From Flavivirga jejuensis (GTDB taxonomy: Bacteria; Bacteroidota; Bacteroidia; Flavobacteriales; Flavobacteriaceae): a stretch of 64,000 nucleotides of DNA. Shown here one piece after another: positions 1-64,000 of this stretch; positions within the stretch are counted from its first letter, which is position 1; every line of letters begins with the position of its first letter. Both the position numbers and the translations under genes were made by a program. The notes beneath the pieces were generated by a model that was given only the letters and a program-made list of their open reading frames with translations, was not told where the DNA came from and did no database searches. The stretch covers positions 930,001 to 994,000 of the forward strand of contig NZ_JAUOEL010000001.1 of NCBI RefSeq assembly GCF_030540765.1, written 5' to 3'.

Positions 1-1
1 T

Positions 2-388
2 GTTACTGGAGGTGAGCCATTAATGTGGGACATGACAACTTTAACAAATCAATTAAAAGATGAGGGGTTCCAAACACATATAGAAACCTCTGGAGCTTAT
101 CAATTAACTGGTACTTGGGATTGGATTTGTTTGTCGCCAAAAAAAATGAAGTTACCTACTAAGGAGGTTTATAATAATGCTGATGAGCTCAAAGTAATTG
201 TTTATAATAAAGCCGATTTTCGCTTTGCAGAAGAACAAGCTGCTAAAGTTAATAAGGATTGCATTTTATACTTACAACCAGAGTGGAGCAAACGAGATAA
301 GGTAGTACCAGAAATTGTAGATTATGTTATGGCAAACCCAAAATGGAAAGTGTCGTTACAAACACATAAATATTTGAATATACCTTAA
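2..388 (+). CDS. queE: 7-carboxy-7-deazaguanine synthase (QueE), C-terminal part
   Basis: The reading frame is open to the window's first base, so the N-terminus (with the radical-SAM CxxxCxxC cluster) lies outside. The visible part starts VTGGEPL, the radical-SAM GGE motif that contacts the SAM amino group, and ends KVSLQTHKYLNIP. The SLQTHKYLNIP-type ending is characteristic of QueE. The enzyme contracts 6-carboxytetrahydropterin to 7-carboxy-7-deazaguanine in the queuosine/preQ0 pathway. The internal ATG at 23 is not the true start because conserved residues precede it in frame. Identity is fairly sure from the GGEP, HIETSG and QTHK motifs; the length cannot be judged. Confidence 0.88.
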   Translation, partial: VTGGEPLMWDMTTLTNQLKDEGFQTHIETSGAYQLTGTWDWICLSPKKMKLPTKEVYNNADELKVIVYNKADFRFAEEQAAKVNKDCILYLQPEWSKRDKVVPEIVDYVMANPKWKVSLQTHKYLNIP

Positions 389-395
389 GATATTA

Positions 396-416
396 GTATT
401 CAGTGTTCAGTGTTCG
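396..416. repeat. Short dispersed CAGTGTTC tandem repeat
   Basis: Directly after queE the sequence repeats the unit CAGTGTT. The same unit, with more copies, occurs at 51658-51681 between trpC and trpD. It looks like a short intergenic repeat without coding content. Confidence 0.5.
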
Positions 417-431
417 GTTAATTATTAAAAT

Positions 432-476
432 AAAAATGTTCCAGCGGTATAAAGCCATTGGAACATTTTTATTTTG
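432..476. terminator. Bidirectional Rho-independent terminator
   Basis: A 12-bp perfect stem (432-443 AAAAATGTTCCA paired with 459-470) is followed by T-rich sequence on both strands. It lies between the convergent ends of queE and the T9SS beta-propeller gene, so it can serve both. Confidence 0.85.
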
Positions 477-528
477 TCTAACGTCTAAACTTATGGATGT
501 TAAAGTTTACATTTTGATATAAAAAAAT

Positions 529-1806
529 CTATTCTTTTAAGAATTTTATTGATTCTCTTCCTGTGTTATTATGAAAATTAATTAAATAAGTGCCAGATGA
601 GAGGTCTTCAATATTGAACTTATATTTTTTTGTTGTTTTATTATTAATATGCTCTCTACTTAATTGTCTTATAAATTTTGCATTTAAATCATATAACTCA
701 ATAAGTAAATTATCATTCGAATCGAATTCAATATCAAACTCAAGAATTGATTTAGCAGGATTGGTTTTTAATTTAATTTTTAAAGGTGTTCTTTCTCTTT
801 CGTCAATTCCATTAGTGCCTAAAGAATTATCATCAGTAAACTTATAGATTGAAGTTCCGCTAGCGTAAGCCAAAGTTGAGTTGACAATAAAAACTCTATT
901 CAGATTGCTTCCAATGTTTAGATTTGTCCAAGATTCTCCACCATTTAAAGTTTCATAAAAACCTGTGGTATGACCACCCATCCATCCTTGGTTTTCGTTT
1001 ATAAAACCAACAGCTTGTATCCCCGTTTCTGGTGCATCGTAGCTTATCCATGTTAAACCACCATCAACCGATTTAACTAATTTTCCTGGGTTAGGAGAGA
1101 CGGCATCAATAGAACCAAAAAGTACATTTGTGTTGCTTTCTAATATTTGCATTTTCCATAAATATTCTCCCTCAAGGTTAGAATTATATATTTCTGTCCA
1201 AGAAACGCCACCATCAGTTGTTTTTAAAATGGTTGCTCCATTATCACTTTTGCCAGAAGCAAAACCAGTGTCTTCTGTTAAAAAATAAATTTCGACAAGC
1301 GCATTAGCATAGCTAGACATATCGATGTATTGCCAAGTGTTGCCACTATCGGTAGATTTGATAATAAACGCAGGCTCAAAATATGCTCCACAACCGTATA
1401 TTGTAGATGAACCAACTGTATTCAGTCCACAAATTGCTTGTGGATTTGTAGATATATTGGTTACTTCTGTCCAAGTGGTTCCGCCATCGTTAGTTTTAAA
1501 AAACGCGCCATTTAATGTGCCTAAAAAACCAATGTTTTCATCTAAAAATTCAATATTTCTAAAGTAGTAATCTCCTCCAAGAATCGTTTCATTTAATTGT
1601 TCAGACCAAGTATTACCACCGTCTATAGTTTTGTATACAGCTGCATAGTAGCCATTTGCAGCCCAGCCAATATTTTCATCGATAAAGAAAACATCATCAA
1701 AACGTTGGTTATTAATATTGGACGGAATATTTGTGCATGTTTGCCAATTAGGTTGTGCATTTGCATAGAAGCAAAAAAGTAAACATATTAGCTTTAAAAT
1801 TCTCAT
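529..1806 (-). CDS. Secreted Ycf48/sialidase-like beta-propeller protein with T9SS sorting domain
   Basis: The 425-residue product starts with a signal peptide (about residues 1-17, ending YANAQ). It then carries six repeats of the DGG-x-TW type (KTIDGGNTW, KTNDGGTTW, KSTDSGNTW, KTTDGGVSW, KSVDGGLTW, ETLNGGESW), the pattern of Ycf48/BNR-type beta-propellers. From about residue 340 the sequence (LKIKLKTNP..., IELYDLNAKFIRQL, GTYLINF, SIKFLKE) is a type A T9SS C-terminal sorting domain, so the protein is probably exported across the outer membrane and anchored or released. The substrate or partner is unknown. It ends convergently with queE and stands alone. Confidence 0.8.
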   Translation of the reverse strand: MRILKLICLLFCFYANAQPNWQTCTNIPSNINNQRFDDVFFIDENIGWAANGYYAAVYKTIDGGNTWSEQLNETILGGDYYFRNIEFLDENIGFLGTLNGAFFKTNDGGTTWTEVTNISTNPQAICGLNTVGSSTIYGCGAYFEPAFIIKSTDSGNTWQYIDMSSYANALVEIYFLTEDTGFASGKSDNGATILKTTDGGVSWTEIYNSNLEGEYLWKMQILESNTNVLFGSIDAVSPNPGKLVKSVDGGLTWISYDAPETGIQAVGFINENQGWMGGHTTGFYETLNGGESWTNLNIGSNLNRVFIVNSTLAYASGTSIYKFTDDNSLGTNGIDERERTPLKIKLKTNPAKSILEFDIEFDSNDNLLIELYDLNAKFIRQLSREHINNKTTKKYKFNIEDLSSGTYLINFHNNTGRESIKFLKE

Positions 1807-1868
1807 AAAATATAATTGTAGGTTAATAGGTGCAAGTTATTGAAATTTGTAAATATTCATTTAAGTAG

Positions 1869-4800
1869 TTAGTTATTTTTAATAACTTTAACATTCATTT
1901 CTTCTACCTTTTTATTTGATAATAAAGATGGCGCTCCAAATAATAAATCTTCACTGGTTCCTGTTTTTGGGAATGCCATGACTTCACGAATAGATGCTTT
2001 TTTCTCTAAGATCATCATCAATCTATCAATACCCCAAGCTATCCCGCCGTGTGGTGGTGCACCATAATGAAAAGATTTATACATCGTACCAACGCTTTTA
2101 AGCATTTCTTCTTTATTGTAACCCATATTTTTATAGGTTGCTTCGAGTATTTCAGGTTTGTGAGCCCGAACAGAACCACCGCCTATTTCGTAACCATTTA
2201 AGATTAAGTCGTATTGCTGCGCGATGATATCTCCAATGTTATTCTCGTTGCCCTTCATATGCTTGTCTAAATCATATATCGCTGGCATAGAGAACGGGTT
2301 GTGTGTAAATGTCCAACGCCCTTCATCCGTTTTTTCAAACATAGGAAAATCTACGACCCATGCAGGTCTTAATTCCTTTGGGTTGATTAAACGCAACATG
2401 CTACCAAGTTCTTGGCGAACGGCGTCTAATGCTTTATTTGCAGTCCCATAATCTGCTGCCGAGAAAAACACAATGTCTCCTACTTGTGCCTCAGTTGTTT
2501 TAATAATACCAGCCGCAATGGTTTCACCTAAAAACTTAATAATTGGCGATTGTAAATCATTTTCATTAACAATAATATAGGCTAAACCACCCAAACCATG
2601 CTGTTGCGCAATGGCGGTTAACTTTTCTATTTGTCCTTTAGATAAACGTTTTTTTCCTTGTTCTTCGGCAGATACTTTTATACATTTTACAATACCACCT
2701 TCTTCAATAGGTTTGCTAAATACTTGGAAGGTTGTATCTTTTACAATATCTGTAATATCCTGTAGTTGTAAACCAAAACGTAGATCTGGTCTATCACAGC
2801 CATAATTGTCCATGGCTTCTTTATAAGTAAGAACTTCAAACGGGTGTAAAATCCATTTTTTACCATATACCTTTTTAACAATATCATTGAACATATTGGT
2901 GTTCAAATCTATAATTTGTTGCATACTGGCATAAGCCATTTCTAAATCTAACTGTGTAAATTCTGGTTGCCTATCGCCACGAGAATCTTCATCTCTAAAA
3001 CAACGTGCAATTTGGAAATACTTTTCGTAACCACTTACCATCAACATTTGTTTAAATTGTTGCGGTGCTTGTGGTAAGGTGTAAAATGCACCCGATTGTT
3101 TACGTGTTGGCACTATGAATTCGCGAGCACCTTCATCGGTACCTGCACTTAAAATAGGCGTTTCAATTTCTAAGAAATCTTGATCGTCTAAAATATCACG
3201 CATTAACTTGATAACCTTATGTCGGTTAACAATGACTCTACGAACATCATCATTTCTATGGTCTAAATATTTATATTGAAAACGAACATTTTCATTTGTT
3301 TTAGTGGCTCTTTTTATTTCAAAAGGCAGGGTTTTAGAAAGGTTTAAAATCTCTAAAGTAGCTGTTTCCATTTCTATTTTACCAGTTCGTAAAGCGGCAT
3401 TATAATCATCTTCTTTACGCTGTACGATTGTTCCAGTAACACTGATAACCGATTCTGGTTTTAATTTTACTAACTCGTCTAAATTAGGAAATGATTCTCT
3501 GCTTAAACGTACTTGAAAAACCTCGTTACTAGAATCTCGTAAATCGATAAAAATAAGCTCTCCATGATCGCGAACACTCGATACCCACCCAGAAAAAGTC
3601 ACTTCTTTAGAAATACTTTCTTCAGAAATATCTGAGATTAAATGCGTTCTGTATTCGTCTTTTATAATAATAGGAATTTCTGGTAAAACCTCTTCTTGTA
3701 TTTTGGTTGTTTTTGTTTGAGCTTCGACTGCGCTCAGCCTGACATTTGTTGTTGGTTGTTTAGTCGTTTGAGAAGAATTTTGCAATTGACCAATAATCCC
3801 TTCACGAATTATTTTTCCAGAAGCGCCTTTTCCAATAATGGCAATTACTTTACCAACAAGAATACCTGCTTTGCCTTGATTTCCTGCTTTAATATCATTT
3901 GCAATAGTTTCGTTTTCTGAAATTACTGTTGCAATAGCATCCTGAATTTTAGATTCTGAAATTGTGTTTTCTTCAAAATAGTTATTGTAATCAAAATCTC
4001 TGTCTTTAAGATACGATGTAATGGCATTTTGAACTAATACAGAGGTTATTTTTTCATCCTTAAATAGTTTGAAAATTTCAATGAGGTGTTCAATTCTATG
4101 TATGTTGGCATACGCATCTGCACCAATATTATTTACTAATGTTTTTGCAACAAAAGATGGATCTTTAAGCTCATTATTGATGGCGACAAAAGTTTCAGAG
4201 CGTAATGAATCTGCTGTAAAAAATTTAGCGTCTTGTGGTAAAACGCCCCCTTTAATTAAAATAGATTCTATGGCGAACGGCAGTGTGCTAGTATCAACAT
4301 TAATAGATTCTACGGCGTCTTTTATAGAAACAAAAGGTAGGTCGGGCTCTGAAATAAAACGATAATCGGCTTCAAACTCCTTTTTACGCATCGTTTTGGT
4401 TTGCTTTAAATCGGCATCCCATAAAACGGTGGTTTGATCTGGTCTAAACTCTTTATGTTCGATGTAATAGTCAAGCTGTTTTTCAATCTCTTCTTTTAAA
4501 GCCTCTACCATAAACTTAAACGAGTTTAAGTTTTTTATTTCGGTACGTGGATTTAAATTATAGCTGTGTTTTTTACGTAGCGATACAGAAACATCTGATT
4601 TAAACTCGCCTTTTTCAAGATTGGCTTCAGATATTTTTAAATTTTGAACAATACGTTGTATGTATTGTGCATAGGTTGAAGCATCTTCTATATGACGAAT
4701 ACAGGGTTCGGTTACAATTTCAATAAGTGGAACACCCGCTTTATTAAAATCGACTAACGACACAGTTTTTTCGTGCATCAATTTGGCAGCATCTTCTTCA

Positions 4801-5210
4801 ATATGTACCTGTGTTAAATTAACGGTAAATTGAGAGCCATCATTTCGGAAACAAGATACTTGCCCGTCGGGTATAATGGGGTTATGAAACTGTGTTATTT
4901 GAATATTTTTCGGGTTGTCTGGGTATTCGTAATGTTTTCTATCCCAAGAAATCACTTCGTTTTCAAAAGATGATTTTACTGCTTTTCCAAAATAAATAGC
5001 TTTGTTAATAGCTTCTTTATTAATAGCGGGTAAAACACCCATTTGCCCTGTGCAAACAGAACATATATTTTCGTTTGGTGTTTCAATGTCGTCGTTCGGG
5101 CAAGAACAAAACAACTTGGTTTTTGTGTTTAATCGTACATGTGTTTCTAGTCCGATTACCAATTCTAACTCGTGGGCTTTTAATGCCGCGTCTAATTGTT
5201 CCAGTTCCAT
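1869..5210 (-). CDS. gatB-aspS: Fusion protein: GatB amidotransferase subunit + aspartyl-tRNA synthetase
   Basis: This 1113-residue protein joins two normally separate enzymes. Residues 1 to about 480 are a full-length GatB: LVIGLETHVRLNT, zinc-type cysteines (CSCPN, CSVCTG), and a helical tail domain ending in KVIAIIGKGASGKIIREG. Residues about 518-1113 are a full-length bacterial AspRS: OB-fold (FSGWVSSVRDHG), class II motif 2 (FRDEDSRGDRQPEFTQ), an inserted GAD domain near 800-890, and motif 3 (GGIAWGIDRLMMIL). The linker (about 480-517) is low-complexity, and residues near 489-497 are encoded by a dispersed repeat (3719-3744). AspRS would form Asp-tRNA and GatB with GatCA would amidate it to Asn-tRNA, so the fusion could channel the intermediate. 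The start shares one base with the gatA stop (TAATG), implying coupling. Whether this AspRS is non-discriminating cannot be told by eye. Confidence 0.95.
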   Translation of the reverse strand: MELEQLDAALKAHELELVIGLETHVRLNTKTKLFCSCPNDDIETPNENICSVCTGQMGVLPAINKEAINKAIYFGKAVKSSFENEVISWDRKHYEYPDNPKNIQITQFHNPIIPDGQVSCFRNDGSQFTVNLTQVHIEEDAAKLMHEKTVSLVDFNKAGVPLIEIVTEPCIRHIEDASTYAQYIQRIVQNLKISEANLEKGEFKSDVSVSLRKKHSYNLNPRTEIKNLNSFKFMVEALKEEIEKQLDYYIEHKEFRPDQTTVLWDADLKQTKTMRKKEFEADYRFISEPDLPFVSIKDAVESINVDTSTLPFAIESILIKGGVLPQDAKFFTADSLRSETFVAINNELKDPSFVAKTLVNNIGADAYANIHRIEHLIEIFKLFKDEKITSVLVQNAITSYLKDRDFDYNNYFEENTISESKIQDAIATVISENETIANDIKAGNQGKAGILVGKVIAIIGKGASGKIIREGIIGQLQNSSQTTKQPTTNVRLSAVEAQTKTTKIQEEVLPEIPIIIKDEYRTHLISDISEESISKEVTFSGWVSSVRDHGELIFIDLRDSSNEVFQVRLSRESFPNLDELVKLKPESVISVTGTIVQRKEDDYNAALRTGKIEMETATLEILNLSKTLPFEIKRATKTNENVRFQYKYLDHRNDDVRRVIVNRHKVIKLMRDILDDQDFLEIETPILSAGTDEGAREFIVPTRKQSGAFYTLPQAPQQFKQMLMVSGYEKYFQIARCFRDEDSRGDRQPEFTQLDLEMAYASMQQIIDLNTNMFNDIVKKVYGKKWILHPFEVLTYKEAMDNYGCDRPDLRFGLQLQDITDIVKDTTFQVFSKPIEEGGIVKCIKVSAEEQGKKRLSKGQIEKLTAIAQQHGLGGLAYIIVNENDLQSPIIKFLGETIAAGIIKTTEAQVGDIVFFSAADYGTANKALDAVRQELGSMLRLINPKELRPAWVVDFPMFEKTDEGRWTFTHNPFSMPAIYDLDKHMKGNENNIGDIIAQQYDLILNGYEIGGGSVRAHKPEILEATYKNMGYNKEEMLKSVGTMYKSFHYGAPPHGGIAWGIDRLMMILEKKASIREVMAFPKTGTSEDLLFGAPSLLSNKKVEEMNVKVIKNN
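3719..3744. repeat. Dispersed CTTCGACTGCGCTCAG repeat inside the GatB-AspS linker
   Basis: The plus strand reads CTTCGACTGCGCTCAGCC then TGACA, a short repeat commonly found between genes in Flavobacteriaceae. Here it is read in frame on the minus strand as NVRLSAVEAQ in the fusion linker. A diverged copy lies at 43768-43799. Confidence 0.7.
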
Positions 5211-6610
5211 TATATCGTGTCTTTTAAGAAGTTAGCAAACTTCAAAACGAGTTCGTCATTATTTTTTGCTGCCGTAATTTGTAAACCTGTTTCTGTACCT
5301 TGAGGAACGGTTAAAGTTGGTAGTTGTCCCAAGCTAAAACCGACGGTGTAAGCATCAGATAGATACATGGCCAAAGGATTTTTTAAACTAGCGCCTATTT
5401 TTGGTGGTGTACTTGGTGTAACAGGGGATAAGATAATATCAACTTCTTCGAAATCTTTTTCAAAATTCTCAGAAATTGAATCTCTTAGGGCAAGTCCTTT
5501 TAAATATATTTCATCAGAAAACCCCTGAGATAATACTTGATTCCCCCCAACAATTCTGCGTTTGGTTTCTTCAGAGAATTTCTCAGACCGTGTTACAGCA
5601 TAAGATTCTTTTAAATTTGTATCATCAATACGATCTCCATAATTGGTGCCATCTAAGCGCGATAAGTTAGAGGCTGTTTCTGCCATAGCCAATGTGTAGT
5701 AGGTAGAAACGAGAATATCAGATTTAAAGAAATCCAGTTCTTTTACTTTAATACCTTTTGCTTTTATTTTTTCAATGGATGCTAAAAAGTCTTCTTTAAT
5801 TTGCGTATCAATCGCTTCGCTTTCAATAAAGTTTTTAAAGTAACCAACGGTTTTAATGCCTGTTGTGTCTAAAATGCTTGTTTCTTCAATGCTTTCTGAA
5901 GTATAAGTCGTTTGGTCTTTAGTGTCTTCTCCACTCATTGTATTTAAGACAATACGAATATCTTCAACAGATTTTGCTAAAGGTCCCACACAGTCTGTTG
6001 ATGATGCGTAAGCCATTAAACCGAAACGCGAAATACGTCCATAAGTTGGTTTTAAACCATATATATTATTATAACCAGCAGGTTGGCGTACTGAACCACC
6101 AGTATCTCCACCAATAGAAAAAACGGTATAATTTTTAGCAACATTTACGGCAGAGCCACCACTAGAGCCACCACCAACTAGTTCTGGGTTTATAGCGTTT
6201 TTAACAGCTCCAAAAATAGTATTTTCACTAGATGATCCATGACCAAAACTATCACAGTTTTCTTTTACAATGGGAATAGCGCCAGCATCCAATAATTTTT
6301 GAATGGCTGTGGCGGTATATGCCGATTTATACTTTTTAAGTAAGTCTGAACTCGCCGTTGCATAAGTGCCTTGTAGCATATATACATCTTTAATTCCAAA
6401 CGGAATCCCTTCAAGTAACCCAATAGTTTCGTTATTAGCAATTTTGGCATCTACCTTGGCGGCTTGTTCTAAAGCCAATTCAGTTAATAACGTGTTTACT
6501 GTGTTATAAGCGTTCTCTTTTAGGGCGCTTAACTTCTCTTGTATCAAGTCTACACAAGATATTTTCTTATTCATCAATTGTTGATGGATGTATCGTATTT
6601 GAGATTCCAT
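5210..6610 (-). CDS. gatA: Glutamyl/aspartyl-tRNA amidotransferase subunit A
   Basis: At 466 residues this is close to the usual GatA length (about 480). The amidase-signature Ser-cisSer-Lys triad is visible: Lys in GIPFGIKDV (about residue 73), GGSSGGSAV (about 147) and DTGGSVRQPAG (about 170). It hydrolyses glutamine and passes ammonia to GatB for amidation of misacylated Asp-tRNA(Asn) or Glu-tRNA(Gln). It lies 3 bp after the gatC-like gene and overlaps the gatB-aspS start, so all three are translated from one mRNA. That mRNA begins at the Asn-rich leader near 7009. Confidence 0.96.
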   Translation of the reverse strand: MESQIRYIHQQLMNKKISCVDLIQEKLSALKENAYNTVNTLLTELALEQAAKVDAKIANNETIGLLEGIPFGIKDVYMLQGTYATASSDLLKKYKSAYTATAIQKLLDAGAIPIVKENCDSFGHGSSSENTIFGAVKNAINPELVGGGSSGGSAVNVAKNYTVFSIGGDTGGSVRQPAGYNNIYGLKPTYGRISRFGLMAYASSTDCVGPLAKSVEDIRIVLNTMSGEDTKDQTTYTSESIEETSILDTTGIKTVGYFKNFIESEAIDTQIKEDFLASIEKIKAKGIKVKELDFFKSDILVSTYYTLAMAETASNLSRLDGTNYGDRIDDTNLKESYAVTRSEKFSEETKRRIVGGNQVLSQGFSDEIYLKGLALRDSISENFEKDFEEVDIILSPVTPSTPPKIGASLKNPLAMYLSDAYTVGFSLGQLPTLTVPQGTETGLQITAAKNNDELVLKFANFLKDTI

Positions 6611-6613
6611 AAT

Positions 6614-6883
6614 CTATGCCTCTATAACTTTAGAAACTACTAAATAGCCATCCTTCTCTTTCGGGAAATTTTCTTTAATGATTTGTTTTTCTAAAGTAGA
6701 ACTTTCAATCACTTCATCATTTCTCAAATTATTTATAGACACACAATTATTATGATTATTATTAAAGGAATTATTATTTGTTGTTTGTGCATTTTTAATC
6801 ACATCAAATAATCTGTTCACAGCCTCAGAGGGTTGTGCGCCTTTAATACTCGACAATACGTCGACTGTCATAATTTTACTCAT
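6614..6883 (-). CDS. gatC: Divergent GatC-like subunit with an Asn-rich tract
   Basis: The product has 89 residues. The second half, LRNDEVIESSTLEKQIIKE then FPKEKDGYLVVSKVIEA, matches the conserved GatC end (LReDEV ... edGyf.VPkvi). The first half is poorly conserved but has about the right length and spacing for the GatC helix. Where ordinary GatC has the VDT-GVEP loop, this protein has NNNSFNNNHNNC. GatC is the small scaffold that stabilises GatA and binds GatB. Position (first gene, 3 bp before gatA) and the C-terminal motif support the call. The Asn-rich insertion is unusual and may be a second sensor or just a low-complexity loop. The start ATG follows the attenuator terminator by about 18 bp. 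Confidence 0.75.
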   Translation of the reverse strand: MSKIMTVDVLSSIKGAQPSEAVNRLFDVIKNAQTTNNNSFNNNHNNCVSINNLRNDEVIESSTLEKQIIKENFPKEKDGYLVVSKVIEA

Positions 6884-6900
6884 GGTTTCATTTATTAGAT

Positions 6901-6935
6901 TAACAAAAAAAAGCCTTCCAAATTTGGAAGGCTTT
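6901..6935 (-). terminator. Attenuator terminator of the gatCAB-aspS operon
   Basis: Plus positions 6910-6935 form a perfect 26-nt palindrome (arm AAAGCCTTCCAAA) followed on the minus strand by a run of T. It sits between the Asn-rich leader peptide and the gatC start. The upstream TTGGAAGG (minus; plus 6955-6962) can pair perfectly with the 5' arm (CCTTCCAA) and so act as antiterminator. A pause hairpin, 8-bp stem at 6961-6968/6972-6979, overlaps the last leader codons and stop. Confidence 0.85.
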
Positions 6936-6964
6936 ATATATTTTTAAACAATAACCTTCCAATC

Positions 6965-7009
6965 CTAAAAATTAGGATTATTGAAATTATTATTGTTATT
7001 ATTTGTCAT
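6965..7009 (-). CDS. Asn-rich leader peptide (attenuation sensor)
   Basis: A 14-codon ORF reads MTNNNNNNFNNPNF and then TAG: 9 of 14 residues are Asn. The ATG is about 18 bp downstream of a TATATTTG promoter element, and a strong terminator lies 30-64 bp after the stop. This mirrors the Trp leader at 55245-55301. Ribosome stalling at Asn codons when Asn-tRNA is uncharged would mask the first pause-hairpin arm and favour the antiterminator. The downstream genes make Asn-tRNA, so the codon bias matches the pathway exactly. The mechanism is inferred from trp/his-type attenuation; the peptide and hairpins are seen directly. Confidence 0.85.
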   Translation of the reverse strand: MTNNNNNNFNNPNF

Positions 7010-7026
7010 AATGCTTGTTCTGTTGT

Positions 7027-7034
7027 CAAATATA
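7027..7034 (-). promoter_or_regulatory. Putative promoter (-7 TATATTTG) of the gatCAB-aspS leader
   Basis: The minus strand reads TATATTTG, matching the Bacteroidota -7 consensus TAnnTTTG, 18 bp before the leader ATG. A clear -33 TTG is not obvious. The trp operon has the same element at nearly the same distance from its leader start. Confidence 0.6.
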
Positions 7035-7569
7035 TATAGAAAAATTCACTAAACATCATTTTTTACTCATCTAATATTTTTATTGTCAAATTAATAAAAA
7101 ACTTAAAATTAATTTATTGGTTTTATAATGATTATTCGTTTAGGCTTCATTCTTGATAGAATGTTTGGTAGTTATAAATCAGAAAAAAAGATTTTTATTT
7201 GTTTTGTTAATCATTTTGTTAAGGTTTTTAAACTACCATGTCCAGGCAGTTTTTATTTAGTTGTTTTACGTTTTTACCTCATAAGTTAATTTTAAATGGA
7301 TTAAAATAAATGCTTTTTTAGTTGATAATTTAGATTTGTTTTTTTACGAAATTTTAAACCCAAATTTGTGAAAAAATGGATTGTTGATAAATAATTTTAT
7401 TGATTAATATTTTTTAAAGCTGCCATGTTTTTGGTAGCTTTTTTATTAATGTATTCATTTTTATAAAAATAATGGCATAATATGTCCTTTCGGGCTATTT
7501 TGGTCTTTTTGGAGTGAATAGATGGTGTTTGAGTTTCTATTTTTGCATGAAATTTATAACCCTAATAAT
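7035..7569. other. AT-rich intergenic region without a recognisable gene
   Basis: No ORF of credible composition is visible. It contains an imperfect hairpin at 7231-7251 (AACTACC/GGCAGTT) and a clearer terminator-like hairpin at 7416-7445. Both resemble the element at 8063-8092. Confidence 0.5.
7416..7445 (+). terminator. Terminator-like hairpin (AAGCTGCCA/TGGTAGCTT)
   Basis: A stem of about 9 bp with one wobble encloses a short loop and runs into T-rich sequence. It has no intact gene upstream, so it may be an orphan of a lost gene or end a small RNA. Confidence 0.5.
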
Positions 7570-7894
7570 ATGACTAAACCATTACTTTTTTTATGTGCCA
7601 TCTTTTTCTATAATGTAGTGTTTTATTAAATAATCTGTCGGGAACTTCTACTTATAGAAGTGTTGAGAGCTGTTAGTGAGGATGTTGAACTTTCGATTTC
7701 TGATGAAAAACAAGGTGACTATTCTTGTAAATAACGATAGTAATACGTAATTATCAGTTTATGATATTAATGGTAGGGTGTTACTAAATCAATATTTAAT
7801 GATAATGAAGCTAGTGTTGGTATTTCGGATTTTTGAAAATGCTATTTATCTGTTTAAGATTAAAATAACAACGGAAGAAGTCGTTAACGAATAA
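7570..7894 (+). pseudogene. Decayed gene for a small T9SS-sorted secreted protein
   Basis: The fossil starts with a signal-peptide-like MTKPLLFLCAIFFYNVVFY followed by a stop. The end reads, across one in-frame stop and two frame changes, VTILVNNDSNT, LSVYDINGRVLLNQ, DNEASVGISDF and ENAIYLFKIKITTEEVVNE, a type A T9SS C-terminal sorting domain. Stops and frameshifts exclude a working product. The central functional part appears lost. A terminator-like hairpin follows at 8063-8092. Confidence 0.65.
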
Positions 7895-8014
7895 CTAAAG
7901 ACTAGAATAATATATTGATTAAGGCAAGTTGTAAAGCTCTTAGAGTACCGTCGTAGGTTAACATGGTGGTATTTGTTTTGTAAAATAGACACAAAACATT
8001 TTGTTAAATCTGTG

Positions 8015-8062
8015 AAAAAAACTGATAGTATTTAGGAAAGTAGGTTAGTTTATCAGTTTTTT
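8015..8062 (+). other. Long-loop inverted repeat next to a terminator
   Basis: The arm AAAAAACTGATA (8015-8026) is exactly complementary to 8051-8062, with a 24-nt loop. It directly abuts the terminator hairpin at 8063, giving tandem hairpins after the decayed T9SS gene. Confidence 0.45.
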
Positions 8063-8092
8063 AGCTGCCATGTATATTGGCAGCTTTTTTTT
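8063..8092 (+). terminator. Rho-independent terminator (AGCTGCCA/TGGCAGCT)
   Basis: A perfect 8-bp stem (8063-8070 with 8078-8085) is followed by eight T. It would end transcription from the decayed gene before gyrB. Confidence 0.75.
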
Positions 8093-8342
8093 GTCTAAAT
8101 ACATTTATTTTTAAACTTTCTAATAAATAAAAACGTTAATACTGGTTTGAAATATCGTTTTTATGAGGTTTTCCTGTTTTTGTCTAAGATTCGAAAGAAA
8201 AAAATAAGTTAAAATCTAATTTAAGATGCTTTTTAGTTGATTTAAGACGTTTTTAAGTAATTAACAATTGTTGATAATTATTGTATAAAGTCTCTATAGA
8301 GCTTTTTAAAGGTATGATGATTTCGTATATTTGTTAATAACC

Positions 8343-8370
8343 AAAAATGATGCATTAGCATCATTTTTTT
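8343..8370 (+). terminator. Terminator-like hairpin in the gyrB upstream region
   Basis: The arms AAAAATGATGC and GCATCATTTTT surround ATTA and continue in a T run. A TATATTTG -7 element lies only about 10-15 bp upstream (near 8327-8334), so the hairpin would fall in the first bases of a transcript from it. Either it is an attenuator in the gyrB leader, or gyrB uses a promoter downstream of it. Confidence 0.55.
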
Positions 8371-8399
8371 ATGATATAAAGACAAAAATTAACTTATAG

Positions 8400-10361
<1,962 letters not shown>

Positions 10362-10384
10362 ATAAGATAAATTAATTATTTAAA

Positions 10385-10421
10385 CAACCCTGATATTTAT
10401 TAATGTCAGGGTTTCTTTTTT
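10385..10421 (+). terminator. gyrB terminator
   Basis: AACCCTGA (10385-10392) pairs with TCAGGGTT (10406-10413), followed by CTTTTTTTTG. Confidence 0.85.
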
Positions 10422-10462
10422 TGCAAAAACATCGTTGAAATGCATTTTTTTTCGACTAAAAG

Positions 10463-10492
10463 TTGTTTGACATGGTTTTTTTTGTACTTTTG
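10463..10492 (+). promoter_or_regulatory. Bacteroidota-type promoter of the 10515 gene
   Basis: TTG at 10463-10465, 19 bp of spacer and TACTTTTG at 10485-10492 match the TTG-N19-TAnnTTTG pattern. The start codon at 10515 follows 22 bp later, which argues against the longer ORF start at 10440. Confidence 0.7.
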
Positions 10493-10514
10493 CTTCAACC
10501 AAATTAATAAAAGG

Positions 10515-11516
10515 ATGAAAAAAATAACCTTATTATGTTTACTTCTTTTGGTAACACATATATCTCGTTCTCAAGAACTAGAAAGTATTTTACTAGCATC
10601 TAAAGAGGATGCAAACAAGTTAATGAAAAGTTATATTAACCCTGCAATGAAAGGATTAATATATGGAATGAATAGTGGATGGTATCATACCGCTAAAGTC
10701 CATAAAAAATTAGGATTCGATGTTACTATTGGTCTTAACGCTTCTATGGTGCCGTCAAAAGATGAGCTCTTCGATATTGCAGGCTTAGGACTAACAAGTA
10801 TAACACCTTCAGGATCATCTATAACTCCAACAGTTGCTGGATCTGGTGATGGTGCTATGTTAGATGTCAATGCAACCGTTGAGGGACAGACAGTAACAGC
10901 TTCTTTTGAAATGCCTTCTGGTGTAAGTGATGATTTACCCTTAGGAGCCGTACCAACACCATCCATACAAGTAGGTGTAGGCTTGCCTTATAAATTTGAT
11001 GTGATGTTACGTTTAGTTCCAGAAGTAGGAAGTGATGATGTAAAAGGTAAGTTGTTTGGCGTTGGACTTAAAAGGGAAATAACAAGCATTTTTGGACCAG
11101 CAGATAAATTACCATTACACGTTTCTGTATTAGCTGCATATACATCTATGGATGTTAATTATGGTATTGATGGTGATATTATACCTGGTCAGAATCAAAA
11201 TGCAGAATTTAAATTAAATGCGTATACAGTACAGGCCATAGGTTCGTTAAATTTTCCAATTATTAATGTTTATGGAGGTTTAGGATATACTGGAGGTAGC
11301 TCTACGTTAAAAATGCAAGGTACTTATGAGTTACAATATAACAACATTCCAACTTCTATATCTGTTACAGATCCTATAGATTTAGATTTTGATACAGGTG
11401 GTCTTAGAACCACACTAGGTGTTAGATTAAGTCTTGGCTTCTTTAAAATTTTTGCAGATTATACGTTACAGGAGTATAATACATTATCCGCAGGAATGGC
11501 GTTTAGTTTTAGATAA
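10515..11516 (+). CDS. Secreted DUF6588-like outer-membrane beta-barrel protein
   Basis: The start is placed at the ATG at 10515, 75 bp inside the longest ORF. There the protein (333 residues) begins with a good signal peptide (MKKITLLCLLLLVTHISRSQ), and a promoter lies just upstream. The sequence LLASKEDANKLMKSYINPAMKG followed by GWYHTAKVHKKLGFDVTI, and alternating hydrophobic strands to a C-terminal aromatic (AGMAFSFR), resemble the DUF6588 family of Bacteroidota. That family is probably outer-membrane; its function is unknown. It is monocistronic, with a terminator at 11572. Confidence 0.7.
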   Translation: MKKITLLCLLLLVTHISRSQELESILLASKEDANKLMKSYINPAMKGLIYGMNSGWYHTAKVHKKLGFDVTIGLNASMVPSKDELFDIAGLGLTSITPSGSSITPTVAGSGDGAMLDVNATVEGQTVTASFEMPSGVSDDLPLGAVPTPSIQVGVGLPYKFDVMLRLVPEVGSDDVKGKLFGVGLKREITSIFGPADKLPLHVSVLAAYTSMDVNYGIDGDIIPGQNQNAEFKLNAYTVQAIGSLNFPIINVYGGLGYTGGSSTLKMQGTYELQYNNIPTSISVTDPIDLDFDTGGLRTTLGVRLSLGFFKIFADYTLQEYNTLSAGMAFSFR

Positions 11517-11571
11517 AAATTAAAAAATATAACAATTTAATTTTAGTTAGTTTATATTTCATAATTAGTTT

Positions 11572-11603
11572 AAAAAGTACAAGATTTTATCTTGTACTTT
11601 TTT
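11572..11603 (+). terminator. Terminator after the DUF6588-like gene
   Basis: The arms AAAAAGTACAAGAT and ATCTTGTACTTTTT form a long perfect stem with a T run. Confidence 0.85.
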
Positions 11604-11753
11604 TATTTAGAGTATATTAATTTGTAATTTCGCATGACTTAGGTCATATAATATAGGCTTTTATATTGTGAAATTTGTACTAATAAAAATTTCATTTGAA
11701 AAAGGAATAGTTAAAGAGTTACTAATAACAATAATAATAAAAATAATAAATAC

Positions 11754-12680
11754 ATGAAAGTAACAGTTGTAGGAGCAGGAGCAGTAGGTGCCAGTTGTGC
11801 AGAGTATATTGCTATTAAAGATTTTGCTTCAGAGGTCGTTTTATTAGACATTAAAGAAGGTTATGCAGAGGGAAAAGCTATGGATTTAATGCAAACAGCA
11901 TCATTAAATGGTTTTGATACTAAAATAACTGGTATTACTAACGATTACAGTAAAACAGCAAATAGTAATATTTGTGTCATTACCTCAGGTATTCCTCGTA
12001 AACCAGGAATGACACGTGAAGAACTAATAGGTATTAATGCAGGTATTGTAAAAGCAGTATCATCTAGTTTAATAGAGCATTCTCCAAATACGATTCTTAT
12101 AGTAGTTAGTAATCCTATGGATACGATGACGTATTTAGCACATAAATCAACTAATTTACCTAAGAATAGAATTATTGGTATGGGTGGCGCTTTAGATTCT
12201 GCTCGATTTAAATACAGATTAGCTGAAGCTTTAGGAGCCCCTATTAGCGATGTTGATGGTATGGTAATTGGTGGACATAGTGATACTGGTATGGTACCAT
12301 TAACAAGTCAGGCAACTAGAAATAGTATAAAAGTATCTGAGTTTTTAAGTGATGACAGGTTAAATCAAGTAAAAGAAGATACTAAAGTTGGTGGAGCAAC
12401 ACTTACTAAATTATTAGGAACTTCTGCTTGGTATGCACCAGGTGCTGCTGTTAGTGCTTTGGTACAAGCGATTGCTTGCGACCAGAAAAAAATGTTCCCT
12501 TGTTCTACATTTTTAGAAGGGGAGTATGGTTTAAATGATATCTGCATTGGGGTGCCTGTAATTTTAGGTAAAAACGGTATTGAAAGTATTGTTGATATCG
12601 AGCTTAGTGATGCTGAAAAAGCACATATGCAATCGAGTGCAGAAGGTGTTAGAAAAACAAATGGATTGTTAGAATTATAA
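11754..12680 (+). CDS. mdh: Malate dehydrogenase
   Basis: The 308-residue protein is an LDH-like malate dehydrogenase. It shows the NAD-binding glycine motif (VTVVGAGAVGASCAEYIA), the Asp that selects NAD (VVLLDIKEG), substrate-binding arginines in SGIPRKPGMTREEL, VVSNPMDTMTYLA, GALDSARF, and the catalytic His in IGGHSDTGMVPL. It oxidises malate to oxaloacetate in the TCA cycle. It has its own terminator at 12705-12732 and no operon partner. Confidence 0.97.
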   Translation: MKVTVVGAGAVGASCAEYIAIKDFASEVVLLDIKEGYAEGKAMDLMQTASLNGFDTKITGITNDYSKTANSNICVITSGIPRKPGMTREELIGINAGIVKAVSSSLIEHSPNTILIVVSNPMDTMTYLAHKSTNLPKNRIIGMGGALDSARFKYRLAEALGAPISDVDGMVIGGHSDTGMVPLTSQATRNSIKVSEFLSDDRLNQVKEDTKVGGATLTKLLGTSAWYAPGAAVSALVQAIACDQKKMFPCSTFLEGEYGLNDICIGVPVILGKNGIESIVDIELSDAEKAHMQSSAEGVRKTNGLLEL

Positions 12681-12704
12681 TAATTTATTCTTTTAATATA
12701 ATTT

Positions 12705-12732
12705 AAGGCTACCAAGATATTGGTAGCCTTAT
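12705..12732 (+). terminator. mdh terminator
   Basis: AAGGCTACCA pairs with TGGTAGCCTT around a short loop (12705-12714 with 12721-12730). Confidence 0.8.
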
Positions 12733-12755
12733 TTATACCAGTTATATTTAGAATT

Positions 12756-12969
12756 ATGAAAACAATATATGCTTATTTAATTATTACTATAGTTTTGTTT
12801 TCCTGTGATGCCTTTAAAGAGAAACAAGACTATCGTCCAATAAAAGGGGGGGGCAGAAATCTCAGGTGATTTCACATTAAAAGAGGCGCAAGACTTAGCC
12901 ATTATTTTAACATCACAAAAATATATTCTCAAATTAGAGCTATTACAGTATTCAAAAAGCAAAAAATAG
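12756..12969 (+). pseudogene. SecD-like lipoprotein ORF broken at a run of eight G
   Basis: Frame 1 starts MKTIYAYLIITIVLFSC, a lipoprotein signal with lipobox-like LFSC, and stops soon after an 8-G run (12846-12853). With one G fewer the frame continues as AEISGDFTLKEAQDLAIIL and ends LELLQYSKSKK at 12969, for a product of about 70 residues. That part matches the SecD periplasmic motif seen in the downstream SecDF (SISGNFTLNEAVDLANVL). So (G)7 gives an intact protein and (G)8 a truncated one. It may be a phase-variable gene, a fresh pseudogene or a sequencing error. Function unknown; it could be a relic of a duplicated secD. Confidence 0.6.
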
Positions 12970-13012
12970 TTTAATAATCATAATATTCAATACCTTAAGA
13001 TATTTATTTTTT

Positions 13013-13020
13013 TATATTTG
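13013..13020 (+). promoter_or_regulatory. Putative promoter of the arrest-peptide/secDF locus
   Basis: TATATTTG matches TAnnTTTG and lies about 90 bp before the 13112 ATG, leaving a leader of about 85 nt. Confidence 0.5.
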
Positions 13021-13111
13021 GAGATTGAAACATCCATCACGATTTTTTAATTTCTAAAAATAATTATTTGGATGCTACTTGTGATCACTGAAATACAATA
13101 GACACACACTC

Positions 13112-13735
13112 ATGAAAACCAAATGGTACTTTAGTACTTTAGTTATTACCCTTACTTTATTAGGTATCTGTCAGGAGCGATTTTCTGTACCAAATCAGGA
13201 AATTGTAATGAAGTTTATCTATGAAGAGGTTTCATCAGGTGAAGTTCAAGAAGCCATTGCTGTTGTAAAAAAACAATTGCAAATTTTAGGAGCAGATAAT
13301 ATACAAGTAGGCGAGAAAGAAGATGGAAGCTTAAAGATTACGTATTACAGTGATGTTAATGTAGCTAACATAAAAAAAATACTTTCTAAAGGAAAAGATC
13401 TAGATATAGGTTTTGCCTCATCTAATCAAGATCAAGAACACTCCAAGTTTCCTTCTAGTGAAAATACTACTGGATATAATCTAGATGTATATGAAATCCA
13501 AAAAGGTACAGATGGTGATTCTAGTCTAAATGGAACACTTGTAGTAGAGCTAAAACACGAATACGATCGATTTACAAACCCTTTTCTATACGTAGGTGCT
13601 GTAAATAGCAAAGAAAGAGACCAAATTGTTAAAGTAGCGTATATATTACGCAGAAATATTGCTATTGCAATAGATAATATATCTCATAATGTTCCAGATG
13701 TTAGGGCAGGGCCAAACACACTAGGGAATTCTTAA
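13112..13735 (+). CDS. Exported SecD-like protein ending in a SecM-type RAGP motif (candidate translation-arrest monitor of Sec)
   Basis: The product has 207 residues. It begins with a hydrophobic export signal (YFSTLVITLTLLGIC, with a possible lipobox LGIC). The body resembles the first periplasmic domain of SecD (EIVMKFIYEEVSSGEVQEA, VVKKQLQILGADNIQV, LKITYYSDVNVANIKKIL). The C-terminus reads VPDVRAGPNTLGNS: R198-A199-G200-P201 followed by only six residues. E. coli SecM stalls at GIRAGP with four residues left, and other Sec-linked arrest peptides (ApdA, ApdP) carry RAPG/RAPP-type motifs upstream of secDF. It is the gene directly upstream of secDF. I infer that stalling is released when Sec pulls the nascent chain, coupling secDF expression to export capacity. 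The arrest function is untested. Confidence 0.75.
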   Translation: MKTKWYFSTLVITLTLLGICQERFSVPNQEIVMKFIYEEVSSGEVQEAIAVVKKQLQILGADNIQVGEKEDGSLKITYYSDVNVANIKKILSKGKDLDIGFASSNQDQEHSKFPSSENTTGYNLDVYEIQKGTDGDSSLNGTLVVELKHEYDRFTNPFLYVGAVNSKERDQIVKVAYILRRNIAIAIDNISHNVPDVRAGPNTLGNS

Positions 13736-13743
13736 CCCTAAAT

Positions 13744-13811
13744 AGTGCTTTTTTATTCTACAAACGGTAAAGCCCCTTTGTAGAAAACATTCAAAATATT
13801 AAAAAGCATTT
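13744..13811 (+). promoter_or_regulatory. Nested RNA hairpin between the RAGP gene and secDF
   Basis: The inner stem TTCTACAAA/TTTGTAGAA (13756-13764 with 13777-13785) is perfect. An outer arm around 13744-13754 (AGTGCTTTTTT) can pair with about 13800-13810 (AAAAAGCATT). No T run follows, so it is not an ordinary terminator. It starts about 9 nt after the RAGP gene's stop and could respond to a ribosome stalled near the C-terminus. Confidence 0.55.
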
Positions 13812-13968
13812 TCCGAAAAACAAAAATACAATAAGATAAGTTTTCATCATTTATTTGAGAAAGCTATAAAATATCTTGTTTTTAATCATAAAAAAATAAA
13901 TGTCAGATTATAAGGGAAACCAATATAGCAACCCGTTTTAAAAAATTTGACAAAAAAATAATAAAAGC

Positions 13969-16953
13969 ATGCAAAATAAAGGATTAGTAAAGTTATTTGC
14001 TATTTTGTTCGGCTTGGTAAGCATTTATCAATTGTCGTTTACATTTAAAGCAAATCTAATAGAAGGAGATGCAGAGGAGATCGCAATCAATAAAATTCCA
14101 GAAACGGAAACTGATTATCGAGCTAAGAGAAGTGAAGAAGAAGTTAATTATTTAGCGTCTATAGCGACTGATACTGTTTTTAATCTTGGTATTTCCAAAT
14201 TCACTTACAACGATGTAAAAGAAAAAGCAATGCCTTTAGGTTTGGATCTTAAAGGAGGTGTTAGTGTTACTTTACAAATATCTGTAAGAGATATTTTGGA
14301 AGGGTTAGCAAATAAAAGTAAAGACCCTGCATTTAATAAAGCTTTAGATGATGCGTTTGAACTTCAAAAAGATGCTCAAGAATCATATTTAGAATCTTTT
14401 TTTAGAGCTTTTAATGCCATTAAGGGAGATACAAAATTAGCCTCACCAGATATTTTTTATACAAAAGATTTAGATGGCGAAATTAACGCTAATATGTCTG
14501 ATGATGAGGTAGAACAAGTCATAGAGCAGAAAGTAGATGAATCCATTGTTTCTGCTTTCGAAGTATTGCGTAAACGTATTGATGAGTTTGGTGTTACATC
14601 TCCAACGATTCAACGTCTTGGTAATTCTGGAAGAATATTGGTAGAGTTGCCAGGTGTTAAAGATAAAGAGCGTGCACTTAAATTATTACAGAATACGGCT
14701 CAATTAGAGTTTTGGGATGCATATAAAGGTGAACAATTCTTTAACTTTTTGGCACAAGCTAATGAGCTTTTAAAAGAAAAGGTTAAAAAGACCGAGGAAA
14801 AAGAAGAAGAGGAGCCTCAAGATGGAGAAAATGATGGAAGTGATACTATTGACGATCTTTTAGGAAATGCAACAACAGATTCTACAGCTGTGGAATCTGA
14901 AAACAATCCTATTTTTGATTTATTTAGAGGACAAGGTTATCAAGGAGGTCCTGTTATTGGGAGGTTTGAACTTAAAGATAAGGCAACACTTCTTGATTAT
15001 TTAAACAGTTCAGAAGTAAGAGCGTTATTACCTGCAGAACAACGCTACGCAAAATTTGTTTTTGGGAAGCCAGAACAAGATAGTGAGATAGTAGATTTAT
15101 ACGCTTTAATAGGCAATAGAGATAATACACCTCCGTTAAGTGGTGCTGTTATTGTAGATGCTCGTAACCAATTTGACGCAGCAAATAGATCTGAAGTTTC
15201 TATGCAGATGAATGCAAAAGGCGCTAAGGTTTGGGAAGAAATGACAGGTAAAGCATATAACCAGCAAAGTCATATAGCTATTGTCTTAGATGATATTGTA
15301 TATTCTGCACCAGGCGTTACAACAGGGGCTATTGCTGGAGGAAGTTCTTCTATTTCTGGGAATTTTACATTAAATGAAGCTGTCGATTTAGCAAACGTAT
15401 TACGTGCAGGAAAATTACCAGCATCTGCTGATATTATTCAAAGTGAAGTTGTAGGTCCATCGCTTGGTCAAGAAGCCATTGATAGTGGTACTATGTCTTT
15501 TTTAATTGCTTTGGTGTTAGTATTAGTGTGGATGATATTTTATTATGGTAAAGCTGGTGGTTTTGCAGATATTGCCATGTTATTAAATATTTTATTAATC
15601 TTTGGTGTTTTATCAGGATTAGGAGCTGTGTTAACATTACCTGGTATTGCAGGTATTGTATTAACTATTGGTATGTCGGTAGATGCCAACGTACTTATAT
15701 TTGAGCGTATTCGAGAGGAATTAACTAAAGGAAAAGGACAAAAAGAAGCTATTAAAGATGGCTTTAGTAATGCCTTATCTTCTATTTTAGATGCAAACAT
15801 TACTACTGGTTTAACAGCATTGATTTTATTCATATTTGGTACAGGACCAATTAAAGGGTTTGCAACGACGTTATTAATTGGTATAGGCACATCTTTATTT
15901 ACAGCTATTTTTATTACTAGATTGTTAATTGATTGGTACGCGAATAAAGATGGTAGATTAGATTTTTCTACGCCTATGACCAAAAACCTTTTCAGAAATA
16001 TAAGCATCGAATTCTTAAAGAAACGTAAAATAGCTTATATCATTTCTGGTGTTTTTATTTTGGTGAGTTTAGGATCGTTATTTACGAATAAGTTAGATCA
16101 GGGTGTCGATTTTGTAGGAGGTAGAACGTATCAAGTGCGTTTTTCTCAAGATGTTAGTGCTTCAGAAATCACAGGTATATTGTCAAACCCAGATGTTTTT
16201 GGTAGTGCTGATGCTAAAACCTTTGGTAATGCAAATCAGTTAAAAATCACAACAAAATACAAGGTCGATGAGACTGGTGCTGAGGTTGATGAAGCTATTA
16301 GGAAATCATTATTTACTGCCTTACAACCGTATTTAGGCGACATGTCTTATGAAGATTTTTATAGTGATTCTGATACTAAGACAGTTGGTTTGATGAAATC
16401 TGATAAAGTAAGCCCAACCATTGCAGATGATATTAAACAAGCATCATTTTGGGCAATTTTTGGATCTTTAATAGTTGTATTCTTGTATATATTAATTCGT
16501 TTTAAAAGATGGCAGTTCTCTTTAGGTGCTGTTGCAGCTGTATTCCATGATGTACTAATCGTATTAGGGATCTTCTCTTTAACGTACAAGTTCATGCCAT
16601 TTAATATGGAAATAGATCAAGCATTTATTGCTGCTATTTTAACGGTTATTGGTTATTCATTAAATGATACCGTGGTTGTGTTTGATAGAATTCGTGAATT
16701 CTTTAATGAGCATGGTAATTGGGAGTTTAATCGTGTTGTAAATGTATCACTTAGTAGTACATTGAGTAGAACATTAAATACGTCGTTAACAACTCTTGTT
16801 GTGTTATTAGCAATCTTTATTTTTGGTGGAGATTCCATTAGAGGGTTTATGTTTGCTTTAATAGTTGGGGTTATAGTAGGAACTTATTCCTCACTATTTA
16901 TTGCAACACCAATCATGTATGATTCAGTTAAAAAACTAGACGATAAAAAGTAA
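13969..16953 (+). CDS. secDF: Protein translocase subunit SecDF (fused)
   Basis: The 994-residue protein is the SecD-SecF fusion usual in Bacteroidota. The SecD half has one N-terminal TM helix, LGLDLKGGVSVTLQI, the periplasmic P1 domain (EFGVTSPTIQRLG, GRILVELPGVKD), SISGNFTLNEAVDLANVL, and a six-TM bundle with TIGMSVDANVLIFERIREEL. The SecF half has GVDFVGGRTYQVRF and VIGYSLNDTVVVFDRIRE. It uses the proton gradient to pull preproteins out of SecYEG on the periplasmic side. An acidic low-complexity insert lies near residues 265-300. A leader of over 230 nt with hairpins and the RAGP ORF upstream suggest regulation by export stress. Confidence 0.97.
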   Translation: MQNKGLVKLFAILFGLVSIYQLSFTFKANLIEGDAEEIAINKIPETETDYRAKRSEEEVNYLASIATDTVFNLGISKFTYNDVKEKAMPLGLDLKGGVSVTLQISVRDILEGLANKSKDPAFNKALDDAFELQKDAQESYLESFFRAFNAIKGDTKLASPDIFYTKDLDGEINANMSDDEVEQVIEQKVDESIVSAFEVLRKRIDEFGVTSPTIQRLGNSGRILVELPGVKDKERALKLLQNTAQLEFWDAYKGEQFFNFLAQANELLKEKVKKTEEKEEEEPQDGENDGSDTIDDLLGNATTDSTAVESENNPIFDLFRGQGYQGGPVIGRFELKDKATLLDYLNSSEVRALLPAEQRYAKFVFGKPEQDSEIVDLYALIGNRDNTPPLSGAVIVDARNQFDAANRSEVSMQMNAKGAKVWEEMTGKAYNQQSHIAIVLDDIVYSAPGVTTGAIAGGSSSISGNFTLNEAVDLANVLRAGKLPASADIIQSEVVGPSLGQEAIDSGTMSFLIALVLVLVWMIFYYGKAGGFADIAMLLNILLIFGVLSGLGAVLTLPGIAGIVLTIGMSVDANVLIFERIREELTKGKGQKEAIKDGFSNALSSILDANITTGLTALILFIFGTGPIKGFATTLLIGIGTSLFTAIFITRLLIDWYANKDGRLDFSTPMTKNLFRNISIEFLKKRKIAYIISGVFILVSLGSLFTNKLDQGVDFVGGRTYQVRFSQDVSASEITGILSNPDVFGSADAKTFGNANQLKITTKYKVDETGAEVDEAIRKSLFTALQPYLGDMSYEDFYSDSDTKTVGLMKSDKVSPTIADDIKQASFWAIFGSLIVVFLYILIRFKRWQFSLGAVAAVFHDVLIVLGIFSLTYKFMPFNMEIDQAFIAAILTVIGYSLNDTVVVFDRIREFFNEHGNWEFNRVVNVSLSSTLSRTLNTSLTTLVVLLAIFIFGGDSIRGFMFALIVGVIVGTYSSLFIATPIMYDSVKKLDDKK

Positions 16954-16990
16954 GGAGGTTAACTAATTTAAATTAGTTTCTTTTTATAAA

Positions 16991-17024
16991 GAAAGCCCAT
17001 CAGCATTTGTTGATGGGCTTTCTT
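16991..17024. terminator. secDF terminator
   Basis: GAAAGCCCATCA (16991-17002) pairs perfectly with 17011-17022. The T tract on the plus strand is weak, but the stem is strong. Confidence 0.7.
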
Positions 17025-17331
17025 GGTTAAGTGCGTTTGCAAAGTAGATACATGCTCCACAAACGTTGACTGGATTATTAAGGCTAATTTTAAGTGTTCC
17101 AGATTAGGCCCTAAGTAGGAGATCGTTCTTTTTATTGATAAATAAGGGGTTTTAATGTATTTGTTGGTAACATCTTCACGATTCTTATTAGTCCAAAAGT
17201 AAAAAATACATCATTTTCTAAAATTTTTAATTTGTGCAATGGCTACTATTATTAACAGTAGTTTTTAGCTAGTTAAATGATTCAATTTCCTAAATAAATA
17301 AACGTATTAACACTTAATGTTCTTGGTATAA
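17025..17331. other. Intergenic region without a recognisable gene
   Basis: AT-rich sequence after secDF with no credible ORF, no tRNA-like cloverleaf and no strong repeat. Confidence 0.5.
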
Positions 17332-17457
17332 TTAACTTTTTATGGGAAGGGGTGAGTATACATTGGTAATTACTGATAAAATTTCCTCAACCACAATTTT
17401 AGTTGCTTCACTTGTAATTTGAAGTTCAGCAATTATCTCATTTAAATTTTTATTCAT
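17332..17457 (-). CDS. Possible 41-residue peptide
   Basis: A short minus-strand ORF starts MNKNLNEIIAELQITSEATK, continues IVVEEILSVITNVYSPLPIKS, and is followed by a stop. It lies about 90 bp downstream of, and in the same direction as, the DUF1963-like gene, and is preceded by A-rich sequence of the kind that favours initiation in Bacteroidota. The N-terminal two thirds could form an amphipathic helix. There is no signal peptide, no cysteine and no recognisable family. It could be chance. Confidence 0.3.
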   Translation of the reverse strand: MNKNLNEIIAELQITSEATKIVVEEILSVITNVYSPLPIKS

Positions 17458-17548
17458 TTTGTTGTTTTGTTTTCAGGTATTACTTAGACATAACGGTTTG
17501 AATAATGGGGCGTTTTAATCTCGTTTATTTTTTGTTAGCAAATGTTTA

Positions 17549-18376
17549 TTATTGTGCCCAATCAAGTTCATCATTTAGTAAGTCAATTTGCCCATTTCCT
17601 CCTCCCATGTTTGCGTTACCAAAACCTTCTTCAAATTCTATATAATATGGACTGAACCCTGGATTTGCTTGACAGGGATTAGCAGTTCCTCCAAAATGTG
17701 TTTTCCCCCAGAATCTTTCTTTTAATTTTAGTTTTTCTCCTTTTTTCGAATGCATATTAATATATGCATTTTCATCTTCTTCATCTGGCCAATCGTCAAG
17801 TTTAATACCAATATTAGGATCATTTTCTCTTTCAATTAACTTCACATATCTAGGTGGATCATCTTGAGCAAAACAGTTCCCATAATCTTCATAATCATAT
17901 TCGGGATGAACTGAATTATCTTCATTGGGTAATTCGATTTGTTTAGAATCAAATTCTTCTTTTGTTAACCAAATCAATACCCACCCTCCATCTATAATAT
18001 CTTCTAGATAGATCTCCATAGAATGTCTGTTTTTTGAATATTCTAATAAGGAGTCCCAAAATTTTTGAGCATCAGAGTCTTTAACTTCTTTTTTATCATT
18101 GATTACAGATTCTACTTCTTTAATTTCTTCTGCCACATGATCGTCTGCTTGAAAAAGAGAAATAGCAATATAATCACTACCTTTAACCCGATATTCTTTT
18201 GGCACAAGAAATGTCCAAATATGAGCCATTGGAAGTCCGTTAACTCTGCTTCTTGGCCATTGATTGATTTTTATTCCGACAGGTCTTCCAGCAAACCAAC
18301 CTTCTCTGTTATCAGAATCGGAAACCTCTATATTAAATGCTTTTGTTAATTCTTTCGTATGTGTCAATTTTTCCAT
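17549..18376 (-). CDS. DUF1963/YwqG-like cytoplasmic protein
   Basis: The 275-residue protein has no signal peptide, is acidic and rich in aromatic residues. Its end, KTHFGGTANPCQANPGF ... YYIEFEEGFGNANMGGGNGQI, resembles the GGxP-xxxQ and fGDxG-type end of the DUF1963 (YwqG) family. This assignment is by pattern only. YwqG-like proteins are often found with toxin-immunity or SMI1-like genes, but no such partner is visible here. It appears monocistronic, flanked by intergenic DNA and a repeat. Function unknown. Confidence 0.5.
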   Translation of the reverse strand: MEKLTHTKELTKAFNIEVSDSDNREGWFAGRPVGIKINQWPRSRVNGLPMAHIWTFLVPKEYRVKGSDYIAISLFQADDHVAEEIKEVESVINDKKEVKDSDAQKFWDSLLEYSKNRHSMEIYLEDIIDGGWVLIWLTKEEFDSKQIELPNEDNSVHPEYDYEDYGNCFAQDDPPRYVKLIERENDPNIGIKLDDWPDEEDENAYINMHSKKGEKLKLKERFWGKTHFGGTANPCQANPGFSPYYIEFEEGFGNANMGGGNGQIDLLNDELDWAQ

Positions 18377-18579
18377 TGTATAAGTTATAAGTAAATGTAA
18401 AATATACTAATGATTTGAAATACTAATCACTAAAAAAATAATGGCGTAAAAGCATAAGGAGTTAGCAATAAGAAAATTAAAATAACCGATAAAATGCAAT
18501 GGCCTCTTGGTATACTAAATCTGTTATTAAATTAGTGTTTTATAATTCTAATTTAGACGAGTTGTGGTTGGTGTTATAT

Positions 18580-18750
18580 TGGTCTCAAATGGAGTTAAAA
18601 CGATGTACTTTAGCGGATGTTATTTGCAGCTTCTAAAAACTTTTGACACGAATTTCACGAATTCATGCTAATTCGGTTTTGCTACGATTATTATTTTACA
18701 CTTTGGTATTTCACGAAACAGACTTTTCGGTCTGTCAAAGCGGTTTAGTT
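18580..18750. repeat. Dispersed intergenic repeat, copy R1
   Basis: This shares the layout TTGGTCTCAAATG ... CTTCTAAAAACTTTTGACA, CGAATTTCACGAATTC and a final hairpin (CAGAC/GTCTG) with copies at 26232, 30800 and 60421. It contains no ORF. It lies between the DUF1963-like gene and the end of the ACBP gene. Confidence 0.7.
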
Positions 18751-18800
18751 TACAGTAATATCAATGGAGAAATGGTATGTTAAGTAGAAGGGATGATGCT

Positions 18801-19079
18801 TTATTTTCTATACAAAAAATAATTATTAACCAAATCTATATACATACGCTTGGCTTCTTCTTCACTAATTTTTTTAGCTTGAAATAAGGCATTGGTTTTA
18901 AAAGCGTTAATTATGGGTTCCCTGCTTCTAGGTCTACCATAATCGTTGGTAGCTTTTTTGTAGTATGCATAAAGCTTTAAAAGGGTATCGGCAGGAAAAG
19001 GTTCCGTATGCGCATTTACCCTACTAACAGCTTTTTCAAACTCTATGTTTAACGCTATGTCTAACTTTTTATCGCTCAT
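18801..19079 (-). CDS. Acyl-CoA-binding protein
   Basis: The 92-residue protein fits the ACBP fold: FEKAVSRV, PADTLLKLYAYYKKATNDYG, ISEEEAKRMYIDLVN. These correspond to the conserved LYayyKQAT and Tyr/Lys ligand positions. It binds long-chain acyl-CoA esters and probably buffers them for lipid synthesis. The gene starts at the stop of psd (one base shared) and ends the psd/cdsA group, which fits a role in phospholipid synthesis. Confidence 0.85.
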   Translation of the reverse strand: MSDKKLDIALNIEFEKAVSRVNAHTEPFPADTLLKLYAYYKKATNDYGRPRSREPIINAFKTNALFQAKKISEEEAKRMYIDLVNNYFLYRK

Positions 19080-19729
19080 TAAATTTCTGCAATAACACTT
19101 TCTCCACCACGAACTTTTTGGTTAAGTTGTACTTTAATATTTGTATCTAGAGGTAAATATAAATCGACTCTTGAACCGAATTTTATAAAACCAGAATCTT
19201 CACCTTGTAGCGCCTTATTATTTAGTTTAGCATAGTTTACAATGCGTTTTGCTAAGGCTCCAGCTATTTGTCTATAAAGCACTTTGCCATAGATTTCATT
19301 TTCTACAACCACAGTGGTTCGTTCATTTTCTTCACTCGCTTTAGGATGCCATGCTACTAAATATTTTCCTGGATGGTATTTACTAAAAATAACATGACCG
19401 CTAATTGGATAACGAGTTACATGCACGTTTATTGGAGACATAAAAATACTTACTTGTAAACGTTTTTCTTTAAAATATTCTTTTTCATAAACTTCTTCAA
19501 TAACAACGACCTTCCCATCTACAGGAGAAACTACCTGTTTGTTATTAGGTGTGGTTTTGCGCTTGGGATTTCTGAAAAATTGAAGAATAAGGATTAAAAA
19601 GACTAACAAAATAATCAAGATGGCGGTTCTTAGCCATTCAATTTCAATAAAATTGCCAACCAATAAAAAGGATGCAATAATAAATATAAAAGTTATGAAT
19701 ATAATTTTATGACCTTCTTTATGAAACAT
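19079..19729 (-). CDS. psd: Phosphatidylserine decarboxylase
   Basis: At 216 residues this is the short Psd form found in Bacteroidota. Two N-terminal membrane segments (IIFITFIFIIASFLLVG, AILIILLVFLILILQFF) are followed by VVSPVDGKVVVIEEV, MSPINVHVTRYPISG, and the self-cleavage site in KFGSRVDLYLP, where the Ser becomes the pyruvoyl group. It makes phosphatidylethanolamine. It overlaps cdsA by 11 bp, so the two are co-translated. Confidence 0.93.
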   Translation of the reverse strand: MFHKEGHKIIFITFIFIIASFLLVGNFIEIEWLRTAILIILLVFLILILQFFRNPKRKTTPNNKQVVSPVDGKVVVIEEVYEKEYFKEKRLQVSIFMSPINVHVTRYPISGHVIFSKYHPGKYLVAWHPKASEENERTTVVVENEIYGKVLYRQIAGALAKRIVNYAKLNNKALQGEDSGFIKFGSRVDLYLPLDTNIKVQLNQKVRGGESVIAEI

Positions 19730-20540
19730 ATTGTAAAATTCTTAAAAATAAATATATAAATGGAGCTGCAAAAATAATACTGTCTAATCGATCTAATAAC
19801 CCACCATGACCAGGCATAATGACTCCACTATCTTTAACTTTAGCTTGTCTTTTAAATTTAGATTCTATTAAGTCTCCTAAAGTTCCAAATACACTAATAA
19901 TAATACTTAAAATTAGCCAACTTGTAAAGTTTAAAAGTTCTGTAAAGGTAGCAATAAAATAACTTGCTACACACGAAAAAAACAAACCGCCAAGAAAACC
20001 TTCTACTGTTTTTTTAGGCGAAATCTTTTCAAAAAGTTTTTGCTTCCCAAAATTTTTGCCAACTAAATAGGCAAAAGAATCATTTACCCAAACTAAAATA
20101 AAAGATCCTAATAATATATTTGCGTTGTAATTTTCATGATAGTTAGCTATCAGGATTAAAAAGACAAAAGCGCTAGATAAGTAAAATGTTGTAAGTATAA
20201 ATCGTTTAGAAGCAAAGAGTGGAATTGTTTTTTCTGAAAACAAATCTTTTATTAAAAATAGCTCAACAAAGATCGTAAGAACCATAAGTATTTGAGTTGC
20301 TTCATCTAATCCCGTATCGGTATTTAAAACCGATTGCCAATATCCAAAAACGCCATAAAGTACGATGAAAATAAAATATGGCATATAGCTTTTAAGCTGA
20401 ATAAGTTTTTTGAACTCACCTATGCAAATGAGACCGAAAATAAAAAAAACAGCAATTAGTAATTGTTCATAATTCGAAGACAGAATTAATAACAAGACAT
20501 AGAGTAGCCCAGAAAGTGATCGAATAAGAATTTCTTTCAT
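19719..20540 (-). CDS. cdsA: Phosphatidate cytidylyltransferase (CDP-DAG synthase)
   Basis: The 273-residue protein has about eight TM helices and the CdsA signature near the C-terminus (KDSGVIMPGHGGLLDRLDS), with the metal-binding Asp residues. It makes CDP-diacylglycerol, the precursor of phosphatidylserine. The next gene (psd) acts two steps later, so the order follows the pathway. It lies 1 bp from the LUD-protein gene upstream. Confidence 0.95.
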   Translation of the reverse strand: MKEILIRSLSGLLYVLLLILSSNYEQLLIAVFFIFGLICIGEFKKLIQLKSYMPYFIFIVLYGVFGYWQSVLNTDTGLDEATQILMVLTIFVELFLIKDLFSEKTIPLFASKRFILTTFYLSSAFVFLILIANYHENYNANILLGSFILVWVNDSFAYLVGKNFGKQKLFEKISPKKTVEGFLGGLFFSCVASYFIATFTELLNFTSWLILSIIISVFGTLGDLIESKFKRQAKVKDSGVIMPGHGGLLDRLDSIIFAAPFIYLFLRILQYVS

Positions 20541-20541
20541 T

Positions 20542-21150
20542 CTATAAATCTTCTAAAAGTAGTAAGTATAGATTTTTTGCACTGCTACCGTAGCTAAGGA
20601 AATCTTTTTCCGCGCCAGATTTAAAATGTTTTATGGTTGTAATATTAGTTGGGATTTTTTGTCTGTTTTTAGATTTTATACCACGTAAGCCTTCTCCAAT
20701 ATTTTCAACAATTTGACTTGTTGTTGCAAATACAATAAAATTCACAGGTAATTCAGGTAGTTTTTTCTCGAAAATTTGTTTTGAGGTAATAAGCAGCGAT
20801 CCATCATTAGCTATAAGATTTTCGCAAGTTGTTAAAAAAAAAGTTGATTCACTTATCTTGTTTGTCCCTTTTAAATTAGAGTTTATAAATTTGTTTTTTA
20901 AATTCTCATCAAGTAGCAAGGTCTTTTTTTCTTTCCAATTATTTTCTTCAATAATATGCTCTAAATTGAAAAATATCTCGTTTAAATTTTCACAATACAG
21001 AAACTTGCCACCATTAGCTTTAAAGTTTATAGTAAACCTTTCGTCTATTGGTAGTTTTATTTCAGGCATATACCTGCCCCGATCCCCAGATTTTAATTCT
21101 TCTCCTGAGTGATCAGACTTGGAACCAAAAATTTTTCTAAAAAGACTCAT
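20542..21150 (-). CDS. LUD-domain protein (LutC/YkgG-like)
   Basis: The 202-residue protein has an N-terminal basic segment and then a LUD (DUF162) fold: ENLIANDGSLLITSKQ, ELPVNFIVFATTSQIVENI, GEGLRGIKSK. LUD proteins include LutC of lactate utilisation, but this variant regularly sits between ftsH and cdsA in flavobacteria, away from lactate genes. Its role there is not known. A terminator-like hairpin separates it from ftsH, so it may start a transcript with cdsA, psd and the ACBP gene. Confidence 0.75.
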   Translation of the reverse strand: MSLFRKIFGSKSDHSGEELKSGDRGRYMPEIKLPIDERFTINFKANGGKFLYCENLNEIFFNLEHIIEENNWKEKKTLLLDENLKNKFINSNLKGTNKISESTFFLTTCENLIANDGSLLITSKQIFEKKLPELPVNFIVFATTSQIVENIGEGLRGIKSKNRQKIPTNITTIKHFKSGAEKDFLSYGSSAKNLYLLLLEDL

Positions 21151-21199
21151 TTAAGTATTTGCTATTAACAGAATTCTTTTTGAAGGTTTATCAAATATA

Positions 21200-21239
21200 A
21201 AAAATCTTAAATTAACCATACGACTAATTTAAGATTTTT
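21200..21239 (-). terminator. ftsH terminator
   Basis: The arms AATCTTAAATTA and TAATTTAAGATT (plus coordinates) flank a 10-nt loop, with T-rich sequence after it on the minus strand. Confidence 0.7.
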
Positions 21240-21272
21240 ACTGAAGCTTGACAAAAATATATGTTTATCTTG

Positions 21273-23213
21273 CTATTTGTCTAAGTTTTCACGAGTTTCT
21301 TTTTCAAAAGGACGCTTTCCAAATATTTTTTCAAGGTTATCTTTGAATATAACTTCTTTTTCAAGAAGCACTTCCGCTAGTTCTGTTAACTTGTCTTTAT
21401 TCTCTTCAAGTAATTTGATAGCTCGTTGATATTGCTTTTCTATAATATCTGAAATCTCTTTATCGATTAATTCTGCGGTTTGTTCACTATAAGGTTTAGT
21501 GAAACCATACTCACTTTGTCCAGAATCATAATAAGTTAAATTTCCAATTTTATCGCTTAGGCCGTATATAGTAACCATAGCTCTGGCTTGTTTAGTCACT
21601 TTTTCTAAATCACTAAGTGCCCCAGTAGAAATTTTGTCAAAAATCACTTTTTCGGCAGCACGACCACCAAGAGCGGCGCACATTTCATCTAACATTTGTT
21701 CTGGTCGAACAATTAAACGTTCTTCTGGTAAATACCATGCAGCACCTAATGAGCGACCACGTGGTACAATCGTTACTTTTACCAATGGTGCAGCATGTTC
21801 TAGCATCCAGCTTACAGTGGCATGACCAGCCTCGTGAAAAGCAACAGCTTTTTTCTCACTTGACGTTATTATTTTATTCTTCTTTTCTAATCCACCAATA
21901 ATTCTATCTACAGCATCAAGGAAATCTTGTTTATCAACGGCCTTTTTGCCATTTCTAGCAGCAATTAAAGCAGCTTCGTTACAAACATTAGCTATATCTG
22001 CTCCAGAGAATCCAGGTGTTTGTTTTGAAAGGAAATCAGTATCTAAATCTTTAGCTTTTTTTAAAGGTCTTAAATGCACTTCAAAAATTTCTTTACGTTC
22101 TCGAATATCTGGTAAATCAACAAAAATTTGTCTATCAAAACGTCCAGCACGCATCAATGCTTTATCTAAAATATCGGCTCTATTGGTAGCGGCAATCACA
22201 ATAACATTTGTGTTTGTACCAAAACCATCCATCTCTGTTAATAACTGATTTAATGTGTTTTCACGTTCATCATTACTTCCAGACATGGCATTTTTTCCTC
22301 TGGCACGACCTATAGCATCTATTTCATCTATAAAAATAATAGAAGGTGATTTTTCTTTGGCTTGTTTAAATAAATCCCTAACTCGAGATGCACCAACACC
22401 AACAAACATTTCAACAAAATCTGAACCTGATAAAGAGAAGAAAGGTACTTTTGCTTCACCTGCAACAGCTCTGGCTAATAATGTCTTTCCTGTTCCAGGA
22501 GGTCCTACAAGCAGAGCCCCTTTTGGAATTTTACCACCAAGGGTTGTATATTTTTCAGGGAATTTAAGGAAGTCTACAATTTCTTGAACTTCTTCTTTTG
22601 CTCCTTCTAAACCAGCAACATCTTTAAATGTTGTTTTTACTTCGGTATTTTGATCAAAAAGTTTCGCTTTAGATTTGCCTATATTGAAAATCTGACCACC
22701 AGCACCACCGCCAGCACCGCCAGACATACGTCGCATGATAAAGATCCAAACTCCAATGAGTAAGATAAAAGGGAGTATGCCCATTAAAAGATTTCCCCAA
22801 TCGTTAGTTTCTGTATCAAACGTTACAACTGGTTTATCTGTTAGGTCTTTTGTAGCTTCATTTAAGCTATTCTCAAAATTTTGAAGATCACCAAATTCAA
22901 ATTTATAGTTTGGTAATTTTGTAGTAGAAGGTATAAGGCTAGTAGGTTTAGACTTTTTATGCACTTCTTTAGCCTCGGCGTCTTTAGTTAAATAAACTCT
23001 AGCGACACGGGTATTTTTTACAATATCAACTTTTTCAACATCACCATCTTCTAAAAACTTAAAAAAGTCTGAAGGCGTGGTCATGTTACCATCTTGATAG
23101 CTTCCATTGCTAAATAATTGAAAGCCTAAGAAAACAGCTATTAATATACCATAAATCCAGTATGGGCTAAATTTTGGTTTTTTGTCTTTTATGTTTTTTT
23201 TATCGTTTGCCAT
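21273..23213 (-). CDS. ftsH: ATP-dependent zinc metalloprotease FtsH
   Basis: The 646-residue protein has an N-terminal TM helix, a periplasmic domain and a second TM helix. It then has a Gly-rich linker, the AAA domain (Walker A GPPGTGKT, Walker [16 protein letters not shown] near RAGRFDRQ), and the M41 protease with HEAGH ([16 protein letters not shown]). It is a membrane-bound hexamer that degrades misfolded and regulatory membrane proteins. It lies 9 bp after rsfS in the same operon. Confidence 0.98.
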
Positions 23214-23222
23214 CTGATTTTT

Positions 23223-23594
23223 TTAGTAACTAGTTTCTATAACTGTTGTTTTTGCATCGCCCCAAAGACTTTCTATATCGTAATATTCCCTTATGTGTTT
23301 TTGAAATATATGTACTACAACATTTACATAATCTATTAATACCCATTCAGCATTATCTGCTCCTTCGGTATGCCAAGGATTATCTTTAAGTTCTTTACTT
23401 ACTTTTTTTTGTATTGAATTAACTATGGCGTTTACTTGTGTATTTGAAGTTCCTTCACAAATTATAAAGTAATCACAAACCGTATTTTCAATCTCTCTTA
23501 AATCTAGAATATTTATTTCTTTTCCTTTAACGTCTTCAATGCCATTAATTATTACAGATATTAGCTGGTCTGTGTTTATATTTTCTTTCGCCAT
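23223..23594 (-). CDS. rsfS: Ribosome silencing factor RsfS
   Basis: The 123-residue protein has the RsfS/Iojap core: VCDYFIICEGTSNTQVNAI, WHTEGADNAEWVLIDY and VVVHIFQKHIREYYDIESLW. It binds uL14 on the 50S subunit and blocks subunit joining in starvation. It is the first gene of the rsfS-ftsH unit and diverges from birA. Confidence 0.95.
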   Translation of the reverse strand: MAKENINTDQLISVIINGIEDVKGKEINILDLREIENTVCDYFIICEGTSNTQVNAIVNSIQKKVSKELKDNPWHTEGADNAEWVLIDYVNVVVHIFQKHIREYYDIESLWGDAKTTVIETSY

Positions 23595-23687
23595 TAATTT
23601 TATTTAATTTATGCAAAGTTATTATTTTTTTAGTTCTTTATACTTTAAAATAAATATAAGATTTTTCAGTGTCACAATAACTTCAAT

Positions 23688-24419
23688 ATGCTTATAATCA
23701 AACTTAATGCCATCGATTCCACAAATAGCTACTTACGTAAGCTTAGTACGGTAGAAATAGTAGAAGATTACACGACTGTTATTGCGAAAAAACAGACACA
23801 TGGGCGTGGACAAATGGGAACAGTTTGGGATTCACAAACATCTAAGAACCTTACGTTTAGTGTATTTAAAGACCTGTCTGATATTTATTTGGAATCCCCT
23901 TTTTGTATTAGTATTGTTACCTCTTTGGCTTTGTTAAAGACCCTTCAGTTTTTTTCAATTTCTCGATTAAGTGTAAAATGGCCAAACGACATTTTGTCAG
24001 GAGATAAGAAGATTTGTGGTATCTTGATAGAAAATGTCATAAAACAGAATAAGATTAATGCTTCCATTATTGGTATTGGTTTAAATGTAAATCAAACAAA
24101 ATTTGAAAATTTACCCAAAGCATCGTCGTTAAAAATTATATCTGGAAAAGTTTTTGACTTAGATGAAGTTGTTCATGTAATCCTAAAAAACTTAGAATAT
24201 TATTTTCTTCTTTTGGAAAAAGGACAGTTTGATGTTTTAAAAAATGACTATGAAGCTTACTTGTTTAGAAAAAATAAACCTTCAACATTTAAAGATGAAG
24301 AAGGTCTTGTATTTTCTGGTTTTATAAAAGGAGTTTCCGAGTCTGGAAACCTTCAGGTTCTGTTAGAAGATGATATTATAAAAGAGTTCGATTTAAAAAC
24401 AATTACGCTTTTATACTAA
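23688..24419 (+). CDS. birA: Biotin-[acetyl-CoA-carboxylase] ligase
   Basis: The 243-residue enzyme has the biotin-binding loop (GRGQMGTVWDS), VKWPNDILSGDKKICGILIE and IGIGLNVN. The N-terminal helix-turn-helix of E. coli BirA is absent, so it is a monofunctional ligase that does not act as a repressor. It biotinylates the carboxylase carrier protein needed for fatty-acid synthesis. It is transcribed away from rsfS. Confidence 0.95.
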   Translation: MLIIKLNAIDSTNSYLRKLSTVEIVEDYTTVIAKKQTHGRGQMGTVWDSQTSKNLTFSVFKDLSDIYLESPFCISIVTSLALLKTLQFFSISRLSVKWPNDILSGDKKICGILIENVIKQNKINASIIGIGLNVNQTKFENLPKASSLKIISGKVFDLDEVVHVILKNLEYYFLLLEKGQFDVLKNDYEAYLFRKNKPSTFKDEEGLVFSGFIKGVSESGNLQVLLEDDIIKEFDLKTITLLY

Positions 24420-24444
24420 TATAGTGTCTGTTTACTATTAGGTA

Positions 24445-24840
24445 CTAAATAGCATTTGGAATACTAGTAGCAAGTGTTTCAATAAATTTACCAATAGGCC
24501 CTTTTATCATCATTGCCATCATAGGATTAAAATCGCCAGTAAATTCTAATTGTACTTCGCTCGAATTCTCATTAACTTCGGTAATATTTCCAATAAGTGA
24601 AAAATCCAATTTTCCGCCAGCTGCTCCTAAAATTATTTTATTTGGAGCTATAGCTTCTTTCTTTTTAAGAATAATTTCTGGCATCCCTTTTAAAGCAAAT
24701 AAGAATTTATCATTATCTAAAACTTCAAACTTACTAATGTTTTCAGGCATTAAAGATTCGAAGTTTTTAACATCAGATAAAAAATCAAATACCTCTTGTG
24801 GTGATTTGCTAACGTTTATTTTTGGAGATTCTAAATTCAT
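24445..24840 (-). CDS. SRPBCC-family protein
   Basis: The 131-residue protein fits the START/SRPBCC lipid-binding fold: INVSKSPQEVFDFLSDVKNFESLMPENIS, then alternating strands, and a C-terminal helix (MIKGPIGKFIETLATSI). Such proteins bind hydrophobic ligands; the ligand is unknown. It lies 25 bp after pyrE in the same direction, and this pairing recurs in flavobacteria. Confidence 0.8.
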   Translation of the reverse strand: MNLESPKINVSKSPQEVFDFLSDVKNFESLMPENISKFEVLDNDKFLFALKGMPEIILKKKEAIAPNKIILGAAGGKLDFSLIGNITEVNENSSEVQLEFTGDFNPMMAMMIKGPIGKFIETLATSIPNAI

Positions 24841-24865
24841 GATTTTTATTTTAGTAATGGATATA

Positions 24866-25510
24866 TCAATTAGCGTTCCATTTTGCAGGGTCGCTATTCC
24901 ATTCAGATAAGGTTTGTAATTCTTTTTCGGAAATATAATCGGTGTCTAAAGCCTGTTCTAGTAAACTTTCATAATTGCTTAGAGTTTGAAGATTAATAGC
25001 TTCTTTGTTAAAGTTTTCAGTAGCTACCTCAAATCCATAAGTAAAAATAGCGATCATGCCTTTTACATTTATATTCGCCTCTTTTAAAGCTTTTACGGCA
25101 TTTAAACTGCTCTTTCCTGTGCTAATTAAATCTTCAACAACAACAACATTTTGTCCGCTTTCAATAAAACCTTCTATTTGGTTTTTTCTACCATGTCCTT
25201 TGGCATCTGGTCTTACATAAATAAAAGGTAATCCCATATAGTTTGCAACCAACATCCCTATACCAATAGCACCAGTTGCAACACCAGCAATAACATCGGG
25301 TTTTCCATATTGCTTTTCAATTTGTTTAGCCATTGTTTCGCAAATATAATTACGAATTAATGGAAACGATAATACAATACGATTGTCACAATAAATAGGT
25401 GAACTCCATCCAGATGCCCAAGTAAAGGGTTCTTTTGGGCTAAGTTTTATAGCATTAACTTGTAATAAAACCTCGGCAGTTTTCTTGGCAGTGTCTTTGT
25501 TAAAAATCAT
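24866..25510 (-). CDS. pyrE: Orotate phosphoribosyltransferase
   Basis: The 214-residue enzyme has WASGWSSPIYCDNR, GVATGAIGIGMLVA, RPDAKGHGRKNQIEG (the mobile loop) and the PRPP-binding motif VVVVEDLISTGKSSLNAV. It makes orotidine 5'-phosphate in pyrimidine synthesis. It shares an operon with the SRPBCC gene. Confidence 0.97.
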   Translation of the reverse strand: MIFNKDTAKKTAEVLLQVNAIKLSPKEPFTWASGWSSPIYCDNRIVLSFPLIRNYICETMAKQIEKQYGKPDVIAGVATGAIGIGMLVANYMGLPFIYVRPDAKGHGRKNQIEGFIESGQNVVVVEDLISTGKSSLNAVKALKEANINVKGMIAIFTYGFEVATENFNKEAINLQTLSNYESLLEQALDTDYISEKELQTLSEWNSDPAKWNAN

Positions 25511-25641
25511 GTGGACAAAATTACATATAAATTTAGTTTTAACTAACTGTTACTTTGTGAATAAAAAATATTTTTTTCAACAATGGGTAGATTGTTACTA
25601 AAAATGATATTTTTACCATGTTGTAATGTTAATTGCAAAGT

Positions 25642-26223
25642 ATGTATAAAATTTTTGTTGGAGATAAACCTATTATTTTAACAACTAAAGTTGAACAAGA
25701 AACCGACTTTAAAAACTATTTGCTTGATACTGTAAATATAGGGAAGGTTATAAAAAAACTTAATACGACTTCTTTAAAAGAAGCTAGGCTTATCCATAAG
25801 AATGAAAATAAACTTCTGAAGAAATTCTTAAAAAAACTACCTAATGTTATAGCAGGTGGGGGTAAAGTGTATAATGAGGACGATGCTATTTTGTTTATTT
25901 ACAGAAATGATAAATGGGATTTGCCTAAAGGAAAGGTAGAGGGTAATGAGACCATTGAAAAAACAGCCATTCGCGAAGTGTCTGAAGAAACTGGGGTAGG
26001 TGGACTAGAGATTATAAAACCCTTAGAGACCACTTATCATATTTTTAAGCGCAGCGGACGACACAAAATAAAGATTACGTATTGGTTTGAAATGAGAACA
26101 AACTTTAAAGGTAATTTGTATGCCCAAGAAGAAGAAGGGATAACTAAAGTTGCATGGTTAAACCAAGATCAAGCTAAAGCTGCTCTTGGGAACTCTTATG
26201 CTAATATTAAGTTGTTGGTTTAA
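25642..26223 (+). CDS. Nudix hydrolase
   Basis: The ATG at 25642 is chosen over the TTG at 25633. The product has 193 residues: about 70 N-terminal residues without known motifs, then a Nudix domain (WDLPKGKVEGNE, REVSEETGV). It probably hydrolyses a nucleoside diphosphate derivative; the substrate cannot be named. It diverges from pyrE and converges with the M14 peptidase gene, with a repeat between the two stops. Confidence 0.88.
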   Translation: MYKIFVGDKPIILTTKVEQETDFKNYLLDTVNIGKVIKKLNTTSLKEARLIHKNENKLLKKFLKKLPNVIAGGGKVYNEDDAILFIYRNDKWDLPKGKVEGNETIEKTAIREVSEETGVGGLEIIKPLETTYHIFKRSGRHKIKITYWFEMRTNFKGNLYAQEEEGITKVAWLNQDQAKAALGNSYANIKLLV

Positions 26224-26231
26224 TATTTTTA

Positions 26232-26392
26232 CAGGCTTCAAAATACATTTAAAACGATATGTTTTAGAGTATTTCACTTTCTAAAAATTTTTGAAACAAA
26301 TTCACGCGAATCCAATTTTACTATCGTTTATTTGGTATACAGAGCAGACTTTTAGTTTGTTAAAGCGTACCTACAGACTTCCAGTTTGTAAT
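26232..26392. repeat. Dispersed intergenic repeat, copy R2
   Basis: This matches R1, R3 and R4. Two small hairpins end it: CAGAC/GTTTG and ACAGAC/GTTTGT. It fills the gap between convergent genes and abuts the stop codon of the M14 peptidase gene. Confidence 0.65.
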
Positions 26393-26395
26393 GGT

Positions 26396-28132
26396 TTAGT
26401 TTATTCTATAAACAGGATATTGCATATGGGCTTCTTCATAAAACTCACTTTGCTTGTGTATCCAATCTAATTGTGTGTACCAATTATTATTAAATTCGGT
26501 TAGGTCTTTTTTGCGATGTTCAAATGCTTCTTTTAGTTTGGGATTATTATTTAATAATTCTAAGGCTTTGTCTTCCCAAACATAAGGGGAGAATCCTTCT
26601 TTTTGCTGTAAAACGGTATCAAAGAAGTTCCAGTTAAAAAAGGAATCTGGTGCTTCTGGCTCTAAAGTTTCCAGTAAATATCTAAGAGCTTCTTGCTTTG
26701 TATAAACAATATAAGTGCCTTTTGTAAAGTTGATTTCTTTTTCAGTTTTAATAAGTTTGGTGTTATAATGTTGATAATGGCCTTCATAAGGTGCTTTTCG
26801 AGTATCATAACTACTAATTTTATACGATTCTACTTTTATTATTGAATCTTTTTTTAGTTGAGATAGTTCAACTTGATTCAGTTTTAAAAGATCGATCACA
26901 TGATGCCAGCTTTGAGGAATGATATATGCCTTAGGAATTTTAACTTCGATACTAGGTTTAAAATAGTTTTGATAACGAACTGCTTTGGTAAACGGTTTGT
27001 TTCTGTCGTATTTTAAACGTTTGGCTCCAGAGATGTTACTTGTAATTAAATCGCCTTCAAAACCTTTGAAATTTAAAATAGTGGCTTTTGTTGTATCGAT
27101 TTCCCAACTAATTTTATAGGTTTTACTCTCCTGTAATTCTGTAAAAGTACTTTTTCGTAATTCAGAAATTTTAGAACCTGTTTCTTCTGTGACTTCAATC
27201 ATGCTTTTCATAAGTTCATAAGTCCCTTCAACACGTTGTTTGTATGGTTTTAACATGTGAGTTTCTACCATCATACCAAGTGTATTAAATAAGGTTGTGT
27301 ATCCAGTTGAGTACCTGGGAGAATCCATAAATTGCGAGAAACCTTTTTCAGGAACTTCATTAAAAACGTTTACGTAAGGGGTGATGTCCCAATTTTTTGA
27401 GGCTAGTTTTTGTTCTAGTTTTGGCATCATATCGTTATGAAGATAGTTGCCTAAATTTCCACCTAATTTATTGTGTTGCGTGAATAAATGGGTGAGTGTA
27501 TATTGGTAATCTGCACCGTTGCTTACGTGATTATCTATAAAAACATCTGGTTTTACTAAATGAAAAATTTGAGCAAAGGTTCTAGCGTTTTTAGTATCAC
27601 ATTTAATAAAGTCGCGATTTAAATCGTAGTTTCTTGCATTCCCTCTAAAACCATAGTCTTTTGGTCCGTTTTGGTTTGTACGTGTGCTGGAATTTCTGTT
27701 TAAACTACCACCAACATTATAAATAGGAATGGTTACTAATATGGTTTCTTTTGGAGCCTTAATTTTACCTTGAACTATATCTCTAAAAAGCATCATAGTA
27801 GCATCAATTCCATCACTTTCTCCTGGGTGGATGCCATTATTTATTAGTAAGATTCTTTTATCGTTTTTTCGAATTTCAGAAAAATCGAATATTCTATTTG
27901 GGTTAAGCGTTACTATATGCAAAGGTTCGCCAGAATCTGTTTCTCCAATAGCTTGTATAGAGATTTCTGAATAAATTTCGGCTAATGCTGTATAAAATTG
28001 GATGGTTTGTTGATAGGTTGCTGTCTCTAATCCTTTCGAGTTTTCGAAATGTGTTTCAAAATTATAGTCTGGTTTTTTATTTGAATTAGTACAAGAAACG
28101 CATAAAATCAAGGAGATAAGAACTAACCTCAT
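26396..28132 (-). CDS. M14-family zinc carboxypeptidase, lipoprotein
   Basis: The 578-residue protein starts with a lipoprotein signal (MRLVLISLILCVSC). The peptidase domain shows the metal ligands HPGES (H-x-x-E) and DNHVSNG, plus RNYDLNRDF and the candidate catalytic Glu in MMVETHML. Residues after about 330 form a C-terminal region without a recognised domain. It would sit in the periplasm or at the cell surface and trim peptides. It is a single gene between convergent and divergent neighbours. Confidence 0.88.
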   Translation of the reverse strand: MRLVLISLILCVSCTNSNKKPDYNFETHFENSKGLETATYQQTIQFYTALAEIYSEISIQAIGETDSGEPLHIVTLNPNRIFDFSEIRKNDKRILLINNGIHPGESDGIDATMMLFRDIVQGKIKAPKETILVTIPIYNVGGSLNRNSSTRTNQNGPKDYGFRGNARNYDLNRDFIKCDTKNARTFAQIFHLVKPDVFIDNHVSNGADYQYTLTHLFTQHNKLGGNLGNYLHNDMMPKLEQKLASKNWDITPYVNVFNEVPEKGFSQFMDSPRYSTGYTTLFNTLGMMVETHMLKPYKQRVEGTYELMKSMIEVTEETGSKISELRKSTFTELQESKTYKISWEIDTTKATILNFKGFEGDLITSNISGAKRLKYDRNKPFTKAVRYQNYFKPSIEVKIPKAYIIPQSWHHVIDLLKLNQVELSQLKKDSIIKVESYKISSYDTRKAPYEGHYQHYNTKLIKTEKEINFTKGTYIVYTKQEALRYLLETLEPEAPDSFFNWNFFDTVLQQKEGFSPYVWEDKALELLNNNPKLKEAFEHRKKDLTEFNNNWYTQLDWIHKQSEFYEEAHMQYPVYRIN

Positions 28133-28290
28133 AGGTTCAATAAATTTGGAGTTATTAAGTAAAGGTGTTTTAAAACGATTAAAATTAAAAAAAAATAATT
28201 AACTTGTAAGTAATATCATTTATAATTACAAGGGGTAGTGTTTTTTGAAGTTATTTGTAAATTTATTGATCTCTCAAAAAAAAGACTTAT

Positions 28291-28656
28291 ATGAAAAGTT
28301 TTAAACTGTCATTTGGTACTATTCTTATAATAAGAAATGATTTAGCTGAAATGATCGCAAATGATGGTGTTGAAATGGATGAAGTGATGGTTGCTGAGCT
28401 TCATGATTTTTTGTTAAGTAATTTAGATGCTCCAATCTTACTATTAATAAACAATAAACATTCCTATAGTTATACTTTTCAGGCTCAAATAAAGATTACT
28501 CATTTAAAAGAAATTAAAGCTATAGCTGTTATTATTGGTACTAGAGGAGCATTAATGTCTACCGAAACATTGATAAATATTAATGGAAATAATAATATTA
28601 AAATGTTTCGAGTAAAGGAAAATGCTTTAATGTGGTTACGAGGTTTAAGTGTTTGA
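28291..28656 (+). CDS. STAS-like small protein
   Basis: The 121-residue protein lacks a signal peptide. The pattern (VEMDEVMVAELHDFLLSN, APILLLINNKHSYSY, AIAVIIGTRGALMSTE) resembles the STAS/SpoIIAA-like fold found in many small flavobacterial proteins. Its role is unknown. It lies just upstream of a SulP transporter that carries its own STAS domain, but the 109-bp gap does not show a shared transcript. Confidence 0.55.
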   Translation: MKSFKLSFGTILIIRNDLAEMIANDGVEMDEVMVAELHDFLLSNLDAPILLLINNKHSYSYTFQAQIKITHLKEIKAIAVIIGTRGALMSTETLININGNNNIKMFRVKENALMWLRGLSV

Positions 28657-28765
28657 TTTTTAGTGTTTTTATCAGTGGTTTTCATGTGGTTACTTATCAA
28701 AATAAAGATTACTTGTTGCTTCTCAAGATTTTAAATGTAAATTTGCATCTTCAAAAAAATGAGTC

Positions 28766-30388
28766 ATGACAGAATTTATTAGAAAGCGTACAGCGAATGC
28801 CAAAAACGATATTTTAAGTGGAATAACGGTAGCGTTAGCGTTAGTGCCTGAAGCTGTTGCTTTTGCTTTTGTTGCAGGTGTAGATCCTTTAGTAGGGTTA
28901 TACGCTGCTTTTATGATTGGTTTAATTACGGCTATTTTTGGAGGTCGCCCAGGCATGATTAGTGGTGCTACTGGTGCTTTAGCTGTTGTAATGGTGAGCT
29001 TAGTTGCAGAAGGAAATGCTTTTGGAGCAGAAGGAGAAGATCTTGGTCTTTATTATTTATTCGCTACGGTTATTTTAATGGGAATGATACAAATGCTTGC
29101 TGGTATTTTAAAGCTTGGAAAATTTGTAAGATTGATTCCACACCCTGTTATGATGGGGTTTGTAAATGGATTGGCTATTGTGATTTTTATTTCCCAATTA
29201 GGAATGTTCAAGGATGTTAATGGCGATTGGTTTAGCGGATCTCAAATGTGGACTATGTTAGGGCTTGTAGCATTGACTATGGGGATTATGTTTGGCTTAC
29301 CAAAATTAACTAAAAAATTACCAGAAGCTTTAATTGCTATTTTAGTGGTTTCTGCTATTGCTATTTTTGGTGATTTTGATGTGGCAACGGTTAAGTCTTT
29401 TATTATAGACGGAAGTGGTGGGGAGTCCCAAGGTTTAAAAGGAGACCTGCCAAAATTTCAAACAGATATATTTAGTAAAGTACCATTTAATTGGCAAACT
29501 TTAAGATTTATTGGTCCTTACGCTTTAATACTAGCGGCGATTGGTTTAATTGAGTCTTTAATGACATTAAACCTTGTTGATGAATTAACAGATACTAGAG
29601 GGAATACTAATAAGGAATGCATGGCACAAGGTGGTGCTAATATTGTTACTGGATTGTTTGGAGGTATGGGAGGTTGTGCTATGATCGGGCAATCGCTTAT
29701 TAATATAAAAGGAGGCGGACGTGGTAGATTATCTGGGGTTGTTGCAGCACTAACGTTATTGATTTTTATTTTATTCGCATCTGGGCTTATTGAGCAAGTA
29801 CCAATTGCTGCTTTGGTAGGTGTTATGTTTATGGTTGTTATAGGAACATTTGCCTGGAGTAGCTTTAGAATTTTAAATAAAATTCCAGTTACAGATGTTA
29901 TCGTTTTAATAGCAGTATCTGCATTAACGGTTATTTTTGACTTAGCTATTGCTGTAATTGCGGGTGTTATTATAAGTGCTTTAGTATTCTCTTGGGAAAA
30001 TGCAAAACGTATTAGGGCTAGAAAGCGTATGCGCGAAGATGGCACCAAAGTATACGAAATTTGGGGACCTTTGTTTTTTGGATCTATAATAGCTTTTAAT
30101 GAAAAGTTTGATATAAAAAATGATCCAGAACATGTAGAGGTCGATTTTGTTGAATCACGTATTAGCGATCATTCTGCTTTAGAAGCTATTTTTAATTTAG
30201 TTAATAAATACGAAGCTGAAGGAAAGACTATAAAACTGAAACATTTAAGTGAAGATTGTAAGATTTTATTATACAAATCGAATCCGAAGTTTAGAGAAGT
30301 TATTGTAGAGGCTATTGATGATCCTCGTTACCATTTAGCCGAAAACCCTGAGGCGTTTACCAAAGCGCTTTCAGAATATAAGCTTTGA
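28766..30388 (+). CDS. SulP-family inorganic anion transporter
   Basis: The 540-residue protein starts DILSGITVALALVPEAVAFAF, the SulP signature. About ten to twelve TM segments with GGRPGMISGATGALAVV and GGMGGCAMIGQSLINIKGGGRGR follow, with a cytoplasmic STAS domain from about residue 430 (EHVEVDFVESRISDHSALEAI). It probably carries sulfate, bicarbonate or a similar anion together with sodium or protons; the substrate cannot be read from the sequence. Confidence 0.92.
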   Translation: MTEFIRKRTANAKNDILSGITVALALVPEAVAFAFVAGVDPLVGLYAAFMIGLITAIFGGRPGMISGATGALAVVMVSLVAEGNAFGAEGEDLGLYYLFATVILMGMIQMLAGILKLGKFVRLIPHPVMMGFVNGLAIVIFISQLGMFKDVNGDWFSGSQMWTMLGLVALTMGIMFGLPKLTKKLPEALIAILVVSAIAIFGDFDVATVKSFIIDGSGGESQGLKGDLPKFQTDIFSKVPFNWQTLRFIGPYALILAAIGLIESLMTLNLVDELTDTRGNTNKECMAQGGANIVTGLFGGMGGCAMIGQSLINIKGGGRGRLSGVVAALTLLIFILFASGLIEQVPIAALVGVMFMVVIGTFAWSSFRILNKIPVTDVIVLIAVSALTVIFDLAIAVIAGVIISALVFSWENAKRIRARKRMREDGTKVYEIWGPLFFGSIIAFNEKFDIKNDPEHVEVDFVESRISDHSALEAIFNLVNKYEAEGKTIKLKHLSEDCKILLYKSNPKFREVIVEAIDDPRYHLAENPEAFTKALSEYKL

Positions 30389-30799
30389 TCTTGTTTGAAG
30401 TTTGAAGTTGGAAGTTTGAAGTTGAAAAGGGTTTATTTTTCATCATTACAATTAATCATCTTAAGAGCATTTAAAGCCGCAATGGATACATTATGGATTT
30501 TGTTGTCGTTAAAATGGCTTGAAAAGTATGGGGATTGAAGGCGTATATGCTGTTAGATGTAATTGTTTACTTATTAGTATAGAATACCTGCAATTTGCTA
30601 CTATTTACAGTTTTTTGTTTTACTGGTTTCTATATTTAATTAAAAATAATGTCTTTAGGTCTGATTGAATTTTGTCCTTTAGTTTGTTTTGTCGTCTTAA
30701 ACCCTCATTCTACATCAAAATTTCTTTAAATAGCGATGCTATTCACATTTGTTTTGCCTTGATTGAGAACGTAATCCCCTAAACTAATTCCAAAAAAAA
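30389..30799. other. Intergenic region without a recognisable gene
   Basis: Just after the SulP gene a short run of TTTGAAGT-type units occurs (about 30395-30426). The rest shows many stops in all frames and no recognisable element. It leads into repeat R3. Confidence 0.5.
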
Positions 30800-30953
30800 C
30801 TTAAATAGTTTCTTAGTGTATTTCGCTTTCAACTTCTAAAAAAAATGATACGAATTTCACGAATTCACAGAAATTCAGTTTTATCATGTTTATTGTTTTA
30901 CGAAGCTGGCTTTCTGTCTGCCAAAGAGAACCTATGGACTCCTAGTCTATAAT
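30800..30953. repeat. Dispersed intergenic repeat, copy R3
   Basis: It has the same core as R1 (CGAATTTCACGAATTCACAG) and two end hairpins, the second ATGGAC/GTCTAT. It abuts the stop of the NTF2-like gene. Confidence 0.65.
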
Positions 30954-30956
30954 GGA

Positions 30957-31436
30957 CTATTTTGAAGCTAAGTTTCTTGATTGTCCACTTAAGAATTTCC
31001 AACCATCTTTGCGTTTAATTAATGTTCCAGATTCAATCAGTTTAAACGTTAAAGGATTATTACTAGTGTCTACCTGTACACATTTTACAACACCCGAATA
31101 GTTGGCTATTTTGTTTGTTATGGGAAATATTTTAATGCTTTCCCAAGAAAACTCAATAAAGTTAAGGACTTTAGAATTTGTTGTTAGGATACTTTTTATG
31201 GTATCGTAATCTAATGTTTTCTCGTAACCTGGCGGTACCCAAAAAAAGTCTGATGAGTCATCTAAATACTTGAACTCACTTATTATACCTTTTGTTGTAA
31301 TATCGCTATGATAATTGTCAAACATTTGTTGAATCTCGAGTGAGATAGCTTCTTTACGTTCACTGCTCAAGGCTTTTTGACCGTAACTATTAAAAGTAAT
31401 TGTAAAAAGTAAAAATGTTTTGGTTAGTAGTTTCAT
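30957..31436 (-). CDS. Secreted NTF2/SnoaL-like protein
   Basis: The 159-residue product begins with a signal peptide (MKLLTKTFLLFTITFNSYGQ). The rest (IQQMFDNYHSDITTKG, YSGVVKCVQVDTSNN, LIESGTLIKRKDGWKFLSGQ) follows the NTF2-like/DUF4440 pattern of a small cone-shaped beta-sheet fold. Its ligand is unknown. Its start overlaps the end of coaD by 4 bp, so it is co-translated with that gene. Confidence 0.7.
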   Translation of the reverse strand: MKLLTKTFLLFTITFNSYGQKALSSERKEAISLEIQQMFDNYHSDITTKGIISEFKYLDDSSDFFWVPPGYEKTLDYDTIKSILTTNSKVLNFIEFSWESIKIFPITNKIANYSGVVKCVQVDTSNNPLTFKLIESGTLIKRKDGWKFLSGQSRNLASK

Positions 31437-31888
31437 TTATGTCTTACGCTTTTAGGTACTAATTTTGTGTAATCTCCATTGTTTCTTATTACATCTCTCA
31501 CAATAGAAGATGCTATGTATGATGTTTTCGCAGATGTTAATAGAAAAACAGTTTCTATAGGAGCTAAATCGCGGTTAGTGTGGGCAATAGCTTTTTCAAA
31601 TTCAAAATCTGCTGGATTACGGAGACCTCGTAAGATAAATTCTACATCAATCTCTTTACAAAAATCTACGGTTAATCCTTTATAAATAACTACTTTTATC
31701 CTTGGTTCATCTGTAAAAGCCTCTTCAATAAACTGTTTACGTTCTTCTAATGAGAACATATATTTTTTATCGGCATTTACACCTATAGCCACAATTACTT
31801 CATCAAAAAGAGTAACACCACGTTTTATAATGTCATAATGCCCCAATGTGAGAGGGTCAAAAGACCCTGGGAATATGGCTCGTCTCAT
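31433..31888 (-). CDS. coaD: Pantetheine-phosphate adenylyltransferase
   Basis: At 151 residues it has the nucleotidyltransferase signature GSFDPLTLGHYDII with T-x-G-H, VAIGVNADKKYMFSLEER, RGLRNPADFEFE and SSIVRDV. It carries out the fourth step of coenzyme A synthesis. It lies downstream of ddl, a common arrangement in Bacteroidota. Confidence 0.97.
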   Translation of the reverse strand: MRRAIFPGSFDPLTLGHYDIIKRGVTLFDEVIVAIGVNADKKYMFSLEERKQFIEEAFTDEPRIKVVIYKGLTVDFCKEIDVEFILRGLRNPADFEFEKAIAHTNRDLAPIETVFLLTSAKTSYIASSIVRDVIRNNGDYTKLVPKSVRHK

Positions 31889-31972
31889 GTTTTAAAGTTA
31901 CAAGTTTAATTTAATTTGTATAAATTTATTCTTTTTAAGTTTACCAGATAATAAATAACAGTTTTTTTTTAG

Positions 31973-32962
31973 TTAAGTTGTTTGTTTTAAGGCTTCTTTA
32001 ATAGCATTATCAAATAAATCTTCTAATGAAATATCTGCAGCAGCTGCTTGTTGTGGCAAAATACTTTCCTTAGTTAATCCAGGTACTGTATTCATTTCTA
32101 ATAAATAAGGTTCGCCTTCTTTAAAAATAAATTCGGTACGTGAGAAGCCTTTCATTTTTAAAACTTCATATACCTTTTTTGCAAGAATATTTACTTTGTC
32201 TTCTTGTTCTTTACTTAATCGAGCAGGCGTTATTTCCTGAGATTTCCCTAAATATTTAGCTTCGTAATCAAAAAAATCATTTTCGCTAATAATTTCGGTG
32301 ATTGGTAATACTTTGGTCTCGCCTTTATAAGTAATAACTCCAACAGAAACTTCGGTGCCATCTAAAAATGCCTCAATAATAATTTCATCATCTTCTTTAA
32401 AAGCAACATCAATAGCATTTTGCAAGTCTTCTTTTTTGTACACTTTAGTTATTCCAAAACTACTTCCTGCTCTATTGGCTTTAACAAAACAAGGTAAGCC
32501 AACTTTATTAATGATGTCTGTTTCATTAATGGCATCACCCAGATTTAAATAAAAAGATTCAGCTGCTTTAATGCCATAAGGTTTTAAAACACTTAAACAG
32601 TTACGTTTGTTATCTGTTAAAGCAGCTTGATACATGCCACAACTTGTATGTGGGATGTTAAGTAATTCAAAATAACCTTGCATAAGTCCATCTTCGCCAG
32701 GAGAACCATGAATAGCATTAAATACACAATCGAAAGTAATAACACGATTAGCCACCCGAACAGAAAAATCACTTTTATTAACTGGGAATTCAGCATTATT
32801 AGCATCTACATAAACCCATTTGTCTTTAAATATGTGAATGCGGTATCCGTTATATTTTGAAGTGTCTAATGTTTCATAAACAACATTTCCGCTTTTTAAA
32901 GAGATTTCGTATTCACTCGAAAAACCTCCCATAATTATGGCTATATTTTTTTTTGTATGCAT
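31973..32962 (-). CDS. ddl: D-alanine--D-alanine ligase
   Basis: The 329-residue enzyme shows GGFSSEYEISLKSG, HGSPGEDGLMQGYFEL, NRAGSSFGITKV, and ATP-grasp residues to YLLEMNTVPGLTKESILPQQ. It supplies the D-Ala-D-Ala dipeptide of peptidoglycan. A degenerate mini-palindrome lies just upstream, and the PASTA gene diverges from it. Confidence 0.97.
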   Translation of the reverse strand: MHTKKNIAIIMGGFSSEYEISLKSGNVVYETLDTSKYNGYRIHIFKDKWVYVDANNAEFPVNKSDFSVRVANRVITFDCVFNAIHGSPGEDGLMQGYFELLNIPHTSCGMYQAALTDNKRNCLSVLKPYGIKAAESFYLNLGDAINETDIINKVGLPCFVKANRAGSSFGITKVYKKEDLQNAIDVAFKEDDEIIIEAFLDGTEVSVGVITYKGETKVLPITEIISENDFFDYEAKYLGKSQEITPARLSKEQEDKVNILAKKVYEVLKMKGFSRTEFIFKEGEPYLLEMNTVPGLTKESILPQQAAAADISLEDLFDNAIKEALKQTT

Positions 32963-33208
32963 ATTTCTTTATATCCGTGAAGACAGAAATTTTTTTAATA
33001 ATAATTTGTGTTAGTCTAAAAACCAATAATAAAACGTACTTATTATATATTGATGCCATTTTAAGTACAAAATAAGGCTCGTTTTCTTATTTTTAAAAGG
33101 ACATTTGTCACTTAAATTGGTATAGGCTAAAATATCATATATATTGCAAAAGAAAAAACAGTTCTGTTTTTATATATTTGCCTTATTGAAAAATCTATAA
33201 ATCTATAA

Positions 33209-33763
33209 ATGAACCTATTTAAGTTTCTTACCAGCAAAACATTTTTAAAACAAGTTTTATTAGCACTAGTGGCTATATTTATTTTGTGCTTTTTTATGCT
33301 TAAATGGTTGAAGGTTTCTACAAATCATGGTGATTTTGAAACTGTTCCCAATTTAACAGGTAAATCTATAAGTGTTGCAGATATTGAATTGAAAGAGAAT
33401 AATTTGGTTATGCAAATTCAAGATTCAGCGAATTTTGATCCAAATTACCCTAAGTTTTCTGTTATAGAACAAGATCCACCAGCAGGAACAAAAGTTAAGG
33501 AGCATAGAAAAATATATTTAACGCTTAACCCATCGGGGTATATAAAAATTCAAGTCCCAAATTTAAAAGAACGTACCTTTAGGGAAGCAAAGCCCATGTT
33601 AGAGGCTTTAGGGTTTCAAGTAGGTAAAATAACTTACGAAAATAATATTGGTAAGGATCTTGTGCTTAAGATGCGTTATAAAGGGAAAACTATTAAAAAA
33701 GGAGATAAGCTGGCCAAAACCTCAAAAATAGATTTAGTTTTAGGTAATGGTAAAAGACCTTAA
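33209..33763 (+). CDS. Membrane-anchored PASTA-domain protein
   Basis: The 184-residue protein has one N-terminal TM helix (LALVAIFILCFFMLKW) and then PASTA-type repeats (VPNLTGKSISVADIELKENN, VPNLKERTFREAKPMLEALG). PASTA domains bind peptidoglycan or muropeptides. No kinase or transpeptidase domain is attached. The location between ddl and rluD is conserved in flavobacteria and suggests a cell-wall role. Confidence 0.9.
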   Translation: MNLFKFLTSKTFLKQVLLALVAIFILCFFMLKWLKVSTNHGDFETVPNLTGKSISVADIELKENNLVMQIQDSANFDPNYPKFSVIEQDPPAGTKVKEHRKIYLTLNPSGYIKIQVPNLKERTFREAKPMLEALGFQVGKITYENNIGKDLVLKMRYKGKTIKKGDKLAKTSKIDLVLGNGKRP

Positions 33764-33806
33764 AATTAGATAGTTATTACTTAATTAATATCTGATTTTA
33801 CAACAA

Positions 33807-34841
33807 ATGGACGATTATACACCACAATTACCCGAAGAGGATAGCCTTTATGAGCATTACGCTTTTACTGTTGATAAGGGGCAAACACCTTTGCGTATAG
33901 ATAAATATTTAATGAATTTTGTTGAAAATGCTACCAGAAACAAAATTCAAGCAGCAGCAAAAAATGGCAGTATTTTTGTTAATGATGACGCTGTAAAATC
34001 CAGTTATAAAGTAAAACCTTTAGATAGTATTCGCGTGCTATTTACCCATCCGCCACATGAGAATTTATTAGTAGGAGAAGATATTCCTATCGATGTGATT
34101 TATGAGGATGATGAACTGTTGGTGGTAAACAAACCTGCAGGTATGGTGGTGCATCCAGGTCATGGTAATTATTCGGGAACACTTATAAATGCTTTAATAC
34201 ATCGGTTTGATAATTTACCAAATAACTCTAGTGATCGCCCAGGATTGGTACACAGAATAGATAAAGATACCAGCGGACTTTTAGTGGTTGCTAAAACTGA
34301 AAAAGCCATGGCACATTTGTCGTTACAATTTGCTAAAAAAACCAGTGAGCGTGAGTATGTTGCTATTGTTTGGGGACATATAGAGGAAGAGGAAGGTACG
34401 ATTGAAGGGAATATTGGTCGCCATCCCAAAAACCGATTACAAAACACGGTGTTTTTTGATGATGAAGCCGATAAAGGAAAACCAGCCGTAACACATTATA
34501 AGGTTTTAGAACGTTTGGGCTATGTTACTTTGGTGTCTTGTAAACTTGAAACAGGGCGTACGCATCAAATACGTGTGCATATGAAGCACATTGGGCATAC
34601 GCTTTTTAATGATGAACGTTATGGTGGCGAAAAGATTTTAAAAGGAACTACCTTTACTAAATATAAACAGTTTGTAGATAATTGTTTTAAAGTATTACCA
34701 CGGCAAGCATTACATGCCAAAACATTGGGGTTTAAACACCCTAAAACGGAAGAGTTTATGCGATTTGATACGCCAATTCCAGACGATATGCAACAGTGTA
34801 TTGATAAATGGAAAACTTATTCTAAGCATCAAATGGAGTAG
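33807..34841 (+). CDS. rluD: Ribosomal large subunit pseudouridine synthase, RluA/RluD family
   Basis: The 344-residue protein has an N-terminal S4 RNA-binding domain (LRIDKYLMNFVENATRNKIQ) and the RluA-type catalytic motif HRIDKDTSGLLVVAKT with the nucleophilic Asp. The C-terminus has LETGRTHQIRVHMKHIGH. It probably modifies uridines of 23S rRNA helix 69. It lies 43 bp after the PASTA gene, likely in the same transcript. Confidence 0.93.
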   Translation: MDDYTPQLPEEDSLYEHYAFTVDKGQTPLRIDKYLMNFVENATRNKIQAAAKNGSIFVNDDAVKSSYKVKPLDSIRVLFTHPPHENLLVGEDIPIDVIYEDDELLVVNKPAGMVVHPGHGNYSGTLINALIHRFDNLPNNSSDRPGLVHRIDKDTSGLLVVAKTEKAMAHLSLQFAKKTSEREYVAIVWGHIEEEEGTIEGNIGRHPKNRLQNTVFFDDEADKGKPAVTHYKVLERLGYVTLVSCKLETGRTHQIRVHMKHIGHTLFNDERYGGEKILKGTTFTKYKQFVDNCFKVLPRQALHAKTLGFKHPKTEEFMRFDTPIPDDMQQCIDKWKTYSKHQME

Positions 34842-34872
34842 CCTTTTATAAGTACACTTAAACCTTATAATC

Positions 34873-36780
34873 TTAGGTTTCTATATTCCTTGGCCATTGA
34901 TATAATTGTGCTGAATGTGGAGCTTCAAACGATTCAATAAATTTTTGCATGAAGATCCGTAAATCAATAAGAGCAGCATTACGAGGTTCTTTTGGATCAT
35001 TTCCCCAAATTAATTCTGTTTCATTACCTGAAATAGGGAGATAAGGAATATATGGTGAAGAGAATACAAAAGTGAATAAGAAAGTTATCATTTCTCCAAT
35101 AGTCCCTGTTTTTGGTAAATAGGTTAGTAAGTCTGTAGTAGACAACTCATCTGTAGGTAAAGGAATTTGAGTTCGTTGCAAACAAGGTGGCAAATTCGGT
35201 ACAAAAGAAAGTACAGGATTGGCAGTAGTGTTTAAACGAGAAGCACCATGAGCTGTGAGTCTAAAAAGTAAACTATTTAATATGGTAATTAAATTTTCAC
35301 GACTATCTGGGGTTGGTATTCCTGCTACATTTCCATCTTCAGGGTTTGAGGATGAAGCAATCCAAGCTTGCAGTTGTTTGTCTTCAACTACATCTGCATC
35401 GGTTGCCCAGGTTTGTTGCACAAAAACGGTAACATATTTCCCAACTGCATTAAAAACGGAGAGTAATTCACCTGCAATAGGAAATTGATCCCAATCTGTT
35501 TTATCTGAAAAATCACTCATTTTAATTCCGTTATTTTTAAGCGTAGTGCCAGGGTCATCTTGTAAAAAAGTTCGTCCTTTAGCAAAATCATCCGTCATTT
35601 TTAAAAACTGTTCGGCACTGCTTACAGAAGTAGGCGGCGCTATATTTTTCCAAAGTAATAACAGTGTATCATTAAAAGGAATGATAAATTCGCTATGTGG
35701 AGCCATAAATACTCGAAGGGGATGCGTTTCTTCTACATTATTGTTTAATGTCATTAATAGAGCTGCAGATACTATATGCCAATGATATACGTGTCCCATC
35801 CAAATTCCATATAAAGTAATAGATGTTTTGGCTGCGATTAATGCATACAACCAACTTCCATTTGTACAAACTCCAAAAGAATAGATTGTTGTATCATTTT
35901 CATTTGGATGCACTAATAATACAGCAATAGGTTGCAAAGATTTATCAGTATTTTGGGCTAATAAAGTTAAAGTCGCAGGAGTGTATCTAGGGCTACCTTT
36001 TACTTCACTAACAGGTAAAGAGGAATACATACGTAAATCGATGGCGTATAATAATCCATCTTGCTGTAGCTTTTCGATATCTGATGTCCATGCACTTCCA
36101 AAAGCCTTTTTGTAATCGCTTACCAGGGTAGCGCCTTCTACTTTTTTTAGAATTAGTAAGTTATAGGCAAAACCATGTTTTGCAATCGTTGGCCAAAAAG
36201 CTTTATTCGCAATATCTACATCCGTCATCGTTCCAATCATTTCTGGAAGGAATTTCTGAGCGTTATCATATACTCCATTAAAGGTTGTCCAAGACATTGT
36301 AAATTGTTCAGGATGTGTAAGAGAAAGTAAGGTAATAGGATCTTCGTTATTACTTGCTTTAAGGTGTTTGTTAGTACTTAATCTGCTTTTTAATTTAGAG
36401 GAAGTTAATTCTACTGAAACAACCGATTTTTCTAGATCGCTTTTAAGTGATTGGCGTGCATCTTCGGCAGCAACTTCAACGTTTTTACCTCTACCATATA
36501 GATACGAATATCCATTTTCGTCGTTTTCATCAATTTGATAAAAATTATTCAGTCCCCATTTAGCTTGTGTGGTAGCATTCGCCCTTAAACCTAATCTTAA
36601 GAGCGTTTTAGGAATTTCTTTAAGTTGAAATGGTACCGCAGGAATATTTACAAACCCCAGAAGGCGCAAAGGAAGCTTAGGAATGTGTGAACCATAATCT
36701 TTCCGACGTTTCAGAAAATAAAAGATTGCAATTATTAGAAGCGCTAGACCAACTAATAGTAAGATAATTTTTAAATTCAT
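34873..36780 (-). CDS. Lipoxygenase-family protein, membrane-anchored
   Basis: The 635-residue protein begins with one TM helix (IILLLVGLALLIIAIFYF). The C-terminal two thirds align with the lipoxygenase core. GHVYHWHIVSAALL gives two His spaced as the iron ligands of soybean LOX-1 (H499/H504), THPLRVFMAPH matches the LHPIxxLLxPH segment, and AHGASRLN matches the third ligand region (H-A-A-V-N). The terminal Ile that completes the iron site in plant enzymes is not at the end here (it ends RNIET). Lipoxygenases add oxygen to polyunsaturated fatty acids. They are rare in bacteria and often horizontally acquired. The gene is isolated; activity is uncertain. Confidence 0.8.
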   Translation of the reverse strand: MNLKIILLLVGLALLIIAIFYFLKRRKDYGSHIPKLPLRLLGFVNIPAVPFQLKEIPKTLLRLGLRANATTQAKWGLNNFYQIDENDENGYSYLYGRGKNVEVAAEDARQSLKSDLEKSVVSVELTSSKLKSRLSTNKHLKASNNEDPITLLSLTHPEQFTMSWTTFNGVYDNAQKFLPEMIGTMTDVDIANKAFWPTIAKHGFAYNLLILKKVEGATLVSDYKKAFGSAWTSDIEKLQQDGLLYAIDLRMYSSLPVSEVKGSPRYTPATLTLLAQNTDKSLQPIAVLLVHPNENDTTIYSFGVCTNGSWLYALIAAKTSITLYGIWMGHVYHWHIVSAALLMTLNNNVEETHPLRVFMAPHSEFIIPFNDTLLLLWKNIAPPTSVSSAEQFLKMTDDFAKGRTFLQDDPGTTLKNNGIKMSDFSDKTDWDQFPIAGELLSVFNAVGKYVTVFVQQTWATDADVVEDKQLQAWIASSSNPEDGNVAGIPTPDSRENLITILNSLLFRLTAHGASRLNTTANPVLSFVPNLPPCLQRTQIPLPTDELSTTDLLTYLPKTGTIGEMITFLFTFVFSSPYIPYLPISGNETELIWGNDPKEPRNAALIDLRIFMQKFIESFEAPHSAQLYQWPRNIET

Positions 36781-37112
36781 AGGTTTTATTTAACGATTAA
36801 AGAATCTCTTTATATTGTTGTTTCTATTTATGATAAAAGAGGGAAATAATTATTGTTAACTTATATATGTGATTGTTTTTTAATGAATTAAATTTGTTTC
36901 TAAACGAAGTTAGTTAATTTTTCTTACAAAATAAAAAAGAGTGCCCAGAAGTTTAGATTCTTTCTCGTTGAAACAGGTTTAAGATAAATAGGTAAGTTTT
37001 TATCTTTTAACATTAGTCCTTGAAGCAAACCCATAAAAACATCTTATTTGTATATAAATTTTATCATTTTAAATCATAAAAATGATAAGATCTCCTAGCT
37101 TATATTTGACCT
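36781..37112. other. Divergent promoter region
   Basis: It holds no ORF. A TATATTTG-type -7 element occurs just before the 37113 ATG. A small inverted repeat around 37067-37092 (TATCATTTT/AAAATGATA) lies in the leader or operator area. Confidence 0.45.
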
Positions 37113-37769
37113 ATGAAGATTAAAGAGATAATCCTTTTTACAACAAACATTCAAAAACAAAAGCAGTTTTATCAAAACGTTTTAGAATTTGAATTGGTTT
37201 TAGATTCCGAGGAAAAAATCTCATTTAAAACAGGAACAAGTCTATTGTCTTTTCAGTATGATAAAAAAGCGGTTAATGCGTCTCATTTTGCACTTAATAT
37301 CCCATCAAATCAAGAAGAAGATGCTTTGCTGTGGTTGCAAAAACGCGTGAAAATATTACCTGATGGTGACGATCTTATCTCTGATTTTACAAGTTGGAAT
37401 GCTAAAGCCATTTATTTTTATGATGCCGATAAAAATATTGTAGAATTTATAGCAAGAAAGAATTTGAATATTAACAGTAGGGCTTCTTTTTCTTCGAAAG
37501 GTATTTTATCCATAAGTGAAATGGCGATAGCTACCACTAATATTGAAATGGTTTATAATTCAATAAACAACATGAAAAGTATTCCTGTTTTTGATGGTGA
37601 TTTTACACGTTTTTGTGCTTTGGGAAATGATGAAGGACTATTTATTTTAATAAATAAAACTATAAAAAAATGGCATCCAACCCAAGAGGAGGCTTTTACT
37701 TCAAATTTTATTATTAAAGGTGATTATAACTTTAGTTTTGAGAATGGAGAAATAAAAGAATTATTGTAA
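37113..37769 (+). CDS. VOC-superfamily (glyoxalase/dioxygenase-like) protein
   Basis: The 218-residue protein starts IKEIILFTTNIQKQKQFYQNVL, typical of a VOC module, and contains HFALNIPSNQ and IYFYDADKNIVEFIARK, the latter carrying a likely metal-ligand Glu. A second weaker module follows (ISEMAIATTNIEMVYNSI). The substrate is unknown. It lies 25 bp upstream of yaaA and may be co-transcribed. Confidence 0.8.
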   Translation: MKIKEIILFTTNIQKQKQFYQNVLEFELVLDSEEKISFKTGTSLLSFQYDKKAVNASHFALNIPSNQEEDALLWLQKRVKILPDGDDLISDFTSWNAKAIYFYDADKNIVEFIARKNLNINSRASFSSKGILSISEMAIATTNIEMVYNSINNMKSIPVFDGDFTRFCALGNDEGLFILINKTIKKWHPTQEEAFTSNFIIKGDYNFSFENGEIKELL

Positions 37770-37794
37770 TTTAGTTATCTAAAAAAAAGTTTTA

Positions 37795-38553
37795 ATGAAA
37801 TTAGTCCTATCACCGGCAAAATCCCTTAATTTTGAAAGTCCATTGCCAACAACTGTAAATACCGAAGCACAGTTTTTACCCCAATCGAAACGTTTAAATA
37901 AATTGCTTAAAAGTAAATCTGCTAAAAGTTTATCGAAACTTATGAGCATTTCTGATGCTTTGGGGCAGTTAAATCATCAACGTAATCAAGATTGGCAATT
38001 GCCTTTTACTCCAGATAACGCCCGACCAGCAATTTATGCGTTTAGTGGTGATGTGTATAGGGGTTTGGATGCTTACAATATTCCAGAGGAAAAAATTGAT
38101 ACTTTACAAAATACGGTTCGTATTATTTCTGGTTTATATGGGCTATTAAAACCAACCGATTTAATACAGCCATACCGTTTGGAAATGGGAACGAAATTTC
38201 CTGTAGGGAAAAATAAGAACCTTTATGAGTTTTGGAAAAAAACAATAACCAATGCTTTAAATGAAGAATTAGAAGATGGTGAATTGTTTTTAAATCTTGC
38301 CAGTAACGAGTATTTTAAAGCGATAGATACTAAAGCACTAAAAGTCCCTGTGATTACGGCGCATTTTAAAGATTTTAAAAATGGTCAATATAAAATGATT
38401 ATGACATTTGCTAAACAGGCTCGTGGTTTTATGACTCGTTATATTATTGATACCAATGCAGAAACTATTGACGCCATTAAAGGTTTTAATTACGAAGGGT
38501 ATAATTTTAGTGAACCCATGTCTACAGAAACCGAATTAGTTTTTATCAGATAA
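37795..38553 (+). CDS. yaaA: Peroxide stress protein YaaA
   Basis: The 252-residue protein has the full DUF328/YaaA pattern: LVLSPAKSLNFESPLP, LMSISDALGQLN, VYRGLDAYN, IISGLYGLLKPTDLIQPYRL and ITAHFKDFKNGQYK. In E. coli YaaA limits free iron and DNA damage during peroxide stress. Confidence 0.95.
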   Translation: MKLVLSPAKSLNFESPLPTTVNTEAQFLPQSKRLNKLLKSKSAKSLSKLMSISDALGQLNHQRNQDWQLPFTPDNARPAIYAFSGDVYRGLDAYNIPEEKIDTLQNTVRIISGLYGLLKPTDLIQPYRLEMGTKFPVGKNKNLYEFWKKTITNALNEELEDGELFLNLASNEYFKAIDTKALKVPVITAHFKDFKNGQYKMIMTFAKQARGFMTRYIIDTNAETIDAIKGFNYEGYNFSEPMSTETELVFIR

Positions 38554-38633
38554 TTTTAAAGTTATCCTGTGGAGCATGAAAGTGCGACGTAAGAACCTGT
38601 TTCATTATTGTTTAAATAACGTATCAATTATAA

Positions 38634-39356
38634 ATGTATTTTTACTTAATTATCGCACTGCAAGTATTTTGCTTATATCATCTTTATAAAAATAAAAACT
38701 CTTATTATTGGGCATTTTTAATATTCTTTATTCCTCTTTTAGGCTGTCTTATTTATTTAATTACTCAGGTTTATAATAAGCGTGATGCTGAGAAAATTAC
38801 AAACGAGATCACAAACATCATAAATCCAACTAAAAAGATAAAAGATCTAGAAAAGCAACTTCAATTTTCAGAATCGTATCAAAATAGGGTGAATTTAGCG
38901 GATGCGTATTTAGAAATAAAAGATTATAACAATGCCATTCCTCATTATTTAGAAGCTTTAGGCGATAGTTCGCAAAGTGACTTTTATGTTACTAAACAAT
39001 TAATAGAAGCATATTTTAATATTGAAGACTGTGAAAGCGTTATTATGTATGTTGAAAGAATAAAAGAGTATTCAGAATTTAAAAAATCAAGAACACAATT
39101 TTTATACGGATTAGCATTGGAAAGAGTTGGTAAGTTAGAAGAAGCCGAAGACAATTTAAAACAAATAGATATTCGCTATTCTTTTTACGATGAGCGTTTA
39201 ATATATGCCAAGTTTTTATTAAGCCGTGATAAAAAAGACGAAGCTAAAGAAGTGTTGGAGGATGTATTTACAGAATCTCAGCACATGACGAAACCGAATA
39301 AAAGGATTTATAGAGTAACTATATTGGAAGTAGAAAAACTTTTGGCTGGGTTTTAA
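38634..39356 (+). CDS. Membrane-anchored tetratricopeptide-repeat protein
   Basis: The 240-residue protein has two N-terminal TM helices with the PLDc_N-type pattern (YYWAFLIFFIPLLGCLIYLI). TPR-like helices follow (NLADAYLEIKDYNNAIPHYLEAL, YGLALERVGKLEEAEDNLKQI). It is probably a scaffold facing the cytoplasm; its partner is unknown. A very similar layout is common in flavobacteria. Confidence 0.8.
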   Translation: MYFYLIIALQVFCLYHLYKNKNSYYWAFLIFFIPLLGCLIYLITQVYNKRDAEKITNEITNIINPTKKIKDLEKQLQFSESYQNRVNLADAYLEIKDYNNAIPHYLEALGDSSQSDFYVTKQLIEAYFNIEDCESVIMYVERIKEYSEFKKSRTQFLYGLALERVGKLEEAEDNLKQIDIRYSFYDERLIYAKFLLSRDKKDEAKEVLEDVFTESQHMTKPNKRIYRVTILEVEKLLAGF

Positions 39357-39483
39357 TGTTTTTGCATGTATCATATTCTTTCATTGCTAACATTTAAATA
39401 AGCGGACAAATGTATTTGCGATAAACTCTCCAACAGAAGTTTCATCTATGGAAAATTAACCTAATGGAATTAAAATTGAAAAG

Positions 39484-39503
39484 ATTCCTACCTTCGTGGG
39501 AAT
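39484..39503. repeat. Mini-palindrome with TTCG-type loop
   Basis: ATTCCTACCTTCGTGGGAAT resembles the ATTTCC-GTCTTCAC-GGAAAT elements at 48751, 48877 and 55125. Its last bases include the start of the next gene. Confidence 0.5.
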
Positions 39504-40188
39504 GAATATGTTTAAACACACACATCCATACAAACCATTCATACAAAACGACACTAAAAAGTTAATAGTCGGGACGTTACCACCACCGCGGTTTACAACG
39601 GGAGAACTTTTAGAAAAGGACGTTGATTTTTGTTACGGGAGTTATTACAACTCATTATGGTTATTTATTGATAAAATTCACAATTTAAATTTACGTTACG
39701 ACAATTCGCAAGAAGCCATAGAACAACGTAAGCAGTTTTTAATTAAAAACAAGATTGGTGTTTGTGATATAGTTGAAAGTGCAGAACGTGAAAAAGTGGA
39801 CGCCTCCGATTTAGGTATGCAAAACATAAAGCTTCGAGATGTTATTGGCTATTTAAAACAGTATCCAACTATAGATACCTTATTGTTTACTGGTGGAAAT
39901 AGTAAAAACGGACCAGAATACTTTTTTAGAAAACATATAAGAGATTATAATATAAAACTAGAATTGGTTTCAAACGAAGTTCCTCGGATTCATCAGTTTG
40001 TGATCCCGAACGAAACACCAGAATCTATTGAACCGAAACGAACTATCAAGACAGTATCTTTAACTTCAGGATCTGGTGCTGCTAATATTTCAATAAGCAG
40101 AATCCCTTTATACAAACAATTAAAAGCTAAAAACCCTAAATTCAATACGTTTGATTTTAGGGTGATGCAGTATCGTGAGTTTTTCTAA
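39502..40188 (+). CDS. Uracil-DNA-glycosylase-family (MUG-like) protein
   Basis: With the ATG at 39502 (39508 is equally possible) the protein has about 228 residues. It shows LIVGTLPPPRF near the N-terminus, in the position of the UDG motif 1, and SGSGAANISISRIPLYKQ at the C-terminus, a late motif of the family. The central part (CDIVESAEREKVDASD) is divergent. It may excise uracil or mismatched bases, but catalytic residues cannot be assigned safely. The start codon lies at the end of a mini-palindrome repeat. Confidence 0.65.
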   Translation: MNMFKHTHPYKPFIQNDTKKLIVGTLPPPRFTTGELLEKDVDFCYGSYYNSLWLFIDKIHNLNLRYDNSQEAIEQRKQFLIKNKIGVCDIVESAEREKVDASDLGMQNIKLRDVIGYLKQYPTIDTLLFTGGNSKNGPEYFFRKHIRDYNIKLELVSNEVPRIHQFVIPNETPESIEPKRTIKTVSLTSGSGAANISISRIPLYKQLKAKNPKFNTFDFRVMQYREFF

Positions 40189-40216
40189 AGGGGCTTAGTT
40201 TTAACTTGAAATAGCG

Positions 40217-42070
40217 TTAGTTCTGTTTGAAATCCAACATATCATCAATAGTATTAGCTGTTACCGAATGATAATTTGACCTTGCTTTACTATAAATGGC
40301 TAATGCGGCATCCGTTTTTTCATTCCTTTTAAAAGCTTTGTAAATGGTAGAAACATACCAACGTCTGCCAACTGTCATTAAGAAATCTTCAATTTTAGCA
40401 TCAATATTATTCCCGTGATAATCATGATTAATAGCTTGCTCATACCAAACCATAGCAATGTATGAATTGTTTGAATTGGTTAAATTGAAAGCATTATCAA
40501 TCATCGTTAAATGCTCGGTTTTAATATCATTAGGGAAGTTTCTAACAAAGTGTACCCATTCTTGAGTGGTCCAATCTTTAGTAAGTGTTTTATCAACGGT
40601 ATTCGTTATAACAAACTGTTGAATTGTTTTTTCTACGGTTTCGAATTTATCAGAAGAAATTATAGACTGATTATCTGGGATCCCTGCTGTATAAATCCAT
40701 TCGTTTGTATTGAATGTTATGCTGTATTTTTCTAATAAGTTTTCATTTAAAAAAGTAACGAATTTTTCGGTATTGATTGTTGAAAAGGCATGCTTTTGAA
40801 AATAGCTTTTTAAGAAGGTATCGAACTTTTCACGACCAACAGTTTCTTCTAAAGTTCTTAAAAAGAGATAGCCTTTATCATAGGCAATACTATTCATCCC
40901 ATCATCGGGGTTACGGCCTTTTAAATTTAGTTTTAGTTTTGTATTTTCTGGAGCATCTTTAAAGCCTTCCATTTCTTCTTCTAAATCTTGTCTTCCAATA
41001 CGTGCTAGCATATTGGCTCTGTCTTTACCGTAAAGGGCTTCCATAATACGCATTTCAAAGTATACTGTAAATCCTTCGTTGAGCCAAAAATCATCCCAGG
41101 TAGCATTGGTTACCAAATTCCCAGACCAGGAGTGTGCTAATTCGTGAGCAATAAGCGATGTTAAACTTTTATCGCCTGCAATTACAGTAGGTGTCGCAAA
41201 GGTTAACCGCGGATTTTCCATGCCACCAAAAGGGAAACTTGGAGGTAAAACAATCACGTCGAATTGTTCCCAGGCATAGGTTCCGTATAAAGTTTCGGCA
41301 GAAGCCACCATGTTTTCCATATCTGAAAACTCATAATGCGCTTTTTCTACCATAGATTTTTCGGCATAAATCCCTGTTCGATTACTAATGGCTTTATATT
41401 CAATATCTCCAACAGCAAGCGCAATGAGATAAGGAGAAATAGGTTGTGCCATTTTAAAGGTATAATGACCATCTGGTGTTTTTGTTTTTGGATTTTCGGC
41501 ACTCATTACTGCCATTAATTGAGATGGTACTTTTACTTTGGCGTTGTAAGTAATTCTAATTTGCGGACTGTCTTGAATAGGAATCCAGGTTCGTGTTAGA
41601 ATAGCTTGTCCTTGAGTGAATAAAAAAGGCTGATTTTTATCTGCTGTTTGCTGAGGTTTTAACCATTGTAAAGCTTCTGTTTTATGAGTGGTTTTATAAA
41701 AAACAGTGATACGTTTGGTATTCTGTTTGATATCGATTTTTAAAGGATTCCCTAACTGCTCATTAAAATCCCCTAAAGTAAATGTCGTGTCTTTACCATC
41801 TGCTTGTACTTTATCAATAGTTAAAAATTTGGCGTCGAGAATAATTTGTGATGCCTCATTATTTTTAATTAAATAGGACGCTTTACCATGTATAATTTCA
41901 TTATCAAAATCTACATTAATATCTAAATCCAGATGTGTAATAGCAGCATCGTTTGGTTGGGAAAAAGAATGAGGTTCTTCAATATAACTAGGCATAGTTG
42001 TATTTTGTTTTTTGGAACAACTTGATATTGAGATAATTAAATATCCTAGCAGTAATGCGATTTTTTTCAT
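40217..42070 (-). CDS. M1-family aminopeptidase (LTA4-hydrolase-like), lipoprotein
   Basis: The 617-residue protein starts with a lipoprotein signal (LLGYLIISISSC). It has the exopeptidase motif GGMEN (FPFGGMENPRLTF) and the zinc site HELAHSWSGN then WLNEGFTVYFE. The C-terminal helical domain resembles leukotriene-A4-hydrolase-type enzymes. It probably removes N-terminal residues from peptides in the periplasm. It converges with the UDG-like gene. Confidence 0.94.
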   Translation of the reverse strand: MKKIALLLGYLIISISSCSKKQNTTMPSYIEEPHSFSQPNDAAITHLDLDINVDFDNEIIHGKASYLIKNNEASQIILDAKFLTIDKVQADGKDTTFTLGDFNEQLGNPLKIDIKQNTKRITVFYKTTHKTEALQWLKPQQTADKNQPFLFTQGQAILTRTWIPIQDSPQIRITYNAKVKVPSQLMAVMSAENPKTKTPDGHYTFKMAQPISPYLIALAVGDIEYKAISNRTGIYAEKSMVEKAHYEFSDMENMVASAETLYGTYAWEQFDVIVLPPSFPFGGMENPRLTFATPTVIAGDKSLTSLIAHELAHSWSGNLVTNATWDDFWLNEGFTVYFEMRIMEALYGKDRANMLARIGRQDLEEEMEGFKDAPENTKLKLNLKGRNPDDGMNSIAYDKGYLFLRTLEETVGREKFDTFLKSYFQKHAFSTINTEKFVTFLNENLLEKYSITFNTNEWIYTAGIPDNQSIISSDKFETVEKTIQQFVITNTVDKTLTKDWTTQEWVHFVRNFPNDIKTEHLTMIDNAFNLTNSNNSYIAMVWYEQAINHDYHGNNIDAKIEDFLMTVGRRWYVSTIYKAFKRNEKTDAALAIYSKARSNYHSVTANTIDDMLDFKQN

Positions 42071-42156
42071 ATTAAATTTTAGTGTTTTAAGCTTAGAACG
42101 AAGTTAGTCGTTTTTCCTTTAAAATCAATAATTAAAAGTTCGTGTAGAAAATTAGC

Positions 42157-42164
42157 TGTACATT
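42157..42164 (+). promoter_or_regulatory. Putative promoter (-7 TACATTTG) of the DEAD-box helicase gene
   Basis: TACATTTG fits TAnnTTTG about 80 bp before the helicase ATG. The leader then contains TTAATTAAGGAGGTGG, an unusual Shine-Dalgarno-like stretch for this phylum, but it lies about 60 bp from the ATG. Confidence 0.45.
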
Positions 42165-42243
42165 TGCGCCTTAATTAAGGAGGTGGTGTTTAGTTTATAA
42201 ATTGTCATCTCGCATACCCAGTAAAGGGATTCAAACAACTTAT

Positions 42244-43539
42244 ATGTCATTTAACTCATTAGGCCTATCTCAAGCCTTACTAAAAGCGATTAGTAAAAAA
42301 GGATACACTACACCATCACCAATACAACAAAAAGCAATTCCACCCATTTTAGAAGGAAAAGATGTTTTAGCATCTGCCCAAACGGGAACTGGAAAAACGG
42401 CTGGTTTTACATTACCACTTTTGCATTTTCTTTCTGAAAATCCGAAAGAAAAATACAGACCGATACGCGCTTTAATTTTAACTCCAACAAGGGAATTAGC
42501 AGCGCAAGTGTACGCTAATGTTAAAGAGTACAGTGAGTTTTTAAACTTACGAAGTGCTGTGATTTTTGGCGGTGTAAACCAAAAACCACAGGCGGCTACT
42601 ATACGTCAGGGCATTGATATTTTAGTGGCTACTCCAGGACGCTTATTAGATTTAGAAAACCAAGGTTTGTTATCTTTAAAAAGAATTGAAATTTTTGTTT
42701 TAGATGAAGCGGATCGTATGTTAGACATGGGGTTTTTACGTGATATTGAACGTGTTATAAAAAAAATGCCAGAGAGAAGACAAAATTTAATGTTTTCGGC
42801 AACGTTTTCAAAAGATATAAAGAAGTTGGCACATGGTATTTTACACCATCCTGTGCAAGTGGAAGCAACACCAGAGAACACCACTGTTGATGCTATTAGC
42901 CAGAAGGTTTATCGTGTTGCCAAAGGGTTAAAAACAAGCTTGATTATTAAATTAATTTCTGATGGTAATTGGAAACAGGTGCTTGTTTTTACCCGTACTA
43001 AACATGGCGCAAATAAGCTTTGTAAAAAGATGATAAGCGCCAATATTAGTGCAGCCGCTATACACGGAAATAAAAGTCAAGGAGCCAGAACAAAAGCATT
43101 AGCAGGTTTTAAAAATGGAAGTATTCGTGTTTTAGTAGCAACCGATATTGCGGCACGAGGATTGGACATTCCGTTGTTACCACATGTTATAAATTTTGAG
43201 TTGCCTAATATTTCTGAGGATTATGTGCACAGAATAGGTCGAACAGGTAGAGCAGGAGCTAAGGGGGAAGCCTTGTCGTTAGTTAGTGCTGATGAAACGA
43301 CATATTTACGAGGTATTGAAAAACTGATTGATATGAAGCTTCCTGTAGAAATTATTGAAGGATTTGAGCCCGATCCTAATGCTTCTACAGTTCCAGAAAA
43401 AAAGCAGCAACGTGGTGGTGGAAACAGGTCTAGAGGTCATTCTGGTTCTGGAAAATCAAAATCTGGTGGACAAAAAAGTAATCATTCCAGACGCCCAAAA
43501 AGAAGTAGAGACAGACGTAATAATGATAGAAGAAATTAG
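42244..43539 (+). CDS. DEAD-box RNA helicase
   Basis: Starting at the ATG at 42244 rather than the TTG at 42202 gives 431 residues beginning [16 protein letters not shown], the Q-motif region. All motifs are present: [61 protein letters not shown]. The tail from about residue 385 is Gly/Arg/Ser-rich and basic, typical of RhlE-like helicases acting on rRNA or mRNA structures. A leader of about 80 nt could carry cold-shock control. Confidence 0.96.
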
Positions 43540-43544
43540 ATAGC

Positions 43545-43763
43545 ATGCAGAAAATTCTAAAAGATAAAATTATTGAAGTTTGCGATAAAAAAATAAAGGA
43601 GAAAGGCACTAATGTTGGTTTGTCTTTTTATGCTTTTTTTGCCAATAAAAATGATAATCCAGAGTTGCTTATGGAAGCAGCCACTTGGTGGATTATGGAA
43701 CATAAGCTGGATCATTTTGAAAAAGCTGTAAAAATTAAGAGTTTAGTGAATAATTTAAAATAA
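43545..43763 (+). CDS. Small DUF6500-like protein
   Basis: The 72-residue protein (KIIEVCDKKIKEKGTNVGLS, FYAFFANKNDNPELLMEAA, TWWIMEHKLDHFEKAVKI) fits a small conserved family that I recall as DUF6500. It is soluble with no signal peptide; function unknown. It lies 5 bp after the helicase gene and so is probably co-transcribed. Confidence 0.6.
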   Translation: MQKILKDKIIEVCDKKIKEKGTNVGLSFYAFFANKNDNPELLMEAATWWIMEHKLDHFEKAVKIKSLVNNLK

Positions 43764-43767
43764 AGGT

Positions 43768-43799
43768 CTCAACTGCGCTCGACCTGACACTGAGAATGA
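43768..43799. repeat. Dispersed CTGCGCTCGACCTGACA repeat before the VF530 gene
   Basis: This is a diverged copy of the repeat in the GatB-AspS linker. It ends in CTGAGAATGA, whose ATG is the start codon of the next gene. Confidence 0.6.
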
Positions 43800-44023
43800 A
43801 ACAACCCAATAATCCATTACATGGCATAAAGCTAGAACAAATTATTAATGATTTGGTTTCACATTATGGTTGGGAATATATGGGATATAATATAAATATT
43901 AGATGTTTTACAGATAACCCTTCTGTAAAATCGAGCTTAAAGTTTTTACGTAGAACACCTTGGGCAAGAACAAAGGTTGAAGCTATGTATTTAAAAATGT
44001 TGCAAAATAGCAGAGCTAAATAG
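43796..44023 (+). CDS. VF530-family (DUF2132) DNA-binding-like protein
   Basis: The 75-residue protein matches VF530: NPLHGIKLEQIINDLVSHYGW, INIRCFTDNPSVKSSLKFLRRTPWARTKVEAMYL. The family has a small helical fold and is thought to bind nucleic acid. The start codon is supplied by a dispersed repeat, so its translation signal may have been captured from that element. A terminator follows at 44031. Confidence 0.85.
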   Translation: MKQPNNPLHGIKLEQIINDLVSHYGWEYMGYNINIRCFTDNPSVKSSLKFLRRTPWARTKVEAMYLKMLQNSRAK

Positions 44024-44030
44024 TAGAAAA

Positions 44031-44066
44031 GAAAGGTTTAAGTATTTACTTGAACCTTTCTTTTTC
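44031..44066 (+). terminator. Terminator after the helicase-VF530 group
   Basis: GAAAGGTTTAAGTA (44031-44044) pairs with 44047-44060 apart from one wobble, followed by TTTTTCT. Confidence 0.85.
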
Positions 44067-44102
44067 TCTTGATAAATTAATTACGTATCTATATGCTAAT
44101 AT

Positions 44103-46757
44103 TTAGTGAGAAACAATAATCATTTTAGAAATATTCTGATGATTTTCACTTGATAAATTTATAATATAAGTTCCGTTAGAAATTAACGATGTATCTATTT
44201 CTAAGCTAGTAGAATTAATTGTTTTTTTAAGAATCGATCTACCATCCAAACTATAAATTTGCATATCATTAATTATATTTTTTGAGTTTTTAACATATAA
44301 TATATTTTTAGCAGGCATCGGGTAAAGAACGATACTGTTATTTAAATCTGCTTCATCTGCAGATAAACTATCAGAACCATAAAATTCTATTTCGGTAATG
44401 GCAGTCCAAGCACTTTCTCTGTTATCACCAGCACTATTAAATCTTCCATAGCCTATTAATTTTACGTAACGTGCATCTACATCTACTAAATATTGATTAA
44501 AATCTGTTGTATTAGTTGCAGTAAATAATAAATCTCCAGAAGTTGGTAGAATCTTTGTTGTAAAATCTGAAGGATCGGTTCCTGTAGTAGATACCCAAAT
44601 TTGAATACCAAAAGCATCCGATTTATTAGTGGTGTTAAATTGAATCATATTAAGATGATGTGTGCTTCCTAAATCGTAAATAACATATTCCCCATCACCT
44701 TTATAATCTGAAGGCAGAACAGCCCCATCATCCGCTGTCCACTCTGTATCCATGTCTTTATCTAATGACTTAATTGCTAACTCATCTTTTGAACTATTTT
44801 CTTTTGAAAACGAGTGCACAGTTACCTTATCTGTGGGCAAGCCTGTCCCTGTATTTATAAGATCGTACAAATCTGTTAAATTTACACCGTTTTGTGTTAC
44901 ATTTAAGACTCTTTCAATATCGTCTCCTCCTGGATCCTGTGTAAAAGTTACCGTACCAGCTCTAGCATTAATATCTGTATTTTCTGTAACAGTAACAGAA
45001 ACTGTTTCATTACCAGTTCCTGAGTTGATATTAATAGTTATCCAGGTATCACTAGACGCAGCAGTCCAACTTACATTGGCATTAACTGTAACGTCATAAC
45101 TTGCAGCTTCTGGAGAAAGCGGTGTAAGACTACTTATCGTTAAAGACTCAATGACTTCAATGGTACAATCACCACCAATTATATTATCACCTGCATAATC
45201 TAAAAAACAAGCACCAATTCCGTAACCAACCATAGCATCAGTTGTTGGTTCATAACTACCCATAACAGCACCTTTATCATCAGAACCAGTTCCTGAAAAA
45301 GTAAAGATTTCACCATCTGCAGTGGCCGTAATTCCTGCTTCTACAGAAAAACCTGTAGTTGTTGCTCCTAAGGAAGTTCCTGTATAAACGTTGCCAGTAT
45401 AAGTTAACGCCGTACCAAGATTATCAAATGCACTTGCGCTATCTCCCGAAATGACATCTGTTAAATTTGGATCACTTGCAGCAAAATAAATTAAGTTATT
45501 AGATACTGTGCCAGTAGGATCTTCTGAACCTTTATCCTCATTATAAAATAATGGCGCATTAGTATTTATAATGGTATTATTGGAAAGATTTATGTTTTTA
45601 GATTCTTGGTATCCACTTGAAACATCGTCACTACTACAAGAAACATCAGCATCTTCACTTCCTCCCATAAATGTTATACCATTATTCCACTTGGCATTAC
45701 TAGCAACGGTGATACAATCTTGAATATAATTATTAGTAATTGTGTGTTCACTATCTGTAATTCTAATACCTCCTGTACCATCAATATCTTCCCCTAAAAA
45801 ATAATTTCCATCAACGGTAGCGAAAGAACCATGTCGAAGCACCAAAGATCCTCTACATCTTCTAAAAGTGTTATTGGTATACGTATTGCCTTTACTTTTA
45901 TTAGTTATAATTTCATTTTCTCCATCAGACTGAACAAAATAGTTATTACTAACCGTTGCATTACTGTTTACCATTTGGTATGAACTAGTACCTATACGAA
46001 TAGTTTCACTATCTCCAGAATTTGAATACGGGTCACCGTTGGCTTTGGTATATGGGTACAATTCTGTGATTTTTTCATAATTATAAAAATAATTGTTCGC
46101 TATGGTATGACCAACTATAGCGCAACTATTGTTTATTTGTGGTTCGCCATCTGGGACAATAGGAAATGCATTATAAGAATACTCCCCAAGAATAATAGCA
46201 CCAGCACTTTTTTTATTCATGAAAGAACAATTAATAACAGTATTGTAAGTTCCATATAATACAATCCATCTGTGCTTAGGAATTTGCTCATTTGCTAAAT
46301 CATCAGTTAATTCATCTGGTTCAATTCCTAGTCCATCAATGGCACAATTTTGAATGGTACTATGGTGTGCATAATTCTCACCATTTCTAAACTCAATAAA
46401 ATTGCTGGCTCCGTAACCACCTTTCCAATGAAAACCATCAACAACTAAATATTCACCTGTTGCAATTTTGTCTTCTGTATCATCATCTGTTTCGCCACCA
46501 ATTGTTAATCGTGGCCCTCCTGTAAAAATAACACCTCCAGGTGTTTCTGCTCTAAAAATTACTGGATTATCTGCTGTACCAGAACCAAGAAATATTATAC
46601 GTTCATCAGTCGTGTAAGTACCATTTTTTAATATAATAACATCTCCAGGTTCATATATCACATCTTTTAGAGATTCAGGGTCAGTAATATTATAAGTAGT
46701 TTGTCCTATTACAGTAATAGAAAATAATAATAATAAATGAAAGAGAATTTTATTCAT
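44103..46757 (-). CDS. Polysaccharide lyase family 6 (alginate lyase-type), multidomain T9SS cargo
   Basis: The 884-residue protein has a signal peptide (MNKILFHLLLLFSITVIGQ). A right-handed beta-helix of PL6 follows to about residue 500 (NITDPESLKDVIYEPGD, VVDGFHWKGGYG, HHSTIQNC, NKSKGNTYTNNTFRRCRGSL, LRHGSFATVDGNYFLGE). Next come a BACON module (about 515-610: VSWTAASSDTWITI, NINARAGTVTFT-like) and a discoidin/F5-8C-type domain (about 640-790). A T9SS type A sorting domain ends the protein (LYPMPAKNILYVKNS). PL6 enzymes cleave alginate by beta-elimination, some favouring MG blocks. Palindromic operators upstream link it to the susC promoter 15 kb away. Confidence 0.92.
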   Translation of the reverse strand: MNKILFHLLLLFSITVIGQTTYNITDPESLKDVIYEPGDVIILKNGTYTTDERIIFLGSGTADNPVIFRAETPGGVIFTGGPRLTIGGETDDDTEDKIATGEYLVVDGFHWKGGYGASNFIEFRNGENYAHHSTIQNCAIDGLGIEPDELTDDLANEQIPKHRWIVLYGTYNTVINCSFMNKKSAGAIILGEYSYNAFPIVPDGEPQINNSCAIVGHTIANNYFYNYEKITELYPYTKANGDPYSNSGDSETIRIGTSSYQMVNSNATVSNNYFVQSDGENEIITNKSKGNTYTNNTFRRCRGSLVLRHGSFATVDGNYFLGEDIDGTGGIRITDSEHTITNNYIQDCITVASNAKWNNGITFMGGSEDADVSCSSDDVSSGYQESKNINLSNNTIINTNAPLFYNEDKGSEDPTGTVSNNLIYFAASDPNLTDVISGDSASAFDNLGTALTYTGNVYTGTSLGATTTGFSVEAGITATADGEIFTFSGTGSDDKGAVMGSYEPTTDAMVGYGIGACFLDYAGDNIIGGDCTIEVIESLTISSLTPLSPEAASYDVTVNANVSWTAASSDTWITININSGTGNETVSVTVTENTDINARAGTVTFTQDPGGDDIERVLNVTQNGVNLTDLYDLINTGTGLPTDKVTVHSFSKENSSKDELAIKSLDKDMDTEWTADDGAVLPSDYKGDGEYVIYDLGSTHHLNMIQFNTTNKSDAFGIQIWVSTTGTDPSDFTTKILPTSGDLLFTATNTTDFNQYLVDVDARYVKLIGYGRFNSAGDNRESAWTAITEIEFYGSDSLSADEADLNNSIVLYPMPAKNILYVKNSKNIINDMQIYSLDGRSILKKTINSTSLEIDTSLISNGTYIINLSSENHQNISKMIIVSH

Positions 46758-46787
46758 AATGTTAGTTTAAAGATTAATTTAGTTTTA

Positions 46788-46812
46788 TTGGTAAACCAAA
46801 CTGGTTATCCAA
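46788..46812 (-). promoter_or_regulatory. Operator pair upstream of PL6
   Basis: TTGGTAAACCAA (46788-46799) and CTGGTTATCCAA (46801-46812) are 13 bp apart, start to start. The spacing and sequence match the operators before susC and the 61058 ORF. They lie 31-55 bp before the PL6 ATG, close to a TAAATTGG-like -7 element. Confidence 0.7.
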
Positions 46813-46985
46813 TTTAGGTGATTAAAAATAGTTTATAAACCAACTTATTCGATAAAAAAACAGTTGAAACGTAATTTTAATAGATTAGGTGTAAGGCCTT
46901 AATTTGTTTAATAATGTTCCTGAATAAGAATATATTACGTGTCAGACCTATAAATTTAGAATTGCTCCCAAAGCTGATCTATAAA

Positions 46986-46997
46986 TTGGTTAACCAA
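46986..46997. promoter_or_regulatory. Single distal operator TTGGTTAACCAA
   Basis: A perfect 12-bp palindrome of the same class lies 174 bp from the proximal pair. The two groups could support repressor looping. Confidence 0.55.
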
Positions 46998-47060
46998 TTT
47001 ATAGGTGTAAATATACTATATTATTGTTGAAGAACTAAACGTTATGTTTTGTTATAGAGT

Positions 47061-47513
47061 TTATTGTAGATGTCTTAAGCCTTCATATACAACAATGCTT
47101 ACTGCATTTGCTATATTCAAACTTCTAACATGTTCACTATATAGAGGTATTTTATATGTTTTTTCGGTATGAGTTTCAATAATAGACTTTGGAAGACCAA
47201 CAGATTCTTTTCCGAAAATTAAAAATAGATCATCTTCAAAAGGAATCTCCCAATGATCTTTAGTTCCATGACTGGAGAGAAAAGCCATGTTTTTGTCTTT
47301 ATTTTTTATGAAAAAATCATCGACATTATCATAATAAGTAACAGATAAATGTTGCCAATAGTCTAACCCAGCACGTTTTAATCGTGTATCATCAATCTTA
47401 AAACCAAAAGGTTTTACTAAGTGTAAATGTGACCCAGATGCTAGTGTCAACCGACCAATATTACCTGTGTTGTTGGGGATTTCGGGTTCTATTAATACAA
47501 TGTTTAAAGCCAT
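47061..47513 (-). CDS. trmL: tRNA (cytidine/uridine-2'-O-)-methyltransferase TrmL
   Basis: The 150-residue SPOUT protein shows NNTGNIGRLTLASGSHLHLV, LIFGKESVGLPKSI and RSLNIANAVSIVVYEGLRH, the trefoil-knot motifs of TrmL. It methylates the wobble ribose (position 34) of tRNA-Leu isoacceptors. It lies 3 bp after the DUF805 gene at the tail of the trp operon. Confidence 0.95.
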   Translation of the reverse strand: MALNIVLIEPEIPNNTGNIGRLTLASGSHLHLVKPFGFKIDDTRLKRAGLDYWQHLSVTYYDNVDDFFIKNKDKNMAFLSSHGTKDHWEIPFEDDLFLIFGKESVGLPKSIIETHTEKTYKIPLYSEHVRSLNIANAVSIVVYEGLRHLQ

Positions 47514-47516
47514 AGT

Positions 47517-47966
47517 TTAGTAGTTCGATAAAGGCTTTCCGATCTCATCAATTTCATCAAAATCATTGTTAACTTTAGGGTTAGGTCCGTACTGGTTTGA
47601 ATTAGCGTTACCATCAGTACACATTAAAATTAGATACCAAATTCTTCCAATTAAAGGGATTAGATTCACAAAGAAATAACCGCCACTTTTTCCAGTATCG
47701 TGCAACCTCCTTATGTTAACAGCCAGCCAAGGAATAAGAGTTCCTAACAAATATATGCCTACAACGATACCAAACAATTGGGTTTCAAATAAGTCTTCTG
47801 TTACAGCCGACATAAAGCCAAGTGAAATAAATATAACAAATTGGAACAAAATAAATATCCAATATTCTTGTCGTCTTGCTCTACCAGAAAAATTAGCATA
47901 GTTATCAATTAAAACAGTTAGGTACCATTTTAAAAAACCATGTCTTTCTACTTTAGTTTTAATCAT
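47517..47966 (-). CDS. DUF805-family membrane protein
   Basis: The 149-residue protein shows the DUF805 pattern: NYANFSGRARRQEYWIFILF, three to four TM helices, VNIRRLHDTGKSGGYFFVN and CTDGNANSNQYGPNPK. The function is unknown. Its start overlaps the trpA stop by 8 bp, so it is translated with the trp operon. That may reflect only location. Confidence 0.9.
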   Translation of the reverse strand: MIKTKVERHGFLKWYLTVLIDNYANFSGRARRQEYWIFILFQFVIFISLGFMSAVTEDLFETQLFGIVVGIYLLGTLIPWLAVNIRRLHDTGKSGGYFFVNLIPLIGRIWYLILMCTDGNANSNQYGPNPKVNNDFDEIDEIGKPLSNY

Positions 47967-48729
47967 TATTTAATACAGAATTTACAAATTTATCTAAAGT
48001 GTTTATGCCTTGATTTGTAACATGTTTTACAAATGCGCTTCCAATAATAGCTCCTTTAGCATATTGTGTTGCTTGTGTGAACGTTTGATTATTACTGATG
48101 CCAAATCCAATAATTTGTGGATTATTTAGGTTCATGTTACCTATACGTTCAAAATACTTAGTTTGCTCTTCTCCAAAACCAACTTTAGCACCAGTCGTAC
48201 TTGCACTACTAACCATATAAATAAAGCCGTTAGAAATAGAGTCTATATAACGAATACGTTCATCACTGGTCTGCGGTGTAATTAAGAACACATTTATTAA
48301 ACCATATTTTTCAAAAATGGCTTGGTATTTTTCATGATACACATCTACAGGCAAATCGGGTATTATTAAACCATCAATACCAATTTCCTGACATTTTTTA
48401 CAAAAAGCTTCAACACCATATTGAAACATCGGATTAAAATAACCCATTATGATTAAAGGGATTTGAACCGATTGTCTGATATCTTTTAATTGATTAAAAA
48501 GAACTTCGCTTGTCATGCCATTTTTTAAAGCTTGTGTAGAACTTGCTTGAATGGTTGGACCATCTGCTAAAGGGTCGCTAAATGGTAACCCTATTTCGAT
48601 CATATCTATACCATTTTTTTCTAAATCTTGGATGATAGAAACAGTATCGTTAATATTTGGGTAACCTGCTGTGAAGTATATAGAGAGTAACTTCTTATCT
48701 TCTTTTAGTTTTTTATTTATTCTGTTCAT
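47959..48729 (-). CDS. trpA: Tryptophan synthase alpha chain
   Basis: The 256-residue protein has YFTAGYPN, MIEIGLPFSDPLADGPTIQ (with the catalytic Glu and Asp), IGFGISNNQTF and GAIIGSAFV. It cleaves indole-3-glycerol phosphate to indole, which passes to TrpB. It is the seventh trp gene in the order E-G-D-C-F-B-A. Confidence 0.98.
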   Translation of the reverse strand: MNRINKKLKEDKKLLSIYFTAGYPNINDTVSIIQDLEKNGIDMIEIGLPFSDPLADGPTIQASSTQALKNGMTSEVLFNQLKDIRQSVQIPLIIMGYFNPMFQYGVEAFCKKCQEIGIDGLIIPDLPVDVYHEKYQAIFEKYGLINVFLITPQTSDERIRYIDSISNGFIYMVSSASTTGAKVGFGEEQTKYFERIGNMNLNNPQIIGFGISNNQTFTQATQYAKGAIIGSAFVKHVTNQGINTLDKFVNSVLNND

Positions 48730-48750
48730 TGTTAATGAATAGTTTTTTTT

Positions 48751-48770
48751 ATTTCTGCGAAGGCGGAAAT
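48751..48770. repeat. Mini-palindrome between trpA and trpB (copy 1)
   Basis: ATTTCTGCGAAGGCGGAAAT can form a short hairpin. A related copy in opposite orientation is at 48877-48896. Confidence 0.6.
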
Positions 48771-48876
48771 CTGTTTAATGCTTATTTTAAATATATTCAG
48801 AAAGATCTTTCCAATCTGGGTTAAGACTGTTTATTAGATTGATTTTCCATGCGCGATTCCATTTTTTATTCATGAG

Positions 48877-48896
48877 ATTTCCGTCTTCACGGAAAT
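48877..48896. repeat. Mini-palindrome between trpA and trpB (copy 2)
   Basis: ATTTCCGTCTTCACGGAAAT forms an 8-bp stem just after the trpB stop. With copy 1 it brackets the unusually wide 175-bp trpB-trpA gap. Confidence 0.6.
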
Positions 48897-48904
48897 GAAA
48901 AAAA

Positions 48905-50086
48905 TCATAAATTAAAATAATTTATGTATGTATTTAAATCCTTATCCCCACGACCAGATAAACTCATCACGACAATATCATCAGGTTTAAAAGTTTTTTG
49001 TTCGAAAATAGCCAGCGCATGAGAACTTTCTATAGCAGGAATAATGCCTTCTAATTCGCATAACTTTAATCCAGCTTTCATAGCATCGTCATCTGTGATT
49101 GCCATAAATTCTGCGCGTCCTGTTTTGCATAAATGAGCATGCATAGGACCAACACCAGGGTAATCTAACCCTGCCGAAATAGAGTAAGGTTCTGTTATTT
49201 GCCCATCGTTGGTTTGCATTAATAAGGTTTTGCAACCATGAATAATACCTTCTTTTCCTAAAACAGATGTTGCTGCACTTTCGCCAGAATCAACTCCTAA
49301 ACCTGCAGCTTCTACGGCAATGATATTAACATCGTCTTCATGCAAATAATGATAATAAGTGCCAGCGGCATTACTGCCTCCACCAATACAGGCCACCACG
49401 TAATCGGGGTTTTCTCTTCCTTCGTGCTCTTTTAATTGCCATTTAATTTCTTCTGAAATAACGGATTGAAATTTGGTTACCATATCTGGATAGGGGTGAG
49501 GCCCGATGGCAGAACCTATAATATAATGCGTATTTACAGGATTATTAATCCAATCTCGAATGGCTTCGTTGGTGGCGTCTTTTAAAGTGCGGCTTCCTGA
49601 AAGAGCAGGGACTACGGTAGCTCCTAACATTTTCATCCTGGCAACGTTTGGAGCTTGTCGCGCGATATCAATTTCACCCATGTAGACAATACACTCCAAT
49701 CCCATTAAAGCACAAACGGTGGCGGTAGCAACGCCATGTTGTCCTGCTCCTGTTTCTGCGATAATTCTGTGTTTTCCTAAACGTTTAGCCATTAATATTT
49801 GACCAATAGTATTATTTATTTTATGTGCTCCCGTATGGTTGAGGTCTTCACGTTTTAAATAAATTTTGGTGTTATATTTTTCTGAAAGGCGTTTAGCAAA
49901 GTAGAGTGGAGAAGGACGTCCTACATAATCTTTTAAAAGTTGATCAAACTCCTTTTGAAACTCAGGTTCTGCCATCACTTTAAGATAGTTTTGGCGTAAC
50001 TCTTCTACATTTGGATATAACATTTCAGGAATATATGCGCCTCCAAATTCGCCATAATATCCTTTTTCGTTTACGTTATAATTCAT
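48905..50086 (-). CDS. trpB: Tryptophan synthase beta chain
   Basis: The 393-residue protein has the PLP lysine in [37 protein letters not shown] and SGRGDKD. It condenses indole with serine. The N-terminus ([14 protein letters not shown]) is typical of TrpB1. Confidence 0.98.
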
Positions 50087-50109
50087 TTTATTCTTTTATA
50101 TTTTTTGCT

Positions 50110-50176
50110 ATGCTGAACGGGAGTCATGATGAGGTATCTTTTAATGAGATGCTTTACCATGTTCAGAATGACAAAT
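50110..50176. repeat. Dispersed GTCATTCTGAAC-type repeat in the trpF-trpB junction
   Basis: The plus strand reads TGCTGAAC ... GTTCAGAATGACA, the ends of a repeat family widespread in Bacteroidota intergenic DNA. On the minus strand its first part encodes the last residues of TrpF (ICHSEHGKASH). Confidence 0.6.
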
Positions 50177-50842
50177 TTTTTCAAATTCTTTTAATTTTTC
50201 AATATGTTTTAATCCAGGTTCTATTTCAAATTTGCTATTTACATCAATGGCATAACAATATTTTGAAGCTTTACTTTTTGTGAATGCTTTAATTTTTTCA
50301 ATTTCATCAATACCAATACCACCGCTTAAAAAGAAGGGTTTTGTTGAGGGGTAATTGTTTAAAACATTCCAATCGAATGTATAGCCATTACCTCCTGGTA
50401 ATTCTCCTTTTGTGTCGAACAAATAATAATCGCAAGCGTTTTCGTAAGATTTTAAAACCTCAAAATTGAATTCGTTTTTTATCGAAAATACTTTGATGAC
50501 TTCTACATGTCGTAAAGCGTTACAATATTCAGGAGATTCTTTTCCATGAAGTTGTACTACTTGTAGTTGATGCGTGTTTATTTGTGAAATAACATCTTCT
50601 AAATTTTCGTCTACAAAGACACCAACTTTTTTAATTGAAGCTGGTAATTCTGGAATACTAGTGTTAAAATGCCTTGCAGATTTTTTATAAAATATAAATC
50701 CGAGATAATCGGGTTGCAAACTGGCAACTTGAGTTATGTTTTCTTCATATTTCATTCCGCAAACTTTGAGCCTCATTCGAGCCCTTTCTGAAGGAGCAGA
50801 GGCTTTGTTTGTGTTTGATATGTTTTTAATTTCTTTTTTCAT
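50141..50842 (-). CDS. trpF: Phosphoribosylanthranilate isomerase
   Basis: The TrpF core starts at MRLKVCGMKYEEN (ATG at 50776). The longer frame from 50842 adds 22 Ser/Ala-rich residues that ordinary TrpF lacks, so 50776 is the likelier start. Catalytic Cys is in KVCGMK; QLHGKES, YLFDTKGELPGG and FLSGGIG follow. The last residues (CHSEHGKASH) come from a dispersed repeat that has replaced the normal stop region. Confidence 0.93.
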   Translation of the reverse strand: MKKEIKNISNTNKASAPSERARMRLKVCGMKYEENITQVASLQPDYLGFIFYKKSARHFNTSIPELPASIKKVGVFVDENLEDVISQINTHQLQVVQLHGKESPEYCNALRHVEVIKVFSIKNEFNFEVLKSYENACDYYLFDTKGELPGGNGYTFDWNVLNNYPSTKPFFLSGGIGIDEIEKIKAFTKSKASKYCYAIDVNSKFEIEPGLKHIEKLKEFEKICHSEHGKASH

Positions 50843-50870
50843 AAGAGTAAGTGTTCCTTCTTTGGAGGAG

Positions 50871-51653
50871 TTAGAGAAGGCTCTTTATAAATTGTTTCGC
50901 ACTTTCTCCAGCATTATCTGTTTTCATAAAATTTTCTCCTATTAAAAAACCTTGGTAGCCATAAGGTTTTAATTCTTGGATGGCTTCAATATTACTAATG
51001 CCGCTTTCTGAAACTTTCACAAAATCATTTGGAATAAGTTCACTTAGTGTTTTACTTGTTTCCAAGTTAACATCAAAGGTTTTTAAATTTCTATTATTTA
51101 CTCCCAACATATCTAATGAGGACATCACAGATTTATGTAATTCTTCTTCGTTATGAACTTCTAAAAGAACATCTAGATTCAGACTTTTGGCGAATTCAGA
51201 AAATTGCTTTATTTCTTCTCTGCTTAAAATAGCAGCTATCAATAAAATAACATCTGCACCGTATGCTTTAGCTTCTAGTAATTGATATTCGTCTATGATA
51301 AATTCTTTACGTAATAGCGGTAAATTACAACTGGCTTTGGCAAGTAATAAATCGTCTAAAGATCCTCCAAAATATTTTCCATCTGTTAAAACCGACATAC
51401 CACAAACACCTGCATCTTCATACCCTTTTGCTACATCTTGTACGTTTAAATTCTGATTTATTACAGATTTTGATGGTGAACGTCTTTTATGTTCTGCAAT
51501 AATCCCTGAGTCGCTATGTCTTAATTTGTTTGCGAGAGAAATAGTTTCTCTTTCAAATAAAACGGATTGTTCTAATTGCGTTATTGGAATTAAGCCTTTA
51601 CGTAGGTCGACTTCCTTTCGTTTATCTTTTACTATTTTATCTAGTATTGTCAT
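50871..51653 (-). CDS. trpC: Indole-3-glycerol phosphate synthase
   Basis: The 260-residue protein has IIAEHKRRSPSKS, LTDGKYFGGSLDDL, LRKEFIIDEYQL, GVNNRNLKTFDV and SESGISN. It closes the indole ring. It is separate from trpF, unlike the enterobacterial fusion. Confidence 0.98.
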   Translation of the reverse strand: MTILDKIVKDKRKEVDLRKGLIPITQLEQSVLFERETISLANKLRHSDSGIIAEHKRRSPSKSVINQNLNVQDVAKGYEDAGVCGMSVLTDGKYFGGSLDDLLLAKASCNLPLLRKEFIIDEYQLLEAKAYGADVILLIAAILSREEIKQFSEFAKSLNLDVLLEVHNEEELHKSVMSSLDMLGVNNRNLKTFDVNLETSKTLSELIPNDFVKVSESGISNIEAIQELKPYGYQGFLIGENFMKTDNAGESAKQFIKSLL

Positions 51654-51657
51654 TTTT

Positions 51658-51681
51658 AGTGTTCAGTGTTCAGTGTTCAGT
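51658..51681. repeat. CAGTGTT tandem repeat between trpC and trpD
   Basis: Three units of CAGTGTT-type sequence match the repeat after queE (396-416). Confidence 0.55.
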
Positions 51682-51707
51682 CTGCAAGATTGCTACTGCA
51701 TACTATT

Positions 51708-52700
51708 TTATTTACTCATTTCTATTAATGTCTCTAAACTTGCTTTCGCTTTTCCAGAAAGTAGGGATTCTTTTGCTTGTTCAAAGCCTTCTTTATGGCT
51801 AATTTGTTTTGTTGTTGCTATGGCTAAACCAGCATTAGCGCAAACGACATTATTTTGAGGTTCTGTTCCTTTTCCTGCAATAACATTTATAAATATTTTA
51901 GCGGCATCTTCTACAGTATTTCCTCCAAAAATAGATTCTTGGGTAATTGCTGAAATTCCTAAATCTTCTGGCGAAAACATAGTTTCAGAATTATTAGAAA
52001 TTACTTTAGTATGTCCTGTTAAAGAAATTTCATCATAGCCATCTAATGCGTGGACTATGCTATAGTTTTTATCTGTTTCTTGATATAGGTAGCCATATAA
52101 ACGTAATAGTTCTAAATTGAAGACACCTACCATTTGGTTTTTAGGAAACGACGGATTTACCATGGGACCCAGCATGTTAAAAAATGTTTTTACTCCCAGT
52201 TCCCGACGAATAGGCGCTACATTTTTCATAGCAGGATGGAATAGTGGTGCGTGTAACACACAAATGCCTGCTTTATCAATGGATCGTTTTAAGAAATCTT
52301 CATCATTAGAAAACTTAATGCCTAAATATTCCATAACGTTTGAAGATCCACATGCCGAAGAGACTCCATAATTACCATGTTTAGAAACCTTAATACCAGC
52401 TCCAGCTGATACAAATGATGATAGGGTAGAGATGTTAAAAGTGTCTTTTCCGTCGCCACCAGTTCCGCATAAATCAATAGCATTAAAATCCTTTAAATCT
52501 ATAGCAATACATAACTCTAATAAAGCGTCTCGAAAACCACGTAATTCTTCAAGTGTGATACTTCGCATCATAAAAACCGTAAGGAATGATGCAATCTGAC
52601 TTTGGTTATACATCCCATTAGATATGTTTACCAATACCTGTTTGGCCTCTTCACTGGAGATGCTTTCGTGATTTATAAGTCTGTTTAATAAGTTTTTCAT
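51708..52700 (-). CDS. trpD: Anthranilate phosphoribosyltransferase
   Basis: The ATG at 52700 is preferred over the upstream in-frame ATG (52748). It gives a 330-residue protein that starts MKNLLNRLINHESISSEEAK, the normal N-terminus. Key motifs are DLCGTGGDGKDTFNIST, KHGNYGVSSACGSSN, GVKTFFNMLGPMVNP and HALDGYDEISLTG. It attaches phosphoribose to anthranilate. Confidence 0.97.
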   Translation of the reverse strand: MKNLLNRLINHESISSEEAKQVLVNISNGMYNQSQIASFLTVFMMRSITLEELRGFRDALLELCIAIDLKDFNAIDLCGTGGDGKDTFNISTLSSFVSAGAGIKVSKHGNYGVSSACGSSNVMEYLGIKFSNDEDFLKRSIDKAGICVLHAPLFHPAMKNVAPIRRELGVKTFFNMLGPMVNPSFPKNQMVGVFNLELLRLYGYLYQETDKNYSIVHALDGYDEISLTGHTKVISNNSETMFSPEDLGISAITQESIFGGNTVEDAAKIFINVIAGKGTEPQNNVVCANAGLAIATTKQISHKEGFEQAKESLLSGKAKASLETLIEMSK

Positions 52701-52715
52701 TTTTTTTCTTTTTAT

Positions 52716-52890
52716 TTTTTCATTTTGTCTTGATACAAAACGAACCAAAAAATCATATCAAAATTAGGAAATTGCTAAAGCACCATTCACTTTCGGAATT
52801 ACGTGCTTGAAGCTGCGCTGCGCTTCGCATCTTCATTCCTTCATTCATTATTTCTGAATTTTGATGATTCCGACTGTGTCGGAAATTCAA
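52716..52890. repeat. Dispersed repeats between trpD and trpG
   Basis: The 256-bp gap holds a CATTTTGTCTTGATACAAAA segment that I recognise as a common flavobacterial intergenic repeat, a GCGCTGCGCTTCGC palindrome-like stretch, and a TTCCGAC/GTCGGAA hairpin near 52863-52883. There is no ORF. Confidence 0.55.
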
Positions 52891-52956
52891 GTTCAATTTA
52901 AATTTCATTTTTAATTATAGTTTTTTCAATTGAGTAAGCACTGTTTACTGCTACTG

Positions 52957-53523
52957 TTAACTATTAAGCCAGTTTTCCAATATTTTTTTTCCGTTTGGTG
53001 TTAATACCGATTCGGGATGGTATTGAACGCCTTTTACATCGTAGGTTTTATGTCGTAATGACATGACTTGTCCGTTTTCGTCAAACGAAGTCGCTTCTAA
53101 ACTATCTGGTAAATCGGGATTGACTACCCAGGAATGGTAACGTCCAACTTCTATGCTTTTATCTAGATTTTTAAAAATAGGTTCGTCATCAACACTTATA
53201 GTAACGTTTGTTGAAACGCCATGATAGACTTCATCTAAATTAATTAAAGCCCCACCAAATACTTCACTAATGGCTTGTTGCCCTAAACAAACCCCCAAAA
53301 TGCTTTTAGTAGGGGCAAACCTTTCTATGATTTGCTTTAGCAAACCTGCTTCATCTGGAATACCTGGTCCTGGCGATAATACAATTTTATCGAAAGGTTC
53401 TACATCGTCTAAATTCAGTTTATCATTTCTAACAACGGTTACATCACAATTTAAATCTTCTAAGTAATGGACTAAATTGTATGTGAAACTGTCGTAATTA
53501 TCTATAACTAATACTTTTGTCAT
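52957..53523 (-). CDS. trpG: Anthranilate synthase component II (glutamine amidotransferase)
   Basis: The ATG at 53523 gives 188 residues starting MTKVLVIDNYDSFTYNLVHY. It has the oxyanion motif LSPGPGIPDEAG, the nucleophile in LGVCLGQQAISE and the His-Glu pair in GVQYHPES. It delivers ammonia to TrpE. The same protein could also serve p-aminobenzoate synthesis. Confidence 0.97.
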   Translation of the reverse strand: MTKVLVIDNYDSFTYNLVHYLEDLNCDVTVVRNDKLNLDDVEPFDKIVLSPGPGIPDEAGLLKQIIERFAPTKSILGVCLGQQAISEVFGGALINLDEVYHGVSTNVTISVDDEPIFKNLDKSIEVGRYHSWVVNPDLPDSLEATSFDENGQVMSLRHKTYDVKGVQYHPESVLTPNGKKILENWLNS

Positions 53524-53537
53524 CTTTATTTTTTTTT

Positions 53538-53702
53538 GCCACGAATACACGAATGTTTTCTAGACTTTTATCCTTGTTTTTTTACTATTCTACCAACTAA
53601 GGTTTAATCATGCTGGTTGATTTGCGTTAGGGATTGCAGCGGCATCCTTTTGCTTTTTTTGCAAAAGATATAGCGGAAAGCCCGACCCCTGTGGTAACGC
53701 CA
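53538..53702. repeat. Dispersed repeats between trpG and trpE
   Basis: GCCACGAATACACGAAT (53538-53554) is followed by an element containing GGGATTGCAGCGGCATCC, TTTTGCAAAAGATATAGCGG and CCCGACCCC. All are common intergenic repeats of Bacteroidota. There is no ORF. Confidence 0.65.
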
Positions 53703-53707
53703 TAATT

Positions 53708-55111
53708 TTAAATATTTTCGGCTAATTCAATAGCTTTCGTTAAGGCTCCTAATTTGTTATATACTTCTTGCAGTTCGTTTTCTGAATTAGATTTAGAAAC
53801 AAGTCCTGCTCCTGCTTGCCAATGTAATTTGTGGTTTTTGCTTAAAAAGGTTCTAATCATAATGGCATGATTAAAGTTGCCTTCAAAATCCATAAAACCT
53901 ATGGCGCCTCCATAAAAAGAACGACTTGTTTTTTCGTATTGTTCAATAAGTTGCATGGCTCTGTGCTTTGGTGCACCACTTAAAGTGCCTGCAGGGAATG
54001 TGTCGGCAACCACTTGCATGGTTGAGGTGTCTTCATGTTTTTGCCCTGTAACTTTACTTACTAAATGAATAACATGCGAAAAAAATTGAACTTCTCTATA
54101 GGTATCTACGGTAACATGACTTCCGTGCCGACTTAAATCGTTTCTTGCTAAATCGACCAGCATCACATGTTCTGCATTTTCTTTGTCATCTTTTACTAAT
54201 TGTTTTGCTAATTCGGCATCTTTGGAATCGTTTCCTGAGCGTTTAAATGTTCCTGCAATAGGGTGAATTTCTGCTTTACCTTTGCTTACAATAAGTTGTG
54301 CTTCTGGTGAGCTTCCAAAAATCTTAAAGTTTCCGTAGTCAAAATAAAACAAATAGGGGGAAGGGTTTATACTTCGTAAAGCACGATACACATTAAACTC
54401 ATCTCCTTTAAATTCTTGGGCAAAGCTTTTTGATAATACTAACTGAAATACATCGCCTCTTGCACAGTGTTTTTTGGCGAGATCTACATGGGTTTTATAT
54501 TCATCATCAGTTAAATTAGACGTAATGTCTCCTTTCGAATTAAAGTTATAAGATGCAAAATTTTTAACTTTGATTAAATGGTCTATCTCATCAATATTGC
54601 TTTCGGTATCATGGCAATGTGCAAAAATATAGGCTTCATTTTTATGATGATTTATAGCGATTATGTTTTGATAAACAGCATAATAAACATCAGGAATATG
54701 TATAGAATCTTCTTTTTTAGAAATCTCAACATCTTCAAAATACCTTACAGCATCATAAGCGATGTAACCAAAAATACCATTGTTTATAAATTTAAATTCG
54801 GTATCTGAATTAACATTAAACCGTTTTGTGAATTGATGTATTTCTTCCGAAACATCAATACTATCTGTTATTGGTTTTTCTAAAGAACTTCCGTCAGGAA
54901 ATGTTTGATTAATAATTTCATTTTCAACCTTAATGGAAGCTATTGGGTTAAAACAGATATAAGAAAAACTGTTATCGTTTGCATGGTAATCACTACTCTC
55001 TAACAAAATACTGTTAGGGTATTTATCTCTAATTTTTAAGTAGATGCTTACTGGCGTAATGGTGTCTGCCAGAATTTTTTTGTAGTGCGTGTATAAATTA
55101 AATGTTGTCAT
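53708..55111 (-). CDS. trpE: Anthranilate synthase component I
   Basis: The 467-residue enzyme shows the Trp-binding LLESSDYH element of feedback-inhibited TrpE, and the chorismate-binding core FKIFGSSPEAQL, HPIAGTFKRSG, AGTLSGAPKHRAMQLI and RSFYGGAIGF. It makes anthranilate from chorismate with TrpG. It is the first structural gene behind a trp leader and attenuator. Confidence 0.98.
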   Translation of the reverse strand: MTTFNLYTHYKKILADTITPVSIYLKIRDKYPNSILLESSDYHANDNSFSYICFNPIASIKVENEIINQTFPDGSSLEKPITDSIDVSEEIHQFTKRFNVNSDTEFKFINNGIFGYIAYDAVRYFEDVEISKKEDSIHIPDVYYAVYQNIIAINHHKNEAYIFAHCHDTESNIDEIDHLIKVKNFASYNFNSKGDITSNLTDDEYKTHVDLAKKHCARGDVFQLVLSKSFAQEFKGDEFNVYRALRSINPSPYLFYFDYGNFKIFGSSPEAQLIVSKGKAEIHPIAGTFKRSGNDSKDAELAKQLVKDDKENAEHVMLVDLARNDLSRHGSHVTVDTYREVQFFSHVIHLVSKVTGQKHEDTSTMQVVADTFPAGTLSGAPKHRAMQLIEQYEKTSRSFYGGAIGFMDFEGNFNHAIMIRTFLSKNHKLHWQAGAGLVSKSNSENELQEVYNKLGALTKAIELAENI

Positions 55112-55124
55112 ATTAACTTGATGT

Positions 55125-55147
55125 CTTTTCCGTAAAAGCGGAAATTT
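55125..55147. repeat. Mini-palindrome in the trpE leader
   Basis: TTTTCCGTAAAAGCGGAAA is related to the trpA-trpB mini-palindromes. It lies between the attenuator terminator and the trpE ATG. Confidence 0.5.
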
Positions 55148-55176
55148 TAATTGATTTTATTATAAAAATATGCATT

Positions 55177-55211
55177 AAAAAAAGGCTTGTCGTGAATGAC
55201 AAGCCTTTTTT
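55177..55211 (-). terminator. trp attenuator terminator
   Basis: AAAGGCTTGTC pairs with GACAAGCCTTT around a 6-nt loop, with a T run on the minus strand. It lies 34 bp after the Trp leader stop. Confidence 0.9.
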
Positions 55212-55244
55212 GATATTTTGAGTTTTAAATATACTAGGTTTCCT

Positions 55245-55301
55245 TCACGAACGTAAGTTTCTGAAGCTCCACCACCAAGTATTATTTAAAATTATATTCA
55301 T
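55245..55301 (-). CDS. trpL: trp operon leader peptide
   Basis: The 18-residue ORF reads MNIILNNTWWWSFRNLRS then TGA, with three consecutive Trp codons. It lies between a TATATTTG promoter and the terminator at 55177-55211. This is the classic layout for ribosome-mediated attenuation: low Trp-tRNA stalls the ribosome and prevents termination before trpE. Confidence 0.92.
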   Translation of the reverse strand: MNIILNNTWWWSFRNLRS

Positions 55302-55320
55302 CTTATTCTTTTAATTGGTT

Positions 55321-55351
55321 CAAATATAGAAATGAAAATATAAATACACAA
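55321..55351 (-). promoter_or_regulatory. trp operon promoter
   Basis: The minus strand reads TTG, 20 bp spacer and TATATTTG (plus 55321-55328), 20 bp before the leader ATG. It fits the Bacteroidota consensus. Confidence 0.7.
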
Positions 55352-55427
55352 TAGTTTAAAACATTTTTTATATAAAAATTTGTTAAACTATCATATAGAT
55401 AATGAAGTATTAATTAAATTTAAGGCT

Positions 55428-55973
55428 ATGAAGTTAAAATTATTAATTGTTGCAATATTAATAATAACAAGTTGCAAGCAGGAGAACAAAAAGGTTGTAA
55501 AAGATATCGCCATAGCTAAAAAGGAGGTTAGTAGCGATGTTAATTCGAACGATGTTGAATTAGAAGTATACGATTATGAGGGCTTTAAGAAGTTCTTGAA
55601 TAAGAAAGATGATAAAGTATACGTTATTAATTTTTGGGCTACTTGGTGCGCGCCTTGTGTAAAAGAATTGCCATATTTTGAAAAGCTAAATTCTGAATAT
55701 AGTGATAAAAATGTTGAGGTTATTTTGGTAAGTTTAGATTTTCCACATTTATATGAATCTAAGCTAAAGCCTTTTATCAAAAAAAGAGATTTAAAATCGA
55801 AAGTCATTGCTCTAGATGATGCCGATATGAATACATGGATACCACAAGTGAGTAAAGACTGGTCGGGAGCTATACCAGCAACCGTTATATATAGAAATGA
55901 TAGCAATAAATTTTTTGAGGGATCATTTACTTATGAAACATTAGAAACCGAAGTTAAATCTTTTTTAAATTAG
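55428..55973 (+). CDS. TlpA/ResA-like thioredoxin lipoprotein
   Basis: The ATG at 55428 is chosen over the upstream TTG because a lipoprotein signal follows (MKLKLLIVAILIITSC). The 181-residue protein has a thioredoxin fold with the redox site in FWATWCAPCVKEL and the cis-Pro region GAIPATVIY. It would reduce or oxidise disulfides in the periplasm. It is the first of four redox or sulfur-related genes in a row. Confidence 0.88.
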   Translation: MKLKLLIVAILIITSCKQENKKVVKDIAIAKKEVSSDVNSNDVELEVYDYEGFKKFLNKKDDKVYVINFWATWCAPCVKELPYFEKLNSEYSDKNVEVILVSLDFPHLYESKLKPFIKKRDLKSKVIALDDADMNTWIPQVSKDWSGAIPATVIYRNDSNKFFEGSFTYETLETEVKSFLN

Positions 55974-56060
55974 ATATAAGGAAAGCCATAATGGCATTTA
56001 ATAGGAAAAGGTTCGTGCTTAAACGAAATAATAAAAATATTAACTACAAATTTTAAAAAC

Positions 56061-56693
56061 ATGAAAAAAGCAATTCAAATAATGTCAGTGATATGTGCCG
56101 TACTTTTTATAAGTGCATTTACGGTATATGAAACAACTCCTCAAGAAGGGGTAGGTTCGGGATATAGTATAGGCGATGTAGCTGAAGACTTTTCGCTTAA
56201 AAATACAGATGGTAATATGGTGTCGTTATCAGATTATAAAGACGCTAAAGGTTTTATTGTAGTATTCACATGTAATACATGTCCCTATGCCGTTATGTAT
56301 GAAGATAGAATTATTGCTTTAGATAAAAAGTACGCATCAAAAGGGTATCCTGTAATTGCTATTATGCCAAATAATACAGATGTTAAACCTGGAGATAATA
56401 TGGAAGCTATGAAAGATCGTGCAAAAAGTAAAGGATTTACTTTTCCATATTTAATTGATGAAGGCCAAAAAGTATATCCTAAATATGGTGCTACTAAAAC
56501 GCCACATGTTTTTTTATTAGAAAAAACAGGAGCTGGCAATGTTGTAAAATATATTGGAGCTATAGATGATAATTATAAAGATGCTTCGGCAGTAAAAACA
56601 AAATATGTAGAGGATGCTGTTGATGCACTTTTAACAGGAAAAGAAGTTAAACAAACAGAAACCAAAGCTATAGGTTGTTCTATTAAAGTTTAA
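56061..56693 (+). CDS. Exported thioredoxin-family (AhpC/TSA-like) protein
   Basis: The 210-residue protein has a signal anchor (MSVICAVLFISAFTVY) and a thioredoxin/peroxiredoxin fold (AEDFSLKNTDGNMVSLSDYK, VFTCNTCPYAVMYEDR with CxxC, GATKTPHVFLLEK). A late Cys occurs near the C-terminus (IGCSIKV). Proteins of this type are often seen next to other thiol-redox genes. Exact substrate unknown. Confidence 0.85.
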   Translation: MKKAIQIMSVICAVLFISAFTVYETTPQEGVGSGYSIGDVAEDFSLKNTDGNMVSLSDYKDAKGFIVVFTCNTCPYAVMYEDRIIALDKKYASKGYPVIAIMPNNTDVKPGDNMEAMKDRAKSKGFTFPYLIDEGQKVYPKYGATKTPHVFLLEKTGAGNVVKYIGAIDDNYKDASAVKTKYVEDAVDALLTGKEVKQTETKAIGCSIKV

Positions 56694-56722
56694 TGAAAAA
56701 AATAATAGTATAGTTACATACG

Positions 56723-56761
56723 AAAAAAAAAATCTAAAGTGTAATACTTTGGATTTTTTTT
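56723..56761 (+). terminator. Terminator after the thioredoxin-family gene
   Basis: AATCTAAAGT and ACTTTGGATT pair (one wobble) between A- and T-runs. Confidence 0.7.
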
Positions 56762-56815
56762 CGTCTACAATTTTATATGTATTAATTTTGTATAATACAT
56801 AACATATTTAAATAA

Positions 56816-57136
56816 ATGGAAGATTTAACACAAGAAGAATGGGCATCACAATTGGCTGATGATAATAACGCTATAGTATTAGATGTAAGAACCGATGCTG
56901 AAGTTGCAGAAGGCATTATATCTAATGCGATACATATAGATATATACAAAGGTCAGGCGTTTATTTCAGAAATCGAAAACTTAGATAAAAGCAAAAATTA
57001 TTATGTTTATTGCCGTTCTGGTAACAGAAGTGGACAAGCTTGTAATATCATGGAAGAATTAGGTTTTGAAAATGCTTATAATCTTGAAGGTGGTATTTTA
57101 GAATGGACAGGCGATTTAGTTGATCTAGATCAATAA
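56816..57136 (+). CDS. Rhodanese-like protein (cytoplasmic)
   Basis: The 106-residue single-domain rhodanese has VLDVRTDAEVAEG and the active-site loop YCRSGNRSGQAC with the catalytic Cys. It lacks a signal peptide. It transfers sulfane sulfur or acts as a sulfur carrier. It lies 6 bp before a second, exported rhodanese, likely in one transcript. Confidence 0.92.
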   Translation: MEDLTQEEWASQLADDNNAIVLDVRTDAEVAEGIISNAIHIDIYKGQAFISEIENLDKSKNYYVYCRSGNRSGQACNIMEELGFENAYNLEGGILEWTGDLVDLDQ

Positions 57137-57142
57137 TAATAA

Positions 57143-57541
57143 ATGAAGCGGTTATTAATATTTTTATGCTCTCTATGTACTTTAGGTACAATTAATTGTA
57201 AAGAGTCACCATACAAAGGGACTAAAAAAGTAGTTTCTCCACAAGTCGCACAAACACTTTTAATTGAAAACTCCATCCAACTTGTGGATGTTAGAGCTCC
57301 AAAAGAATTTAAGCAAGGTCACATAGATGGTTCACAGAATATAAATTATTTATCGGAGGCTGCTTTTAATTCAGGGATCAAAAATTTAGATAAAACGATC
57401 CCTATTATTTTGTATTGCAGATCAGGAAAACGTAGTGCAAAAAGTGCCCAAAAATTACTTAAGGCTGGTTTTATGGAGGTATATGATCTTAGGGGAGGAA
57501 TTCTTAGATGGAAAGAAGAAGGGTTTGAAACTAAAATTTGA
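57143..57541 (+). CDS. Rhodanese-like lipoprotein
   Basis: The 132-residue protein starts with a lipoprotein-type signal (LLIFLCSLCTLGTINC). The rhodanese domain has VDVRAPKEFKQGHIDGSQN and the loop YCRSGKRSAKSA. The pair of rhodaneses, one inside and one outside the inner membrane, may move sulfur across compartments. Confidence 0.9.
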   Translation: MKRLLIFLCSLCTLGTINCKESPYKGTKKVVSPQVAQTLLIENSIQLVDVRAPKEFKQGHIDGSQNINYLSEAAFNSGIKNLDKTIPIILYCRSGKRSAKSAQKLLKAGFMEVYDLRGGILRWKEEGFETKI

Positions 57542-57741
57542 ATATAAGACATCAAATTTATAACAATGACTCCTTTGCTTTTAACTAATTAACTCATTCA
57601 ACTATTTTTTGAGTACTTTACCTTTTTTATTTTTAAATGAAACTCTATTTTTTTTATCTTTAGATAAAAGTTTTACTATTTTATTAGTTAAATAGCTTCT
57701 TTTTAAAGTTTTAGATTTGAATTACATTATTTAAAGAAAAG

Positions 57742-58011
57742 ATGGAAAACGGATACGTAATATTAGGCATAATTGCATTATTATTTTTAAGTATGTATGG
57801 TTACTCGTATATGTCGGTAGCTATGGAGAACATGAAGCATAATAAAGAAAAGAAAAAAGAAGAACAGAAAGAAGCATTAAGACGTCAAGAACGTGCTAAA
57901 AACCAAGAAGCCAGAGATGAGAAGTTTCGAAAGTTTAATAAACGAAAAGAAGAAATTAAGCATGAGTTAATGTTGTTAGAGAAAATGAAGGAAAAGCAAA
58001 AAGTAAGTTAA
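57742..58011 (+). CDS. Small membrane protein with charged coiled-coil tail
   Basis: The 89-residue protein has one N-terminal TM helix (YVILGIIALLFLSMYGYSYM) and a strongly charged Lys/Glu/Arg-rich helix that probably forms a coiled coil (residues about 32-88). There is no recognised family. It could be a scaffold on the inner membrane. A bidirectional terminator follows. Confidence 0.6.
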   Translation: MENGYVILGIIALLFLSMYGYSYMSVAMENMKHNKEKKKEEQKEALRRQERAKNQEARDEKFRKFNKRKEEIKHELMLLEKMKEKQKVS

Positions 58012-58029
58012 TTAAAGATTATACATAAA

Positions 58030-58069
58030 ATAAAACCCCTTTTGAAATATATTGCAAAAGGGGTTTTAT
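58030..58069. terminator. Bidirectional terminator
   Basis: ATAAAACCCCTTTTG (58030-58044) pairs with 58055-58069. It separates the convergent small membrane-protein gene and the GH92 gene. Confidence 0.85.
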
Positions 58070-58091
58070 ATTTATTAGGAGAGTGGTTTAT

Positions 58092-60386
58092 TTATTCATT
58101 AGATAGGGAATATGGATAATCTTTTTTAGAAATTCCTCTCTCTTTATTTGGTTTGTCTGACATTTCAAAATCTAAAACTGCACCTTTTAGTAATTCCTTA
58201 TGGCTTAACCAGTTTTTAGTATAGTTTGTACCGTTAAATTTTAGTGTATTTATATAACGGTTATCCGCATTGTTATCTTTAGCATTAATAACTATTTTGT
58301 TTCCATTTTGGAGGTGAACCGTAGTCTTTTTAAATAATGGTGCCCCCAAAACATATTGATCTGTAGCAGGAGTTACAGGATAGAATCCCATAACAGAGAA
58401 TACATACCAGGCAGAGGTTTGTCCATTATCTTCATCACCACAATAACCATCTGGGTTAGGGTTATACATTCTATCCATCGTTTCACGAACCCAATATTGT
58501 GTTTTCCATGGTTGTCCACTATAATTGTATAGATAAATCATGTGTTGTATAGGTTGGTTTCCATGTGCATATTGCCCCATGTCTGCAATTTGCATTTCAC
58601 GAATTTCATGAATAACACCGCCATAGTATTTATCTCCAAATATAGGAGGTAAAGAGAAGACATTATCAAGTTGGGCTACAAACTCATCATTTCCTCCCAT
58701 AAGATCTATCAAGCCCTGCATATCATGAAAAACAGACCATGAGTAATGCCAACTATTACCTTCGGTAAAATCGCCACCCCAATCATAAGGACTAAAAGGT
58801 GTTCTCCATGTTCCTTTGCTGTCTTTTCCACGCATTAGTTTATGTTCAGGATCATATAGATTTTTATAGTTTAAGCTACGTTTTTTGTATAGATTGATTT
58901 CTTTTTTAGATTTTTTTAAAGCTTTTGCTAATTGATAGATTGTAAAATCATCATAGGCATACTCAAGCGTTCTTGCCGCAGTTTCATTAAGCCCTATATC
59001 ATGTGGTACGTAACCTAGTTTATTGTAATATGGAGCACCTGCTCTTCCTACAGCTGGCATCGGACCTTCGTTATTCGCACCATGAACTAAGGCTTCATAC
59101 AAATTCTCAATATCATATTTGTAAGCGTCACTACTTTTTAAATAGGCATCAGAAACGACCGAAGCAGAGTTATTACCTACCATAATGTTGCGTAAACCAG
59201 GGCTAGCCCATTCTGGCAACCATCCGCTCTCATCATAAGCATTAGATAAGCCTTCTTGCATTTGCGCGCTTAATTCTGGATACATTAAGTTTAAGAATGG
59301 AAATAGTGATCTAAATGTATCCCAAAAACCAGTATCGGTAAACATATAACCTTTAAGAATTTTACCATTATATGGACTGTAATGTACTACATTGCCCTCG
59401 GCATCGTATTCGAAAAATTTTCTAGGGAATAGTAAAGAACGGTAAAGACAAGAATAAAAAGTTCCAATTTGATTTGGAGTAGCTCCTTCAATTTCTATTT
59501 TACTTAACTCTGCATTCCAGATTTCTTTTCCTTTTTCTTTTAATTGATTAAAGTCATTATTACCAATTTCTTCAAGGTTTCTTTCTGCTTGTTCGAAGTT
59601 AATAAAAGAAGAGGCTACTTTAAGGTTAATTATTTGTCCTTTTTTTGTTTTAAAACCGATTATAGCACCTGCATGATTAGATTTTACCTCCAAAGTACTA
59701 GATAAATCACCGTCATTATAAGTTTTTGAAATTTCAAAAGGTGTATCAAATTTTACAACAAAGTAATTTTTGAAATTTTTAGGAACACCGCCACTGTTAC
59801 GAGTTGTATAGCCAATAATTTTTTGTTCCTCTGGGATTATTTTTACATAAGAACCTTTGTCGAACGCATCAATAACTATAGATGCTTCTTCGGTTTCTGG
59901 GAATGTAAAACGGAATCTTGATGCTCTTTCAGTTGGAGTAATCTCTGTTGTTATATCGTGGTCGGCTAAATATACACTATAATAATATGGTGTTGCTATT
60001 TCAGCTTTATGTGAAAACCAGCTTTCGCGTTCTTCTTGTTTAAAACGTAATTTACCAGTGACAGGCATAATTGAAAATTGCCCATAATCGTTCATCCAAG
60101 GAGAAGGTTGGTGTGTTTGTTTAAATCCTTTTATCTTAGTTGCATCGTATGTATAAGCCCAACCATGGCCCATTTTACCTGTTTGTGGTGTCCAGAAATT
60201 CATTCCCCAAGGCATTGCAATTACAGGATATGTATTTCCAGTAGAAAGCTCAGGATTTGAATCTGTTCCCATTAGTGGATTAACCCAATCTACAGGGTTC
60301 TCAATTTTAGATATTTGGTTGTTTTGAGCTTGTTGTACTTGCACAAATACTATTATAATAATAAAAGAGATAAATGATTTTTCCAT
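58092..60386 (-). CDS. Glycoside hydrolase family 92 alpha-mannosidase, secreted
   Basis: The 764-residue protein begins with a signal peptide (FISFIIIIVFVQVQQAQ). It has the GH92 pattern throughout: WVNPLMGTDSNPELSTGNTY, MPWGMNFWTPQTGKMGHGW, GFKQTHQPSPWMNDYGQFS, GFWDTFRSLFPFLNLMYPE, GNEPIQH-like HGNQPIQHMIYLYNY, and GYCGDEDNGQTSAWYVFSVMGFYPV with the catalytic acid/base region. GH92 enzymes are calcium-dependent exo-alpha-mannosidases acting on N-glycans or mannans. No uronate-type operator is visible at its promoter. Confidence 0.95.
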   Translation of the reverse strand: MEKSFISFIIIIVFVQVQQAQNNQISKIENPVDWVNPLMGTDSNPELSTGNTYPVIAMPWGMNFWTPQTGKMGHGWAYTYDATKIKGFKQTHQPSPWMNDYGQFSIMPVTGKLRFKQEERESWFSHKAEIATPYYYSVYLADHDITTEITPTERASRFRFTFPETEEASIVIDAFDKGSYVKIIPEEQKIIGYTTRNSGGVPKNFKNYFVVKFDTPFEISKTYNDGDLSSTLEVKSNHAGAIIGFKTKKGQIINLKVASSFINFEQAERNLEEIGNNDFNQLKEKGKEIWNAELSKIEIEGATPNQIGTFYSCLYRSLLFPRKFFEYDAEGNVVHYSPYNGKILKGYMFTDTGFWDTFRSLFPFLNLMYPELSAQMQEGLSNAYDESGWLPEWASPGLRNIMVGNNSASVVSDAYLKSSDAYKYDIENLYEALVHGANNEGPMPAVGRAGAPYYNKLGYVPHDIGLNETAARTLEYAYDDFTIYQLAKALKKSKKEINLYKKRSLNYKNLYDPEHKLMRGKDSKGTWRTPFSPYDWGGDFTEGNSWHYSWSVFHDMQGLIDLMGGNDEFVAQLDNVFSLPPIFGDKYYGGVIHEIREMQIADMGQYAHGNQPIQHMIYLYNYSGQPWKTQYWVRETMDRMYNPNPDGYCGDEDNGQTSAWYVFSVMGFYPVTPATDQYVLGAPLFKKTTVHLQNGNKIVINAKDNNADNRYINTLKFNGTNYTKNWLSHKELLKGAVLDFEMSDKPNKERGISKKDYPYSLSNE

Positions 60387-60420
60387 AAGGGTTGTTTAAT
60401 GGTGGTTTTCACTTTAATTT

Positions 60421-60614
60421 ATTGGTCTCAAATGCAGTTAAAACTATGTGCTTTAGTGGATGTCACTTTCTGCTTCTAGAAACTTTTGACATGAATTTCA
60501 CGAATCCAAACGAATTCAATTTTGCCATGATTATCCTTTTACATTTCGGTGTTTCATGAAGTAGACTTTCAGTCTACCAAAGCGAATCTATGGACTTTTA
60601 GCCCTGATCGGTTT
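60421..60614. repeat. Dispersed intergenic repeat, copy R4
   Basis: This is the closest relative of R1 (both start TTGGTCTCAAATG). The end hairpin is TAGAC/GTCTA where R1 has CAGAC/GTCTG, a compensatory change. It lies upstream of GH92. Confidence 0.7.
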
Positions 60615-60992
60615 CGTTTTTTCATGGATTGAATATAGTTTTTGATAAATATAATAAAACGTTTTAGTTAAAAACAATTACTATTTGTTGAATTAATTTA
60701 GACCATGCTGTGTCATTCTCATAGGTTTATGAGTTTCAATATAAACTCTTTGTGAGGGGACAAAACAAAATAGGGGGTAGTTTTCTACATCAGAAATATA
60801 TCTTAAAGTAAAACTTATTCAAATATTTTTTTTAAAAGACTAAAGAAGATGTGTTTTTAATTGGTTGGTACGTAGGATTTTATGTGCTGGTGTAATATTT
60901 GGTTTTTTTGAGTTCCTCACTAATATCTTAGCTTAATTTATTCATATACTAGTTTTTATGTTAAAATTATTTGGAAAACATCAAAACATTTA
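60615..60992. other. Intergenic region without a recognisable gene
   Basis: AT-rich with no credible ORF. It leads into the operator and promoter of the 61058 gene. Confidence 0.5.
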
Positions 60993-61035
60993 TATATTTG
61001 GAAAACCAATTTGGTTTACCAAATTGGTTTTCCAA
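60993..61035 (+). promoter_or_regulatory. Promoter with triple TTGG-N4-CCAA operator (61058 gene)
   Basis: The -7 element TATATTTG (60993-61000) overlaps the first of three operators: TTGGAAAACCAA (60998), TTGGTTTACCAA (61011) and TTGGTTTTCCAA (61024). The start-to-start spacing is exactly 13 bp. A protein bound here would block transcription initiation. Confidence 0.75.
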
Positions 61036-61057
61036 ATAACACTTAACCTTTAAAACT

Positions 61058-61294
61058 ATGAAGCGAAAATTATTTATTACATGTTTACTTTTTTCAACAT
61101 TCGCTTTTGCGGAGTCTGTAGAAGACATTATCATAACAGACCCATTAATTAGTACTGAGTCAGATGCAGAATGGTTAGAGGTTTTTCTGGAAGCCCATGT
61201 TCCGTTAATGGAATTATACAACCAATTTGGAGAAAAAATAATTTCCGAGAAGAACTTAGTTAATAACAAATTAAATATTTTCAGCTTTAAGTAG
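61058..61294 (+). CDS. Small exported protein under the uronate-type operator
   Basis: The 78-residue product has a signal peptide (MKRKLFITCLLFSTFAFA) and a mature part of about 60 residues (SVEDIIITDPLISTESDAEW, LEVFLEAHVPLMELYNQFGE) without a recognised family. The promoter carries three operators identical in layout to those of susC. It may be a small regulatory or accessory exported protein, or the remnant of a longer gene whose 3' part is lost. Confidence 0.55.
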   Translation: MKRKLFITCLLFSTFAFAESVEDIIITDPLISTESDAEWLEVFLEAHVPLMELYNQFGEKIISEKNLVNNKLNIFSFK

Positions 61295-61437
61295 TGGTGT
61301 TTATTTTTTTAAAGTAAATGCGGCAAGTAGAAACTTAAATTAAATAAATAGTTATTTGTTTAGCGAAAAAGAGGGTTTTTTCTTATTGTAAAATATATTT
61401 TTTCTTACCTTTTTAAAGAATTTATTAAAATCATTTT

Positions 61438-61846
61438 ATGTTTAAGATATTTTCCTTTTTAGCAATGATTTTGTTAAGTGTTTCATGTATTAATAAACCT
61501 GATCAATCGGAGATTTTAATAACCAATGTGAAGAATTTGAGTTGGCGATTAAAAATGAATAATGATATTCTCTTGTAAAAATGAATCTAAATTACATTGT
61601 TATCAAGTTGAATTTAAAGGAGATCATCCCATTTAATTATGTTTAATAAAGGAGTCAATGATATTAAAAATCAATTAGGAAATGTTCCAAATATTTGATG
61701 CGTTTTTTGAGAATACAAAAACTGAGTTTGATGCAGAAATTACTTTAGGAATCGATGTGGCTATTCCTAAATATTTCAGCAAGCGTTTTCAAAAGAAATT
61801 TGGAGTTACACCAACTCAATTTGCTAATGAGTTTTCTGGTTATTAG
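61438..61846 (+). pseudogene. Fossil genes: lipoprotein start and AraC-type HTH end
   Basis: At 61438-61578 a lipoprotein-like start reads MFKIFSFLAMILLSVSC and then soon stops. From about 61690 to 61846 another frame reads IPKYFSKRFQKKFGVTPTQF ANEFSGY, the C-terminal helix-turn-helix end of an AraC-type regulator such as those in hybrid two-component systems of PULs. Stops and frame changes lie between. Both look like remains of genes lost from the neighbouring polysaccharide locus. Confidence 0.55.
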
Positions 61847-61944
61847 TAGTACTCCATTAACTATTATCTTCTTAATTAAGGGGATATAAATTTAATACAC
61901 TAAATAGTATTGTGTTTTGGTTTCATGATTTAATTCTTTTTATG

Positions 61945-61987
61945 TATATTTGGTTGTCCAATTTGGTAAACCAATTTGGTAAACCAA
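61945..61987 (+). promoter_or_regulatory. Promoter with triple TTGG-N4-CCAA operator (susC)
   Basis: TATATTTG (61945-61952) overlaps the first of three operators: TTGGTTGTCCAA (61950), TTGGTAAACCAA (61963) and TTGGTAAACCAA (61976), again 13 bp apart. The susC ATG follows 247 bp after the last site, giving a long leader. Confidence 0.78.
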
Positions 61988-62234
61988 ATTAAATCGATAA
62001 ATATAAGTAGAGTTACAAGCTGAATTCTATACAATTTTATACCGATTTTGAATTTTAAAACTTTACAATTAATCTAATTTTTAAAACCTAAATATTTATG
62101 AAACTATAGAATAACACTCATGAAAAAAATAAATTGAATAAAGTATATGTTGAAGATTTAAAGGTCTTTACCATTATTGTATTCGGTTTAATAATTATTT
62201 TTTTAAGCTAATATTTAAACTAATTTACAAACAA

Positions 62235-64000
62235 ATGAAAAAAAACAAACAACTAAAAAAATCATTCCTTTTACTATTAGGATTCTGTTTTGCGTTTACT
62301 TTAAATGCCCAACAAAAAACTATAAAAGGAGTAGTAACCTCAGGAGCCGATGGTATGGCGCTTCCAGGTGTTAATGTTATTGTTAAAGGAACTAATACAG
62401 GAACATCAACAAATTTTGATGGAAACTATTCAATAAATATAAGTGGGGACAATGCCTCTTTGGTATTTAGTTATATAGGATATCTTACTAAAGAAGTAAG
62501 TGTTGGTAGTGCAGGTACTATTAACGTAATTTTAGAAGAGGACTTAGCTGCACTAGAAGAAATTGTAGTTGTTGGTTATGGTGCTCGTAGAAAAAGTGAT
62601 ATTACAGGTTCTGTATCTTCGGTAACATCTGATGAATTAAACGCTTTCCCTGTATTGGACGCAACACAAGCGCTTCAAGGACGTGCAGCGGGTGTAGTTG
62701 TTCAATCTAATAATGGTGGTGAGCCTGGTGCCCCTATCAATATTAAAGTTAGAGGAAATGCTTCTATTGGAGCAAACAGTGCACCACTTATTGTTGTAGA
62801 TGGTTTTGTAGGTGCATCTATGCCTCAAGCAAATGACATCGCTTCTATAGAAGTTTTAAAAGATGCATCAGCAACTGCTATTTACGGTTCTAGAGGTTCT
62901 GGAGGAGTCATATTGGTAACTACAAAAAAAGGTAAAAATGGTAAATTATCTGTTGAATTAAACACGACATATTCTGTCCAAAATACAGCAAATGAATTGG
63001 ATTTATTAAATGCAGATCAATTTGCAACTTACCAACAAATGATAAACCCTGCTTATGTTCAAGGAACTGAAAATACTGATTGGCAAGACATAATATATAG
63101 AACAGGTAGCGTTCAAAATCACCAATTTTCTTTTTCAGGTGGAAGTGATAAAATAAATTTTTATGCTTCTGCAAATTACTTTCAACAAGATGGAATTATA
63201 ATAAATTCTGATTTTGAAAAAATAACTTTCCTATCTAATATTGATGCTCAAGTAACCGATAAATTGAAGTTAGGTATGAACCTTTTTAGTAGTAGAGGAG
63301 TTCAAAATGGAGTTCTTACACAATCTACAGGTTCAGATCCTATAGGTAATGTAAATGGAGGGGGAGACGATGTTGTTTCGCTAGCATTTAGATTTACGCC
63401 AGATAGAGGAATATTTGATGATGATGGTAATTTTACACAAAACTCTGTTGGAGATGGTATAGAAAATCCTTATGCGGTTGCTAATGAGTTGGTTAATGAG
63501 ACTAAAACTGACAATAGCAGAACAAACCTTTATGCAAATTATGATATCTTACAAGACCTTAGTTTTAAAACTACGTTTGGTTTTAGTACACTTAATGAAA
63601 CTATTGGGTATTTTAAGCCACAAACTTTTCAACTTTCAACTGGAGGTGCAAGTTTATCTAATAGAAGACGTACCAATATATTGAGTGAAAACTATTTGAC
63701 TTATAATAAGGAAATTGGTAAAGGTGCTTTAACATTATTAGCTGGATATTCTTATCAAAAAACTTCTACAGAAAGATTTTCTGCATCTACTCAGGAACTT
63801 CTTACTGATGATTTTAGTTATTGGAATTTAATAGCTGGTCATATCGAAACTAGAATAGTAACGTCTTCTTTGATAGAAACAGAAATTATATCTCAATTCG
63901 GAAGAATAAATTATGACTTTGATGATAAATATTTATTAACAGCTACAGTAAGAAGAGATGGGTCATCTAACTTTGCTGAAAATGAAAAGTATGCGATCTT
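62235..64000 (+). CDS. SusC/RagA-type TonB-linked outer membrane receptor, N-terminal part
   Basis: The frame is open from the ATG at 62235 to the window end (588 codons); the gene continues outside. It starts with a signal peptide ending TLNAQ. A carboxypeptidase-regulatory-like domain follows (IKGVVTSGADGMALPGVNVI), then a TonB-box region (LEEIVVVGYGARRKSDITG). The plug has QALQGRAAGVVVQSNNGG, IKVRGNASIGANSAPLIVVDG and SIEVLKDASATAIYGSRG. Barrel strands begin near residue 240 and reach VRRDGSSNFAENEKYAI. SusC proteins import oligosaccharides with a SusD partner, expected just downstream. Uronate-type operators suggest alginate oligomers, which is inference. Confidence 0.95.
   Translation, partial: MKKNKQLKKSFLLLLGFCFAFTLNAQQKTIKGVVTSGADGMALPGVNVIVKGTNTGTSTNFDGNYSINISGDNASLVFSYIGYLTKEVSVGSAGTINVILEEDLAALEEIVVVGYGARRKSDITGSVSSVTSDELNAFPVLDATQALQGRAAGVVVQSNNGGEPGAPINIKVRGNASIGANSAPLIVVDGFVGASMPQANDIASIEVLKDASATAIYGSRGSGGVILVTTKKGKNGKLSVELNTTYSVQNTANELDLLNADQFATYQQMINPAYVQGTENTDWQDIIYRTGSVQNHQFSFSGGSDKINFYASANYFQQDGIIINSDFEKITFLSNIDAQVTDKLKLGMNLFSSRGVQNGVLTQSTGSDPIGNVNGGGDDVVSLAFRFTPDRGIFDDDGNFTQNSVGDGIENPYAVANELVNETKTDNSRTNLYANYDILQDLSFKTTFGFSTLNETIGYFKPQTFQLSTGGASLSNRRRTNILSENYLTYNKEIGKGALTLLAGYSYQKTSTERFSASTQELLTDDFSYWNLIAGHIETRIVTSSLIETEIISQFGRINYDFDDKYLLTATVRRDGSSNFAENEKYAI

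Follow-up and report, generated by a model that had tools for sequence, protein, structure and literature searches.

Leader-peptide attenuators of the Trp, His, Leu, Thr, Phe and Ilv kinds, Bacteroid-trp (RF01692) included, share a short open reading frame (ORF) rich in the regulatory codon, a leader stem, an antiterminator and a terminator, placed ahead of the cognate biosynthetic genes. The locus described here has the same layout, and differs from them in that its regulatory codons are those of Asn and that the controlled genes yield an aminoacyl-tRNA instead of the free amino acid. These genes encode a GatCAB amidotransferase and an AspRS, as in the Asn-transamidosome of Pseudomonas aeruginosa (PDB entries 4wj3 and 4wj4). 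There too a bacterial-type AspRS with the His of an RDHG motif works with GatCAB, although as a non-covalent complex, whereas here GatB and AspRS lie on one chain.

In the parts of the literature cited here, Bdellovibrio and Staphylococcus aureus are described as having an ND-AspRS and GatCAB beside AsnRS without AsnA or AsnB, and the Bacteroidetes are counted among the genera with AsnRS, GlnRS and GatCAB and no Asn synthetase (PMC4206432). As that pathway is presented there, Asn is made on tRNA only and AsnRS is kept for free Asn, which resembles the present case; in contrast, the AspRS here is a second copy fused to GatB, the canonical AspRS is retained and the operon carries an Asn leader. 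In Clostridium acetobutylicum a T-box with two codons regulates the operon for tRNA-dependent transamidation, as described in PMC4052509 and in work cited by PMC4206432 (Saad 2012, 2013), so that there also tRNA-Asn controls an operon for tRNA-dependent amidation. In that T-box the tRNA (also tRNA-Glu) binds the mRNA directly, whereas here the translating ribosome would be the sensor. Clues to leader-peptide attenuation before amino-acid operons are given for Flavobacterium psychrophilum in the text cited (PMC9723704); the main text of that paper holds no word starting with “asparag”, and an asnB leader could still be in its tables. Searches of the open PMC literature yielded no recognisable Asn leader-peptide attenuator. 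The mechanistic kind is known; Asn with a gatCAB::aspS target is without a precedent that we found as a ribosome-sensed leader.

We analysed a 64-kb stretch of Flavivirga jejuensis DNA (the window), in which gatC-gatA-gatB::aspS is very probably under the control of a trp-type attenuator that responds to tRNA-Asn charging. By gene content, this operon would make Asn on tRNA and replace asparagine synthetase.

Architecture of the Leader Locus

The leader ORF is placed between a promoter and a terminator, 81 nt upstream of gatC-gatA-gatB::aspS (table 1). The 14-residue peptide with nine Asn of the original prediction is confirmed by the reading of this ORF, as are the perfect terminator hairpin with its T run and the exact complementarity of TTGGAAGG to CCTTCCAA as antiterminator. 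The promoter box is confirmed too, TATATTTG matching TAnnTTTG, the −7 consensus of Bacteroidota-type promoters; its distance to the leader ATG, given earlier as 18 bp, is 17 nt. The pause hairpin placed at 6961–6979 is present, although in relatives only its core, CCTAA/TTAGG, is well kept. Absent from the original prediction is a longer stem formed by AACAATAA and TTATTGTT, which completes a trp-like 1:2 hairpin; with it besides the pause hairpin, the leader RNA has all four regions of a trp-type attenuator.

Table 1. Features of the leader locus and the operon behind it (positions in the window)
Feature	Position	Strand	Remarks
−7 box (TAnnTTTG) TATATTTG	7027..7034	−	Bacteroidota-type promoter
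Leader ORF MTNNNNNNFNNPNF	6965..7009	−	14 codons, 9 Asn; ATG 7009–7007, stop TAG 6967–6965
AACAATAA	6990..6997	−	5′ arm of leader (1:2) stem, inside the Asn codons
CCTAA-NNN-TTAGG hairpin	6964..6976	−	Across last codons and stop codon; inner part of 1:2
TTGGAAGG	6955..6962	−	Antiterminator 5′ strand (region 2)
TTATTGTT	6947..6954	−	3′ arm of leader stem
CCTTCCAA	6924..6931	−	Region 3, strand common to antiterminator and terminator
Intrinsic terminator	6905..6935	−	Perfect hairpin 6935–6910, 11 pairs, then T tract
gatC	6614..6883	−	Divergent; Asn-rich internal stretch; weak family scores
gatA	5210..6610	−	Amidase subunit; over Pfam cut-off
gatB::aspS	1869..5210	−	Fusion, 1113 aa; GatB about 14–477, bacterial-type AspRS about 519–1113

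In the window, this leader is the single ATG-started ORF of 8–35 codons with at least six Asn codons in succession; one such ORF turned up in 100 Markov-resampled windows. Terminator-like sites number six on both strands of the 1.9 kb, where shuffles average 0.4, and the 139-nt leader folds with a z-score of −6.0, none of 200 shuffles being equally good.

Conservation and Spread of the Leader

Relatives were compared in two sets. Among 46 stretches from the same family, 44 have gatC and readable upstream DNA (L053 and L078, with no gatC on the stretch, were dropped), and 27 of these 44 carry the leader element, one of them with a GTG start, while 17 have no leader. Among 80 named loci, of which 77 could be scored (L143, L151 and L155 lack upstream DNA), the element is found in 50, from Flavivirga, Tamlana, Algibacter, Polaribacter and others, and 27 are leaderless. 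Relatives thus keep both the Asn run and the alternative hairpins, contrary to the lack of conservation that the original prediction named as its refutation. A TAnnTTTG box lies 11–19 nt upstream of the leader start in 27/27 family loci.

A covariance model built from the 27 family elements and run on 299 family genomes gave strong matches (E < 1e-12) in 29, every one just upstream of gatC; the next best match has an E value of 3.2e-5. Fusion genomes account for 28 of the 29, namely the 27 model loci and G170, in which leader and gatC are on a different contig from the fusion; in the remaining one, G124, gatC is directly downstream and the contig stops inside gatA. On the leader contig of G170 (L171), the gatA sequence behind gatC has just 65% identity over 65 residues, against 87% for the gatA of its fusion contig (L078); perhaps the operon is duplicated there, or the bin is mixed.

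Codon by codon, the run is held as Asn at its positions 2, 3, 4 and 6 in 63, 65, 66 and 66 of 66 aligned rows (L120, a shorter row, was left out), with AAT and AAC exchanged in run codons 1–3. Run codon 5 is Asn in 52 rows and Arg in ten (nine Polaribacter and G271), with Thr and Leu also tolerated, and the codon preceding the stop is free to vary. The TAG stop itself falls at one offset in 64 of 67 rows.

Leaderless loci have a different sequence near gatC, with a TTT(C/T)GTAATTT box in 17 of the 27 named ones. Two of them, L039 and L099, have four Asn codons in succession upstream in some frame, with no leader-type ORF past the filter or no model match. In many (L052, L069, L096, L099, L106 and others) gatC is preceded by AAAACTTTCGTAATTTTGC..GCTTAAAAGTTT, where a TAnnTTTG-like box is enclosed by the inverted repeat AAACTTT/AAAGTTT, possibly an operator.

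A quick tree built from 94 fusion proteins requires at least ten changes of leader state, and the deepest branches are leaderless, their order being unsure (long branches). Outside the family, the fusion stands behind gatC-gatA in 8 of the 247 class genomes, which belong to a single other family and have it at 58–69% identity; roughly 0.5 kb translated before gatC holds no leader-like Asn run in these eight loci. The fusion is therefore probably older than the leader.

Covariation and Predicted Switching

Pairing in the stems is high throughout. Cells of the leader stem and terminator taken together are paired at 98.0% in 27 sequences and 96.0% in 67, those of the AACAATAA/TTATTGTT arm at 98.6% and 96.2%, and those of the CCTAA/TTAGG hairpin at 96.9% and 93.3%. 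Compensatory change is scarce, however: pairs of the leader stem and terminator changed on both sides number two in the 27 sequences (reached by 10 of 500 shuffles) and three in the 67 (79 of 500). The six-pair core of the antiterminator is paired in 98.7% of cells, its pairs being invariant or variable in a single strand, and shuffled controls do equally well; with two flanking pairs added, 89.4% of cells are paired, again like the shuffles. Covariation is weak because the sequence of the element hardly varies, and we dropped it as proof of the stems, with few compensatory changes and an antiterminator that does not exceed its shuffles.

We folded 67 aligned elements under a ribosome mask, with the transcript ending before the 3′ arm of the terminator, the stall state having the P site on the last Asn of the run, the stop state having the stop codon in the A site, and the front edge counted from the start of the P-site codon. 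The antiterminator forms with the ribosome on the Asn run in 66 of 67 elements, the exception being the relative L163. At the stop codon it is buried in all 67 when the front is placed at +16 to +18, in 55/67 at +15, the other 12 having part of region 2 free, and in 2/67 at +13; as modelled, burial depends on the assumed ribosome footprint. The terminator forms in the free RNA of all 67. The mutually exclusive antiterminator of trp-type attenuators, free on stalling and covered at the stop, is thus found here by folding. In the window's own RNA the terminator reaches −16.3 kcal/mol against about −13 for the antiterminator; since the terminator is only slightly the stronger, the choice between them must be kinetic. 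In the trp attenuator this choice is kinetic as well.

Anatomy, conservation, alternative folds and the complementarity of gene content described below were computed, and from these we infer a ribosomal stall, a termination ratio and a fused AspRS that accepts tRNA-Asn. Transcription would start just upstream of the leader. With Asn-tRNA plentiful, the ribosome would reach TAG, its front covering GGAAGG (region 2), so that CCTTCC (region 3) would pair with the GGAAGG of region 4 and transcription would end before gatC. With Asn-tRNA scarce, it would stall in the Asn codons and open the 1:2 stem; region 2 would then capture region 3, and the operon would be transcribed. The fused AspRS would load Asp on tRNA-Asn and GatCAB would amidate it to Asn-tRNA-Asn, the molecule that the leader is predicted to sense.

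Asn Leaders Upstream of asnB and asnA

Leaders of this kind are not confined to the fusion operon. Upstream of canonical asnB, an Asn-rich short ATG ORF followed by a terminator-like hairpin was found in 8 of 36 fusion-less genomes (loci L188, L231–L234, L240, L244 and L246), with peptides such as MLLFNLNNNNNNNPLP and MSLNNNIRINNNFLQR. Five of the eight have a perfect terminator stem, the stem being imperfect in L244 and L232 as folded and in L246 as judged from its sequence. Antiterminator-like pairing on stalling, with none at the stop, was predicted in five of the eight (L234, L244, L231, L232 and L188); the folds of L240, L233 and L246 are uninformative, a wrong T run having been used. The other 28 asnB upstream regions have no countable ORF, among them L245 with a 43-residue ORF of scattered Asn and three with TTG-started ORFs. 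The asnB leaders retain Asn runs but not the FNNP of the gatC leader.

In G007 (L194), two successive Asn-rich ORFs lie upstream of asnA, at about 325 and 180 nt from the asnA match (1501). Behind MNLNTNNNPFNNNLNNFRLRKAYIV (10 of 25 residues Asn) come an 11-pair stem and T's, and a further hairpin with T's, seen in the sequence, overlaps MTTTRKNNQNNNDPPPGG...; this region is perhaps a tandem attenuator. No Asn-rich ORF passed the filter at the asnA of G033, and the 400 nt before the asnS match of the window's own genome hold no Asn leader. Asn leaders thus precede three kinds of Asn-making gene, gatCAB::aspS, asnB and asnA, and those of asnB and asnA are unrelated in sequence to the gatC leader.

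These leaders bear on two other readings of the gatC locus. The hairpin could be a plain terminator, an mRNA-stabilising element or a roadblock, and the Asn-rich ORF an untranslated accident of AT-rich DNA. The region is AT-rich, a hairpin by itself would be conserved too, and the element is dispensed with in 17 of 44 loci; however, Asn identity is held across the 66 rows through synonymous exchange, such ORFs arise in about one resampled window in a hundred, the TAG offset is the same in 64 of 67 rows, all 29 strong matches lie upstream of gatC, and asnB and asnA carry Asn leaders too. We consider this reading improbable. Slightly more improbable still is sensing by the nascent peptide, an arrest peptide that binds free Asn or another ligand in place of codon-specific stalling. 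The high conservation of FNNP, whose Pro could slow the ribosome, speaks for it, but the codons around FNNP form or flank the CCTAA/TTAGG stem, so that RNA pairing can explain much of this conservation, and run codon 5 tolerates Arg, Thr and Leu; the absence of FNNP from the asnB leaders also speaks against it.

The Operon and Its Fused AspRS

Of the genes named earlier behind the leader, those for GatA, GatB and AspRS are well supported, while GatC scores weakly, below both family cut-offs (Pfam 21.4 bits against 23, TIGR00135 27 against 47.1), with its match in the C-terminal part and the gene in its expected place. GatA passes the Pfam cut-off and falls below that of TIGR00132 (429 against 481), and GatB passes the Pfam and two NCBIfam cut-offs and not the lineage-specific ones. 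The internal stretch of GatC, NNNSFNNNHNN, varies among relatives and is less marked in the other family that has the fusion.

The fusion is present in 46 of 299 family genomes, at 78–91% identity in the 45 relatives (a partial contig is among them); among the matches listed, the remaining genomes have AspRS-type matches only, at about 40%. The best named matches are from Flavivirga. Beside the fusion, the genome of the window (6.0 Mb) has a separate canonical AspRS, AsnRS and GlnRS. RDHG is present in the fused AspRS of all 126 loci examined, 80 of them named loci and 46 family stretches, with some genomes in both sets, and 4wj3, entered in the PDB table as Aspartate--tRNA(Asp/Asn) ligase, has the same His. 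At this position Leu is found in 6hhv, 1efw and 1eqr, enzymes of Thermus thermophilus and Escherichia coli, and Lys in 6wom and in the canonical AspRS of the window's genome; the canonical AspRS of six genomes reads RDKG in all six. In work on the P. aeruginosa enzyme this His reportedly matters for accepting tRNA-Asn, and Gly82 is said to be a second non-discrimination residue. The fusion does not share Gly82, having Asp there. The fused AspRS may accept tRNA-Asn. The U1-A72 pair was seen in the one tRNA-Asn of each of six genomes examined, two of them fusion-less, and was rejected as a mark of the fusion pathway, occurring with and without the fusion alike.

A Probable Replacement for Asparagine Synthetase

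Gene content points to the function of the operon. In 80 family genomes, all at least 90% complete and chosen as 42 with and 38 without the fusion, GatB is present in 42/42 of the former and 0/38 of the latter. Canonical AsnB (query L188, 299 family genomes, threshold 1e-150) occurs in 215 genomes and in none of the 46 with the fusion, leaving 38 with neither; of these 38, G007 and G033 have AsnA, G031 has an AsnB at 459 bits, and in G124 the contig ends inside gatA. The contrast holds within genera, with the fusion in G006 and AsnB in G240 of g7, and the fusion in G269 and AsnB in G047 of g47. AsnB proteins over the NCBIfam cut-off are found in 38/38 fusion-less genomes against 15/42 fusion genomes, the latter being other AsnB-like proteins, and AsnA in 2 of the 80, both fusion-less and both without canonical AsnB. 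The window's genome has neither AsnA (1e-20) nor an AsnB over the cut-off. Because fusion and canonical AsnB exclude each other across genomes, we conclude from gene content that the fusion operon replaces the canonical asparagine synthetase.

Of the 80 genomes, 77 have AsnRS, among them 39 of the 42 with the fusion; it is missing (TIGR00457 at 1e-60) only from the fusion genomes G237, G180 and G228. In these three, which have GlnRS and are all leaderless, the operon should, judging by the genes present, be the sole source of Asn-tRNA. AsnRS is found in each of the 25 leader-bearing genomes of the 42, and the three genomes without it are all among the 17 leaderless ones, an association with a chance probability of about 0.06 (calculated by hand, kinship ignored). 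It is suggestive only, and fits the idea that without AsnRS the operon can never be spared. GlnRS was found in 10 of 10 genomes tested, seven of them with the fusion, and GatCAB is therefore not needed for Gln-tRNA. That the attenuator is real and the operon serves mainly the repair or quality control of Asn-tRNA, or Gln-tRNA, rather than Asn supply is as improbable as sensing by the nascent peptide. AsnRS, which makes free Asn usable too in most fusion genomes, speaks for this reading, but the complementarity with canonical AsnB and AsnA, the GlnRS of every genome tested and the three fusion genomes without AsnRS all speak against it.

The tRNA-dependent Asn route of the original prediction is therefore supported by gene content, and its reading of the leader is supported as well; its indirect route to Asn-tRNA is better described as the replacement of asparagine synthetase than as a back-up. 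If the attenuator works as proposed, asparagine joins the amino acids read by leader-peptide attenuators, and the locus is a ribosome-based counterpart of the Clostridium T-box on the same pathway, with a one-chain GatB-AspRS standing in for asparagine synthetase across a large flavobacterial group. Judging by the asnB and asnA leaders, the charging of Asn-tRNA may serve as a control signal more widely within the family. Going further, we lean towards the view that attenuation at Asn codons is a general flavobacterial control of Asn supply which arose several times on unrelated sequences, before asnB, once before asnA, and before the GatB-AspRS fusion as a covalently joined transamidosome in place of asparagine synthetase. 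Because no free Asn is made by the fusion pathway, the ribosome would there sense the immediate product of the pathway itself, Asn-tRNA, and lineages without AsnRS would keep the operon always on and be leaderless.

Other RNA Elements

No Rfam family reaches its threshold at the leader locus, the best being Phe_leader with 35 bits against 55. T-box has no match in the window at gathering scores, and none up to E = 10 at 6850–7100. A Flavo-1 RNA (RF01705) lies at 53619–53691 (+).

Ten weaker matches of our covariance model (43–51 bits) were inspected, and none holds four or more Asn in succession within the part matched. Among such sub-threshold matches, L174 and L177 precede ilvD-like genes and L180 and L181 ilvE-like genes (names from protein starts only); these four resemble Ile/Val-rich leader attenuators and have a similar GCCTTCC/GGAAGGC terminator. 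The only match of Bacteroid-trp (RF01692) in the window is not at the leader locus but at 55198–55321 (−), where TTGGTGGTGGAGC contains Trp codons and GGCTTGTC forms a terminator arm.
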